A stretch of 41,539 nt of DNA from contig JACPNA010000023.1 of assembly GCA_016185725.1 (NCBI GenBank), positions 1-41,539 of the forward strand, written 5' to 3'. This DNA is from Candidatus Woesearchaeota archaeon (GTDB taxonomy: Archaea > Nanobdellota > Nanobdellia > Woesearchaeales > GW2011-AR9). Positions 1 through 41,539 of this stretch are shown here, piece after piece. Positions within the stretch are counted from its first letter, which is position 1; every line of letters begins with the position of its first letter. The notes beneath the pieces were generated by a model that did not search any database, was not told where the DNA came from, and saw only the letters and a program-made list of their open reading frames with translations. The position numbers and the translations under genes were made by a program.

Positions 1-33
1 AAAAAATTGAAAACGATATGGAGACTATAAACT

Positions 34-1920
34 ATGGCTGATATATTAAAAGAAATCTTAAAAGTATTACCCGACAAAATATCTGACGCAACTTTTGAAG
101 GTGCAAATATTGTCCTTTACACAAAAAATAAAGAATATTTTTTAGATAATCAAGGAACTATTCGCAAAGCCGTCGAACAATTCAAAAAACGTATCGAACT
201 TCGCCCTGATCCCGCCTTATGCATGGAAAAAGAAAAAGCTGAAAAGTTAATTCGTCAGCTTATTCCCGAAGAAGCTGGTGCTGACACCTTCATTTTTGAC
301 GAACCTCGTTCCCAATTAATCATTCATGCCGAAAAACCCGGTTTGGTTATTGGCAAACAAGGCGAAATACTGCGTGAAATCGCCGCCAAAACATTTTGGG
401 TTACACATATTAAACGTGTCCCCCCCATTAAATCAAAATTAATTGAAAGTATCCGTTCTGTTTTATACGAAAATGCTGATTATCGTAAAAAATTCCTCGA
501 TAAAACCGGCCACCGCATCTATGACGGCTGGCTTCGTGAAAAAAAACATGAATGGGTTCGCCTCTCCTTTTTAGGAGCTGCTCGCCAAGTTGGTCGAGCC
601 TGTTTTTTATTGCAAACACCAGAATCTCGTATCTTAATCGATTGCGGCATTGATCCCAGTGAAGACGGCGCAGAAAGTTATCCTTACTTAGATGCCCCCG
701 AATTTAACATCAGCGAAATTGATGCCGTTATAGTAACTCATTCACATCTAGATCATTCCGGGTTAATCCCCTATCTCTTCAAGTTTGGTTATAACGGACC
801 AATTTATACCACTTTACCAACGAGAGATGTTATGGCTCTATTACAATTAGACATGATTAAAATTCAACGCAGTGAGGGTAAAGAACCCATTTACACCACC
901 GAAGAAATCCGCAAAATGGTATTGCATACCATCTGTTTAGAGTATGAAGAAGTAAATGATATTACTCCAGATATCCGTTTAACGTTTTACAACGCCGGTC
1001 ACGTTTTAGGAAGTGCCATTGTTCACCTGAATATTGGCAACGGCTCGCACAACTTTGCCTATACTGGAGACTTAAAATATGCTCGTACTAATGTCCTTGA
1101 GCCCGGAAATACCCAATTTCCCCGTCTTGAAACATTAATGATCGAATCAACCTATGGTGGTAAAGACAATATCATGGCCGAAACCGAAGCCGACGACTAC
1201 ATGATTAAAGTCATTAAAGAGACCTTTGAACGTGGTGGTAAAGTCTTAATGCCTGTTCTTGGTTCCGGAAGAGCCCAAGAAGTTATGGTCATCGTTGAAC
1301 GCTTAATCAACGAAGGAAAGATCCCTAACGCTCCTGTTTTTGTTGACGGTATGCTTTGGGACGTAACCGCTATTCATACTGCCTATCCCGAATTTATGAA
1401 TCGCAACATCCGGCAGATAATCTTCAATAAAGAAGGCAATCCTTTTTTATCTCCCTGCTTTAAACAAGTTGGTTCCAACAAAGAACGGCAGCAAATAATG
1501 CTCGAAGAAGGTCCTTGTTTAATCCTTGCTACATCAGGCATGCTTCAAGGCGGTCCCTCCGTAGAATACTTGAAAGGTCTCGCTGAAGGCAGTAAACACT
1601 CTCTAATCTTTAGCTGTTACCAACCGCCTGGAAGTTTGGGACATCGTATTCGTTCTGGAGAAAAGGAAATAATGGTAAATGACAGTGGCAAAAACCACGT
1701 TTTAAAAATCAATATGGACGTTCATAAAGTAGAAATAACCAACCACTCTGATCGCCGACAACTAATGAACTTCATTAAACGCTGTAATCCCCAGCCCAGA
1801 AAAGTAATCGTTGTTCACGGAGAAAGTTCCCGCTGTTTAGATTTAGCGAGTTCTATCCATCAACAATTTAGGATAGAAACTATTGCTCCAAAGAACTTAG
1901 AAACAGTAAGGATTAGATAG
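34..1920 (+). CDS. aCPSF1: Archaeal CPSF-like RNase aCPSF1 (KH + metallo-beta-lactamase/beta-CASP)
   Basis: The 628-residue protein has the domain order of the archaeal cleavage/polyadenylation factor homologue. It starts with N-terminal KH domains, including a GxxG-type segment LVIGKQG near residues 104-110. A metallo-beta-lactamase core follows, with the zinc motif HSHLDH at residues 236-241, then a beta-CASP insertion and a C-terminal metal-binding part (VHKVEITNHSD, IVVHGESS). In archaea this enzyme is a 5'-3' exo/endonuclease that processes mRNA 3' ends and drives transcription termination. The length is normal for the family and no key residue is missing. It reads as a single gene followed by a hairpin/T-run. 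Function is assigned with high confidence from motifs and full-length similarity as recognised by eye. Confidence 0.95.
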   Translation: MADILKEILKVLPDKISDATFEGANIVLYTKNKEYFLDNQGTIRKAVEQFKKRIELRPDPALCMEKEKAEKLIRQLIPEEAGADTFIFDEPRSQLIIHAEKPGLVIGKQGEILREIAAKTFWVTHIKRVPPIKSKLIESIRSVLYENADYRKKFLDKTGHRIYDGWLREKKHEWVRLSFLGAARQVGRACFLLQTPESRILIDCGIDPSEDGAESYPYLDAPEFNISEIDAVIVTHSHLDHSGLIPYLFKFGYNGPIYTTLPTRDVMALLQLDMIKIQRSEGKEPIYTTEEIRKMVLHTICLEYEEVNDITPDIRLTFYNAGHVLGSAIVHLNIGNGSHNFAYTGDLKYARTNVLEPGNTQFPRLETLMIESTYGGKDNIMAETEADDYMIKVIKETFERGGKVLMPVLGSGRAQEVMVIVERLINEGKIPNAPVFVDGMLWDVTAIHTAYPEFMNRNIRQIIFNKEGNPFLSPCFKQVGSNKERQQIMLEEGPCLILATSGMLQGGPSVEYLKGLAEGSKHSLIFSCYQPPGSLGHRIRSGEKEIMVNDSGKNHVLKINMDVHKVEITNHSDRRQLMNFIKRCNPQPRKVIVVHGESSRCLDLASSIHQQFRIETIAPKNLETVRIR

Positions 1921-1974
1921 TTTTTATTTTTATAATTTAATATTATTATCGGAAATTTCTCTGGGTATAAAACC

Positions 1975-2005
1975 TCTCACTTCAGTGAGAATTTTGTTAT
2001 TTTTT
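1975..2005 (+). terminator. Hairpin plus T-run after aCPSF1
   Basis: A perfect 6-bp stem (TCTCAC at 1975-1980, GTGAGA at 1985-1990) with a TTCA loop is followed by ATTTTGTTATTTTTT. It lies 55 bp after the aCPSF1 stop. Archaeal termination mainly needs the T-tract, so the hairpin may be incidental. Confidence 0.45.
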
Positions 2006-2035
2006 AAGTCTACACCTTTTTAATCTTATCACAAC

Positions 2036-2045
2036 TTTTATATAT
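2036..2045 (+). promoter_or_regulatory. TATA box of the coiled-coil gene
   Basis: CTTTTATATA ends 21 bp before the ATG at 2067. This spacing puts the start of transcription at or very near the start codon, so the mRNA is probably leaderless. The same arrangement is seen before 2747 (2716-2723), 10056 (10025-10032), 13780 (13749-13756), 23786 (23754-23765) and 34871 (34842-34849). Confidence 0.55.
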
Positions 2046-2066
2046 CACCTTTATTTTTATTATACT

Positions 2067-2462
2067 ATGGGTTGGCTTAGTAAAACAGTAGGACAATTAA
2101 GAAAACTGTTGACTAATTTAGAGCAAGAGCGAAGTGACAAAAACTTTCGTAAATTTTATACCGAAGTGGAGTTAAAACTTAAACTATTAAATGAAGAATA
2201 CGAAGAAGTAAATTTAATTCAATCCTCCGCCACTCAAATAAGAGATAAAATTGACGAAATAAAATCATCCTTTGATAATCTTCTATTTATGAAAAATGAC
2301 ATTTATAATACCAGTGATAAACAAAAAAGTGCTGAGTTAAAAAGATTCTCCGTTGCTGTAAATAAATTATCTCAAGATATAGAAGAATTAAACACTAGAC
2401 TAAAACCATTAGAAAAAGTTATTCTCTTGATTAAAGATAAAGAAAGAAAAATAGCACTATAA
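2067..2462 (+). CDS. Small coiled-coil protein, unknown function
   Basis: This 131-residue protein is almost entirely charged and alpha-helical. It has heptad-like stretches around residues 10-60 (LLTNLEQERSDK, KLKLLNEEYEEV) and 90-125. There is no signal peptide, membrane segment or enzymatic motif. The ATG lies just downstream of a good TATA box, which supports this start. Its start (MGWLSK) loosely recalls the long coiled-coil protein at 25104 (MGIFSK), but I see no further similarity. The family is not recognised. Its neighbours, an RNase and a metal transporter, do not suggest a role. Confidence 0.75.
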   Translation: MGWLSKTVGQLRKLLTNLEQERSDKNFRKFYTEVELKLKLLNEEYEEVNLIQSSATQIRDKIDEIKSSFDNLLFMKNDIYNTSDKQKSAELKRFSVAVNKLSQDIEELNTRLKPLEKVILLIKDKERKIAL

Positions 2463-2533
2463 ATTTTCCTATTCGTTATTGCTTTTTTTTGACCTAAATC
2501 TTTATAAAATAAGTAAGAAATAATTCTGATAAT

Positions 2534-2678
2534 GCCAACGTCGCATAACTCGGTATTGCGCAGGTCTTGAATATAACCAATAACTCCAGTTAACCTGTCC
2601 CGTTAGGGATTCCCAGTTCAAATATTGACGTTCGAGCGACAATGCTCCGAACGTCAGTGAGAGAGTCTGGGCGTTGGC
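2534..2678 (+). ncRNA. Candidate structured RNA with own promoter (strand uncertain)
   Basis: This GC-rich island sits in very AT-rich surroundings. A terminal stem GCCAACG (2534-2540) / CGTTGGC (2672-2678) closes four further helices: CGCA 2542-2545 / 2557-2560, CAGGT 2561-2565 / 2593-2597, TCCC 2598-2601 / 2606-2609, and a 9+3-bp hairpin 2626-2637 / 2644-2656 with one bulged C. A TATA-like box (TTTATAAAAT, 2501-2510) lies about 28 bp before the 5' end of the terminal stem, so plus-strand transcription is favoured. Hallmarks of 5S, SRP and RNase P RNA are not visible. Read on the minus strand, the TCCC hairpin is followed by GTTAAC, as in the element at 22157-22184, so a relic of an IS200/IS605 right end (omega-RNA-like) is an alternative. 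Confidence 0.4.
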
Positions 2679-2746
2679 GCTCATATTTGTTTACTCGATT
2701 TTCTCCCCAGATACATTTAAATACAAAATTAATCTTATCTTTATAG

Positions 2747-4033
2747 ATGAAAAAGAGGGAAAATAAGAAACAATCTAAATTTAAAAAGTTTCTCAATAAA
2801 ATAGGTCCAGGGTTCATTACTGGCGCTTCCGATGATGACCCTTCTGGCATCGCCACTTATTCCCAAACCGGTGCGCAGTTTGGTTACTCTCAATTATGGA
2901 CTTCCTTATTTTCTTTTCCCTTCATGGCTACTATCCAAGAGATGTGTGGCCGTATTGGTTTAGTTACTGGAAAAGGTTTAGCTGGCGTAATAAAAAAACA
3001 TTATTCTCAGAAGATATTATTTTTTTGCGTATTCTTATTAATAATTGCAAATACCATTAATATTGGTGCCGACCTAGGTGCCATGGCTTCTGCTGGCCAA
3101 TTAGTTTTTGGAATAGATTTCATTTATCTTCTTCTTGGTATAACCGCTTTAACTTTAATCTTGGAAATTTTTATTTCCTACAAAACATATGCAAAAATTT
3201 TAAAATATTTAATGATCTCCTTGCTTTCCTACATCCTTGTTGCATTCATGGTCAACCAAGATTGGACTACTGCCCTTCTTTCTACAATTATTCCTCATTT
3301 TTCCTTCACAAAAGAGTATCTGCTTAATATTGTTGCTATTCTCGGCACAACAATTTCGCCTTACCTATTCTTTTGGCAGGCAAGTGAAGAAGTTGAAGAA
3401 GAGGTGAGCAAAAAAGAATTACGCACCATGGGCAATGGAATACCTAAATTTAAATTTCAAGATCTTAAAGATCTCCGTTTAGATACTCTCTTGGGTATGT
3501 TTTTCTCTAATTTAGTCATGTTTTTTATTATTCTTGCCACTGCGTCTACTCTAGGCGCTTATGGTATAACTAATATCCAAACTGCCGATCAAGCTGCTCA
3601 AGCCTTACATCCTTTAGCAGGTAATTTTACTTACTTCTTATTTGCTATAGGAATTATCGGTGTAGGCCTTTTAGCCGTACCAGTATTAGCCGGCTCTGCT
3701 TCCTACGCCTTGTCCGAAACATTCGGTTTCAAAGAAGGCTTATATCGTAAATTTAGTAAAGCTCATGGTTTCTATGGAATAATTATTCTTGCTACTATTA
3801 TTGGTTTAGTGATAAATTTCATCTCCATTCCTCCCTTTAAAATGTTATATTATACTGCCATAATTAATGGTTTATGTGCTCCGCCATTGATGATAATAAT
3901 TTTATTTATTTCTAACAACAAAAAAATCATGGGCAATTACACTAACAGAAGATTATCTAATCTGTTAGGAATAATTATTACAGGTATAATGAGTCTTTCT
4001 GCTCTGGCTTTAATCATCAGTTTATTATTGTAG
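2747..4033 (+). CDS. Nramp-family divalent metal transporter, atypical clade
   Basis: The 428-residue integral membrane protein has about eleven hydrophobic helices. Its TM1 region reads GPGFITGASDDDPSGIATY, clearly Nramp-like. Classical Nramp proteins carry DPGN in TM1 and MPH in TM6. Here TM1 has DDDPSG, and the TM6 equivalent is TTISPYLFFW followed by the acidic loop EEVEEEV. This combination is typical of Nramp-related proteins that differ from Mn/Fe transporters, some of which transport Mg2+. Substrate is therefore open: Mn/Fe or Mg are both possible. The ATG follows the TATA box TTTAAATA (2716-2723). The gene stands alone, with the structured RNA candidate upstream on the same strand; no regulator is adjacent. 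Confidence 0.85.
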   Translation: MKKRENKKQSKFKKFLNKIGPGFITGASDDDPSGIATYSQTGAQFGYSQLWTSLFSFPFMATIQEMCGRIGLVTGKGLAGVIKKHYSQKILFFCVFLLIIANTINIGADLGAMASAGQLVFGIDFIYLLLGITALTLILEIFISYKTYAKILKYLMISLLSYILVAFMVNQDWTTALLSTIIPHFSFTKEYLLNIVAILGTTISPYLFFWQASEEVEEEVSKKELRTMGNGIPKFKFQDLKDLRLDTLLGMFFSNLVMFFIILATASTLGAYGITNIQTADQAAQALHPLAGNFTYFLFAIGIIGVGLLAVPVLAGSASYALSETFGFKEGLYRKFSKAHGFYGIIILATIIGLVINFISIPPFKMLYYTAIINGLCAPPLMIIILFISNNKKIMGNYTNRRLSNLLGIIITGIMSLSALALIISLLL

Positions 4034-4269
4034 AACTAATTTATTTTATAATCTCTCCCCCATTACTTGCAAATATTACAATGTTTATCGTGCCCCCAAA
4101 CTAAAACCTGTAGATGCGTTAAGATATGAATAGGAAAAATATTTTCTTCACAGAAAGTAATCTTCTTATTTTTAGGGTATTTTGTAAATCAAGAGAAGAG
4201 AAAAGTGATTATTCATTATATATTAACAATAATAGAAATAGTTTTAACTATCCAAATTAAAGAGATGTT

Positions 4270-5253
4270 ATGACTGAATTCAAGTCAAAAGCAAAGATTT
4301 TTGAACTTTTCGAAAAAAACGTAAATGAAATTACAAAAATCAGGGGAAGACCATTGTTAGTTATGTTTTATAGCAATCCAGCAGGGAGAATACTTCCCTG
4401 TGATATCAAAACTTTAGAAAGAGTTTTCATAGATTTTTTAAAGAATAAGGGTAAAGAATGATTTAATGAATTAGATTTAGTTATTCAAACTCACTGGGGT
4501 GAAGCTAATACTTCTTATAGACTAATACAACTAATTCGTAGTTATTGTAAAATATGCTTTTTCCACCAGTGTGTTTCACTGGTGGTACACATCCACTAAC
4601 ACTTAAAGTGGAAAAAGCATGGTCAGAAAACCGACCCGAGCCCGCAGGCGAGCATGCCACCAGTCTATTGACTGGTGGTGGTCGGTTCTTTTGGAGCAGA
4701 TCTTATTGAAATGGGAAGAACAGCAACACTTTCTCCAATTGATGTTCAAATAAATCAAGAAGAGAATTCTTTTGGACTTTTATCAGTTGAAAAGTATACA
4801 GAATTTCTGAATGATTGCTTGAATATATATAAAATAAAAGATGAACAAAATAAGACTACGTTTTTAACTGAGCTAACTAAGAAACTAGTTGATCAAATTC
4901 CACCAATGAGTTTGGGGGAATTGTTTCGTTTAAGAAGTATGACCGAACTACATGCCAAAAATATTTTACACAATTATATATTTAAGAATGATTCTGAAAA
5001 AGTCAGTAAATCTAATATCATTATTTCAAAATTCACACAAGAAAGCCCCTCTCATGAATTTGAAATTGATTTGCATTTAGTTAAGGATAGTGGTTTGAAA
5101 GCAGAACGGATGGACGAAAAGGTTTATATACTTTTAAAAGAAATAATAGATATATGTACTTTGTTAAAAAGAGAGGGGGTAATCTGTAATTTTTTCGAAG
5201 GGTCTAAAGAATTAAGGATGCCCTATTTTGATATATTTGAGCTAACAAAATAA
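4270..5253 (+). pseudogene. Broken SDH/ClpP-fold serine protease gene interrupted by a repeat
   Basis: Three pieces lie in one reading frame. 4270-4458 codes for the N-terminus (ending FIDFLKNKGKE) and stops at TGA 4459-4461. Translation past the stop continues as recognisable family sequence (NELDLVIQTHWGEANTSYRL, then IQLIRSYCK). After the palindromic repeat (4548-4687) the frame resumes as SFGADLIEMGRTATLSPIDV to the natural end at 5253, including SPSHEFEI. This matches SDH_sah-type membrane-associated serine proteases (ClpP fold). The expected nucleophile segment (SAGT-like, just before the FGAD motif) is missing, replaced by the repeat, and an in-frame TAA lies inside the repeat. A GTG or ATG start inside the 3' half (4675 or 4711) could still yield a C-terminal fragment, but an active protease is not possible. 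Confidence 0.85.
4548..4687 (+). repeat. Palindromic repeat element, copy A (inside the protease pseudogene)
   Basis: This is the longest of three copies. It begins TAAAATATGCTTTTTCC and ends GGTGGTCGGTT. It has an outer stem ATGCTTTTTCCAC / GTGGAAAAAGCAT (13 bp), an inner hairpin CCACCAGTG / CACTGGTGG, and a second hairpin CCACCAGTC TATT GACTGGTGG framed by ACCGACC / GGTCGGT. Compared with copy B it has about 20 extra GC-rich bases after ACCGACC (around 4637-4656). There is no coding capacity. It resembles a MITE-like or IS200/IS605-like non-autonomous element, but no transposase is present in the window. Confidence 0.8.
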
Positions 5254-5260
5254 GAGGTGA

Positions 5261-5395
5261 ATGAAAATGGAAAAAATAACGTTTGAAAAAAGAATAGAAT
5301 CTCAACAGAGAAAACTAGAAGAACTTTATGGAAAATATTTTTCATTCAATGATTGCCTGAGTGAAGAAAAAGGCGGGGCATCAAGTAAGCGTTAA
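5261..5395 (+). CDS. Small 44-residue protein, unknown function
   Basis: A short frame beginning MKMEKITFEKRIESQQRK and ending GGASSKR lies 7 bp after the protease remnant's stop codon. A strong Shine-Dalgarno-like GAGGTGA (5254-5260) directly precedes the ATG at 5261, which is why I accept it. The peptide is charged and helical (RKLEELYGKY) with one Cys. Such a tail gene probably belonged to the protease operon. It may now be dead or untranscribed because the upstream gene is broken. Confidence 0.5.
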   Translation: MKMEKITFEKRIESQQRKLEELYGKYFSFNDCLSEEKGGASSKR

Positions 5396-5815
5396 TTTTA
5401 TTTTTTTGATTTATCCAATTATCTTATTTTTAATTTATAGATAACTGCATTACTTATATTACATCCCCGCACAATTTTTTATTCGGATTAACTGTACCAA
5501 ATTTATATTAATTCATTTGTGCAGTTATCAATATACTCCTTTACTAACAAGATTATCATAGACTTCTTCTGGCGTGATGTTACGCATGTATGATTACCTA
5601 AAATGGTTCTAATTCCTTCCGTATTTTTTGCGGTTGTTAGAAACTGAACATTTGAATATTTCGTTGTAATTTTCGTTCAAATAATACTTTATCAAACTCT
5701 TTGTCATCATCATAAATGAAGAATATTCCAAACAATTTATCCTCAAAATAATTGTTATGGATTACGAAAAAGAACTTAGAAATTCATATCAACAATAATT
5801 CTGTTATCAAAATAT
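5396..5815. other. AT-rich intergenic region with decayed coding remnants
   Basis: No intact gene is seen. An inverted repeat GATAACTGCA (5440-5449) / TGCAGTTATC (5520-5529) encloses 70 bp. On the minus strand around 5650-5780 a broken frame reads FEDKLFGIFFIYDDDKEFDK and then hits stops; another short minus-strand piece near 5530-5590 reads MRNITPEEVYDNLVSKGVY. These look like remains of one or two lost genes, family not recognised. Confidence 0.35.
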
Positions 5816-6214
5816 CTATCTCTTCCCATCCACAAAATAATGTTTCCCCCGTAAAATAAACTGCTGTTCAATCTTCCTTGGCGCAAAATATTTCTTTGTA
5901 AATTGAATGACTTTCTTTACACTATATTCTTTGCAGCTATACACATCAATAGAAATAAAATTTTTCTTTGATAACGTATGAATAACAATAGATGATTCCA
6001 CCAATGGCACCCAGCCGCTTAATCCCGCCTTATCTGGAAACGATTTTCTATCCGTTCTAAATATTGACGGAGGCTCTTGCTTCTTCATTCCAATAAAATC
6101 CACCATCTTATCCAAATAACTATAACAATGCTCTAAATCTCCGCAGGTATGCTTCTTGCAATCATAGCAATCTAACAACAACTCATACCCAAAAACACGT
6201 TTCCCCTTTTTCAT
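5816..6214 (-). CDS. SpeD-like pyruvoyl-dependent decarboxylase homologue
   Basis: The 132-residue protein has the S-adenosylmethionine decarboxylase proenzyme layout. The self-cleavage site is VES at residues 72-74, with Ser74 as the predicted pyruvoyl precursor. The catalytic His is in IVIHT (His79) and the conserved Cys is in VYSC (Cys94). The usual ESHISIHTWPE signature is altered: Ser replaces the His after the cleavage Ser, and LSK replaces WPE. An N-terminal cluster of Cys/His (CYDCKKHTCGDLEHC, 16-30) is extra. Homologues of SpeD have been neofunctionalised to arginine or ornithine decarboxylases in many small-genome archaea and bacteria, so AdoMet may not be the substrate. No other polyamine gene is nearby. 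It is the last gene of a minus-strand run. Confidence 0.7.
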   Translation of the reverse strand: MKKGKRVFGYELLLDCYDCKKHTCGDLEHCYSYLDKMVDFIGMKKQEPPSIFRTDRKSFPDKAGLSGWVPLVESSIVIHTLSKKNFISIDVYSCKEYSVKKVIQFTKKYFAPRKIEQQFILRGKHYFVDGKR

Positions 6215-6313
6215 ATCAAGAAGTAAATAATTGCCCTTTAAAAACTTACTTATCTTGACGCTATACCTGGAGGAAATAACCCTAATAATCGACTAGTCGC
6301 CTCCTCGTCTACC

Positions 6314-6469
6314 TTACCAAAACGTCAAAATTTTATCCGATTCTTCTATCATTTTTATCATCTCTTCCATTGCAGAAACAGGGCATACGCCGATTTCTTC
6401 ATTTCCCAATCGAAAACAATTCCAGCAAGTCTCTGCATCGTTTGTATTTAAAATGATACCTATTTCCAT
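6314..6469 (-). CDS. Miniature DsrE-like protein (internally deleted)
   Basis: A 51-residue frame starts 4 bp after the stop of the DUF302 gene, so it is probably translationally coupled. The first 23 residues (MEIGIILNTNDAETCWNCFR, then LGN) match the N-terminus of DsrE/DsrF-type sulfur-relay proteins. The remainder (EEIGVCPVSAMEEMIKMIEE, then SDKILTF) matches their C-terminus, normally about 60-70 residues further on. The core with the usual GxxCG-type segment is absent. Reading frame and both ends are intact, so the deletion is in frame. It may be a non-functional remnant or a reduced protein; three Cys remain (15, 18, 29). The pairing of DUF302 and DsrE genes is common in prokaryotes. Confidence 0.55.
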   Translation of the reverse strand: MEIGIILNTNDAETCWNCFRLGNEEIGVCPVSAMEEMIKMIEESDKILTFW

Positions 6470-6473
6470 AGTC

Positions 6474-6863
6474 TTACCTTGCATTATCCACAATTTCCCT
6501 TACCTCTTTTTCAACTTGTTCTGCTTCCCTTCTATCTACCTCTGGAAAAAATTGGGAAATCAACGTAGGTTTCATTCCGGCAATTTTTACTTTTCCCTTC
6601 TCTTCCATTACATTAATCTTACACGGCATACAAAGCGAAATCAATCTATTTTTGTTTAAGAATTGGTTTGCATATTTTCCGGAGCAAATTTCGATTATTT
6701 TTAATGGGGTCTGTTCAAAACCTTTTACGGCAAGCCTTTCTTTTATATCATAAATTTGAAACAAAGCCCATCCTTTGTTCTCAACCGCCCGTAATACAGA
6801 AACAACTACCTCATCAAATTTTTTATCCGTCTCAACAATATATGCAAAATCCTCAACATTCAT
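6474..6863 (-). CDS. DUF302-family protein
   Basis: This 129-residue protein matches the DUF302 family. The diagnostic core is TPLKIIEICSGKYANQFL followed by ISLCMPCKINV, near residues 51-84, with Cys60, Cys78 and Cys81. The family forms a small alpha/beta fold of uncertain function and is often linked to sulfur or redox metabolism. Length is normal. It is followed by the mini-DsrE gene at a 4-bp distance, which fits the known DUF302/DsrE association. No signal peptide or membrane helix is present. Confidence 0.8.
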   Translation of the reverse strand: MNVEDFAYIVETDKKFDEVVVSVLRAVENKGWALFQIYDIKERLAVKGFEQTPLKIIEICSGKYANQFLNKNRLISLCMPCKINVMEEKGKVKIAGMKPTLISQFFPEVDRREAEQVEKEVREIVDNAR

Positions 6864-6915
6864 CTTCTCTCACTTTTATCTTTCTCCACATTGAATCAAA
6901 AATAATTAAAAAAAA

Positions 6916-7311
6916 TTATTTCAAGCTTCTAACCGTATTCTTAGAACAATACGGACAACTACCTCTCCATCCTGCTTTACGTGTAAATTCATATCGGCAA
7001 ACTGTGCATGCAAATGCTTGATATCCCGGCGGAACTCCTAATCTCCCTGAAGCAGACGGCGGTGCCGCCATCTCATTTTTCACCGGCTGTTTCTGTACCG
7101 CCTGCTGGACCTTTCTCTCTGGAACTATCTGTACTTTTTTTGCTCTAGGTGCCGCTTCATCTTTAATGATAATCACTTTGCTTCCCGGAAACGCCAAACA
7201 ATTAGAACAAACCAGCATATTTTTCATTTTATCCATCTTCAATTCATTAGCTCTAAACTTAAGATGGCAATTATTGCATTCCATAACTAGGGCATTAAAA
7301 TCTTCATCCAT
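6916..7311 (-). CDS. Double zinc-ribbon protein
   Basis: The 131-residue protein has an N-terminal C4 finger (CNNC at residues 12-15, CSNC near 35-38), a central basic, Pro/Ala-rich linker, and a C-terminal zinc ribbon (CTVCRYEFTR, CPYCSKNTV). It resembles the proteins at 7719 and 10056 in layout: finger, linker with APP, then a CxxCxYxF...CPYC ribbon. This class is common in DPANN genomes and is presumably nucleic-acid or protein binding, but no function is established. It is separated by 5 bp from the stop of the membrane-protein gene upstream, so co-transcription is likely. Confidence 0.7.
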   Translation of the reverse strand: MDEDFNALVMECNNCHLKFRANELKMDKMKNMLVCSNCLAFPGSKVIIIKDEAAPRAKKVQIVPERKVQQAVQKQPVKNEMAAPPSASGRLGVPPGYQAFACTVCRYEFTRKAGWRGSCPYCSKNTVRSLK

Positions 7312-7316
7312 TTTGA

Positions 7317-7676
7317 TTACCTCGCTCTTTTTTTGAATTTAATTGGAAACTTTTTATCAAACCTATTTTTAACTGAATATCCTATTTGTTTAGTTTTATA
7401 TAAGGCTTTTCGTGTTCCGCTCTTTATGGAATCATGATAATATTGGTAGGTTATATATTTTTTGATACTGGCACTATACTCTTTACCTATCCAATAGACC
7501 CCTAAGATTAATAATGGCCAGGATAAAATATAAATTACAATAGAAATCCACCGTATTTTAACATCACTAAAATAATATAGAAACATAAATGTCGTAATTT
7601 TCCCAATAATTAAACTCAAACCCACAAATAATACTCCTAAATAAAACTTCACCGAAAGATAATTTAACACACCCAT
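7317..7676 (-). CDS. Small membrane protein with basic C-terminus
   Basis: The 119-residue protein has two strongly hydrophobic segments, around residues 12-37 (LGVLFVGLSLIIGKITTFMF) and 43-62 (ISIVIYILSWPLLILGVYWI). A Lys/Arg/Tyr-rich cytoplasmic tail follows, ending FPIKFKKRAR. The family is not recognised. It lies between two zinc-ribbon genes on the same strand, with 5 bp to the downstream one, so the three may act together at the membrane; this is inference from order only. Confidence 0.65.
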   Translation of the reverse strand: MGVLNYLSVKFYLGVLFVGLSLIIGKITTFMFLYYFSDVKIRWISIVIYILSWPLLILGVYWIGKEYSASIKKYITYQYYHDSIKSGTRKALYKTKQIGYSVKNRFDKKFPIKFKKRAR

Positions 7677-7718
7677 ACACCTAAGAAAACTTTACTTAAA
7701 ATAAACCTTTCTATTATC

Positions 7719-8012
7719 CTATAACAAATCGCCTACACTAATATCCGAACGCACTACTAAATCACCTTGGCTGCAATACGGACACAGCAAATCCCTCGAC
7801 TTAAACTTGTATTTGCATCTAGCGCAATATAAATTCAACTTCTGCGTCTTGCTTGGCGGCGGTGCCATCAAAGAATTTTTGTTTGATCTATAACAGCCAA
7901 AACATTCATACTTACTCTTTCCGCTTACCGCGCTAACTACTCTGCTTTGTGCCACATCTACATTCTTCCCGCAGGTTACACAAACGGCTTTACCTAACGC
8001 CAAATCTTCCAT
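7719..8012 (-). CDS. Double zinc-ribbon protein (paralogue of 6916 and 10056)
   Basis: This 97-residue protein carries CVTC (11-14) with CFGC (37-40) as an N-terminal finger. A second zinc ribbon CARCKYKF (58-65) / CPYC follows after a short linker containing APPPS. It is the shortest of the three related proteins. It is probably the first gene of the minus-strand run continuing through 5816. The role is unknown; a structural Zn site is likely since all eight Cys are present. Confidence 0.7.
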   Translation of the reverse strand: MEDLALGKAVCVTCGKNVDVAQSRVVSAVSGKSKYECFGCYRSNKNSLMAPPPSKTQKLNLYCARCKYKFKSRDLLCPYCSQGDLVVRSDISVGDLL

Positions 8013-8187
8013 AATTTAAGCAAAAAGCAACGCTACTATAAAAACTCTTGTTTACCCCTTTGAGTGAGTAAAACCATTAATTTGTATCTCTAATAAATGT
8101 ATTATGAACTAAACATACCAATAACTCCAACAAAATACTTATTTTCTACCCAAAGCTTAATATAATAATCAACCATTTTTTCCTATT

Positions 8188-9441
8188 ATGAAAGAAATTT
8201 TATCTAAAATTTCCCCCACTAAACAAGAACGTACTTCATTTAAAAATACCATTTCTGAATTCCTTAAAACCCTTAATTCTCATCTTCAAGACGCCGCCGC
8301 TATTCTCGGTGGCAGTGGTGCTAAAGACACCTGGCTATCCCATAATACCGATATCGACATTTTTGTACAATACAATTATCAAAAATACTCCTTGCAATCA
8401 GACCAATTATCTCAGCATTTGCATCAAACGCTCAAAAAATCCTTTCCCCGTTTAAAAATAACTCGTCTGCATGGCAGCCGCGATTACTTTCAATTAATTT
8501 ACAAAAAATTTAATGTTGAAATTATCCCTATCCTTAAAATATCTCAAGCTGAACAAGCCCTCAACATTACCGACATTTCTCCCTTACATTCCCAATGGGT
8601 CAACGCTCATGCGAAGAAAATTAAAAATGACATTCGTTTAGCAAAACAATTCTGCAAAGCCGCTCGTGTCTATGGTGCTGAATCGTACATCAACGGTTTT
8701 AGTGGCTACATCTTGGAGATCCTTGTAGCTTATTACGGTTCATTTGAAAAATTGCTGAAAGCCTCTTTAAAATGGAAACCTAAAGAAGTAATTGACCCTT
8801 CCCATTTTTATCCGCAGAAAGACGCCTTATTTCAATTAAATCAATCTAAACAGCAATCTCCTATAATTATAATTGATCCCGTAGATAAATCCCGCAACGC
8901 CGCCGCCGCACTATCCAAAGAAAAACTCACCAATTTCCAACGCCAAGGCTGGGAATATCTGAAACAGCCTCATGCTAATTTTTTCCTGGAAAAAGAATTA
9001 TCAGTGAAAGAATTTCAAGCTCAAGCAAAAAAACAATCAGCATTCTTACTATCCTTAAAATTAACTTCTCCTTCCGGAAAAGAAGATATTGTCGGCGTAA
9101 AAATACTTAAATGCCGCGAATTTTTAAAAGAAAAATTAGCTCCCTTTCAAATTCTTAAATCGGAATGGGAGTGGAATAAGAAAAATCTTGCTCAATTTTA
9201 TTTTATTTTAAAAATAACAGAACTCCCTTCTTTCACCATTCGTCAAGGTCCTCCTTTAGCAATGACCAAATTTGTTAACGAGTTCAAAAAAAAAAACAAA
9301 GATTTTTTTATTAAAGATAATAAGATGTACGCTAAAATTAAAACCCTCCATCCCCAACTTCTTGACTTTGCTCAACATCTTACTAAAGAACCCTATTTCC
9401 AAGAACGTATCAAATCAGTCCAAGAAATAAAACTATATTAA
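8188..9441 (+). CDS. cca: CCA tRNA nucleotidyltransferase (archaeal class I)
   Basis: The 417-residue protein has the class I CCA-adding signature GGSGAKDTWLSHNTDIDIF (41-59), with the metal-binding Asp55 and Asp57. The downstream archaeal core is also present (KFNVEIIPIL, then FSGYILEIL in the tRNA-binding part). The enzyme adds CCA to tRNA 3' ends without a template, which fits the tRNA genes in this window that do not encode CCA. Length is slightly below the usual 430-450. The gene faces the membrane-protein gene at 9438, and their stop codons overlap by 4 bp. Confidence 0.95.
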   Translation: MKEILSKISPTKQERTSFKNTISEFLKTLNSHLQDAAAILGGSGAKDTWLSHNTDIDIFVQYNYQKYSLQSDQLSQHLHQTLKKSFPRLKITRLHGSRDYFQLIYKKFNVEIIPILKISQAEQALNITDISPLHSQWVNAHAKKIKNDIRLAKQFCKAARVYGAESYINGFSGYILEILVAYYGSFEKLLKASLKWKPKEVIDPSHFYPQKDALFQLNQSKQQSPIIIIDPVDKSRNAAAALSKEKLTNFQRQGWEYLKQPHANFFLEKELSVKEFQAQAKKQSAFLLSLKLTSPSGKEDIVGVKILKCREFLKEKLAPFQILKSEWEWNKKNLAQFYFILKITELPSFTIRQGPPLAMTKFVNEFKKKNKDFFIKDNKMYAKIKTLHPQLLDFAQHLTKEPYFQERIKSVQEIKLY

Positions 9442-9947
9442 TCTCTTAACATCTCCTTTCTCTTTCGTTTAAACCTTGTTAAAAAACCCGTTTTCGTGGC
9501 AAACCGCGCGCTTCTCGCCATAATTCGTATGCTTCTTCCCAATTTGGTAAACCTTTCTGCCTTAGCCGCTGCCTTTCCCGCCTCTACTGTCTCATGAAAA
9601 ATTGCTTGTCCGACAACCACTCCTTCTTCTGCCGCTCGTAATGCCCGAATAAACTCCAGTGCCTTAAACATTAACACAAATGGAAATACAGCTAAAATAT
9701 CCAACCAATAATTTTTAAAAAAATACCGTGTGCTTTTCGCTTTTCTCGCTAAAAATATTAAATCAATTACAAAAACAGTAATTACAGCATAATCCGCAAA
9801 ATGCACCCAAAACAAGACCATTTCATTTTCCACATGTAAGAATAATTCAAATATAATTATCCCTAACAACATCACTAACGCCGGTGGTATCAATTTAGAG
9901 TTATAATATTCTACGTTCTCTAAAAATTTTTCTCCCCTCTTTTCCAT
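9438..9947 (-). CDS. Voltage-sensor-like membrane protein lacking a pore
   Basis: The 169-residue protein has hydrophobic helices at about 18-38, 45-65 and 75-95. The last two (DYAVITVFVIDLIFLARKAK, then YWLDILAVFPFVLMF) match the S2-S3 region of voltage-gated cation channels. A helix with spaced Arg (EFIRALRAAEEG) takes the S4 place. A long amphipathic, basic C-terminal tail (SIRIMARSARFATK) replaces the pore module. No K+ selectivity filter (TVGYG) is present. It may be a stand-alone voltage-sensing or proton-channel-like domain, or simply an uncharacterised membrane protein; the family call is tentative. Confidence 0.55.
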   Translation of the reverse strand: MEKRGEKFLENVEYYNSKLIPPALVMLLGIIIFELFLHVENEMVLFWVHFADYAVITVFVIDLIFLARKAKSTRYFFKNYWLDILAVFPFVLMFKALEFIRALRAAEEGVVVGQAIFHETVEAGKAAAKAERFTKLGRSIRIMARSARFATKTGFLTRFKRKRKEMLRD

Positions 9948-10055
9948 ATACTCTTAGTATTCTCTTCATATTTTTAAATCTATAGTCTTTATAATTATCT
10001 TTAATATTCTCCCAAATACAAAACTATAAATACTACTTCTTTCTCCCTAAAAACT

Positions 10056-10472
10056 ATGGTTGCTTCAGGAAACATCGGTCCCGGCGTCAAAGCTCAATGT
10101 AAAACATGCGGAAATTACTATCCCGCAGAACAATTTAAGTTACATTATGCTCTAAAACAGATGGTCTGTCCTGCGTGTTACACCGGAAAATCTCAATCCA
10201 AAGGACTGAAAAACGAAGTCCAGAAAGAAGAAGTTCAAGCCCCCCCTAAACCTGCAGGGTGGGATAAGGATGATGAATACCTCGAACGCATAACTCGCAT
10301 GCGTAAAGATAGTGTTAAAGGCATCTTTGTTCGTATTCCTGGTTCAGACTTATTAAAATGTAGCTGTCCCCGTTGCGCATATAGCTACAAATATGACCAC
10401 TATCGCCATACCCCTACCACCTGTCCTTACTGCAATGCCCCCGTACCAAAATTCAGACCTAATGATTTATAA
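10056..10472 (+). CDS. Double zinc-ribbon protein (paralogue)
   Basis: The 138-residue protein has CKTC (16-19) and CPAC (38-41) as an N-terminal finger, a linker with QAPPKPAGW, and a C-terminal ribbon CSCPRCAYSYKYDHYRH followed by CPYCNAPVP. It shares architecture and the CxxCxYxY/CPYC ribbon with the proteins at 6916 and 7719, so these are likely paralogues. It has its own TATA box (TATAAATA, 10025-10032) 24 bp before the ATG and is probably leaderless. The function is unknown. Confidence 0.7.
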   Translation: MVASGNIGPGVKAQCKTCGNYYPAEQFKLHYALKQMVCPACYTGKSQSKGLKNEVQKEEVQAPPKPAGWDKDDEYLERITRMRKDSVKGIFVRIPGSDLLKCSCPRCAYSYKYDHYRHTPTTCPYCNAPVPKFRPNDL

Positions 10473-10511
10473 TAAGAACACAAAAAATAAATCCTAATCA
10501 CTTTTATTTTC

Positions 10512-10640
10512 TAAAATATGCTTTTTCCACCAGTGTGTTTCACTGGTGGTACACATCCACTAACACTTAAAGTGGAAAAAGCATGGTCAGAAAACCGACC
10601 ACCACAGTCTATTGACTGGTGGTGGTCGGTTTTCTTTGAC
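10512..10640 (+). repeat. Palindromic repeat element, copy B
   Basis: It is near-identical to copy A but without the GC-rich insertion, and lies in an intergenic region. The 13-bp stem ATGCTTTTTCCAC / GTGGAAAAAGCAT encloses hairpin CCACCAGTG / CACTGGTGG. The second half is a 16/17-bp hairpin from ACCGACCACCA to TGGTGGTCGGT with TATT loop and one bulge. Shared sequence with copy C runs on through TTTCTTTGAC, which defines the right end at 10640. Confidence 0.8.
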
Positions 10641-10703
10641 ATGATGCCGCATAGGGATTTTGGATAATAAACCATTATAACATTTATCAAAATCACGACT
10701 ACA

Positions 10704-10759
10704 AGAAATAGAAAAAATATTCTATTTCTGTACTGAAATGAGATAGCTTTCTCATTTCA
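10704..10759. repeat. Two adjacent hairpins between copy B and the Nudix remnant
   Basis: AGAAATAG (10704-10711) pairs with CTATTTCT (10722-10729). TGAAATGAG (10734-10742) pairs with CTCATTTCA (10751-10759). They lie head to tail, 4 bp apart. Together with copy B they fill the 331-bp gap before the Nudix gene. Possible roles are transcription end points for the convergent genes or relics of mobile DNA. Confidence 0.5.
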
Positions 10760-10803
10760 TGTATTGCACAGTTCTCTTTGGGGAGTTTGAGTAGAAAAGA
10801 TAA

Positions 10804-11176
10804 TTATTCAAACTCATCTTTAAAATGAATTAATTCCTTTGCTTCATCAATATTAGCCCATACAAATGCTTTATGTTCCTGTGAAAGAGTTTGATTATAA
10901 TCACACTGAGCAAGAAATAAAACAATTTTACGAGCCACTTCATTTGAGTTTACAAACACATGTTCATATCTAAATTCTTCTACTCGTTTCAAAAATTCTA
11001 CTTTAATATTTGTTTCTTCTTCAAATTCTCTTGCCGCAACAGTTAATTCATCAGTTTCTCCTTTGTTAGGATGTCCTTTTGGAAAATCCCCCACACAATC
11101 AATCGTTTTGTAAAAGTAAAAACTCTCCCCTACTATTAACAACCATATCTCCTATTGATGGGTCATATTTTATCAT
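10804..11176 (-). pseudogene. Nudix hydrolase gene with a 4-bp duplication frameshift
   Basis: From 11176 the frame begins MIKYDPSIGDMVVNSRGEFL, then LLQND, and meets TGA. The Nudix box FPKGHPNKGETDELTVAARE, then FEEETNI, continues in a shifted frame to the stop at 10804. At the junction the coding strand has GATTGATT (plus strand 11097-11104). Removing one GATT joins the halves into ...LLLQNDCVGDFPKGHP..., a normal Ap4A-hydrolase-like Nudix protein of about 120 residues. The Nudix box has one extra residue between the first Glu and REFEEE. A shorter protein from an internal start (11142) would lack the first beta strands. It is probably a recent pseudogene unless it is a sequencing error. 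Confidence 0.75.
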
Positions 11177-11196
11177 ATTATTAATATTAAAAAAAA

Positions 11197-11376
11197 CGCC
11201 CTCACGGAGATTTGAATTCCGTAATTAACACTCACGCATTAATTTCTCCGGTTACAGGATTATTACAATATCCTTTAGATATTACCGCAATCCCGTGTCC
11301 TATTTGCCTAATCCCTTCCGCAGTTCTCTTTTGATTGAACTTTTCGTAAAAGTTCACCAGGCTAGACTATGAGGGC
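11197..11376 (-). tRNA. tRNA-Arg(GCG) with three introns
   Basis: Four exons on the minus strand, 11376-11357, 11303-11285, 11260-11246 and 11216-11197, join into a 74-nt tRNA. The acceptor stem is perfect (GCCCTCA / TGAGGGC), with D-arm GTCT/GGAC, anticodon stem CGGGA/TCCTG, loop TTGCGGA (anticodon GCG), T-arm CGGAG TTCAAAT CTCCG and G73. CCA is not encoded. Intron 1 (53 nt) is in the D-loop, intron 2 (24 nt) at canonical 37/38, intron 3 (29 nt) at the T-stem/T-loop border. Introns 1 and 2 show bulge-helix-bulge geometry with 3-nt bulges (GCCT/AGGC and TTGC/GTAA central helices). The intron 3 motif is relaxed (CCG/CGG plus AATTAA/TTAATT). An 8-nt T-run follows the 3' end. Confidence 0.9.
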
Positions 11377-11432
11377 AATATCTCTTTAAAAAGCTAGTTT
11401 CTTTAAAAAATTACCTTATATTTATGAAAAAA

Positions 11433-12218
11433 TCACTTCTTAATCTCTGCTTCACCAGGCAAGAATCTGATGATATCATCCAGATCTCCTTCTTTCAGTT
11501 TAGTCCGAATTTTCTTAGCAAGAGAACTCTTCTTCTCTTCACCAGGCATCACCACAACATAATGCGTTGTCTTCTTAGAAACCACTGCCACCGGTCCGGA
11601 AATAACCATCCCATCAACCACCCCAATAGCATATTCTAATTTTGGATGAAAAAAATTCTTCTTGCCATAAATCATAAAACTTCCCTTGTTGATATACTCC
11701 CCAGATTTAGCCTCCTTACTCACCTGCTCGGGTAACACCGAAAATACTTCTGCTGCACTATGCCCCAACTTCCATGCCTTCGAATAAACCCCCGTCGCTT
11801 GTGCTGCTTCTGAGATAGTATTCTCCGAAGCATTCTGCCCATTTTTCACCACAAAAAACGGCGACCCAGGAGCATCGGTATGCAATACTAAATCTTCCTT
11901 GTCTAAATGCTTCTTGATTATAATTTCATTAGTAGTTGCATCTTTTCCACCAATACACAAAAAATCATCCGAAGAAAAAAACCAATGAAATTTCTCATAC
12001 CATTCTCTTTTTCTGTCTTTCTTCCGCTTTTCTTCTCTTCTGGCCATCTCTTCTTCTAAGAATTTTGACTCCTCTTCCCATAACATAGCTAACTTCTTTT
12101 TACTCTCTTCTAACGCCTTCTTAGCTCCCTCTAATTTTTTCTTTGCCTTTTTAGCCAACTCAAAATAATCTCCGGCATTTTCCTCTACAGACTTATTAAG
12201 ATTAATTTCAATCTCCAT
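11433..12218 (-). CDS. NFACT-R domain protein (C-terminal Rqc2/RqcH part only)
   Basis: The 261-residue protein starts with a Lys/Glu-rich coiled coil (about residues 15-80). The NFACT RNA-binding domain follows (WFFSSDDFLCIGGKDATTNE, near 88-107; LVLHTDAPGSPFFVVKNG; SKAWKLGHSAAEVFSV). Full RqcH/Rqc2 proteins are about 550-700 residues and begin with NFACT-N and HhH domains, absent here. Rqc2-type proteins bind stalled 60S/50S-peptidyl-tRNA complexes. A split or reduced version in which NFACT-N is encoded elsewhere is possible. The start ATG and a complete end are present, so this is not a truncation within the window. Confidence 0.85.
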   Translation of the reverse strand: MEIEINLNKSVEENAGDYFELAKKAKKKLEGAKKALEESKKKLAMLWEEESKFLEEEMARREEKRKKDRKREWYEKFHWFFSSDDFLCIGGKDATTNEIIIKKHLDKEDLVLHTDAPGSPFFVVKNGQNASENTISEAAQATGVYSKAWKLGHSAAEVFSVLPEQVSKEAKSGEYINKGSFMIYGKKNFFHPKLEYAIGVVDGMVISGPVAVVSKKTTHYVVVMPGEEKKSSLAKKIRTKLKEGDLDDIIRFLPGEAEIKK

Positions 12219-12303
12219 AATTAAGAAAAAAACACTCTGTCTATATAATATTTTTTATACCATTTCTCTATTTAATCTCTCCTAATCTTGAATACATCGC
12301 CTT

Positions 12304-12762
12304 CTAACAATTTCTAATATTCTCTACTACTAATGCCTTCTCCGCACAAACCTCTTCTATTTCTGAAAAAATAACCTTAGGAATAAACTTGATTTGCCTA
12401 ATATTCCCAACCGTATTATAATTATACCCCACAGTTCCAAAATAATTTCCCGCCTTAATAATTTTCGCTCCATTCAACTCCTTACTTTCTGAACTCTTTG
12501 TTCCAATAATATTAACCACTAACCCCTCTACTTTGATATTAACTCCATTTTCCAATGTAAATTTAACTTCCTGAGTAGCTTGATTAAAACAAATTTCATC
12601 TTGACCACCGATAACCGCCCATTTCATATTAATATCAATCGCACAGCTTGCTTCATCCTCCACTTGCGCTTTTGCAAAATTCATCACTCCGCTCGCTACC
12701 GCTACCGCGAACGAAACCAGCATAAACCCAATCATCAACGGCGTAATCGCCTTCTTATTCAT
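12304..12762 (-). CDS. Pilin-like secreted protein
   Basis: I start this at the third ATG, giving MNKKAITPLMIGFMLVSFAV. This is a short basic leader followed by a long hydrophobic helix, as in archaeal type IV pilins and archaellins. The remaining about 120 residues are beta-rich with four to five Cys (SCAIDIN, DEICF, EEVCAEK, IRNC), suggesting disulfides. The ATG overlaps the stop of the upstream DUF504 gene by 8 bp (ATGAATAA), so the three genes 13656-12304 form one operon. An upstream in-frame ATG (12777) would add five residues. The exact pilin class is uncertain. Confidence 0.65.
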   Translation of the reverse strand: MNKKAITPLMIGFMLVSFAVAVASGVMNFAKAQVEDEASCAIDINMKWAVIGGQDEICFNQATQEVKFTLENGVNIKVEGLVVNIIGTKSSESKELNGAKIIKAGNYFGTVGYNYNTVGNIRQIKFIPKVIFSEIEEVCAEKALVVENIRNC

Positions 12763-13213
12763 TTTTAACTTCATCATGAACTCTCCAAAACGGTTTACCC
12801 TTATGCATCAATTCTAATACCCTATGTCCAGGAACAAATACCTCTCTCCCATTTTCATCAAACAGAATAATAAACCCCTTTTCAATTTTTGCAATTTGAT
12901 CTCCCCGTAAGAAGACATGCTGTTTTTTTAAATTATCAAAATACTTGATGTGAAACAAATGTTTCTCCGGATGCGTATGTATTTGATGTAATTGTTGGTG
13001 TATCTCTTCCTCCGTTTCCTTCAAAGGATCAAATTCTTTATAAATCGTTCCGGAAAAAGTTAGTATTGCCATTCCCACAACTAAGCTAATTAACGGATTT
13101 TCCAGATACGGCAATTCTCCTATACCTGCCCAAACCCCCGCCCAAAAACAAATCATTCCTATTGCTCCTAATACCGCCCAAAAATATTTTTTCAAATTTT
13201 CTTTAATAATCAT
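12755..13213 (-). CDS. Membrane-anchored MJ1316/DUF504-like protein (copy 2)
   Basis: Preferred start is ATG 13213 (152 residues), 2 bp after the stop of copy 1; a TTG at 13228 is also in frame. The N-terminus has two transmembrane helices (FWAVLGAIGMICFWAGVWAG and a second ending ILTFSGTIYKEFDPL). The C-terminus matches the MJ1316/DUF504 domain: HIKYFDNLKKQHVFLRGDQI, then FVPGHRVLELMHKGKPFW. The domain is annotated as an RNA cyclic-end recognition domain in other archaea and is usually soluble. A membrane-tethered version is unusual. It is followed by the pilin-like gene with overlapping stop/start. Confidence 0.7.
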   Translation of the reverse strand: MIIKENLKKYFWAVLGAIGMICFWAGVWAGIGELPYLENPLISLVVGMAILTFSGTIYKEFDPLKETEEEIHQQLHQIHTHPEKHLFHIKYFDNLKKQHVFLRGDQIAKIEKGFIILFDENGREVFVPGHRVLELMHKGKPFWRVHDEVKNE

Positions 13214-13215
13214 TA

Positions 13216-13656
13216 TTATAACTTCCAATAACTTTTTTCATTTTGTATCACTTCAATAACTCTATGCAACGGCACAAAAAACTCCTCTTCTCTAGTATCA
13301 TGCTTAAAAACCAATGCGCCTTTATCCATATGTTTAAGTCTATCCCCTTTAATTGCCATTGGTTCTTTCTGCGTCTTATCCTTATATCTTATTACAAATT
13401 CCTGTTTTCGAGGATGTTGTGCAATATAATTAATGACATTCGTAGCTGATTTTTCAATACTTCCCAGCGGATCAAACTCCTTAAAAATTGCTCCAGAAAA
13501 CGTGAGAATGGCAAATCCTATAAACAATAAAATCCAATCATCAGCAATGTAGGGTATCTCATATAAGCCCTCCCAAATACCTCTCCACGCCAAAATTCCT
13601 CCCACTGCTACTACTAACGACCACAAAAAATGCCTATCTTGTTCTCGCAATACCAT
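13216..13656 (-). CDS. Membrane-anchored MJ1316/DUF504-like protein (copy 1)
   Basis: The 146-residue protein is built like its downstream neighbour. Two membrane helices come first (FLWSLVVAVGGILAWRGIWE; DDWILLFIGFAILTFSGAIF), then the conserved hinge KEFDPL. A DUF504-like domain follows with VIRYKDKTQKEPMAIKGDRL and FFVPLHRVIEVIQNEKSYW. Copies 1 and 2 share GxGxFKEFDPL-type and VPxHRVxExxxxxxxxW motifs, so they arose by duplication. It is the first gene of a three-gene minus-strand operon; the region upstream (13657-13779) is shared with the divergent gene at 13780. Confidence 0.7.
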   Translation of the reverse strand: MVLREQDRHFLWSLVVAVGGILAWRGIWEGLYEIPYIADDWILLFIGFAILTFSGAIFKEFDPLGSIEKSATNVINYIAQHPRKQEFVIRYKDKTQKEPMAIKGDRLKHMDKGALVFKHDTREEEFFVPLHRVIEVIQNEKSYWKL

Positions 13657-13779
13657 CTCTTTTTAACACCTAAATTATTCTAAGAAAACATCTTTATATA
13701 ACTTTCTCCAAAAAAAGAATTACTATAAAGTAGTAAACAAACAAAAGATTTATAAACAACCCGACTAATTCCCTTGCCG

Positions 13780-14769
13780 ATGGTTCCAAAAAAGATGTAT
13801 CAATTATCCCGTCAAGAACTAGAAAACGTCTTGCATCAAGCTATAGCTAAAGCTGAACGAGAACAAGAACGTAATCGCCAGACACTTGCCGACAATATCT
13901 ATCAAACCTTGCCTGGAACAGATAATCACCCTGACAATACTTCAGAACAAATAGATGATAATTTGGTTGACTTGGTTTTTCAAGCCTTGGACCAATTAGA
14001 CCCAACTGTAAAAAAACATTTAGAAGAAGCCTTATTAGCTCGCCATTACAATATTAACTACACATCGCCAACTTCCGAAGGAAATTTAGTTTTACTTAAA
14101 AACAACCCTTCAGAATTAGAACAGACCGTCAAGGAATTTTCCAAAAAAATATTTAATTGGAGTATAAGGAAGAATTTTTCATATTCTTCATTTGGTCCCG
14201 TTCATAACCAATTAAAAACCACACAAAAAAGTGTGGAGATATTGGTCTATGCTGGAATCCTTGAAAAAGACGACGTTCAAATCTATTTAGCCGCTTTAAA
14301 AAAAATTGATGCTGTCGTAGGCATTCCTTTCTTAGTGAATAAAGAATTCTATCAACTGAATGAACTAAAAAAAACAAGTATTTTCAGCGGTGCGTCTGCC
14401 GCCATCGGGTCAGTAATGTATTCTTTAATTACAGGTAATGACATCTCTATTTTTATTGGCCCCCTCGCCATTACCACTGGTTTAATTAGCGGTGTGCTCG
14501 CTTCAGCCATAGATAAAAATACTGAAGCAAAATATAACCTCGCCTTAGTAAAACACATACAGAAAAATGCTTCTACCTTAGAATTCGATATCAATACCGC
14601 TATGGATTATAGTAACCGTTTGCAAGAACAGTTAGAGAAAAAAAATGTTTATGTCAATAATAAATACCAAAACAAAGAAGAAGTTATTATACAACATCTA
14701 ACTATTGCTAAAAAAAATCTGAGTGTAATTTACGAAACATTAGAAGAAATAAGAAAAGAAAAGAAGTAA
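13780..14769 (+). CDS. Protein with two-helix membrane hairpin, unknown function
   Basis: I choose ATG 13780 over the TTG at 13774 because a clear TATA box (TTTATAAA, 13749-13756) lies 23 bp upstream. The 329-residue protein has a Gln/Glu-rich helical N-terminus and a glycine/serine-rich hydrophobic hairpin at about residues 205-245 (SGASAAIGSVMYSLITG; IFIGPLAITTGLISGVLASA). A coiled-coil-like C-terminus follows (NRLQEQLEKKNV; YETLEEIRKEKK). No catalytic motif is seen and the family is not recognised. It is followed 43 bp later by the endonuclease V-like gene on the same strand. Confidence 0.7.
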   Translation: MVPKKMYQLSRQELENVLHQAIAKAEREQERNRQTLADNIYQTLPGTDNHPDNTSEQIDDNLVDLVFQALDQLDPTVKKHLEEALLARHYNINYTSPTSEGNLVLLKNNPSELEQTVKEFSKKIFNWSIRKNFSYSSFGPVHNQLKTTQKSVEILVYAGILEKDDVQIYLAALKKIDAVVGIPFLVNKEFYQLNELKKTSIFSGASAAIGSVMYSLITGNDISIFIGPLAITTGLISGVLASAIDKNTEAKYNLALVKHIQKNASTLEFDINTAMDYSNRLQEQLEKKNVYVNNKYQNKEEVIIQHLTIAKKNLSVIYETLEEIRKEKK

Positions 14770-14812
14770 TAAAATTAAACTATTTTATTATCTGCATCAA
14801 AACAGGTGACCA

Positions 14813-15439
14813 ATGGACATCTTCGAACTAAAAAAAGAACAATACAAACTAGCCCAAAAGATTCAGCTAAACGACGTTTTTAATAAACCAAAAACCATTG
14901 CCGGCACCGCGTGTGTACAAACGAAAGACCATAAACTTCTTGCCTGTATTGTTGTCTGTGAATATCCTTCTATGAACGTTATTGAAAAATCAACCTACCT
15001 CCTCCCCAACCCTCTCCCCTACAAAACAGGATTTACTGCTTACCGAGAAATGCCTGCCTTAATTGAAGCCTATAATCAACTAAATCAAGAACCAGACCTT
15101 CTTTTAGTCGAAGGTGAAGGCATTCCCCATCCTAGAAAACTCGGCATTGCTTCTCATCTAGGATTAGCGCTAAACAAATCCACAATAGGCGTACAAGATA
15201 AACTTCCGTTTGGTCAAATACATCAGGGCAAAATTGTGGTTAACCAAGAAATTATGGGCTTTGAAATTAAAACGCGAGAACATTCCAATCCACTATACAT
15301 CTCCCCCGGACATTTAATCACCTTAGGATCAACCTTAAACATCATTCCACAAACCATTCAATATCCGCATAAAATGCCCGAACCAATACATATAGCCAAT
15401 AAAATCGCTAAGAAAAAAATGAAAGAGTTAGAACAATAA
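14813..15439 (+). CDS. nfi: Endonuclease V-family protein with altered active site
   Basis: The 208-residue protein aligns by eye with endonuclease V along its whole length. It has the PYxxG segment (PYKTGFTAYRE, 69-79), PDLLLVEGEGIPHPRKLGIA and the C-terminal PGH motif. Endonuclease V cleaves DNA or RNA near deoxyinosine/inosine using Asp-Glu-Asp plus His. Here the first Asp (GVD in the family) is Ala33 in AGTAC, and the second Asp is Glu100 (LVEGEG). Glu79 and the PGH His remain. Catalysis may be lost or changed while nucleic-acid binding is kept. The stop is one base before the next ATG, so it is co-transcribed with the secreted HExxH protein. Confidence 0.8.
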   Translation: MDIFELKKEQYKLAQKIQLNDVFNKPKTIAGTACVQTKDHKLLACIVVCEYPSMNVIEKSTYLLPNPLPYKTGFTAYREMPALIEAYNQLNQEPDLLLVEGEGIPHPRKLGIASHLGLALNKSTIGVQDKLPFGQIHQGKIVVNQEIMGFEIKTREHSNPLYISPGHLITLGSTLNIIPQTIQYPHKMPEPIHIANKIAKKKMKELEQ

Positions 15440-15440
15440 A

Positions 15441-16274
15441 ATGTCCTTAAAAGAAAAATTAACCTCTACCCTCCTTGCCTTAAGCCTCGTCTACTCTCCC
15501 TTTTCTTCTTATGCTCTTCCACCATCAACAAAATCAAAAAGGGCTCCTCAAACTTCTTCACATAAATATTTTCGGATATATGAACCTCTCTTAGAAAAAG
15601 TAACAAAAGAAAAACCTGTGCCTGCTAACCATGTTTTTTTAATGAACACAAAACAATTGCACCAAAAATGTAAAAGACTTGACACTATGGGTTGTTATAC
15701 TCCTAATGAAGATAAGATTTATATCGAAAAAGAAGTACCCCCAATTATAACCAATTTGATTATACCTATTAAATCACATTTTCCTTATAAATGTAAGAAT
15801 AATGTCACCTACTCTGACATTTCCATTTTTCACCTCTGGGTTTGGCTTCACGAACAAGGACATCATTTTGATCGCCAATATAATGGGGACAAAGAGGTAT
15901 TTGCTAACACGTTTGCACTTTCTGCTCTCGAATACTTAATTGGAACAAATAATGGTTCAATAGATTCACGCTTACTTAACTTAACTCTCCAAACGCTGCA
16001 TGTTTATTATAAAACATACTTATATAATAATGAACACAAAAAAGAAAAAAGAGGAGATTATATTAAATATTATCTTGACTCAGAAGAAATAATTCTAGCT
16101 CTTCTCGCTCTACCTTCTATCAATTCTCTGAAAACCCTGCATCGCCACGTTCAATTTATGCCTTTAGTCGATCTTCGTTCAGAAATATACGCAAACCTTG
16201 GCAATCTTAATACCGGAGCAGCAAAATTAGAACAGTTAGTGAATAAAATAACTGATTTTAAAAAATGCCCCTAA
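15441..16274 (+). CDS. Secreted zinc-metalloprotease-like protein (HExxH)
   Basis: The 277-residue protein begins with a signal-peptide-like segment (LTSTLLALSLVYSPFSSYAL). It carries HEQGH at 137-141 with Glu152 in KEVFANTFA downstream. This HExxH...ExxxxxFA arrangement resembles ImmA/IrrE-type and related gluzincins. Pairs of Cys (CKRLDTMGC, and CKNN around 121) suggest an extracellular location. The overall family is not recognised. It starts one base after the endonuclease V stop, so coupling is likely, although a joint function is not obvious. Activity is plausible since all three zinc-ligand candidates are present. Confidence 0.65.
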   Translation: MSLKEKLTSTLLALSLVYSPFSSYALPPSTKSKRAPQTSSHKYFRIYEPLLEKVTKEKPVPANHVFLMNTKQLHQKCKRLDTMGCYTPNEDKIYIEKEVPPIITNLIIPIKSHFPYKCKNNVTYSDISIFHLWVWLHEQGHHFDRQYNGDKEVFANTFALSALEYLIGTNNGSIDSRLLNLTLQTLHVYYKTYLYNNEHKKEKRGDYIKYYLDSEEIILALLALPSINSLKTLHRHVQFMPLVDLRSEIYANLGNLNTGAAKLEQLVNKITDFKKCP

Positions 16275-16318
16275 CCATTCTACTCAATTACATATCTCCT
16301 TCGGGATATAATAATGAA

Positions 16319-16438
16319 AGCCCCATGAGGGATTTGAACCCCCAACCTCCTGATAACCCGAATATTTTTTCTTTTGGAATTATATCATCCAATAGTGGCT
16401 TTACAAGTCAGGTACTCTAGCCACTGAGCTACTGGGGC
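16319..16438 (-). tRNA. tRNA-Thr(TGT) with a 47-nt anticodon-loop intron
   Basis: Minus-strand exons 16438-16402 and 16354-16319 form a cloverleaf. Acceptor is GCCCCAG / ATGGGGC (7:66 mismatched), D-arm GCTC/GAGT, anticodon stem CCTGA/TCAGG, loop CTTGTAA (anticodon TGT), T-arm GGGGG TTCAAAT CCCTC, U73. The intron lies at 37/38. The splice motif has 3-nt bulges TAA and TTA and central helix CTTG/CGGG with two G-U pairs. G1-C72, C2-G71 and U73 fit archaeal tRNA-Thr. Confidence 0.9.
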
Positions 16439-16944
16439 ACACTTTTGCCTTTTCTCGCCGTAGGCTCACGAACGCCAAATCGTAATTTACCCCCTTACAT
16501 TAAGGGCATAAGAAGTCAATCTGTCCCATAATTCAATGTTGTTCTTCATCGAAGCATTATTTTTTTGTTTTGGCACGCTATTTTGCAGAGATTCATGATC
16601 AGGTGGGATTGCCAGTATACACTTTTGGTAATTGTGGGACGGCTTCTGTTGTTATACGTAATTTTTTTGTCACCTTGTTGCACAACTTTCTCGATGAGTT
16701 TTTGCTCTCCCATACAAAGCTCGAGCAAAAGAAAACTATGTTTTCCGCCTCTTCGAGAAAGCAGGGGATATAAATTCGAAAATGCTAACTGTTACTAACT
16801 TCGTTTAATCGATAAAAGAAAAAACGGAGGAAATTGCTACGCAACTATTCTCTAACGTTGATTAAACGGCTCATAAGTTCGCCAAAATTTTTACTTTCTT
16901 AAAAAAAACGAGGGGAGTTCCTAACAACCAAATCGGGCGGGCAT
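16439..16944. other. Intergenic region with weak ORF and a long inverted repeat
   Basis: No convincing gene is present. A plus-strand frame from TTG 16570 to 16773 (MARYFAEIHDQVGLPVYTFG...) has protein-like composition at its start but no promoter or good start. It may be a gene fragment. CGTTTAATC (16802-16810) and GATTAAACG (16861-16869) form a 9-bp inverted repeat around an inner TTGCTACGCAA hairpin. The minus-strand operon at 16945-18262 ends into this region with C-rich (16934-16944) and T-rich (16902-16914) blocks. Confidence 0.4.
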
Positions 16945-17502
16945 TTACGACGACTTTACAAACTGAGAGATGACTCTTTCTTTCATTCTTTCTCTTCTTG
17001 CAGTATCTATCTCATCAGAACAAAATGATCTAACGAACAAACCGGGGCACGTTCCTGCTCGTATATCTACAGTCCCTACTCCTGAGATTGCTGGTAATAC
17101 ATAAATATCTCTATGGGCATAATAAGAATTTGATCTATTCTCTCGACCAGACAATAGTAATCTTCCATTTTCTTGTCTTACTGAGTGAGCAATTATGCCT
17201 GCAAGTGTTTTAGTGACATAATTATTAACAAAAGATTCTATATGAGCACTTTTACACTCTCTTGCTTCCGCTCTTTTATATCCTTCTTCCTGTAAAATAC
17301 TTTTTGGTAAAAAATGTTCCCGAACATCAGCAATAGGGTGTGGATTTGTAGGATTTGTTAAATTCATGCTAAAGCGAATTTTTTCTCCAGAACCTGACGC
17401 TAGTCCAATTACCTCTAAATTAAGCAACAATTCGTAATGAAAATCTTCTGAGTTATATGGATATGGCACAGTTCCGGTTTCTGGTAAGTTTAGTTCAAGC
17501 AT
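16945..17502 (-). CDS. Uncharacterised protein, third gene of a minus-strand operon
   Basis: The 185-residue soluble protein has beta-rich segments, two Cys near the C-terminus (GTCPGLFVRSFCSDE) and an Arg-rich end (TARRERMKERV). The middle part (VNNYVTKTLAGIIAHSVRQE) looks helical. No family is recognised. The ATG is 2 bp after the stop of the preceding gene, with GGTGA in that gene's last codons as a likely ribosome-binding site. Codon choice is less A/T-driven than in the housekeeping genes, which hints at horizontal origin. Confidence 0.7.
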   Translation of the reverse strand: MLELNLPETGTVPYPYNSEDFHYELLLNLEVIGLASGSGEKIRFSMNLTNPTNPHPIADVREHFLPKSILQEEGYKRAEARECKSAHIESFVNNYVTKTLAGIIAHSVRQENGRLLLSGRENRSNSYYAHRDIYVLPAISGVGTVDIRAGTCPGLFVRSFCSDEIDTARRERMKERVISQFVKSS

Positions 17503-17504
17503 TT

Positions 17505-18005
17505 TTATTCACCCAATCTTACTCCAGCTAAATCTGTAAGCATATTTCTTACAGACATTGGTAGATAGTTTTCTTTTTCTAAAATAAGTTCTAAGAGCTG
17601 TAAATCTCCGTTCGCCCAAAAATTTCGGCTGTGATCGAGATGCATTGGACAATGGTCTCCTGACACCCAGCACTCTTTTGTTTCTCTAATCAGGGATTTC
17701 ATATTCTCTCTTAATTCTTCCCCAGTAATCTCTATATCTTTGGAAATATATCGGTTATAACTTCGGAGGATATATACTCCTTTTCTGGAATACTTCCCAA
17801 AAAGCGATCCTTGGTGAAAAGAATTATGACCGTCACTATCACCATGAAAAACACGATGCCTATGTAGTTCTATTTCTACCTCATCTGCACTTATGTTATA
17901 CACTATCGTGCCAAGATCATTATTAAGACTGGGTGGTTCTCTTGTTGGAGTATCCACTATTCTAATCGTACCTTCAATTGTAGTTTTCCATTTATATTCT
18001 GTCAT
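17505..18005 (-). CDS. Uncharacterised His/Asp-rich protein, second gene of the operon
   Basis: The 166-residue soluble protein is notable for His-rich stretches: ELHRHRVFHGDSDGHNSFHQ (about 51-70) and SGDHCPMHLDHSRNFWANGD (about 115-134). These could bind metal. No family is recognised. It overlaps the preceding membrane gene by 4 bp (ATGA), so the two are translationally coupled. Candidate roles such as a metal-dependent hydrolase or a viral-type accessory protein cannot be separated from the sequence. Confidence 0.7.
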   Translation of the reverse strand: MTEYKWKTTIEGTIRIVDTPTREPPSLNNDLGTIVYNISADEVEIELHRHRVFHGDSDGHNSFHQGSLFGKYSRKGVYILRSYNRYISKDIEITGEELRENMKSLIRETKECWVSGDHCPMHLDHSRNFWANGDLQLLELILEKENYLPMSVRNMLTDLAGVRLGE

Positions 18006-18262
18006 CTTTCATCGCTACTCTTATTTTCAAAATATTTACCTATTCCATATATGGTTGCTCCGGTAAGAGTTTGACTAGTGGCAACGAGACCTCCAAATAA
18101 ATAAAGTTGAGATACTTCAGGTTTATCAATCACACCAGCTCCGATGTAAAGTGCAAGTGTAATAGGAACCCCTACAAGTAGGCAAGACTCTCCAGCCATT
18201 TTCATTCCTTTCGGATCAAATCCTTCTTTCAACGCTTCTTTAATTTTGTCTGTAAGTGTCAT
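18002..18262 (-). CDS. Small two-helix membrane protein, first gene of the operon
   Basis: The 86-residue protein has hydrophobic segments at about 26-43 (CLLVGVPITLALYIGAGVI) and 53-72 (LYLFGGLVATSQTLTGATIY). It has an amphipathic N-terminus and a charged tail (KYFENKSSDER). No family is recognised. It leads an operon with two soluble unknown proteins. The promoter region (18263-18429) is shared with the divergent AbiE genes and contains a perfect palindrome. Confidence 0.65.
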   Translation of the reverse strand: MTLTDKIKEALKEGFDPKGMKMAGESCLLVGVPITLALYIGAGVIDKPEVSQLYLFGGLVATSQTLTGATIYGIGKYFENKSSDER

Positions 18263-18343
18263 CTTTCATCACTAACCAATAGATAGCCCTAACTCATATA
18301 TCAAACTTACTATCGAAAATATTGACAAATCAGTAAAATTTAT

Positions 18344-18367
18344 AAATATTAAACCTATTTAATATTT
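18344..18367. promoter_or_regulatory. Palindromic operator candidate between AbiE and the divergent operon
   Basis: AAATATTAAA (18344-18353) CCTA TTTAATATTT (18358-18367) is a perfect 10-bp inverted repeat. It lies about 20 bp upstream of the AbiEi TATA box (TTTATATATAAAA, 18388-18400) and 63 bp before its ATG. AbiEi antitoxins are known to bind inverted repeats upstream of their operon, so autoregulation is the obvious suggestion. Confidence 0.5.
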
Positions 18368-18429
18368 GGACTTTAAATAACCAAAACATTTATATATAAA
18401 ATGTAACTAACATTACTTAATGGGTAATA

Positions 18430-19236
18430 ATGGTAACAAAAAAAACAGAACGGAGAGCAGGACTGGGAAAAAAATCATCTCAATTACTTTCAGAACTGGC
18501 AGAAAACAATAAACCTATTTTTACTGTAGATGATGCTGTAACCGTCCTTAAAGAAAAGAAATCATCAGTCACCAAGCTTCTTCACGACTTAACCAGAAAC
18601 AAATGGCTTTTTCGCTTAAGCAGAGGCAAATATTTAATTCTACCTTTAGAAGCAGGCGTTAAGCCCGAATTTACCGAGCACGAATTTATTATTGCTTCTA
18701 AGTTGATCGAACATTATTATATTTCGTATTGGTCTGCTCTCAATTACTACGGTTTTACCGAACAGGTCTCCAAAACCGTTTTTGTAGCTACCCCTAAAAG
18801 AAAAAGAGAAATGAATCTTTTAGGGCTAAAAATCAAGTTTATTACCATAAAGAAAGACAAATTTTTCGGCTTTAAGAAGATTTTAGTAAATAACCGCCCA
18901 GTTAATATCGCCGATAAAGAAAAAGGCATTGTTGATTGTCTTGATTTACCCAGAAATTGCGGAGGAATTGTTGAAGTGATTAAAGCTATTGATTCTGCCA
19001 AAGAAGAGTTGGACTTTAGAAAATTAAAAGATTATGCAAAAAGAATGAAAAACCAGGCAATCATGAATAGATTAGGTTATATTTTAGAATTGCTCGGCAT
19101 TGAAACAAGATTTAAAGCAGGCAAACATTATGTCTTTTTAGATCCTCTCATTAAGAACAAAATCAGTTATAATGCAAAATGGAAGATCATTGAGAATATT
19201 CCTAAAACAGATTTGTTGTCATGGAGGGAACACTAA
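18430..19236 (+). CDS. abiEi: AbiEi-family antitoxin / transcriptional regulator
   Basis: The 268-residue protein has an N-terminal winged-helix (ELAENNKPIFTVDDAVTVLK through SRGKYLILPLEAG, about 20-80). The AbiEi C-terminal domain follows, with the characteristic ISYWSALNYYGFTEQVSKTV (about 100-119). It is the antitoxin of a type IV toxin-antitoxin module and represses its own operon by DNA binding. Its stop overlaps the toxin ATG by one base (TAATG). A TATA box lies at 18388-18400 and an operator-like palindrome at 18344-18367. The length is usual for the family. Confidence 0.85.
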   Translation: MVTKKTERRAGLGKKSSQLLSELAENNKPIFTVDDAVTVLKEKKSSVTKLLHDLTRNKWLFRLSRGKYLILPLEAGVKPEFTEHEFIIASKLIEHYYISYWSALNYYGFTEQVSKTVFVATPKRKREMNLLGLKIKFITIKKDKFFGFKKILVNNRPVNIADKEKGIVDCLDLPRNCGGIVEVIKAIDSAKEELDFRKLKDYAKRMKNQAIMNRLGYILELLGIETRFKAGKHYVFLDPLIKNKISYNAKWKIIENIPKTDLLSWREH

Positions 19237-20030
19237 TGATTCCATTAAGTGAATTAAAAAGAATTGCCGCGAAGCAAAAAATAGCCCTTAGCGTCGTAGA
19301 GAAAGATTATGCACTTACCTTGGTCTTGTATGGTTTATCTAGAACAGAATTCAAGAAATATTTTGTTTTCAAGGGCGGAACTGCCCTCAGAAAGATATAT
19401 TTCCCAGACTGGCGATATTCAGAGGATTTAGATTTTACTCTTTCTAAAAAATTTAACAATGATGAGTTAAGAGCGGTAATCGATAAAATAAACACTTTTC
19501 TCTCAGAAAGTGTGGGAATGACTCTTAATATTAAATCATTGCATTCAAATCCGGAATATGCCCAAATAAAAGTGCAATTTCTCGGACCTCTTAACAACAA
19601 AAACACTATTAAGCTGGACCTTAGTTTTAATGAGCCAATAATTCTAACTCCCAAGAACGAAGATATCCATTCGGAATATTCCGACAAAGAAAAGCATAGT
19701 CTATTGGTCTATCCACTGGAAGAAATTTTGGCAGAAAAAATAAGAAGCATTCTACAAAGAGCTAAAACTCGTGATTATTATGATGTTTGGAAAATATTAA
19801 AATTACACCATAACAAGATAAATGCAGATTTGCTTCATGACGTTCTGATTAAAAAATGCCGGGCTAAAAATTTGGATTTTAACAAAGATCACTTATTCAG
19901 TTCCGAAAGAATTAAACCAGCTCAGGAGTATTGGGAAAAGTCATTAGCCCATCAAATTAGCAATCTTCCTGATTTTCAGACCGTTGTCAGCGAGTGCAAG
20001 AGCTTAATCAATAAATTCCTGAGAATATAA
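19236..20030 (+). CDS. abiEii: AbiEii/AbiGii-family nucleotidyltransferase toxin
   Basis: I start at ATG 19236, overlapping the AbiEi stop and preceded by GGAGG (19223-19227), rather than the ATG five codons upstream. The 264-residue protein carries the nucleotidyltransferase signature GGTALRKIYF (47-56) with RYSEDLDF (60-67). The later motifs DLSFNEP and EEILAEKIRSILQRAKTRDY-YDVW are also present. AbiEii toxins transfer nucleotides to tRNA or other acceptors and block growth; partnered with AbiEi they give phage resistance. Catalytic residues appear intact. It is followed one base later by the regulator at 20032. Confidence 0.9.
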   Translation: MIPLSELKRIAAKQKIALSVVEKDYALTLVLYGLSRTEFKKYFVFKGGTALRKIYFPDWRYSEDLDFTLSKKFNNDELRAVIDKINTFLSESVGMTLNIKSLHSNPEYAQIKVQFLGPLNNKNTIKLDLSFNEPIILTPKNEDIHSEYSDKEKHSLLVYPLEEILAEKIRSILQRAKTRDYYDVWKILKLHHNKINADLLHDVLIKKCRAKNLDFNKDHLFSSERIKPAQEYWEKSLAHQISNLPDFQTVVSECKSLINKFLRI

Positions 20031-20031
20031 A

Positions 20032-20991
20032 GTGAACTTAGACCTCAAAGACAAGAAAATATTGTACGAGCTTGATTTGAACAGCCGCGCTACCTTAAAT
20101 GAAATTGCCAAGAAAGTCGGATTATCAAAGCAAGTAGTGGACTATCATCTGAAGAACCTTATTAAAGAGAGTGCCATTAAGCAGTTTTATACTGTAATCA
20201 ATTTCTCAAAATTGGGGTATACACAATATAAGCTTTACCTAAAATTTCAAAATGTAAATGTAGAGAAAGAAAAAGAGATTATTAATTATTGGACACAAAA
20301 TAAAAATTCTGTTTGGGTTGCCTCTTGCAGGGGAAGATGGGATTTAGCTACTTCCATTCTTGCTAGAGATATTAATGATTTTGGAGAAATTTTAAGCAAT
20401 TTTATTAACCAATATGGGCTTTTCGTCTTAGAAAAAGACGTTTTAATTACTCAAATAAGCCCTATTTTTACAAAAGCATATCTAACCGAGAAAAAAGAGA
20501 AGAAAAAGTTTACTTATGGTGGGAAAATAGAGCATTATGAGTTGGACGATATTGACATAAAGATTCTCAAGATTCTTTCAATAAATGCCCGCCTGACAAT
20601 TTTGGAGATGATAGACAAGCTGAACTTAACCAGAGATATCATAAATTACCGAATGAAAAAGTTAACCAAAGATAATATTCTCTCTCAATATCGAATTTCA
20701 ATAAATTTGGAGAAAATTAATTATAGACTTAATAAAATAATCATGCGTCTCCGTTCTCTAACACCAGAAAAAGAAAAACAACTTATTACTTATGTTGCTT
20801 CTCATCCTCATGGAATGCAATACCTAAAACTTATCGGCTCGTGGGATGTAGAATTAGAATTTGAAGTTAAAGACGATGAACAACTGCATGAGATTTTACT
20901 AGAAATAAGAAATCAATTTTCAGAGATTATTAGAGACTATGACACCTTACTAATCCGACAGGAACATAAACTAAACTACTATCCTTTCTGA
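20032..20991 (+). CDS. Tandem Lrp/AsnC-family regulator
   Basis: The 319-residue protein contains two consecutive Lrp-type modules. The first has an AsnC helix-turn-helix (LNEIAKKVGLSKQVVDYHLK, 22-41) and a RAM-like ligand domain to about 150. The second has another HTH (TILEMIDKLNLTRDIINYRM) and a second RAM-like domain to the end. Duplicated Lrp proteins occur in several DPANN archaea. It uses a GTG start one base after the AbiEii stop, so it is in the same transcript as the toxin-antitoxin pair. That linkage is not standard for AbiE and could indicate a third regulator or simple read-through. Confidence 0.8.
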   Translation: MNLDLKDKKILYELDLNSRATLNEIAKKVGLSKQVVDYHLKNLIKESAIKQFYTVINFSKLGYTQYKLYLKFQNVNVEKEKEIINYWTQNKNSVWVASCRGRWDLATSILARDINDFGEILSNFINQYGLFVLEKDVLITQISPIFTKAYLTEKKEKKKFTYGGKIEHYELDDIDIKILKILSINARLTILEMIDKLNLTRDIINYRMKKLTKDNILSQYRISINLEKINYRLNKIIMRLRSLTPEKEKQLITYVASHPHGMQYLKLIGSWDVELEFEVKDDEQLHEILLEIRNQFSEIIRDYDTLLIRQEHKLNYYPF

Positions 20992-21112
20992 ATGCCCACC
21001 CTTCTCATCTTAAACCTAAACGATAAAACGGAACCACCACATTTTCTTTTTAGAAAAAAGAAACAAAAAAGCGGGCGGGCAATCTCTCAAAATTAAATGG
21101 TCGTCGCTTCCA

Positions 21113-21354
21113 CTAGGTCTTTTTATCGGAGACGCTGACAAACAAAACTATGACCAATTGATCATAGATGAGATAATAAACTCGCCACTTATCATTCCTA
21201 AGTTCTCTGAACTATGGATCACCAAGAGTTTTACCCCGAGCATAGGATTTTCCTGCAATTTCTTTATCTGATTCTCAAATCTCTCTTTAATATCGGGAGA
21301 CGGTTGTTAAAATTTATACTAAAATTCACTGGTTTCCCTGAGTTCCCCTGCCAT
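21113..21354 (-). pseudogene. Degenerate RelE/ParE-family toxin gene
   Basis: From ATG 21354 one frame reads MAGELRETSEF, stop, YKF, stop, QPSPDIKERFENQIKKLQEN then PMLGVKLL. Near 21224 the similarity jumps frame to GDP, TAG, FRELRNDKWRVYYLIYDQLV then IVLFVSVSDKKT, stop at 21113. This is unmistakably RelE-like (GxPLGxxxFRELRxxKWRVYY...). At least three internal stops and one frameshift make it dead; one stop replaces the Trp expected after GDP. No antitoxin was recognised upstream. It is a clear relic in the accessory region. Confidence 0.8.
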
Positions 21355-21569
21355 ACTCTTAGAAAACAGAGAAACTTATTGAATCTTATGACAATGCAGC
21401 ACAATTCGAAAAGTGAATGATTTTCACATTTTTAAAATTTTTTCCATTCAAGTGCATGGAGATCCTTATGGATTTTGCAATCTTAGCCCGTTTCACCAGC
21501 TATTCACAAAAAATAACGAGGGAAAAAGTGAGTTATTTTAGATTTTTCCATCACTCAGAAAGTGAACTG

Positions 21570-21649
21570 TGCCGACAATGCGCCACTCAGTGGCGGTGCA
21601 ACGGTCAAATGCTCCGCCGAAAAACGCTCCGCATTTGCCCTACTCGGCA
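21570..21649. repeat. GC-rich three-stem palindromic element
   Basis: TGCCGA (21570-21575) pairs with TCGGCA (21644-21649). Inside are a near-continuous palindrome CGCCACT-C-AGTGGCG (21581-21595) and a stem CAAATGC (21606-21612) / GCATTTG (21631-21637). The surrounding 770-bp gene-poor stretch (20992-21765) otherwise holds only the RelE remnant and no credible gene. The high GC and nested stems contrast with the background and suggest a mobile or structured element. Confidence 0.5.
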
Positions 21650-21765
21650 TCCCCTGCCTCGTCGCACGTCACCGTGGCGCAATAAGAAAATATACTCACC
21701 AAGGATAGTATTGTATTTTGCAGAATATAAACACATAAATACCCCTAACCAACTAACCACTTTTG

Positions 21766-22029
21766 ATGGTAGAATACAGGTTAACAGTTGTCAAATTATC
21801 TGGTGATGGACCAAATGGTGGTTATCAAATTTTTCATTATCATAAAGCTCCTCAGTGGTATGTTCCGAATATGGATGAGGTTCTTATACATATGGGAAAA
21901 CTTCAACAGAATATTCCTTCAGCAATCAAACCAGAACCAACCCTCATTGGATTAAATGAAGATGAATCTAAACGCGTGATGAGAACTAGGGAATGGTTAT
22001 TAAAAAATGGACTGGAATTGAGAGTATAA
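21766..22029 (+). CDS. Small uncharacterised protein
   Basis: The 87-residue protein starts at ATG 21766 (MVEYRLTVVKLSGDGPNGGY) and has no membrane segments. Mixed alpha/beta composition, a GDGPNGG loop and a C-terminal helix (ESKRVMRTREWLLKNGLEL) give it a globular appearance. The family is not recognised. It stands alone between structured GC-rich stretches, so it may belong to an incoming element. Confidence 0.5.
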   Translation: MVEYRLTVVKLSGDGPNGGYQIFHYHKAPQWYVPNMDEVLIHMGKLQQNIPSAIKPEPTLIGLNEDESKRVMRTREWLLKNGLELRV

Positions 22030-22034
22030 CAAAA

Positions 22035-22184
22035 ATCCCACGGTGCCGAAATTCCAACGACTACTAACCAACTAAGAGGGGATTACCTTTCTACGTACTA
22101 ATCTATTGGGCTTCTGCCCTTGTCCGTCTTTTCACGACTTCCCGGCTTCACCTCGACCCCTACGTAAAGTAGAGGGAAGTTAAC
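22035..22184. ncRNA. GC-rich structured region, possible RNA or transposon end
   Basis: This stretch stands out by GC content from its AT-rich surroundings. It has a hairpin GGGC TTCT GCCC (around 22108-22119) and a terminal hairpin CCCCTAC (22157-22163) / GTAGAGGG (22069-offset: 22169-22176) with one bulged A. AAGTTAAC (22177-22184) follows. No coding frame is credible. The terminal hairpin plus GTTAAC resembles the minus-strand reading of 2589-2609, so the two may be related relics of IS200/IS605-type right ends. Downstream to 22365 only AT-rich DNA is seen; the rest of the gap to 22497 is the tRNA gene. Confidence 0.35.
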
Positions 22185-22365
22185 ATCGTTATGATTATCT
22201 CCAAAAAGATAAAATATTTAGTCTATTATTGATGCATAGTATTTATTTATCTAGGCATAAAAATGTTCATAAATGGTCATCAGAAATTAATTTTTCTAAT
22301 AGTAAATTTTTATTAAAATTAAAAGAATGGAAAACAACAAGATATTATCTACCTCTAAAATTAAG

Positions 22366-22450
22366 AGCCCCGGTCGAGACTTGAACTCGAAACCTCTTGA
22401 TTTCTGTAGATATATACAAGTCAAGTGCTCTACCATTGAGCTACCGGGGC
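22366..22450 (-). tRNA. tRNA-Thr(TGT) with a very short (about 13 nt) intron
   Basis: Minus-strand exons 22450-22415 and 22401-22366 give a perfect acceptor GCCCCGG / CCGGGGC, D-arm GCTC/GAGC, anticodon stem CTTGA/TCAAG, loop CTTGTAA (anticodon TGT), T-arm TCGAG TTCAAGT CTCGA, U73. The predicted intron is 22414-22402. TGTA/TACA can pair across it, giving a bulge-helix-loop rather than a full bulge-helix-bulge. It is the second TGT-anticodon tRNA-Thr in the window; the first is at 16319. Confidence 0.85.
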
Positions 22451-22497
22451 GTAATCTATAAATTTCTCACTTTTATTTATTAACCTTTTGGCTAGAA

Positions 22498-23118
22498 TTA
22501 CTCCTTCAAATGCGAAGGCCAAGAATATGATGGGAAGAATGACTTATTCTCCTCGTAAGGCAAATATCTTTTCAATTTAAACCATTGTTTCATATAATTC
22601 TGCAGTTCATACGCTTCATGATAAAATTCCTTTTTTCTCTGCTCGATAATTTTATTATAAATCCGTTTAGCAAACAATAATTTCACTTCTTTTAATATCG
22701 GATTTTCATCAAATTTTTCTTTATATATCTCTTCAATAACTCCATTGACAGAGACTTCCACCTCCCCTTTATTCACTTTCATTTTTCTTCCTTCGACAAC
22801 AATTTCCGCTGGACCTAAACCTAAACAATGATAATCTAAATCCAAATAATATTTCAAAAATTTCGCATCACTGGGATTTCTGGCTAATCTCCATCTAGCC
22901 CAAATTTCTTTAGAACCATCTACTGCTACTCTTTCTGCATAATACGTTTCCCAATGATCTTTGCCTTCCTCAACATCTCCCCATCCATATTCTAACATCC
23001 ATTCTTTTAACGCAGTATAAAACTCTTTAAAATCAAATACATCCTTAAACTTGACAGAATAGGCAGGAAACGGCTTGATAGTTCTATCACCAGGAATTTT
23101 TTTGCCGGGCATACACAC
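22498..23118 (-). CDS. Uncharacterised conserved-looking protein
   Basis: The 206-residue protein is soluble and rich in aromatic residues, with alternating beta strands in the middle. Examples are WETYYAERVAVDGSKEIWAR, AEIVVEGRKMKVNKGEVEVS and a helical C-terminus (FYHEAYELQNYMKQWFKLKR). The layout recalls small DPANN proteins of unknown role, but I cannot name a family. It stands alone with a short AT-rich promoter region at 23119-23161. Confidence 0.7.
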   Translation of the reverse strand: MCMPGKKIPGDRTIKPFPAYSVKFKDVFDFKEFYTALKEWMLEYGWGDVEEGKDHWETYYAERVAVDGSKEIWARWRLARNPSDAKFLKYYLDLDYHCLGLGPAEIVVEGRKMKVNKGEVEVSVNGVIEEIYKEKFDENPILKEVKLLFAKRIYNKIIEQRKKEFYHEAYELQNYMKQWFKLKRYLPYEENKSFFPSYSWPSHLKE

Positions 23119-23161
23119 AACAATATCTCCCTAATATATAAACTTTATTTTAAAGAAGTAA

Positions 23162-23695
23162 CTAAAAAACAATTTTATTTGTCAACAACAAATAAAAAAA
23201 CCATAATGCCCCCAACCCCATGTCAAAAACAATTCGTTTAATAATTGTTTTCATATAGTCCATTTCGCCAGTCAATCCCCCTATTACCGGAGCATAATTA
23301 ATCCCCTTAAAGAGAGAAACATACCACTTTGACGGCCATAACAACGGCACACCGATTCCATAAGCCGTATCTGTTAATATATGTATACTTATCCCTACAC
23401 AGAGTATCACTGCTAACATCATCTGATTTTCAATTTCCAACAAATTAGAATAATTAATAATTTTTAGAATGAAATAACTTAAACCTATCATTAATCCTGC
23501 AAACAATAAGCTATGTGTGAATTTCCTATGTGCACACCATCCAAAAATCCAATCCGCTAACAAATCAATATCTGGTAGAACCGCCCCTGCTAGTAAAAAT
23601 AACCACCCATAATATCCTATATCTGTCCCACTAATAACTTCATATCCCCTACCGAATAACCATCCAATAATCAAATGCACAAATACAAATGCCAT
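23162..23695 (-). CDS. YdjM/LexA-regulated-type membrane metal-dependent hydrolase
   Basis: The 177-residue protein has about four hydrophobic helices and the family motifs GAVLPDIDLL (37-46), HRKFTHSLLF (56-65) and HILTDTAYGIGVPLLWP. The conserved His/Asp residues are those of the YdjM-type (PF04307) membrane-bound metal-dependent hydrolases. The substrate is unknown across the family; lipid or phosphate ester hydrolysis is suspected. Length is near normal and the motifs are intact. It is divergent from the YchF-like gene, with a 90-bp shared promoter region. Confidence 0.8.
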   Translation of the reverse strand: MAFVFVHLIIGWLFGRGYEVISGTDIGYYGWLFLLAGAVLPDIDLLADWIFGWCAHRKFTHSLLFAGLMIGLSYFILKIINYSNLLEIENQMMLAVILCVGISIHILTDTAYGIGVPLLWPSKWYVSLFKGINYAPVIGGLTGEMDYMKTIIKRIVFDMGLGALWFFYLLLTNKIVF

Positions 23696-23785
23696 TCAAA
23701 AATAACTTCCCACTTGCTTTAAAAATCTTATGAAGATTAAAATTCAACATCAACTTTTATAAATAACCCCCTCTAAATATCTTTC

Positions 23786-24985
23786 ATGCTTATCGGCGTC
23801 GTTGGTAAACCTAATGTAGGAAAAAGTACTTTTTTTAAAGCCGCTACTTTAGCCGATGCAGAAATAGCTAATTATCCCTTCGCTACTATTAAACCTAATA
23901 CAGGTATTGGTTTTGTCAAAATTGACTGTGTTGATAAAGAATTTGGTCGTCAATGTAATCCTCGAACCGGTTATTGTTCCAAAGGAAAACGTTTCATTCC
24001 CATACAAATGATTGACGTTGCCGGTCTTGTACCCGGAGCGCACGAAGGTAAAGGTATGGGCAACCAATTTTTGGATGATTTGCGTCAAGCTGACGTTCTT
24101 ATTCATGTTATTGACGCTGCCGGCTCTACTAATGAAAAAGGCGAATCTATTGAACCTGGTTCTTATGATCCTTGTGAAGACGTTAAATTTTTAGAAGTAG
24201 AATTAGACATGTGGTACCTTGGCATTTTAAAAAAAGGCTGGGAAAAATTTGCCAGAACAATCGTGCAAGAAAAACAGGATATCACTTTAGCCTTATCCAA
24301 ACAGCTTTCCGGTCTTGGCGTTGATGATAAGATTATGGAAGAAGTAATTGATAATTTATCCTTAAATAAAGAAACACCACAAAAATGGACTGATCAAGAA
24401 ATTTCTAAACTTGCCACTGCTCTAAGAATAAAGACAAAACCCATGATTATCGCTTGTAATAAAGTCGATTTATCCATAGCTAAAACTAATTTAAAAAAAT
24501 TACAAGAAACATTTTCTAAATATGAATTTATTCCTTGCTCCGCCGACAGCGAACTAGCTCTAAAAGAAGCAGCTAAAGCTAATCTCATAGAATACCTACC
24601 AGGAGATTCTGATTTTCAACTAAAATCACCAGAAAAACTTAACGAACGTCAACTGAACGCTTTAGAATTTATTCGCACTAATGTTCTTCAACAATTCCAA
24701 TCAACCGGTATCCAACACGTTCTTGACACTGCCATTTTCCAACTTCTGGGCTATATGGCAATTTATCCAGGTGGCGTGTCAAAATTAGAAGATAAAGACG
24801 GCAACGTTTTACCCGACTGCTTTCTTTTACCTAAAGAAAGTACCGCCTTGGACTTTGCCTACAAATTACATACTGATTTAGGCAAAAATTTCATTCGAGC
24901 CATAGATGTCAAAACTAAACGCACTGTTGGCAAAGAACATCTTCTCCAACATCGTGACGTTGTTGAAATCGTAGCCGGAAGGTAA
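23786..24985 (+). CDS. ychF: Archaeal YchF/OBG-family GTPase with TGS domain
   Basis: The 399-residue protein begins with a G domain. G1 is GKPNVGKST (6-14), G2 region [10 protein letters not shown]3 [20 protein letters not shown] serves as G4 (ACNKVD). An archaeal-type insertion with Cys ([15 protein letters not shown]) and an all-helical middle follow. The C-terminus is a TGS domain ([20 protein letters not shown]...[16 protein letters not shown]). The family binds ATP or GTP and ribosomes. A TATA box at 23754-23765 and no leader suggest leaderless mRNA. Length and motifs are normal. Confidence 0.92.
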
Positions 24986-24995
24986 AGATATAATA

Positions 24996-25038
24996 AACTG
25001 CGCAGTTATCTATACTTCTATCTTATTGAGTATAGATA
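24996..25038. repeat. Palindrome and hairpin after the YchF-like gene
   Basis: AACTGCGCAGTT (24996-25007) is a perfect 12-bp palindrome. It overlaps a hairpin TATCTATACT (25007-25016) / AGTATAGATA (25029-25038). They lie 11 bp after the stop codon. They could act in 3'-end formation, although no T-run follows directly. Confidence 0.5.
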
Positions 25039-25103
25039 TTATAATAAAGAAATCCTTAAAAGCAGTCCAAACTAAATTATTCTAAAAAACGAGGTGTACT
25101 CTG

Positions 25104-26399
25104 GTGGGTATTTTCAGCAAAATCTTTGGTAAAAAATCAACATTTACTACTTATCATAACCTAGAAATATCCCAATTAGATTCTTGGCTTGATACTCAAT
25201 CGCAAGAGTTGATTACAAAATCAAAACTTGATAAAGAACTTGTACATCACATTCATAATTTACAAGTTAAACGTTCAGAATTAGAGAAAAATATTCAAGA
25301 ATGGGAGTTAGCTTTGCCCGCACTTTCTCATGACCAGCAAGAAGAAAATCGTGCTTTATTATTGCAAGTAAAAAAACTTCTCAGTCTCCTCAATTTCCCA
25401 GAATCGCCTAATTTCAAAAAAGCAGTAGAAATTAATGTAGTATTTCGGAAATATTTTGATATGACCATAAAAAAAATCGAAGAAAGTCGTTTTGCCCACG
25501 ATTTCTCTTTCCTTTTAAAAACCGATAGTAAATCCGAAATGTTGCACCCCTTGACAAAAAACCTAATGGAATTAGACAGCATCCGCAGCTATTTCGATCA
25601 AAAAATATCTCAAAGCGGTTATCGCAATTTTGACACTCTCTATCGAAAATCTTTGCTCTTGCGGGAATCGCATCATAAACTAAATCAATTAAAACATCAT
25701 CTTCAAGAAAAAAAAGAACGGCTTAAATTTACCCTAGAAAAGAAAGAAGAAAAAATCCAAGAACTTTCTAATCTTAAGCAGGATCAAGGTTATGATTCAT
25801 TACAGGAAATATATGCCCAACGCGAACGACTCTCTGAACGAATGGAAGAGAATAATGATCATGTTTTTCTTTTCTTCAGTAAAATCAAACCCGCCTTGCA
25901 ATTTTATAAACATCAGCATCCTAACAGTTGGCTTATTGATTTATACCTTGAAGATCCCGCCATGGCCTTGTCCCACGATGAAAATCTTGAGATTCTTCCC
26001 ATTTTGCAACAATTAGAAGAACAGCTAACTCAAGATTCCGCTTCATTATCTCCTGAAGACATTAATATTTTCTTAGGTCATTTGAATAAAGTTCGTGAAG
26101 GCTGCATCCAGGTATTGCAAAGCGATTTTTATGGTTTGAAAAACGAACTAAATCAAATCGATCTCTCTCTAAAAAGTCGTTACTTTATTTTTAAAATCCA
26201 AGAAGCCCATTACCGCGTAGACCATTTCACAACACAAGTAGAAAAGATCAACGAAGAGATCGCCCAATTAGAAGACGAAATCTCAGAATTACAGGACTTC
26301 CACACTAAAGAACAGCAATTCTTTCAAAACACCGCTAAAATAAGTCTGAACAAAGAAATAACCTTAACCTTTCCTATCGAAGAAACAGTTGTTAAGTGA
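25104..26399 (+). CDS. Long coiled-coil protein, unknown function
   Basis: The 431-residue protein is soluble and helical. It has extended coiled coils at about 50-80, 195-250 (LRESHHKLNQLKHHLQEKKE; EKKEEKIQELSNL) and 370-410 (KINEEIAQLEDEISELQDFH). Its start is GTG 25104, preceded by GAGGTG (25090-25095). Globular segments between the coils have no recognised motif. It could be a structural or scaffolding protein. The N-terminus MGIFSKIFGKK is of a type seen in proteins with short membrane-associating amphipathic helices. Confidence 0.75.
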   Translation: MGIFSKIFGKKSTFTTYHNLEISQLDSWLDTQSQELITKSKLDKELVHHIHNLQVKRSELEKNIQEWELALPALSHDQQEENRALLLQVKKLLSLLNFPESPNFKKAVEINVVFRKYFDMTIKKIEESRFAHDFSFLLKTDSKSEMLHPLTKNLMELDSIRSYFDQKISQSGYRNFDTLYRKSLLLRESHHKLNQLKHHLQEKKERLKFTLEKKEEKIQELSNLKQDQGYDSLQEIYAQRERLSERMEENNDHVFLFFSKIKPALQFYKHQHPNSWLIDLYLEDPAMALSHDENLEILPILQQLEEQLTQDSASLSPEDINIFLGHLNKVREGCIQVLQSDFYGLKNELNQIDLSLKSRYFIFKIQEAHYRVDHFTTQVEKINEEIAQLEDEISELQDFHTKEQQFFQNTAKISLNKEITLTFPIEETVVK

Positions 26400-26450
26400 A
26401 TCAACTACTCCTTTATAGCTTATCCTATTGCCGTGATGATAATATATTTT

Positions 26451-26537
26451 AGTAAATGAATTAAGTTTTTGCTCGAAACTTCTTTCATTTACTATTTAGT
26501 AAGCGAAAAGTATTAACAATAATTTATTTCGCTTACT
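26451..26537. repeat. Two adjacent hairpins with compensatory stem changes
   Basis: Hairpin 1: AGTAAATGAA (26451-26460) / TTCATTTACT (26484-26493), with an inner stem AAGTTT / AAACTT (26463-26468 / 26476-26481). Hairpin 2: AGTAAGCGAA (26498-26507) / TTCGCTTACT (26528-26537). The stems are the same except that an AT dinucleotide has become GC on both arms. They are 4 bp apart and about 85 bp before repeat copy C. Confidence 0.7.
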
Positions 26538-26621
26538 ATTTTCATAATAATTTTCTTCAAATTCTCTTTTTTAATAACTCACTTAATGTTTTATAAATTG
26601 TTTTTTCATCTGCTTTATTTT

Positions 26622-26677
26622 TAAAATATGCTTTTTCCACCAGTGTGTTTCACTGGTGGTGGTCGGTTTTCTTTGAC
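26622..26677 (+). repeat. Palindromic repeat element, copy C (deleted form)
   Basis: It contains the left end of the element through hairpin CCACCAGTG TGTTT CACTGGTGG and then continues directly as GGTCGGTTTTCTTTGAC. Compared with copy B, everything between two occurrences of ACTGGTGGT is absent. Flanks upstream share the TTTATTTT run with copy B. Confidence 0.75.
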
Positions 26678-26727
26678 TAATCCCCTAAAAGTTTTAATGT
26701 CCTTACTCAAACTCAACTGTGTTTCCC

Positions 26728-27909
26728 CTACTTCCTAAATCCTCTCTTCAACGCCTCAATCCCCGGCAATTTTTTTCCCGCTAAAAATTCTAATGAAGCC
26801 CCTCCTCCCGTAGAAACATGCGTTACTTTATGTTCCAACTTAAATTTAATCATTGCATCAGCTGTTTCCCCCCCGCCAACGATCGACACCGCCGTTAAAT
26901 TCCCTAACACTCTGCCAATTTCTTTGGTAGCATAGGCAAATACTGCCCATTCATAATATCCCAATGGACCATTCCACACAATTGTGTGTGCTTTCCGTAA
27001 ATATTGTTTAAACAATTTTACCGTTTCCGGTCCTAAATCTAAACATATCGACTTATTATCTATCTCATTATATTTGACAATCTTCACGTTAGCAGAGTAA
27101 ACCATCTTCTCCGTAGCCAAAAAATCAATAGGTAATATCATTTTCCTCGCTTCTTTACGTTCTAAAATCCGTCGTGCAGAATGTACCGATTCCACATCAG
27201 TTTTGGACATACCAATGGGAATCCCTTTAGCCTTCATAAACGCAAATGCTAACGCCCCGCCAATTAAAATATAATCTGCTTTCTTCAATGCTTGTTCTAC
27301 CAATTCAATTTTATCTAACTTCCCTCCCCCCATTATCCATACTGCCGGTTTTCTGGCATTTAATGCCTTGCTCAAATTATCTACCTCTTTCTCCAACAAA
27401 AATCCTGCATAGGATGGGAGAAATTCTGTTATCGCATAAACCGAAGCATGCTTTCGATGTGAAACCCCAAACGCATCATTAACATAAACATCAGCTAACG
27501 CTGCTAAAGAGTGTGCAAATAACTCATCATTGTTCTCTTCCTCCTTATAGAACCGCAAATTTTCCAAAAGAAAAATCTCTCTGTTTACGCCTTTTTCAAT
27601 CCTCGCCAAAATATCCTTGCCAATACAATTCTCCAAATAACTTATTTTGATATTTGGCAGCAATTTTTTCAACTCTTTAACTAACGGTCTCGTAGAATAT
27701 TCTAAATTAAATTTTCCTTCCGGTCTCCCTAAATGTGTTGCTAACACAATTTTGCAATCATTACGTATCAAAAATCTAATTGTTTCTAAAGAAGCTTTAA
27801 TCTTATAATTATCCTCTACTTCTCCTTTCCTAATCGGCACATTATAATCTACCCTTACTAATACCGTTTTTCCTTTAATCGGTGCCTGTTCTAGATGATT
27901 AATTCGCAT
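26728..27909 (-). CDS. pgk: Phosphoglycerate kinase
   Basis: I place the start at ATG 27909 (MRINHLEQAP), four codons inside the longest frame, which begins with TTG. The 393-residue protein has all PGK hallmarks. These are the N-terminal VRVDYNVP, substrate-binding HLGRP, the hinge region GPLGYYEWAVF and the C-terminal nucleotide loop STGGGASLEFL. It catalyses ATP formation from 1,3-bisphosphoglycerate in glycolysis, or the reverse reaction. Length is typical of archaeal PGK. It stands alone, divergent from the surface-protein gene. Few other glycolytic genes are present here. Confidence 0.96.
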   Translation of the reverse strand: MRINHLEQAPIKGKTVLVRVDYNVPIRKGEVEDNYKIKASLETIRFLIRNDCKIVLATHLGRPEGKFNLEYSTRPLVKELKKLLPNIKISYLENCIGKDILARIEKGVNREIFLLENLRFYKEEENNDELFAHSLAALADVYVNDAFGVSHRKHASVYAITEFLPSYAGFLLEKEVDNLSKALNARKPAVWIMGGGKLDKIELVEQALKKADYILIGGALAFAFMKAKGIPIGMSKTDVESVHSARRILERKEARKMILPIDFLATEKMVYSANVKIVKYNEIDNKSICLDLGPETVKLFKQYLRKAHTIVWNGPLGYYEWAVFAYATKEIGRVLGNLTAVSIVGGGETADAMIKFKLEHKVTHVSTGGGASLEFLAGKKLPGIEALKRGFRK

Positions 27910-28030
27910 AACCAAACACAAACCCTAAACTATAAAAATAATCTTAACAACTATAGAATAATAACAAACCTTTATAATCTCCAGAACTATCGAGATTAAA
28001 GAAGGGAGAAAAAAAAGTCGGTGATTAAAT

Positions 28031-29701
28031 ATGTTCATTAAAAAATTAATCCTCTGTATATTAGTTATTACTATCTTTTCCTCATCCGCACTTTCTTTTA
28101 TCGTCAACATTAATTCTCCCACTTCTAATTCCTTTGTAAAAGGAACAATTCTCTTAAACGCTACTCTAGTAACTTCTTACAATGTAACTAACGTCACCTT
28201 TCGTTGGAATAATAGTCTAAATTTAGTCTACAACACAACTATTTACAACAACACTCTTGATGATACCATGTTTAATGCCACCTTCAACACCGCCCTCCTT
28301 AGCGACGGCAATTACAACCTAAGTATTCTATCATTCAACACCACCGGTGATAATTCTACTAATAATTCAATTGTTAACATAACCGTGGACAATACCGTTC
28401 CCTCCATTCTCTTGATCAACTCATCTTTTAGCACTATTAACACTACTCCTTCTATTTATTTTAATTACACTGACACAAATCTTGCTACCCAAAATTGCAC
28501 CTTATACTTAAACAACGCCAATTATAGTACTATTCAAACGACTGCCAATGCTACTGCTCTTCATCTTAACATCACCTCTGCATTAAGCGATAGTGCATAC
28601 ACTACGTATGTTAATTGTACCGATTCTGCTGGCAACACCGGAATGAGCAATTCCATCACTGCTACTATTGACACAACCGCTCCTACTATTACATTAAGTA
28701 AATTTTCCTCTACCTCAACATCGTTAACAATCGTTATAACTACCAGTAGTGATGCCACTTGTACTTTATCTGATGGTTCACTTATCGGCTCAGGTGCTTC
28801 CCAAACTGTAGTTCAAGGCAGCCTCAACAGCGATACTGCGTATACCTATACTGTTACATGTACAGATGCCGTTGGTCATTCCACCAGCGCTTCTGGCTCT
28901 TTTAAAACAGATCAATTTGCCGGTAGCGGTTTAGAAGGAAATGCTGGTGGCACAACCGTTGGTGTTCCCAATCAATTTCAAAAGAAATTTTGGTATACTA
29001 TCAATAAAGGCGAAATCGCCGAAATTAAAACTCAGGGAAATATTGGCATAACTAGTATTCAATTTAAAACTTCTAAAAAATCTTTAGGTCCGTGGATAGA
29101 AGTGTCTAAAATAACTACACTTCCTACAACCGTAAAATCTTTAGATAAAACCACTTATCAATACTTAAGAATAAATCAGAAAAACATTGACAACGCTCTC
29201 GATACTAATGCTCAAATTAATTTTAAAGTATCCCAAGCTTGGTTAACGGAAAATAATGTAGGAAAAGATAATCTTGCCTTATATCATTATAAAAACAATC
29301 AATGGACAATTCTAGGCACGTCTTTCGATAAAGAAGATAATGATTATCAATATTATATCTCCTCCTCCTCTTCATTCAGTTATTTTGCTATAGCCCAAGG
29401 CAGTGCTCCTCCTCTAGAAATTAAACCTATAGTTATTCCCACAGAATCCTCTGCTATTACTGGCGCCGCAGTTGCCGAACCAGCTAAAGAAACCTCTAAT
29501 ATCAAACAAACTATTACTGAAACCAGTACCCCTCCTGCCGCCGAAAAATCATCAGGAATTCCCTGGTGGCTTTGGCTTCTTGGTTTAATCATAATTTTCA
29601 TCATTATTATTGTTATTATCTGGTGGCTTAGAGGAGATAATAACGGTCCCAGTAATTATAATAACTATAGTAATAATTATAACAATTATAATAATTTTTA
29701 A
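28031..29701 (+). CDS. Secreted, membrane-anchored surface protein with PGF-pre-PGF domain
   Basis: The 556-residue protein starts with a signal peptide (about 1-22, FIKKLILCILVITIFSSSAL). Ig-like/Big-type beta repeats follow up to about 300, very rich in N-x-S/T sequons, as expected for N-glycosylation. Then comes a PGF-pre-PGF-like domain (about 315-460: FWYTINKGEIAEIKTQGN..., DNLALYHYKNNQWTILG, SFSYFAIAQ). A low-complexity linker and a transmembrane helix (WWLWLLGLIIIFIIIIVIIW) follow, and the tail is Asn/Tyr-rich (YNNYSNNYNNYNNF). It is probably an S-layer-associated or adhesive protein. The canonical PGF motif is not evident. Confidence 0.8.
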   Translation: MFIKKLILCILVITIFSSSALSFIVNINSPTSNSFVKGTILLNATLVTSYNVTNVTFRWNNSLNLVYNTTIYNNTLDDTMFNATFNTALLSDGNYNLSILSFNTTGDNSTNNSIVNITVDNTVPSILLINSSFSTINTTPSIYFNYTDTNLATQNCTLYLNNANYSTIQTTANATALHLNITSALSDSAYTTYVNCTDSAGNTGMSNSITATIDTTAPTITLSKFSSTSTSLTIVITTSSDATCTLSDGSLIGSGASQTVVQGSLNSDTAYTYTVTCTDAVGHSTSASGSFKTDQFAGSGLEGNAGGTTVGVPNQFQKKFWYTINKGEIAEIKTQGNIGITSIQFKTSKKSLGPWIEVSKITTLPTTVKSLDKTTYQYLRINQKNIDNALDTNAQINFKVSQAWLTENNVGKDNLALYHYKNNQWTILGTSFDKEDNDYQYYISSSSSFSYFAIAQGSAPPLEIKPIVIPTESSAITGAAVAEPAKETSNIKQTITETSTPPAAEKSSGIPWWLWLLGLIIIFIIIIVIIWWLRGDNNGPSNYNNYSNNYNNYNNF

Positions 29702-29721
29702 ATTTCTATTTTTAGCAAAAC

Positions 29722-29844
29722 TATATAAACCAAAAAACATTCCTTATTCAAAAGAGGACATATGATAATTCAATATAATCATTAATATCAACATAAAAAA
29801 GAGGATAAAGAATACTAGCTCTGTGGGATTTCAGCAAAGCTGAA
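29722..29844 (+). promoter_or_regulatory. Promoter and long structured leader of AMP phosphorylase
   Basis: A TATA box (TATATAAA, 29722-29729) lies about 155 bp before the ATG at 29884, implying a leader of roughly 125 nt. A strong hairpin TTCAGC AAA GCTGAA (29830-29844) is in it. Long leaders are rare in this window, so post-transcriptional control is possible. Confidence 0.35.
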
Positions 29845-29883
29845 TGTCGCACTTCTTTGGCTCGTAAGCTTTGTAAAGGTTAC

Positions 29884-31359
29884 ATGGTAAAATTAAGCGT
29901 TAAAGACATGGATATAGAAACAGGCGGTATTCATATTGCTATTCTCAACAAAAAAGACGCGAGAAAATTAGATTTACATTCTGGGAATCGTGTTGTTATT
30001 AAAAAAGGTAAAACTGAAGTGACCTGTATTCTAGATATTGCTCGTAGTCCCAAAAGTGTAGCGGAAGGACAACTAGGCTTATTTGAAGAAGTAATCGATC
30101 ATCTCCACGTTAAAAATAATGATAAAGTCAATCTTGAATTCACAGATAAACCCAAATCCGTTGCTCTTATCAGAGAAAAACTTTTTGGTAAGCGTTTAAC
30201 TTATGAAGAACTTTATACCATTGCTGACGACATTACTCATGACCGCATGACCGACATCGAAAAAACTTATTTTGTTACTGCTTGTTTTACTAAAGGTCTT
30301 AATAACGAAGAAATAGTTGACCTAACTCGTGCTATGGTTGAAACCGGCTCTAAAATTAATTTTTCCAGTTTAACACTTGATAAACATTGTATTGGTGGCG
30401 TACCGGGAAATAGAACAACTATGATTGTCATCCCCATAATTGCTGCCGCCGGTTTTATTATACCTAAAACAAGTTCTCGTGCCATTACCTCCCCTTCTGG
30501 CACAGCCGATACTATGGAGTGTCTTGCTAAAGTAGAATTAACAGAAAAAGAAATCCGTCATGTCGTAAAAAAAACAGGTGCATGCATTGTTCATGGTGGT
30601 TCTATGAATCTCGCTCCTGCCGATGATAAAATTATTGAAGTTGAGCACCCTCTTTCTATTGACGCCGAAGGGCAGTTATTAGCTTCTGTCATGGCCAAAA
30701 AATATTCTGTCGGTGCTACCCACGTTTTAATTGATATTCCCATGGGAAAAAGTACTAAAGCTAATACCTGGGCTAAAGCGAAACATCTCAGAAAAATGTT
30801 TGAACTCATCGGTAGAAAATTAGGGATGAAAGTTAAAGTAATAATTACTGATGGTTCGCAACCGATTGGTTTTGGCGTTGGCCCTTTACTTGAAGCATTA
30901 GATGTCATAGCCATATTAAAAAATGATTCTTTTGCTCCTCAAGACCTCAAGAAAAAAGCTATTACCATGGCTGGTATGTTATTAGAAATGACCGGTCGAT
31001 ATAAAGATGGCTTTAAAGTAGCTAAAGAAATTTTAGAAAGTGGCAAAGCCTTTAAAAAAATGAATGAAATAATTGATACACAAGGTCGTTTAAATCATCT
31101 CAAACCAGGAAAATTTCGTTTGCCGGTTCACTGCCCAAAAATAGGTCGGGTAAAAGAAATTGATAACGAGATCATTGCCAAAATAGCTCGCATGGCCGGT
31201 GCGCCTACTGATAAAGGATCAGGTTTGTTCATCAACAAAAAAGCTCATGATTTAGTAAAAAAAGGCGAATTGTTATTCACCGTTTACACCGAAAGCCAGT
31301 TTAAAATCGACTTAATTAAAGAATTCTTAAAGAAGAATAACGGATACGATATCCACTAA
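29884..31359 (+). CDS. deoA: AMP phosphorylase
   Basis: I choose ATG 29884 (MVKLSVKDMDIETGGIHIAI) because this matches the family N-terminus; an in-frame TTG at 29857 would add nine residues. The 491-residue protein has the archaeal AMP-phosphorylase N-domain and the phosphorylase core. Motifs are DKHCIGGVPGNRTTM, KTSSRAITSPSGTADTMECL and GGSMNLAPADDKI. It converts AMP and phosphate to ribose-1,5-bisphosphate and adenine, the first step of the archaeal AMP-to-RuBisCO pathway. No RuBisCO or isomerase gene is nearby. Its stop overlaps the next ATG (TAATG). Confidence 0.92.
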   Translation: MVKLSVKDMDIETGGIHIAILNKKDARKLDLHSGNRVVIKKGKTEVTCILDIARSPKSVAEGQLGLFEEVIDHLHVKNNDKVNLEFTDKPKSVALIREKLFGKRLTYEELYTIADDITHDRMTDIEKTYFVTACFTKGLNNEEIVDLTRAMVETGSKINFSSLTLDKHCIGGVPGNRTTMIVIPIIAAAGFIIPKTSSRAITSPSGTADTMECLAKVELTEKEIRHVVKKTGACIVHGGSMNLAPADDKIIEVEHPLSIDAEGQLLASVMAKKYSVGATHVLIDIPMGKSTKANTWAKAKHLRKMFELIGRKLGMKVKVIITDGSQPIGFGVGPLLEALDVIAILKNDSFAPQDLKKKAITMAGMLLEMTGRYKDGFKVAKEILESGKAFKKMNEIIDTQGRLNHLKPGKFRLPVHCPKIGRVKEIDNEIIAKIARMAGAPTDKGSGLFINKKAHDLVKKGELLFTVYTESQFKIDLIKEFLKKNNGYDIH

Positions 31360-31835
31360 TGATTACTATTAATAAACGCAAATTAATAACTGCTCTCCTA
31401 ACACTTTTTCTTTTAACCATAATAATCTTGTTAATAAGTTATTTTTTTATTACTCAAAAAAAACTAATTGGTCCCGTTTTAATTATTCTGGGTTTTCTAT
31501 CGCTTCTTCCACTTCGCTTATTCAATATCCCTACCGAGATACTAAAAGCTGAAATAATATTTGGAATAATCGATAATGGAGTTTTAGCTATCTTCGCTTT
31601 ATCTGGCGCAGAACTATTTGGCATTTTAGGTGCAATAATTGGTAGTCTAGTTGGAAATGCTATCACCGATGGCTTTGCTGGTATTTTTGAAGGTTATGAA
31701 TGGAATAAAATAAGTGAATTAAATTTGAAAGGAAAAAGAACAATATTAACAGTTTCTTTAGGTAAATTATCTGGTTGTTTATTAGGTGGTGGAGTCATAT
31801 TAACAATTGCTTGGTCAATATTAAATTTTATGTAA
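31359..31835 (+). CDS. Membrane protein, coupled to AMP phosphorylase
   Basis: The 158-residue protein has about four hydrophobic helices: LITALLTLFLLTIIILLISYFF; GPVLIILGFLSLLPLRLF; a glycine-rich pair ALSGAELFGILGAIIGSLVG; and CLLGGGVILTIAW. The soluble loop between (DGFAGIFEGYEWNKISELNL) is acidic and aromatic. The family is not recognised. Its ATG overlaps the deoA stop codon, so it is translated from the same mRNA; functional linkage is inferred only from this. Confidence 0.7.
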   Translation: MITINKRKLITALLTLFLLTIIILLISYFFITQKKLIGPVLIILGFLSLLPLRLFNIPTEILKAEIIFGIIDNGVLAIFALSGAELFGILGAIIGSLVGNAITDGFAGIFEGYEWNKISELNLKGKRTILTVSLGKLSGCLLGGGVILTIAWSILNFM

Positions 31836-31843
31836 CTCACAAT

Positions 31844-32269
31844 TCATTTCAATCCCGTACTCCCAAACCCATCTTGTCCTCGAGAAGTAGAATCTAACTG
31901 TGCAACTTCCACCAATTCTTTCTGCACCACTTTTTGTATTAACATCTGTGCAATTTTCGTTCCTTTTTCCACTTGATAATCTTGATTAGATAAATTATGC
32001 ACTACAATTTTAATTTCTCCACGATAACTCGCATCAATAACTCCTGCCATAGTCTTTAACCCAAACTTCGAAGCAATTCCCGACTTATCCCATATTAATC
32101 CTGCATAACCAGAAGGAATTGCCATCGCAATACCCGTAGAAATTAATTTTCTTTCTCCAATTTTGATAAGACAATCTTCATCAGCATAAAAATCCATTCC
32201 TGCATCATTGGCATGAACGTATTTTGGTATAATTGCCGTAGCCGTTAATTTTTTAATTTCAATAACCAT
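31844..32269 (-). CDS. dut: dUTPase (dUTP pyrophosphatase / dCTP deaminase superfamily)
   Basis: The 141-residue protein has the five trimeric dUTPase motifs in order: AGMDFYA (motif 1, near 22-28), WDKSGIASKFGL (2), GVIDASYRGEI (3, with the catalytic Asp), KGTKIAQMLI (4) and the C-terminal RGQDGFGSTG (5). It removes dUTP by hydrolysis to dUMP. The length is typical. It is convergent with the membrane-protein gene, with 8 bp between the stops. Confidence 0.93.
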   Translation of the reverse strand: MVIEIKKLTATAIIPKYVHANDAGMDFYADEDCLIKIGERKLISTGIAMAIPSGYAGLIWDKSGIASKFGLKTMAGVIDASYRGEIKIVVHNLSNQDYQVEKGTKIAQMLIQKVVQKELVEVAQLDSTSRGQDGFGSTGLK

Positions 32270-32299
32270 TTTTTTATGTCTTATGCATATTCGTTACTA

Positions 32300-32917
32300 T
32301 TATCCTAACAGCAATCCCATTGAGCATAAGCTTGCTCCATCATTATAGACGGGACCAACATTAATAATAGGTTGAAATCCCAATTTAATATAAAGTTCTG
32401 ATACTCTACTGTTGCCATAACAATCAACATAAATCCTACCTGCTCCTTCTTCCTGTGCCCTGCGTATCCTCGTTCTAGTTATAATCTCCCCAATCCCCCT
32501 TCTCCTAAATTGCGGATTAATTGCTAAACACGCCAGATAAAAATCATTCTCCTCCACCTTTATTTCTTGTTGTGTGAACAAAGTATCATAAAATTCCACC
32601 ACCACATTCCCCTTTCCGATACGTTGTTGCTGTTTTCGAAAATAATTTTCTAAAAAATCTTTACCCTTGGATCGGGCATGCCATAAAACATTTTCCACGT
32701 CTCTGTAGAGAGAGGAAGAGCGTGCTAATGGAATATAAGAACCAAAACCGACCACACGACTATCAAATTCCGCAACAATAATACGCTGAGTATCTAACTC
32801 CTTCCTGACTTCCTCCAGTTCTTTTGTGTCATATCCCTCTCGAAAACAATAATCATACAGCGAATTAATCTCTCCTCTATCATTTTCCCGTACATTCCGT
32901 ATCAATAATTCTATCAT
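32300..32917 (-). CDS. GNAT-family N-acetyltransferase
   Basis: The 205-residue protein has the GNAT fold signature. YLACLAINPQFRRRGIGEII (motif A, with the acetyl-CoA-binding RRRGIG loop) lies at about 131-150. A motif B-like helix (LYIKLGFQPI) comes after. The N-terminal part (DYCFREGYDTKELEEVRKEL) fits substrate recognition. The substrate cannot be deduced. It is 30 bp upstream of dut on the same strand and may share a transcript. Confidence 0.85.
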   Translation of the reverse strand: MIELLIRNVRENDRGEINSLYDYCFREGYDTKELEEVRKELDTQRIIVAEFDSRVVGFGSYIPLARSSSLYRDVENVLWHARSKGKDFLENYFRKQQQRIGKGNVVVEFYDTLFTQQEIKVEENDFYLACLAINPQFRRRGIGEIITRTRIRRAQEEGAGRIYVDCYGNSRVSELYIKLGFQPIINVGPVYNDGASLCSMGLLLG

Positions 32918-33037
32918 AAATTTATCTACCTAGCTTCTATAATCTACCCCGTACAAAATCAATAATCACCATTTTCGACAAAACACCAAAAATCCCGTAT
33001 GCCTTAACATCTCAAATTACCGCCTAATTATTTTTTA

Positions 33038-33487
33038 CTAATTTAATTTTTCTTCAATTTTTTTCTTAAACAAATCAATATAAAGTTGAAACGTCAATGC
33101 CGCCTCTTTCCAATCTTTTTCTGTCACCAATGAAGCATAATATTGGATGCCATTCCGTTTTGTTCGTACTTTTTCAAAGAAATCCCAATGCAATTCTAAT
33201 TCCGGATGTTTTACACAAATATAAGTAAATAAACAGAGATGTGTTTTTATTTTCATTGTATCAAATCTTACAAAAGCTTCTACTAATTGATGTAAAACAT
33301 CATAATAAGTCTTATATGCAGAATTCCATCTTTTGTTAGCTGCAGCATCTATTGCACTTTGTAAATCTTCTTCCACAATACACAAGCTTGTTCTTATTAT
33401 CTCTTCACTAACATCTTTTATGGGAATAATATTACCATCTGCTAAACAGACATCATAAGCTTCTTCTGCTGTTTCAAACTGTCGCAT
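33038..33487 (-). CDS. HEPN-domain toxin candidate, partner of MNT protein
   Basis: The 149-residue helical protein fits the HEPN fold. A helical bundle carries KTYYDVLHQLVEAFVRFD in the middle and KVRTKRNGIQYYASLV near 108-123. HEPN RNases normally use RxxxxH; here the position reads RNGIQY, that is RxxxxY, as in several archaeal HEPN variants. RNase activity is therefore doubtful or altered. Its ATG overlaps the end of the nucleotidyltransferase gene by 14 bp. In HEPN-MNT modules the MNT protein neutralises HEPN by adenylylating it, which fits this pair. Confidence 0.75.
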   Translation of the reverse strand: MRQFETAEEAYDVCLADGNIIPIKDVSEEIIRTSLCIVEEDLQSAIDAAANKRWNSAYKTYYDVLHQLVEAFVRFDTMKIKTHLCLFTYICVKHPELELHWDFFEKVRTKRNGIQYYASLVTEKDWKEAALTFQLYIDLFKKKIEEKLN

Positions 33488-34022
33488 AATTGATAACCTC
33501 TTGTGGTAAAGTTCCTTTAATTGTAATACCTTTTATAATATTTTTGAGCAAAGCTGATCCTATTTGCTTCAAATCTTGTCTATCTTTTCCTGAAAATATT
33601 TGAATTTCTCGCTTTAATTTTGGCATAAATTTTCCCACATACACTTTATCAATATTTCCATAGACAAAAATATCCACATCACTATTATCATACCAGTCCC
33701 AGCGTGAAAAACTGCCAAATAGTATTATAACTTCCGCCTTATCTAATGATACTAAATAATCTAGAAGACCACTTTCATGTAATCGCTCCCAGGCATATAA
33801 TCTTTTACTGTTTTGGTAATGAGGATGTTGATAATTTGCTATATAATACGGCATTTTACCCTTTTGTTTAAGACGTATAACCAAATTATTGATTATCAGT
33901 TTCTTCAACCATACATTAGTTTGCGCTCTGCTTAAACCTGCTTCCTGTAAAAGTTCTTCAAAATGCCAATGCTTAGTAGGATAATTATAGAACAACTCTT
34001 CCATTTTACGGTTTGATTTCAT
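33474..34022 (-). CDS. MNT-type nucleotidyltransferase with N-terminal winged helix (antitoxin)
   Basis: The 182-residue protein starts with a winged-helix domain (about 5-60, TKHWHFEELLQEAGLSRAQT then NVWLKKLI). The minimal nucleotidyltransferase motif GSFSRWDWYDNSDVDIFVYG (about 101-120) follows, i.e. GS...DxD. Such proteins are antitoxins for HEPN toxins. The fused HTH suggests direct autoregulation of the operon. A palindrome lies between its TATA-like box and the ATG (34026-34046). The MNT-HEPN order with overlapping genes is usual for the module. Confidence 0.85.
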   Translation of the reverse strand: MKSNRKMEELFYNYPTKHWHFEELLQEAGLSRAQTNVWLKKLIINNLVIRLKQKGKMPYYIANYQHPHYQNSKRLYAWERLHESGLLDYLVSLDKAEVIILFGSFSRWDWYDNSDVDIFVYGNIDKVYVGKFMPKLKREIQIFSGKDRQDLKQIGSALLKNIIKGITIKGTLPQEVINYATV

Positions 34023-34025
34023 ATT

Positions 34026-34046
34026 TAGTATAGTTAAACCATACTA
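34026..34046. promoter_or_regulatory. Operator-like palindrome before the MNT-HEPN operon
   Basis: TAGTAT (34026-34031) and ATACTA (34041-34046) flank a 9-bp spacer. The palindrome is immediately downstream of a minus-strand TATA-like box (TTTATAAAATA, plus 34046-34055) and ends 3 bp before the MNT start codon. Binding here would block transcription, fitting repression by the winged-helix MNT protein. Confidence 0.5.
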
Positions 34047-34087
34047 TTTTATAAACTTTTCATCTTATTATTTAACATTTTTAATTT

Positions 34088-34819
34088 CTACAATTTCCTA
34101 CAAAACACCAAAAATCCCGTATGCCCCAACATCTCAAACTCAGGTCGCATGATTTTATCTTCAATTTTCCATTTCCGTTCCATTAATTCTAGTGTCTCCA
34201 CAACCTTAATTCTTCCTGTAACAGAATCAATAAACTGTTTAACCTGTGTTAAATTAGGTAAATAAATGACCAACCATCCTCCATTGACTAACGCCTTTTC
34301 CGCATGCTTTATAACTTTCCATGGTTCTGGTAAATCTAAGGTAATCAAATCTACATCTTCCTCTTCAATACCATCATAAACATTTTCTTGTTTCAAGACA
34401 ATATTATTTAATCCTAACAACTCTTTATTCTTCGCTAAAATTCCATAATGTTCCGGATTAACTTCATAAACCGTAATCTCCTTACATATATTCGCTAACG
34501 AAAAACACAATGAACCAGAACCGCCGCCTGCATCAACAACTTTAAACGTATTATTAACACCTGTTTTCGCTATAATCATGCCAACATCTTTGTGAATCAT
34601 CACTTGTGGTCCCCGTACCAAATTCTCCCATAAATCGGCAAATGTTGGTTCTAACACTAAAAATTTCTCTTTCTTACTACTTTCCACAATACCCTTTCCC
34701 GAACTTAAATCCTTTGCCGCAATAATTCCTAAATTAGTATGAAATTCTTCCTTACAATCCTTGACAAAAAATTTCTTTCCTGTTTTCTGATGTATCAATA
34801 TTTTTTCAATTTTTCTCAT
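34088..34819 (-). CDS. trmI: tRNA (adenine-N1)-methyltransferase, TrmI family
   Basis: The 243-residue protein has the TrmI N-terminal beta domain and a Rossmann methyltransferase. The SAM-binding loop is VVDAGGGSGSLCFSLA (about 93-108). VYEVNPE is the acidic motif II, and ITLDLPEPW is motif IV, diagnostic for m1A MTases (DxPxPW). In archaea it makes m1A57/m1A58 in the tRNA T-loop. Length is typical. It is divergent from taw3, another tRNA-modification gene, with a 51-bp shared promoter region. Confidence 0.9.
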   Translation of the reverse strand: MRKIEKILIHQKTGKKFFVKDCKEEFHTNLGIIAAKDLSSGKGIVESSKKEKFLVLEPTFADLWENLVRGPQVMIHKDVGMIIAKTGVNNTFKVVDAGGGSGSLCFSLANICKEITVYEVNPEHYGILAKNKELLGLNNIVLKQENVYDGIEEEDVDLITLDLPEPWKVIKHAEKALVNGGWLVIYLPNLTQVKQFIDSVTGRIKVVETLELMERKWKIEDKIMRPEFEMLGHTGFLVFCRKL

Positions 34820-34870
34820 GATAAAACCAAAAATGACAATATTTTTAAACCTTCGTGCTCAAAACAACCC

Positions 34871-35440
34871 ATGCGCTCACCAGCAACAAAACTACACAAT
34901 TTTGCGAATGATAAAAAGACTTTTTTAGCTAAATTAGATAAAAGCAAGAAAGGCGGTTTAGACGAAAAAATAATCCCTTTAATTAACATCATAAACCAAA
35001 AGCCAAACTACTACACAACTTCCTCCTGCTCCGGTCGTGTTTATCTCTGGACTGGCACCGGAAAAAAGAACGAAACTAATTGGTTAAAAGTTTCTCATGA
35101 TTTGATTAATGAAAATTTTTTAACCTATCCTAACTCCTCTTCATTAATATGGCTCCGCTTCGAACCATTCATCATGCACATTTGCTGTACAGATTTAGAG
35201 ACAGCTAACAATTTATTAGAACAAGCAAGAAACATGTACAAAAAAAGTTGTCTTCTCAGCATCAGCAATAAAATCATCATCGAAATCCGTGGCAGTGAAT
35301 TCATTGAAATGCCCTTATATGAAAACAACATTCTTTTACTAAACAAAGACTTAACTTGGCTAAAAGAATTACTTAACAAAAAAATGCTGCAAATGTGGCA
35401 GACAACCGCTAAATTTCAAGAAATAGTTAAGAAGATATAA
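34871..35440 (+). CDS. taw3: tRNA wybutosine-synthesis methyltransferase Taw3 (TYW3)
   Basis: I start at ATG 34871 (MRSPATKLHNFANDKKTFLA), 132 bp inside the longest frame, because upstream codons overlap trmI and a TATA-like stretch (TTTTTAAA, 34842-34849) lies 21 bp before. The 189-residue protein has the Taw3 motif TTSSCSGRVYLW (about 46-57), WLRFEPFIMHICC and IEIRGSEFIEMPL. It methylates the wyosine-type precursor at G37 of tRNA-Phe. No other wyosine gene is in the window. Length is typical. Confidence 0.92.
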   Translation: MRSPATKLHNFANDKKTFLAKLDKSKKGGLDEKIIPLINIINQKPNYYTTSSCSGRVYLWTGTGKKNETNWLKVSHDLINENFLTYPNSSSLIWLRFEPFIMHICCTDLETANNLLEQARNMYKKSCLLSISNKIIIEIRGSEFIEMPLYENNILLLNKDLTWLKELLNKKMLQMWQTTAKFQEIVKKI

Positions 35441-35591
35441 ATTATTGTTCCTGTTAAATCCTGCCGACTACGAAGTGGGAGGCACGAGGAGCGTAGCGAC
35501 GAAGAGTTTTTTCAGCGCGTCAAACGTAACATTGAACATACTATTTTGCATAACAGAAAATTCCACTTGGTTCAGTTTTTACGTCAGAAAA

Positions 35592-35607
35592 AGGCGGGAA
35601 GAAAATT
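35592..35607. repeat. 16-bp inverted repeat, left arm
   Basis: AGGCGGGAAGAAAATT here is the exact reverse complement of AATTTTCTTCCCGCCT at 38141-38156. Both arms overlap or abut the stop codons of outward-ending genes (TrmB on minus; the gene at 37578 on plus). The arms therefore bound a 2.56-kb block. Left of it (35441-35591) is a GC-rich patch containing GAGGAGCGTAGCGACGAAG. Confidence 0.6.
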
Positions 35608-36349
35608 ATTTTGCTCGTTTCCATAACTGCTTAAAGAATTGTCTAAATGATTGAGCCGTATTTTTATCATAAATTAAGATGCAAGAAGGTGATTCACCAT
35701 AATTAAGAATCAATGTTTTATCCTCGCCAAAAATATCAACGGTAACAGGAGTAATACCAGTTAATACTTTTGCTTGTGTGTATTTACTTTTAATGAATTT
35801 TTGATAGTATTGGCTTTTTTCCGAGAAGATCATTTTTTGAGAAATTTGGCTATTGATTCTTTTCATTTGCCATCTTTCCCAGAAATTGTTAAATTGTTCA
35901 TCTTTTAATTCTGTTACACCCATCGCAAGAATGTCCTCTTTTGGTTTCAAGGTAGCCAAAGCTTCATCTGCCGCTGTTTTTATTCCTCTTAGGCCTGTGT
36001 AAGTGATAGATTTTGTTTCTTTAGTAGTGAGGTCTCGGAGTTTTTCTAGTTCTGGTAAGGCAGACTTAATCATCATTTCTTCTTTCTCAATATCTTCTTT
36101 CTTATCTTTGATATATTCTAAAATTTGAGAAGGAGGAGCAACTGTAAAGTACTTGATATTGTTAATTAGGGACTCGCTTAATAGTCCCTTGACTTTAAGA
36201 CTGTCAAGAATCTCGTAAATCTTTCCAGAATTTAGTCCAGATTTTTTGAGAATTTCGCCTGTTTTAGACGTACCTAATCGGAGTAATGTCTGGTAAATGA
36301 TGCTCTCATTCTTGGTCAGTCCAATCTTCTCGAGTACTTTCAGCTCCAT
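35606..36349 (-). CDS. TrmB-family transcriptional regulator
   Basis: The 247-residue protein has an N-terminal winged helix typical of TrmB (LEKIGLTKNESIIYQTLLRL, 5-24; RLGTSKTGEILKKSGLNSGK; IYEILDSLKVKGLL). A coiled linker and a C-terminal effector domain (AATLKPKEDILAMGV-like; FGEDKTLILNYGES) follow. The family usually controls sugar or stress genes and may be repressor or activator. It is divergent from the three-gene operon at 36458, and a palindrome lies in the shared 108-bp region, so control of that operon is likely. The stop is followed by CCCGCCTTTTT. Confidence 0.85.
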   Translation of the reverse strand: MELKVLEKIGLTKNESIIYQTLLRLGTSKTGEILKKSGLNSGKIYEILDSLKVKGLLSESLINNIKYFTVAPPSQILEYIKDKKEDIEKEEMMIKSALPELEKLRDLTTKETKSITYTGLRGIKTAADEALATLKPKEDILAMGVTELKDEQFNNFWERWQMKRINSQISQKMIFSEKSQYYQKFIKSKYTQAKVLTGITPVTVDIFGEDKTLILNYGESPSCILIYDKNTAQSFRQFFKQLWKRAK

Positions 36350-36430
36350 TTTTAGGTAGTTTTTCGTATTTTATTTAAATCTTTCTATTACTCTACACTA
36401 AGTGGGGGGAATTGTTTAAATAGACGCTAG

Positions 36431-36447
36431 TTACTATCAATTAGTAA
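36431..36447. promoter_or_regulatory. Operator candidate for the TrmB-type regulator
   Basis: TTACTA (36431-36436) TCAAT TAGTAA (36442-36447) is a perfect 6-bp inverted repeat. It lies between the TATA-like TTTAAATA (36413-36420) and the ATG at 36458, at the expected transcription start. It contains TACT...AGTA half-sites like those reported for TrmB proteins, though with longer spacing. Confidence 0.5.
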
Positions 36448-36457
36448 AAATAAAAAA

Positions 36458-36943
36458 ATGGTAAAAGTGACAGAATTAAAAACAAACTTTCCACAGGAAT
36501 CAGGAGACTACAAAGTTGTTCAGTTAGAAATGGACGATGTGCAGCACTTACGGGTTATTGCTAGAGGAGGTCACGCAAGAGGTTTAACTTATCTTCTTGA
36601 AGAGGAGGGAAACAGATTTGGATTGTATGCTGAACATGAAAATAGACCATATAAAGTCGGGCATGGAAGATTTGCAAAACAAGAAGAACAAGCAGGTATG
36701 TTAACCTATGAGACTATTGACGACCTCGCTGCACAACATTTGGAATTTTGGAATGAACATATTCCTGCTCTCCGAGGAGATGGATATCAAGTTCTTGGTA
36801 TGGGAAAAGTTCGCATTTATATTGATGATAAGACTGCGACATTTTACGGTATAAGCAAGAGTTATGGTATTGGCATTGATGCTGAGCAGTTATCTTTACT
36901 TAGAAATTTGAAACCTGATTGGAAGATAAAACAAGGTAATTAA
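36458..36943 (+). CDS. 14-kDa phosphohistidine phosphatase-like (Janus/PHPT1) protein, tentative
   Basis: The 161-residue protein resembles PHPT1/Janus family members in its second half. The GYQVLGMGKVRIYIDDKTAT block and the FYGISKSYG loop ending in LKPDWKI mirror the ...LGGGRI..., VYGYSxxxG and YPDYxV motifs of that family. The catalytic His is not obvious; candidates are His in GGHARG (about 38-43) and NEHIPAL. If correct it would be an archaeal phosphohistidine or phospholysine phosphatase. It is the first gene of a three-gene operon under a likely TrmB-type regulator. Confidence 0.5.
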   Translation: MVKVTELKTNFPQESGDYKVVQLEMDDVQHLRVIARGGHARGLTYLLEEEGNRFGLYAEHENRPYKVGHGRFAKQEEQAGMLTYETIDDLAAQHLEFWNEHIPALRGDGYQVLGMGKVRIYIDDKTATFYGISKSYGIGIDAEQLSLLRNLKPDWKIKQGN

Positions 36944-36944
36944 A

Positions 36945-37574
36945 ATGGGCAAACGCAATTCATGTAACACTGAAGGTATGATCCAAGAATTAGCTAGGAG
37001 AACTTATTACTGTTCTAGTCATCTCTGGCTAAGAGGATTTTCCGATGATCCTAAAATTGTATTATTAAATAGAGCTACTTCCAGTGTGCAGGAAAAAGGT
37101 TATCTGGAAACTCGCATTCCAGGGGGATTTGGTTCTTGGGATTTTCCCTCATATCGTTTTCCAGAGTTAGTTAGTGATATATTTGACGTTTGGCGTAATG
37201 GGAGTCCTAAAGAAAGATTTAAAATTTTTGGCGCCAATGCAGCAGAACTTGAAGGTCGTGTAGAATGTGCAACATTAACCTCATCAGGAGAATTCAGAGT
37301 TTGGTATGATCTTCCATCATATATCTGTAATAGAACTACTAGTGAAGATAAAGGGAAACCAATACCCCATGTATCTGAGGGAAGTAAGAAAATGCTGTTT
37401 GATGTAATTGACACATCTAAAGTCGTTAATAGTCTCAGTGCATTTTTAAATGTATTTGAGGATTTTGGTCGGTGTAAAACATATCCTCTGGGAGTAATTG
37501 TTTTTTCACCAAGGGACTATAAAGTACGACCGCATGAGCTTCGCAATGCATATCTTTTAGAAAGAGGCGAATAA
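36945..37574 (+). CDS. Uncharacterised protein, second gene of the operon
   Basis: The 209-residue soluble protein starts one base after the preceding stop; AAGGTAATT gives a weak Shine-Dalgarno. Visible features are an N-terminal helical part (MIQELARRTYYCSSHLWLRG), a glycine/aromatic loop (IPGGFGSWDFPSYRF), and scattered Cys. The C-terminal part (PLGVIVFSPRDYKVRPHELR) looks beta/alpha. No family is recognised and no catalytic motif is certain. Base composition is richer in G than the surrounding housekeeping genes. Confidence 0.65.
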   Translation: MGKRNSCNTEGMIQELARRTYYCSSHLWLRGFSDDPKIVLLNRATSSVQEKGYLETRIPGGFGSWDFPSYRFPELVSDIFDVWRNGSPKERFKIFGANAAELEGRVECATLTSSGEFRVWYDLPSYICNRTTSEDKGKPIPHVSEGSKKMLFDVIDTSKVVNSLSAFLNVFEDFGRCKTYPLGVIVFSPRDYKVRPHELRNAYLLERGE

Positions 37575-37577
37575 CCA

Positions 37578-38141
37578 ATGAACAAACAAATTCAATACAA
37601 AGAGTTTAGAATAAATGATCTTTCAGAACTGCTTGAAGCTAAGAATCCAAAGGGGGTTTTAATCTTAGAAGGAAATTTAGGCACGTGGAAGGATGATGGC
37701 AGTAAGGAGGGAAATGAGGGAAGTTTAACTAAAACATGGAAAGAGGCAATCGATTATACTTCTGGTGTTTGTGATAAATTGAGTATTCCCTATATTAGAG
37801 TAGAACGGAAAGCTTTTCAGTGGATTGCACAACTTGAAAATGATAATCTGAGAAGAATTATTGAATGGGGAATCACTTCTCAAGCAGATTTAGGTTTGTA
37901 TATCGCAGGATGTCTTTGTTGTGTTGAGACAGGAACGCGTGATACCCCTTTAGATCCCTCTAGACCAGCTTTTAGCCGTGGATTACCTGATGACTCTCAA
38001 AATTCATTTTTATCTGACCTAAGACAATTGAAAAATCTTTTTGGTTTAGATCGTGTGTTTATTGCATCTAGCCAGAAAGGACAAAATGCTCCAAGAGGTT
38101 ATGTTACGAATATGCCTAAAGATGGTTATTTTTTAGTTTGA
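37578..38141 (+). CDS. Uncharacterised protein, third gene of the operon
   Basis: The 187-residue soluble protein follows 3 bp after the second gene, with GAGGCGA as ribosome-binding site in the preceding codons. Features are a beta-strand/loop VLILEGNLGTWKDDGSKEGN (27-46), a helical region with Arg/Lys (YIRVERKAFQWIAQL), and CLCC (about 112-115), a vicinal Cys cluster possibly binding metal. The last part (FIASSQKGQNAPRGYVTN) may form a nucleotide- or anion-binding loop. No family is recognised. The right 16-bp inverted repeat begins at its stop codon. Confidence 0.65.
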   Translation: MNKQIQYKEFRINDLSELLEAKNPKGVLILEGNLGTWKDDGSKEGNEGSLTKTWKEAIDYTSGVCDKLSIPYIRVERKAFQWIAQLENDNLRRIIEWGITSQADLGLYIAGCLCCVETGTRDTPLDPSRPAFSRGLPDDSQNSFLSDLRQLKNLFGLDRVFIASSQKGQNAPRGYVTNMPKDGYFLV

Positions 38142-38168
38142 ATTTTCTTCCCGCCTACCTCGTTTTTT
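38141..38168 (+). terminator. Right 16-bp inverted repeat and C/T-rich terminator
   Basis: AATTTTCTTCCCGCCT (38141-38156) is the right arm of the inverted repeat at 35592. It is followed by CCTCGTTTTTT (38158-38168), which is also found after the operon ending at 16945 (minus strand, plus 16902-16914). T-rich downstream DNA fits archaeal termination. Confidence 0.5.
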
Positions 38169-38270
38169 ACGTTTCGTTTAAAGTGGAATTTTCATTAAAA
38201 GTTATCAAGTTATAGAAGAGAATTTACATTTCAAAGTGCTGGAAAAATTGGATTTAATAAATATTATTTA

Positions 38271-38960
38271 TTATTTCCGTACCCCGCGCAAACTATGACT
38301 ATGATCAGAACCGCGGTCAATCGCAGAGAAACACCAGTAATGATAAAAATAACTCTCCAGCACCGCAACCCGCCCAAGTGCATTTTCTTTTGCATTAGTT
38401 TTAACGTATTCTGGATGCAAAACATACACTTTTGTTTCATCAACGCCTATCTTTTTGAGCATACCCATATTATCCCTAAAATCTGCTGTTCCCTGACCAT
38501 AGATACATTCCGCCAATCTACATTCTTCTTGATTAAGTTTGTCGTAATTCGTTATGGAAATTACTAAACACCAATTTCCTTTATTATCATCGCGTTGTAA
38601 TCTTAATTGAGTTAAATCGATAGTAACAGTATCCTCCGCAGATTTTACTCTGTTAAAGTCAGCCGGAAGAACTTTATAAATTCCATTGTTAGCTAATTGT
38701 TTATAAGAATTATTAACCTCATCATCAATATGATCTAGAACAGGATTATTTTTTTCCGGTGTAATTCGCAGCCTAGGTATTTCATGATCTAACGAGTAAA
38801 CAATACCCTCCGCAGTATGAAATGATATATCATATAAATTAACATCTTCCCTTTGATCTCGCATTATTTCATAAGCATGTAGCATAGTGCCTTTAAGACA
38901 CTGTTTGTATGCATCTTGCAAATTGCCAGGAATATTTTCAAATTTTTGTTCTAATTCCAT
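38271..38960 (-). CDS. Uncharacterised protein downstream of surface protein
   Basis: The 229-residue soluble protein starts 22 bp after the surface-protein stop and is preceded by GGAGG, a good Shine-Dalgarno. N-terminal helices (NLQDAYKQCLKGTMLHAYEI) are followed by mixed alpha/beta sequence with few Cys (CLVISITNY; CRLAECIYGQG). No signal peptide or membrane helix is seen, and the family is not recognised. The tight spacing suggests co-transcription with the surface protein. Confidence 0.65.
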   Translation of the reverse strand: MELEQKFENIPGNLQDAYKQCLKGTMLHAYEIMRDQREDVNLYDISFHTAEGIVYSLDHEIPRLRITPEKNNPVLDHIDDEVNNSYKQLANNGIYKVLPADFNRVKSAEDTVTIDLTQLRLQRDDNKGNWCLVISITNYDKLNQEECRLAECIYGQGTADFRDNMGMLKKIGVDETKVYVLHPEYVKTNAKENALGRVAVLESYFYHYWCFSAIDRGSDHSHSLRGVRK

Positions 38961-38982
38961 TCTATTTTCCTCCTAAAAAAAA

Positions 38983-41539
38983 CTATTTCTTCCTTCTCAC
39001 CGTAAGTACAAGCAAGGCTAACACTAACGCAATAAATACCAGCAATGCTAATACACCTAACATTAACGTATACGTATCACTTTCTCTAAACGATCCCTTA
39101 ACGACACGTTGTACCCCATCATAATTTGCTTGTTTAGTCTGTAGATTCTGTTGCAATTGCGCTTTAAGTAAATCTGATATCTCATCGTCAGTAGCTAAAA
39201 TACTTTGCGTCTTTGAAATAGTGTTCGCAGTTAATGAACTGCACTCTTTCAAATTCAAGCTGATTGTTTTGGTATCATCAACAGTCCCATCTCGTAGGAC
39301 CTCCACTTGCAGAGTGTAACTTCCTGCCTTTGCCTCTTCCAGATTCAACGGAAAGAATGTTTTAAATTCATTATCCGAATCGGAAAACTTATCCAATTTA
39401 ATATACTCCCTAGTTTGATCCACGCCTAACGCCGTATTGCTCACTTTAATTTGCACACGATCCTCATCACTCTTGCCAATATTTTCCACATTCACTTTCA
39501 AGCTTGCTTCTCGGCCGCACTGTAAATCATTTGGACTAAGCATAGCTTCTTTAATCAGCACTTTATGTTTCTCCCTATCTACATCGTAGGTATACTTTTG
39601 GGTCGTTTTTTGTCTAACTCCATCTGTACCCTTACCCTCAACCGTAATCTCTATAATATACTCTTCTTCATCCGCATTTTCTCCCGTTAAATCTATTTCT
39701 ACCGTTGCATCCTGTGTATCTCCTTTATCCACATCAAATGCCTCCGAATCTTCTTCTAAATCAGTATCATCTACAGTCATCTTAACATTAACGGTGATAT
39801 CTTCCACATCAAAATTATAATTATTTAATACATACACCTTCACTTCATTGTTGTCATTAATCTTCCATTTACCGGACGATTTGCCATTAATCTTGACTTC
39901 ATCGATAGCCAAATAACTCTTCGTGCTCAGATAAACATCCGCAGTTTTACTCGCTGCCTCATTACTATTGACTTTAATTGTTCCAATACTATGTTTACCG
40001 CTAGACTCATCCGTAGGAATAGTCACCCCTAAAGTAACTGTTTGCTGTTGATTGGCTGTTAATGTGCTTTGTACACCAGAAACAGTAACTTTATATTTGC
40101 TATTAACCCCACTGGTATCTACACTAATGCCCGTTAAATCTTTAGCCGTGCCCGTATTTTTAATTGTAAATGTTTTCGTAACGGTCTTGCCTAACTCCAC
40201 ATTGCTGTCTACCGCATTATCAAATAAAATTTCTGAAATCTCTACTCCTGCTGGAGAATCTTCTTTAACCTCAATCGTAGAAAATCCTGGAACAGTAAAT
40301 TCTAATTTATCATTCGTCCAAGTCAACACCGTGCATCCATTGCAGATCGCCCCGCCGCTAAAAAAGACTGGTGCATTGAATTTTTTATACAAAGTAACCG
40401 TAGCTGGTTTATTTAATTCCGGATAGGTAGTTGTATCGACAGAAACTTTTCCATCACTGATGATTATTGCTTTATCTAAATCATATACTTTGCTTAAATC
40501 TACCGCCTGTGAGTACAAAATTTGCCCATACGTATTCCATATTTTAAAACCGCTAAATGCTTTTAATACACTTAATGTAACACTATCAGGAATATTTGTA
40601 TTCAATTGAGTAGCAATTGGTTTGTTTGTAACCTTAATTGTCCAAACCTCCATTTCTTCACTACCTAACTTTACCTTAATTTTAAATTCCTTTCCGATAT
40701 TAGCCGACACACTGGTAAACGTATATTTCAATCCGGAAGCAACTTGCACATCATTAACCATCCATTGAACTGAATTTTCAAATCCAGCCTTTAGTACTTT
40801 AACTTCGAAATTCACACTGCTTGCTTCACCGATAATTTTAGTTTTTTCTGCAGGAATAACCGAAGCTATATCTAAACATCCTTCTTTAGTCACCCCTACT
40901 GTTTTAGCAACCACCGTACCCGCCACATCACCAATATCATAATCATACTCTGCCTTAACGCTATACGTATGCTTGCCGAAAGTGCTTACCGTAAGAGGAA
41001 CAGTAAACGACTCTACTCCTCCATTTTTTGCCAATACAACTTTCTGAGAAGTATACACAGCTGTATCTCCTTCCATCACTTTAACAACAACATCATCCTT
41101 ATCTGCTTTTCCCGTATTAGTAACCACAACATCTAACGTGGCTTGGTCAGTACACGCAATTGTGTCTTCTTTCCCTGTTGCCGCTACGTTCAACTCTGGA
41201 GTTTGCACAACATTAACAGTGAACGCAAATGTATCTTTTTGTGTATTATACGTCGAAGCTGTTTTTGCTTCGGCCACGAACGCCAAATTATATTGTGCTT
41301 CTGTAACATCTGCCGGCATCGTCACCATAAACGTTTTCACCGCCGTTTCCGTTTTCGTATTTAAATTAAAACCCTCCGGCTTATTATCATTGAAAACAAA
41401 GTTTTTTCCATCATTCATCCCATCAGGATCCACAAATTGCACGGTTCCTTTCACAACTTTTTCATCTAAATCATTTCGTAACTTATATTTGACAACTATT
41501 TTCTCTAAAGGGCTGATCATCAATCCATTTTTCAAGATA
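38983..41539 (-). CDS. Large cell-surface protein with CARDB-like repeats (partial, 5' end outside)
   Basis: The frame runs off the right edge of the window, so at least 850 C-terminal residues are seen and the true start and signal peptide are missing. Repeated beta-sandwich modules of the CARDB/COG1361 type recur (VVVTNTGKADKDDVVVKVME; TFTIKNTGTAKDLTGISVD; LKVNVENIGKSDEDRVQIKV). The C-terminus has a transmembrane anchor (LMLGVLALLVFIALVLALLV) and a basic tail TVRRKK. It is likely an S-layer or adhesion-type protein anchored in the membrane. The internal first Met here is not a start. Confidence 0.85.
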   Translation of the reverse strand, partial: ILKNGLMISPLEKIVVKYKLRNDLDEKVVKGTVQFVDPDGMNDGKNFVFNDNKPEGFNLNTKTETAVKTFMVTMPADVTEAQYNLAFVAEAKTASTYNTQKDTFAFTVNVVQTPELNVAATGKEDTIACTDQATLDVVVTNTGKADKDDVVVKVMEGDTAVYTSQKVVLAKNGGVESFTVPLTVSTFGKHTYSVKAEYDYDIGDVAGTVVAKTVGVTKEGCLDIASVIPAEKTKIIGEASSVNFEVKVLKAGFENSVQWMVNDVQVASGLKYTFTSVSANIGKEFKIKVKLGSEEMEVWTIKVTNKPIATQLNTNIPDSVTLSVLKAFSGFKIWNTYGQILYSQAVDLSKVYDLDKAIIISDGKVSVDTTTYPELNKPATVTLYKKFNAPVFFSGGAICNGCTVLTWTNDKLEFTVPGFSTIEVKEDSPAGVEISEILFDNAVDSNVELGKTVTKTFTIKNTGTAKDLTGISVDTSGVNSKYKVTVSGVQSTLTANQQQTVTLGVTIPTDESSGKHSIGTIKVNSNEAASKTADVYLSTKSYLAIDEVKINGKSSGKWKINDNNEVKVYVLNNYNFDVEDITVNVKMTVDDTDLEEDSEAFDVDKGDTQDATVEIDLTGENADEEEYIIEITVEGKGTDGVRQKTTQKYTYDVDREKHKVLIKEAMLSPNDLQCGREASLKVNVENIGKSDEDRVQIKVSNTALGVDQTREYIKLDKFSDSDNEFKTFFPLNLEEAKAGSYTLQVEVLRDGTVDDTKTISLNLKECSSLTANTISKTQSILATDDEISDLLKAQLQQNLQTKQANYDGVQRVVKGSFRESDTYTLMLGVLALLVFIALVLALLVLTVRRKK

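Follow-up and report, generated by a model that had tools for sequence, protein, structure and literature searches.

A reading frame in the genome of a Candidatus Woesearchaeota archaeon is interrupted by a palindromic repeat at the place where the active site of a serine protease should be encoded, which raises the question of whether the repeat is a mobile element and how the active-site codons were lost. The window analyzed is a stretch of 41,539 nucleotides (contig JACPNA010000023.1). A sequence-only reading of this DNA had assigned the frame to the SDH/ClpP-fold proteases and proposed that the repeat is or was mobile, or was inserted with a local deletion.

Translation of the frame from position 4270 gave ...KGKE*FNELDL...RSYCK up to the repeat, and SFGADLIEMG... 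from position 4688, directly after it, to the stop codon ending at position 5253 (Table 1). Alignment with homologues revealed a match that ends after RSYCK and restarts at FGAD, the intervening segment containing SGGT being missing. The closest intact homologue found was L091 (319 residues), which is 54% identical to the window gene in its C-terminal piece, the only piece taken for the homologue alignment. In L091, 51 nucleotides (17 codons, including those for SGGT) extend from the matching TAAAA to CTTTTGGAGC, whereas the window contains a 135-nucleotide element instead and retains the TAAAA. The serine of SGGT is presumably the nucleophile of this protease family. L091 matched the Pfam family SDH_protease (PF01972; E = 1.9e-10), which upholds the fold assignment; no significant Pfam match was obtained with the pieces of the window gene on their own. 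Lacking the intact SGGT stretch, the window copy is classed on sequence as a pseudogene of the PF01972 family. The TGA noticed by the sequence-only reading in the N-terminal part is indeed present, as a second lesion, and a Gly is found there in the homologue. The intact homologues, examined for the palindrome, did not contain it.

Other homologues (L092, 45% identity; L093, 35%; and five weak matches) all originated from other genomes of the phylum, and matches at an E value of 0.001 or better were obtained in 9 of 371 genomes, the window's own genome counted. No second match was found in that genome, and none besides the window itself among the 60 relatives searched. Homologues were not found in phages, nor was a PDB match to the C-terminal piece. 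A distant relative (29.6%), annotated as "serine protease," is encoded by E. coli plasmid NZ_CP081794.1 (L099, positions 1201 to 2196) amid phage-like genes (holin, antiterminator Q); given these surroundings, the family may travel with phages. A small frame of ~42 amino acids (MEKITFEKRIESQQRKLEELYGKYF...) follows the SDH gene at positions 5267 to 5395 of the window, and a similar frame follows the intact L091 homologue (about 2080 to 2215), so that the small frame is possibly a conserved partner gene.

Table 1. Positions of the pseudogene, its lesions, and the element copies in the window
Feature	Position	Strand	Basis
Pseudogene of an SDH-type (ClpP-fold) serine protease, split by the element	4270..5253	+	Translation with stops; aligned homologues L091 to L093; PF01972 match of homologue
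In-frame TGA, second lesion of the SDH gene	4459..4461	+	Translation, homologue alignment
TAAAA insertion target, left of the element, within the Cys-Lys codons of the gene	4548..4552	+	TAAAA at the same place in L091
Copy A of the PATE-like element, 135 nt, 9-nt right tip missing	4553..4687	+	Sequence, genome copies
Left module of copy A: outer stem 4554-4566/4608-4620, inner hairpin 4563-4585	4554..4620	+	Sequence, fold, two-sided outer-stem changes across genera
Right module of copy A: outer stem 4629-4636/4680-4687 around hairpin 4657-4678	4629..4687	+	Sequence, fold; homologous module after Y1 transposase genes
Copy B (including TAAAA target), both tips intact, right module shorter	10512..10640	+	Sequence
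Copy C (including TAAAA target), 56-nt fused form, one hairpin, both tips	26622..26677	+	Sequence

A search for further insertions identified about 50 copies of the element in the 1.03-Mb genome (a 62-contig draft), and other genes were found to be interrupted as well. The left motif, with at most 2 mismatches, was present at 48 places against 0 for the reversed control; the 52 places obtained for the right motif are a weaker count, with three sites counted on both strands, fused forms included, and 37 places for the reversed control. The element consists of two modules, left and right, that share one architecture, an outer stem with a hairpin. Among 33 copies with both tips, the size including TAAAA was 149 nt in 14 and 129 nt, with a short right module, in 10. 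The fused 56-nt form (TAAAA included) occupies three sites, every one after TAAAA. A 130-nt portion of copy A recurs exactly at four other places (L021 to L024), which suggests recent spread, or conversion. Two copies, L045 (contig C5) and L046 (C24), have an inverted loop in the left hairpin, and L046 also in the right one, as cruciform processing or recombination between arms would give. L057 (C29) and L059 (C54) carry the left half of the element alone; in L057, a reading frame starts directly behind it. The window also contains a direct repeat of 67 nt (32968-33034 and 34090-34156; 81% identity), unrelated to the element as far as seen.

Related elements were detected in 24 of the 60 genomes, the window's own included; the same-genus genome G001 had no match. 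Among the best eleven loci of other genomes, the left end carried TAAAAT in ten and TTAAAT in L017, and the right end was TTGAC in eight, TTGAT in L016, cut by a contig end in L013, and divergent in L018. The TAAAAT and TTGAC ends and the hairpins are kept across genera. TTGAC is also the right end of ISDra2.

Of the 40 copies whose left tip is intact, 34 are preceded by the pentamer TAAAA, five by TATAA, and one by TACAA, whereas TAAAA occurs at 0.5% of window positions. No target duplication of at least 4 nt was detected in any of the 33 copies with both tips; shorter matches were as in shuffled sequences, and shifted offsets revealed none of note. The fixed short target TAAAA, located 5' of the left end, is present in the empty sites of three genes (SDH, HAD-like, and ribonucleotide reductase), and these empty sites set the insertion point 3' of TAAAA. 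For the HAD-like gene (L034, contig C52), comparison with the empty homologue L104 (84% nucleotide identity) revealed, on the element strand, TAAAA followed by TCTAAGTCA in the homologue and TTTGAC followed by TCCAAATCA in the interrupted gene, placing the right junction exactly 3' of TAAAA. The stop codon of the ribonucleotide reductase gene (L054) is the TAA of the target; the C-terminal motif is directly followed by a stop codon in 8 of the 12 loci scanned, L054 included, and the same-genus locus L115 runs on as TAAAAATTG without the element. Because TAHAA includes the stop codon TAA, the element could land directly after a gene without destroying its stop codon. In four copies (L025, L046, L054, and L060), the target contains the stop codon of a long reading frame; one of these was checked against orthologues. 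Comparison with L109 (67% protein identity) indicates that a methyltransferase gene (L039) is also interrupted; by visual estimate, it has lost about 49 codons. Comparison of occupied and empty sites demonstrates, at the level of sequence, that the element has been mobile, as proposed earlier for the repeat.

A search for Y1_Tnp gave matches in 22 of the 60 genomes, the window's own genome having six. In four genomes, namely, the window's own (G000:C5) and the related genomes G026 (C31), G031 (C71), and G023 (C48; here, a TGA precedes the scanned piece of the gene), a Y1 gene is followed, immediately downstream of its stop codon, by a module homologous to the right end of the element. These genes belong to one Y1 subfamily. 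All six of the proteins examined matched Y1_Tnp, and the Y---Q motif was present in all four Y1 proteins long enough to reach the region. A profile of five transposases retrieved PDB chains 2xm3, 2xma, 2fyx, 2xo6, and 2ec2, among which we take 2xm3, 2xma, and 2xo6 to be ISDra2 TnpA. A further gene of the subfamily (G000:C52), cut by the contig start, has the left end TAAAATTCTTTTTCCAC, similar to the TAAAATATGCTTTTTCCAC of the element. For the right end, a counterpart in an IS200/IS605-type transposon was observed at four Y1 genes; for the left end, a similar sequence was observed only at C52. The Y1 genes on contigs C4, C20, and C22 were rejected as the likely mover, since their surroundings had no match to the element or a weak one (C20, E = 0.04). 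Across the 60 genomes, 13 had both the element and Y1_Tnp, 11 the element alone, 9 Y1_Tnp alone, and 27 neither (Fisher P = 0.03), a co-occurrence that is suggestive only.

Several observations count against a derivation from such a transposon. Eleven of the 24 element-bearing genomes had no Y1_Tnp match, and these drafts may be incomplete. The left ends of the transposase-bearing copies are only partly element-like, and an autonomous copy, complete and with both ends matching, was not encountered. The C52 transposase copy lies after TAAAA in the same HAD-like gene, and the homologue has TAAAG there. In a system of the REP/RAYT type, the palindromes would owe their spread to a domesticated Y1 transposase present in one copy, with no true insertion sequence behind them. 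The numerous palindromes would fit this scheme, as would the few, diverged transposase genes of the subfamily (43 to 49% for C52 and the second C5 gene versus L075). We nevertheless consider it unlikely: the left and right ends differ, the tips are defined, and there is a target pentamer. In addition, by motif the transposases do not fall in the RAYT (TnpA-REP) class: the proteins that reach the region display Y---Q, the motif given for the IS200 subclass in the accessible text of PMC6006769. The GTAG/CGTC tag at the palindrome foot, a REP feature according to the part of PMC3733652 available, was found in none of the copies inspected.

The strand of copy A folds better than expected (z = -7.6), with 0 of 200 shuffles folding as well, and RNAalifold analysis of 10 elements revealed two-sided changes in 9 of 24 pairs, the outer right stem being absent from the consensus. 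Sequence, fold, and two-sided changes place subterminal palindromes at both ends. Stable stems with two-sided changes, together with the location of most copies between long reading frames, would also be expected of a conserved intergenic RNA or terminator duplicated passively via recombination. This reading was dropped as highly improbable, since it is contradicted by the interruption of genes and by the empty sites at TAAAA, which also bear out the earlier claim that the family is not merely a conserved intergenic structure. Identical copies sit in unrelated flanks, and Rfam at gathering thresholds detected only tRNAs, two in the window. A 120-nt Rfam tRNA match on the minus strand (16319-16438), missed by ARAGORN, probably represents an intron-containing tRNA gene.

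Loss of one end of the element is frequent. Among 47 scored copies, 31 had both tips, 9 lacked the right tip, 7 lacked the left tip, and none lacked both; an exact match was demanded at the right tip, and copies without the left hairpin core were left unscored. The 16 copies without one tip exceed what clean cut-and-paste alone would give and also count against the preferred derivation. In both cases compared at the nucleotide level (the SDH and HAD-like genes), tip and target had been lost on the same side; the third interrupted gene, encoding the methyltransferase, was judged by eye. At the left junction of the HAD-like gene, 28 nt of the gene and the outermost 3 to 4 nt of the element are gone, a lesion that, on the alignment, is the mirror image of that in the SDH gene. 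Loss of the active site appears best explained by insertion after TAAAA combined with a ~60-nt deletion over the right junction (9 nt of tip and 51 nt of gene). The local deletion proposed by the sequence-only reading therefore stands, as one that accompanied or followed insertion, whereas a straight swap of the repeat for the catalytic codons is improbable. Insertion and deletion in one combined event, instead of two, are possible.

Misassembly, with a repeat copy wrongly put between the halves of an intact gene, might be suspected in a 62-contig draft, since related drafts break at the repeat (G012 contigs begin in it). We give it very little credence: the two flanks are parts of a single gene, in the right order and orientation, the gap is a defined 51 nt, and the same kind of lesion affects a second gene. 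A MITE of a DDE transposon, which would have terminal inverted repeats and often a target duplication, was ruled out, since the element has neither, its tips (TATGC... and ...TTTGAC) not being complementary by inspection.

Together, these results indicate that the repeat is very probably a non-autonomous derivative of an IS200/IS605-type transposon (PATE) inserted 3' of TAAAA, and that a ~60-nt deletion at the right junction took the active-site codons. In such an element, the left and right ends, both of which have a subterminal hairpin, are joined and the transposase gene is missing. Excision as single-stranded DNA is probably the work of a Y1 (HUH) transposase supplied in trans, for which we infer the subfamily described above, and the element would go in 3' of TAAAA (TAHAA) and produce no target duplication. 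Entry into the SDH gene would have occurred after the TAAAA formed by the Cys-Lys codons, and a single deletion across the right junction, presumably after insertion, would have removed the 9-nt tip and the 51 nt with the active-site codons. The miniature element described here, derived from IS200/IS605, is high in copy number and apparently recent in this Woesearchaeota genome; its target and boundaries are set by the empty sites, and the SDH case provides a concrete route of gene loss. That the element, mostly harmless at the 3' ends of genes, is a driver of gene loss in this small archaeal genome, eroding genes when it lands inside them, is a speculative extension that we regard as rather doubtful; it would draw on the TAA contained in TAHAA and on incomplete or one-ended transposition leaving deletions.

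The closest known counterparts are the palindrome-associated transposable elements (PATEs) of Haloquadratum walsbyi. In the accessible portion of PMC3119063, PATEs share with our element the absence of terminal inverted repeats, near-terminal palindromes as in IS605-type transposons, the absence of target duplication, a length insufficient to encode a transposase, a terminal oligonucleotide that is conserved and serves as the target, and short terminal-only forms; the PATE features listed there were found in our element wherever they could be tested. Compared with the elements described in that portion, ours differs in its host (Woesearchaeota), its sequence, its TAAAA target, and the deletion beside the element at both junctions compared at the nucleotide level. 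ISDra2, of the IS200/IS605 family, likewise inserts 3' of a pentanucleotide and has subterminal secondary structures; unlike our geneless element with its TAAAA target, it contains the genes tnpA and tnpB and has TTGAT as its target (PMC2806898, accessible part). According to the available text of PMC6006769, the IS200 subclass, with the Y---Q motif, is the sole kind of Y1 transposase found in Archaea. In that text, REP/RAYT systems resemble ours in having high-copy palindromes linked to a Y1 transposase gene; they are bacterial, whereas the transposase motif and two-ended anatomy of our element are of the IS200 type. In the open-licence literature, as far as accessible, no description of such elements in Woesearchaeota or DPANN was found. 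The case would be clean and unsurprising to a specialist, the stop-codon-containing target and the frequent one-sided tip losses being what would be worth following. The class of element is already known, and the present one is an archaeal addition to the non-autonomous IS200/IS605 derivatives.

Follow-up and report, generated by a model that had tools for sequence, protein, structure and literature searches.

A tRNA-Arg(GCG) gene interrupted by three introns lies on the minus strand of the window (the whole 41,539-nt stretch of DNA analysed) at positions 11376-11197, and its presence is confirmed. We consider it very likely that this locus is functional and that this Woesearchaeota genome has no other gene for tRNA-Arg(GCG). 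In the pathway we propose, the gene's own archaeal promoter would give rise to a precursor containing the 180-nt interrupted tRNA, and the splicing endonuclease EndA would cut both ends of the three introns at bulge-helix-bulge (BHB) motifs or relaxed variants of them (19/20, 37/38 and 53/54, standard numbering). RtcB would then ligate the exons into a 74-nt tRNA reading CGC and CGU. EndA and RtcB genes are both present in the genome. The locus is one instance of a wider pattern in this genome, whose tRNA genes abound in introns.

Architecture of the interrupted gene

The gene consists of four exons and three introns, all on the minus strand, and the intron lengths given in the preliminary description were correct. 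Exon 1 (11357-11376) supplies the 5' halves of the acceptor stem and D-stem and the D-loop as far as G19, and is conserved in about 20 genomes of the family. Intron 1 (53 nt, 11304-11356) enters the D-loop at 19/20 and is missing from the relatives with a continuous gene. Exon 2 (11285-11303), which carries the anticodon GCG at 11288-11286, is followed at the canonical 37/38 site by intron 2 (24 nt, 11261-11284), which is missing from the congener G001. The 3' half of the anticodon stem, the variable loop and the 5' half of the T-stem are found in exon 3 (11246-11260), and intron 3 (29 nt, 11217-11245) interrupts the T-arm at 53/54. Exon 4 (11197-11216) provides the T-loop, the 3' halves of the T-stem and acceptor stem, and discriminator G73. 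A TATA-like box (TTTTTTAAA, 11402-11410, minus strand) is situated approximately 26-34 nt upstream of the gene, and most orthologues have one at a similar distance. An oligo-T run directly 3' of the gene (11189-11196, minus strand) is a likely termination signal.

Joining the exons yields GCCCTCATAGTCTAGCCTGGATAGGACACGGGATTGCGGATCCTGTAACCGGAGTTCAAATCTCCGTGAGGGCG, a standard 74-nt cloverleaf with anticodon GCG and discriminator G. All four stems are paired (7, 4, 5 and 5 pairs, G-U counted) and the conserved bases are kept. ARAGORN called tRNA-Arg(gcg) only with all three introns removed, partial removals producing either nothing or a wrong call, and an unbiased enumeration of BHB-like introns returned exactly the four-exon splice as its best solution. 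The locus also scored 36.1 in an intron-aware scan of 367 kb of the genome, versus 31.9 for the best reversed-sequence control. Together with the relatives discussed below, these results bear out the earlier claim of a three-intron tRNA-Arg(GCG) that splices to a 74-nt cloverleaf.

The unspliced gene was missed by both ARAGORN and Rfam. The lack of a call from standard tRNA finders, and an intron 3 site that no other parsed orthologue shares, might favor a decaying or insertion-disrupted pseudogene, with CGC and CGU decoded by another tRNA. We rejected this explanation as extremely unlikely, since the spliced stems are all paired with conserved bases intact, the promoter-like box and T-run are retained, two of the three intron sites are also occupied in orthologues, and the genome's sampled tRNA genes mostly show the same kind of interruption. 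A further argument against it is that no other copy was found; the preliminary description had named an intact copy elsewhere, combined with no spliced product, as refuting. The exon 1 and exon 4 patterns match this locus alone in the genome, and no other Arg(GCG) occurs among the tRNAs recognised elsewhere in it. A functional tRNA-Arg(GCG) should also be needed, because CGC and CGU make up 39% of the Arg codons in the window's longer open reading frames.

Splice junctions and orthologues

All three junctions sit in BHB or relaxed BHB motifs, as judged by register, slide and shuffle controls. Introns 1 and 2 had been described as textbook examples, and with respect to their 4-bp central helices this was accurate. 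Intron 1 has a perfect central helix (GCCT/AGGC, 4/4 pairs), but its contiguous inner helix is just 2 bp, which makes it less of a textbook case than described. Intron 2 fits the hBHBh' geometry with 4/4 central pairs (TTGC/GTAA), but its computed minimum-energy fold prefers a competing register over this helix. Intron 3, whose junction had rightly been called relaxed, is of the HBh' type, forming three of four central pairs and a 9-bp inner helix but lacking an outer helix. When the introns were shuffled in place, the fixed junctions acquired a motif of equal or better quality with P = 0.0016, 7.5e-5 and <5e-6 for introns 1, 2 and 3, respectively. In minimum-energy folding of the full precursor, the central helix is not the preferred pairing for either intron 2 or intron 3.

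The T-arm could conceivably be restored by another route, with introns 1 and 2 removed as described and the T-arm insertion leaving through other junctions to give a slightly different T-arm. The incomplete central helix and missing outer helix of intron 3 are compatible with this, as is the competition between the T-stem and the intron 3 motif in computed folds. We nevertheless regard it as very unlikely, given that only the 53/54 junctions restore the G53-C61 pair, a 7-nt T-loop and the 74-nt length of the relatives, that the motif is so rarely matched by shuffled sequence, and that tRNA-Leu(TAG) has a comparable predicted junction. Two specific placements were tried and rejected. An intron at 59/60, the T-arm site of tRNA-Arg(GCG) in relatives, was discarded because TTCAAATC is uninterrupted in exon 4, and shifted intron 3 junctions would break either G53-C61 or the length of the T-loop. 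Excision of intron 3 at 53/54 draws its support from this genome and from the probable 53/54 intron of tRNA-Leu(TAG) (79 nt, contig L013 of the same genome), because none of the other tRNA-Arg(GCG) orthologues parsed has an intron at this site.

An exon pattern search of 49 family genomes matched 22, of which 19 gave clean parses based solely on exon sequence and stem pairing; intron boundaries were set by the exons, and BHB pairing was left out of the parse. The automatic parse failed on G016 and G009, the latter being resolved by hand as a three-intron gene, and the G012 locus appears to be another isoacceptor. Introns are present or absent as whole units and form a mosaic across the family, ranging from none in one genome (G057) to three in five (G000, G049, G051, G054 and, by hand, G009). 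The 19/20 intron was found in 13 parsed orthologues, this genome counted.

These comparisons provide strong evidence that the introns of the family are BHB introns, the type that EndA cleaves, because registers set by the exons pair, slid registers pair less, and helix partners change together. At the exon-defined register, central helix pairing was 100% at 19/20 (n=13), 95% at 37/38 (n=14) and 94% at 59/60 (n=8), compared with 2-69% at slid registers in the same orthologues. Compensatory changes convert GCCT/AGGC to GCTT/AAGC, and TTCA/TGAA to TTCG/CGAA.

Relatives also confirmed the exon boundaries independently. Two genomes from other families of the same order possess a continuous 74-nt tRNA-Arg(GCG), identical to the spliced form at 59 of 74 bases without gaps. 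The sole congener compared, G001, has a 30-nt intron at 19/20 only, and its gene adjoins the same RqcH-like gene as in this genome. In the window, this neighbor (11433-12218, minus strand) matches archaeal RqcH only over the C-terminal part (model positions 380-641 of 645). No relatives turned up when one of the window's proteins was searched against viral contigs.

Introns across the tRNA gene set

Rfam recognises eight tRNAs in this genome, which is 97% complete, and between 3 and 42 in its relatives. Our intron-aware scan, covering 36% of the genome, recovered 17 tRNA genes above control, with 17 distinct anticodons and 32 introns after one spurious gap in a Ser variable arm was discounted. 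ARAGORN accepts the spliced forms with the expected isotype. A T-arm intron is present in 12 of the 17 genes, at 59/60 in ten of them. Besides Arg(GCG), three introns were found in genes on other contigs of the genome, those for Leu(TAA) (L197, 2842-3083), Ile(GAT) (L198, 13893-14117) and Arg(CCT) (L193, 14138-14359). The resulting density of about 1.9 introns per sampled gene is approximate, because the junctions are predicted, motif quality entered into the selection, and two further Thr genes in the window, each with a single intron, were picked up by Rfam alone. Strict hBHBh' geometry is seen in few of the 32 introns; their motifs are mostly relaxed, and most T-loop introns have no inner helix. 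Ordinary annotation thus misses most tRNA genes in such genomes, which can bias estimates of completeness as well as conclusions that tRNAs are absent or that an organism depends on a host.

Other tRNA genes were observed in passing. A predicted tRNA-Ser(TGA) at window positions 2534-2679 (plus strand), with introns at 37/38 (20 nt) and in the T-loop at 59/60 (43 nt), is called by neither ARAGORN nor Rfam. Two genes on the minus strand of the window (16319-16438 and 22366-22450) both read Thr(TGT) and are interrupted by one intron near 37/38; in the former, the acceptor stem is mismatched at its inner end. Two contig ends (L002, 73-145, and L004, 1501-1573) carry almost identical tRNA-Val(CAC) genes without introns, which are probably one gene at an assembly break.

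Neither multi-intron tRNAs nor D-loop and T-loop introns are new in themselves. In the Thermoproteales, tRNA genes average 0.84 introns, and Pyrobaculum has at most three per gene, with 71 introns in the 46 tRNA genes of P. calidifontis (PMC8450103). As in that order, a single gene here can hold as many as three BHB-type introns, and both canonical and non-canonical sites are used; unlike it, the host is a DPANN woesearchaeote with one single-unit EndA that does not have a CSL-like loop. The Asgard Atabeyarchaeia and Freyarchaeia have introns in 92-95% of their tRNA genes (PMC11291895) and, in a likeness drawn from published description, are similar in that few tRNA genes escape interruption, more than half have several introns and many insertion sites are non-canonical. 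Within DPANN, multi-intron tRNAs have already been listed for Nanoarchaeum (N. equitans) and ARMAN (PMC4033280). However, N. equitans has an (alpha-beta)2 enzyme and split tRNAs, whereas no beta subunit was found here, and ARMAN-2 has an epsilon2 enzyme with an ASL loop, whereas no fused multi-unit EndA was found here. Archaeal introns in the D-loop and T-loop have been described before (PMC6379350), and permuted tRNAs of Thermofilum pendens have their junction at 59/60 too (PMC3978253). The suggestion that the D-loop and T-arm positions might be new for DPANN is therefore right only in part: introns in both loops are common in this family, and in tRNA-Arg(GCG) the 53/54 site sets this genome apart from the other parsed orthologues. 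We found no report on Woesearchaeota tRNA introns in the open-licence papers searched, a scope outside which most subscription journals fall. The testable novelty is instead the mismatch between these introns and the enzyme.

A single-unit splicing endonuclease

In Archaea, the density of tRNA introns and the splicing endonuclease type are considered to evolve together. The genome encodes one EndA, of 214 aa, composed of one N-terminal and one catalytic domain, in which the catalytic Tyr/His/Lys columns are invariant. Its closest named relatives come from Woesearchaeota and Nanoarchaeota MAGs (at most 87% identity), and the DPANN assignment made earlier is therefore right. By sequence, the nearest solved structures are 3iey chain A, whose partner chain is named NEQ261, and M. 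jannaschii 1a79. Single-sequence structure prediction of an orthologous EndA gave a mean pLDDT of 43, and the model was discarded.

The preliminary description anticipated a broad-specificity endonuclease and proposed that its type be identified. The need to tolerate non-canonical introns holds, but the expected type of enzyme was not found. No second EndA-like gene or beta subunit was detected in the 97% complete genome with Pfam, the NCBIfam beta model or a family profile, and nearly all of 40 relatives likewise have no clear second gene. EndA is a single unit, and no fused two- or three-unit form (epsilon2 or alpha'2) was found. An insertion at the CSL site, before the LSLIE/LSLLEA segment, is absent as in M. 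jannaschii, whereas A. pernix has an extra stretch there. In gene content, a single catalytic subunit gene, EndA corresponds to the alpha4 type and would assemble as a homotetramer.

According to reviews, only (alpha-beta)2 enzymes with a CSL or epsilon2 enzymes with an ASL remove relaxed introns efficiently (PMC6379350, PMC12397907). The introns of this genome themselves argue against strict hBHBh' specificity of its alpha4-type EndA. Taken with the rule in the reviews, a single EndA that has no CSL in a genome with relaxed introns leaves two explanations: either the enzyme may reach broad specificity by another route, or a partner too divergent to be recognised may have escaped detection. 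For the former, we judge the chances evenly balanced that an EndA from a single alpha gene, with neither CSL nor ASL, removes relaxed introns from the D-loop, anticodon and T-arm across nearly the whole Woesearchaeota tRNA set; a Lys-rich N-terminal extension, or a short-loop lysine at the CSL site, may replace the loops. If so, a single-gene EndA would break the accepted rule by which an (alpha-beta)2 or epsilon2 enzyme is required for relaxed tRNA introns. A weak correlation links the N-terminal extension to low numbers of detectable tRNAs (rho -0.46, p 0.01, with no correction for kinship), and we do not rely on it. A dense intron load (32 in 17 sampled genes) alongside what is seemingly the simplest enzyme type makes a clean, testable exception, and much of the family probably shares this combination.

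Finally, two adjacent small genes in the window (12755-13656, minus strand) have weak matches to the MJ1316 domain, below the curated cut-off. As MJ1316 is associated with recognition of RNA cyclic-group ends, it is possible that this gene pair is linked to the RNA ends left by EndA.
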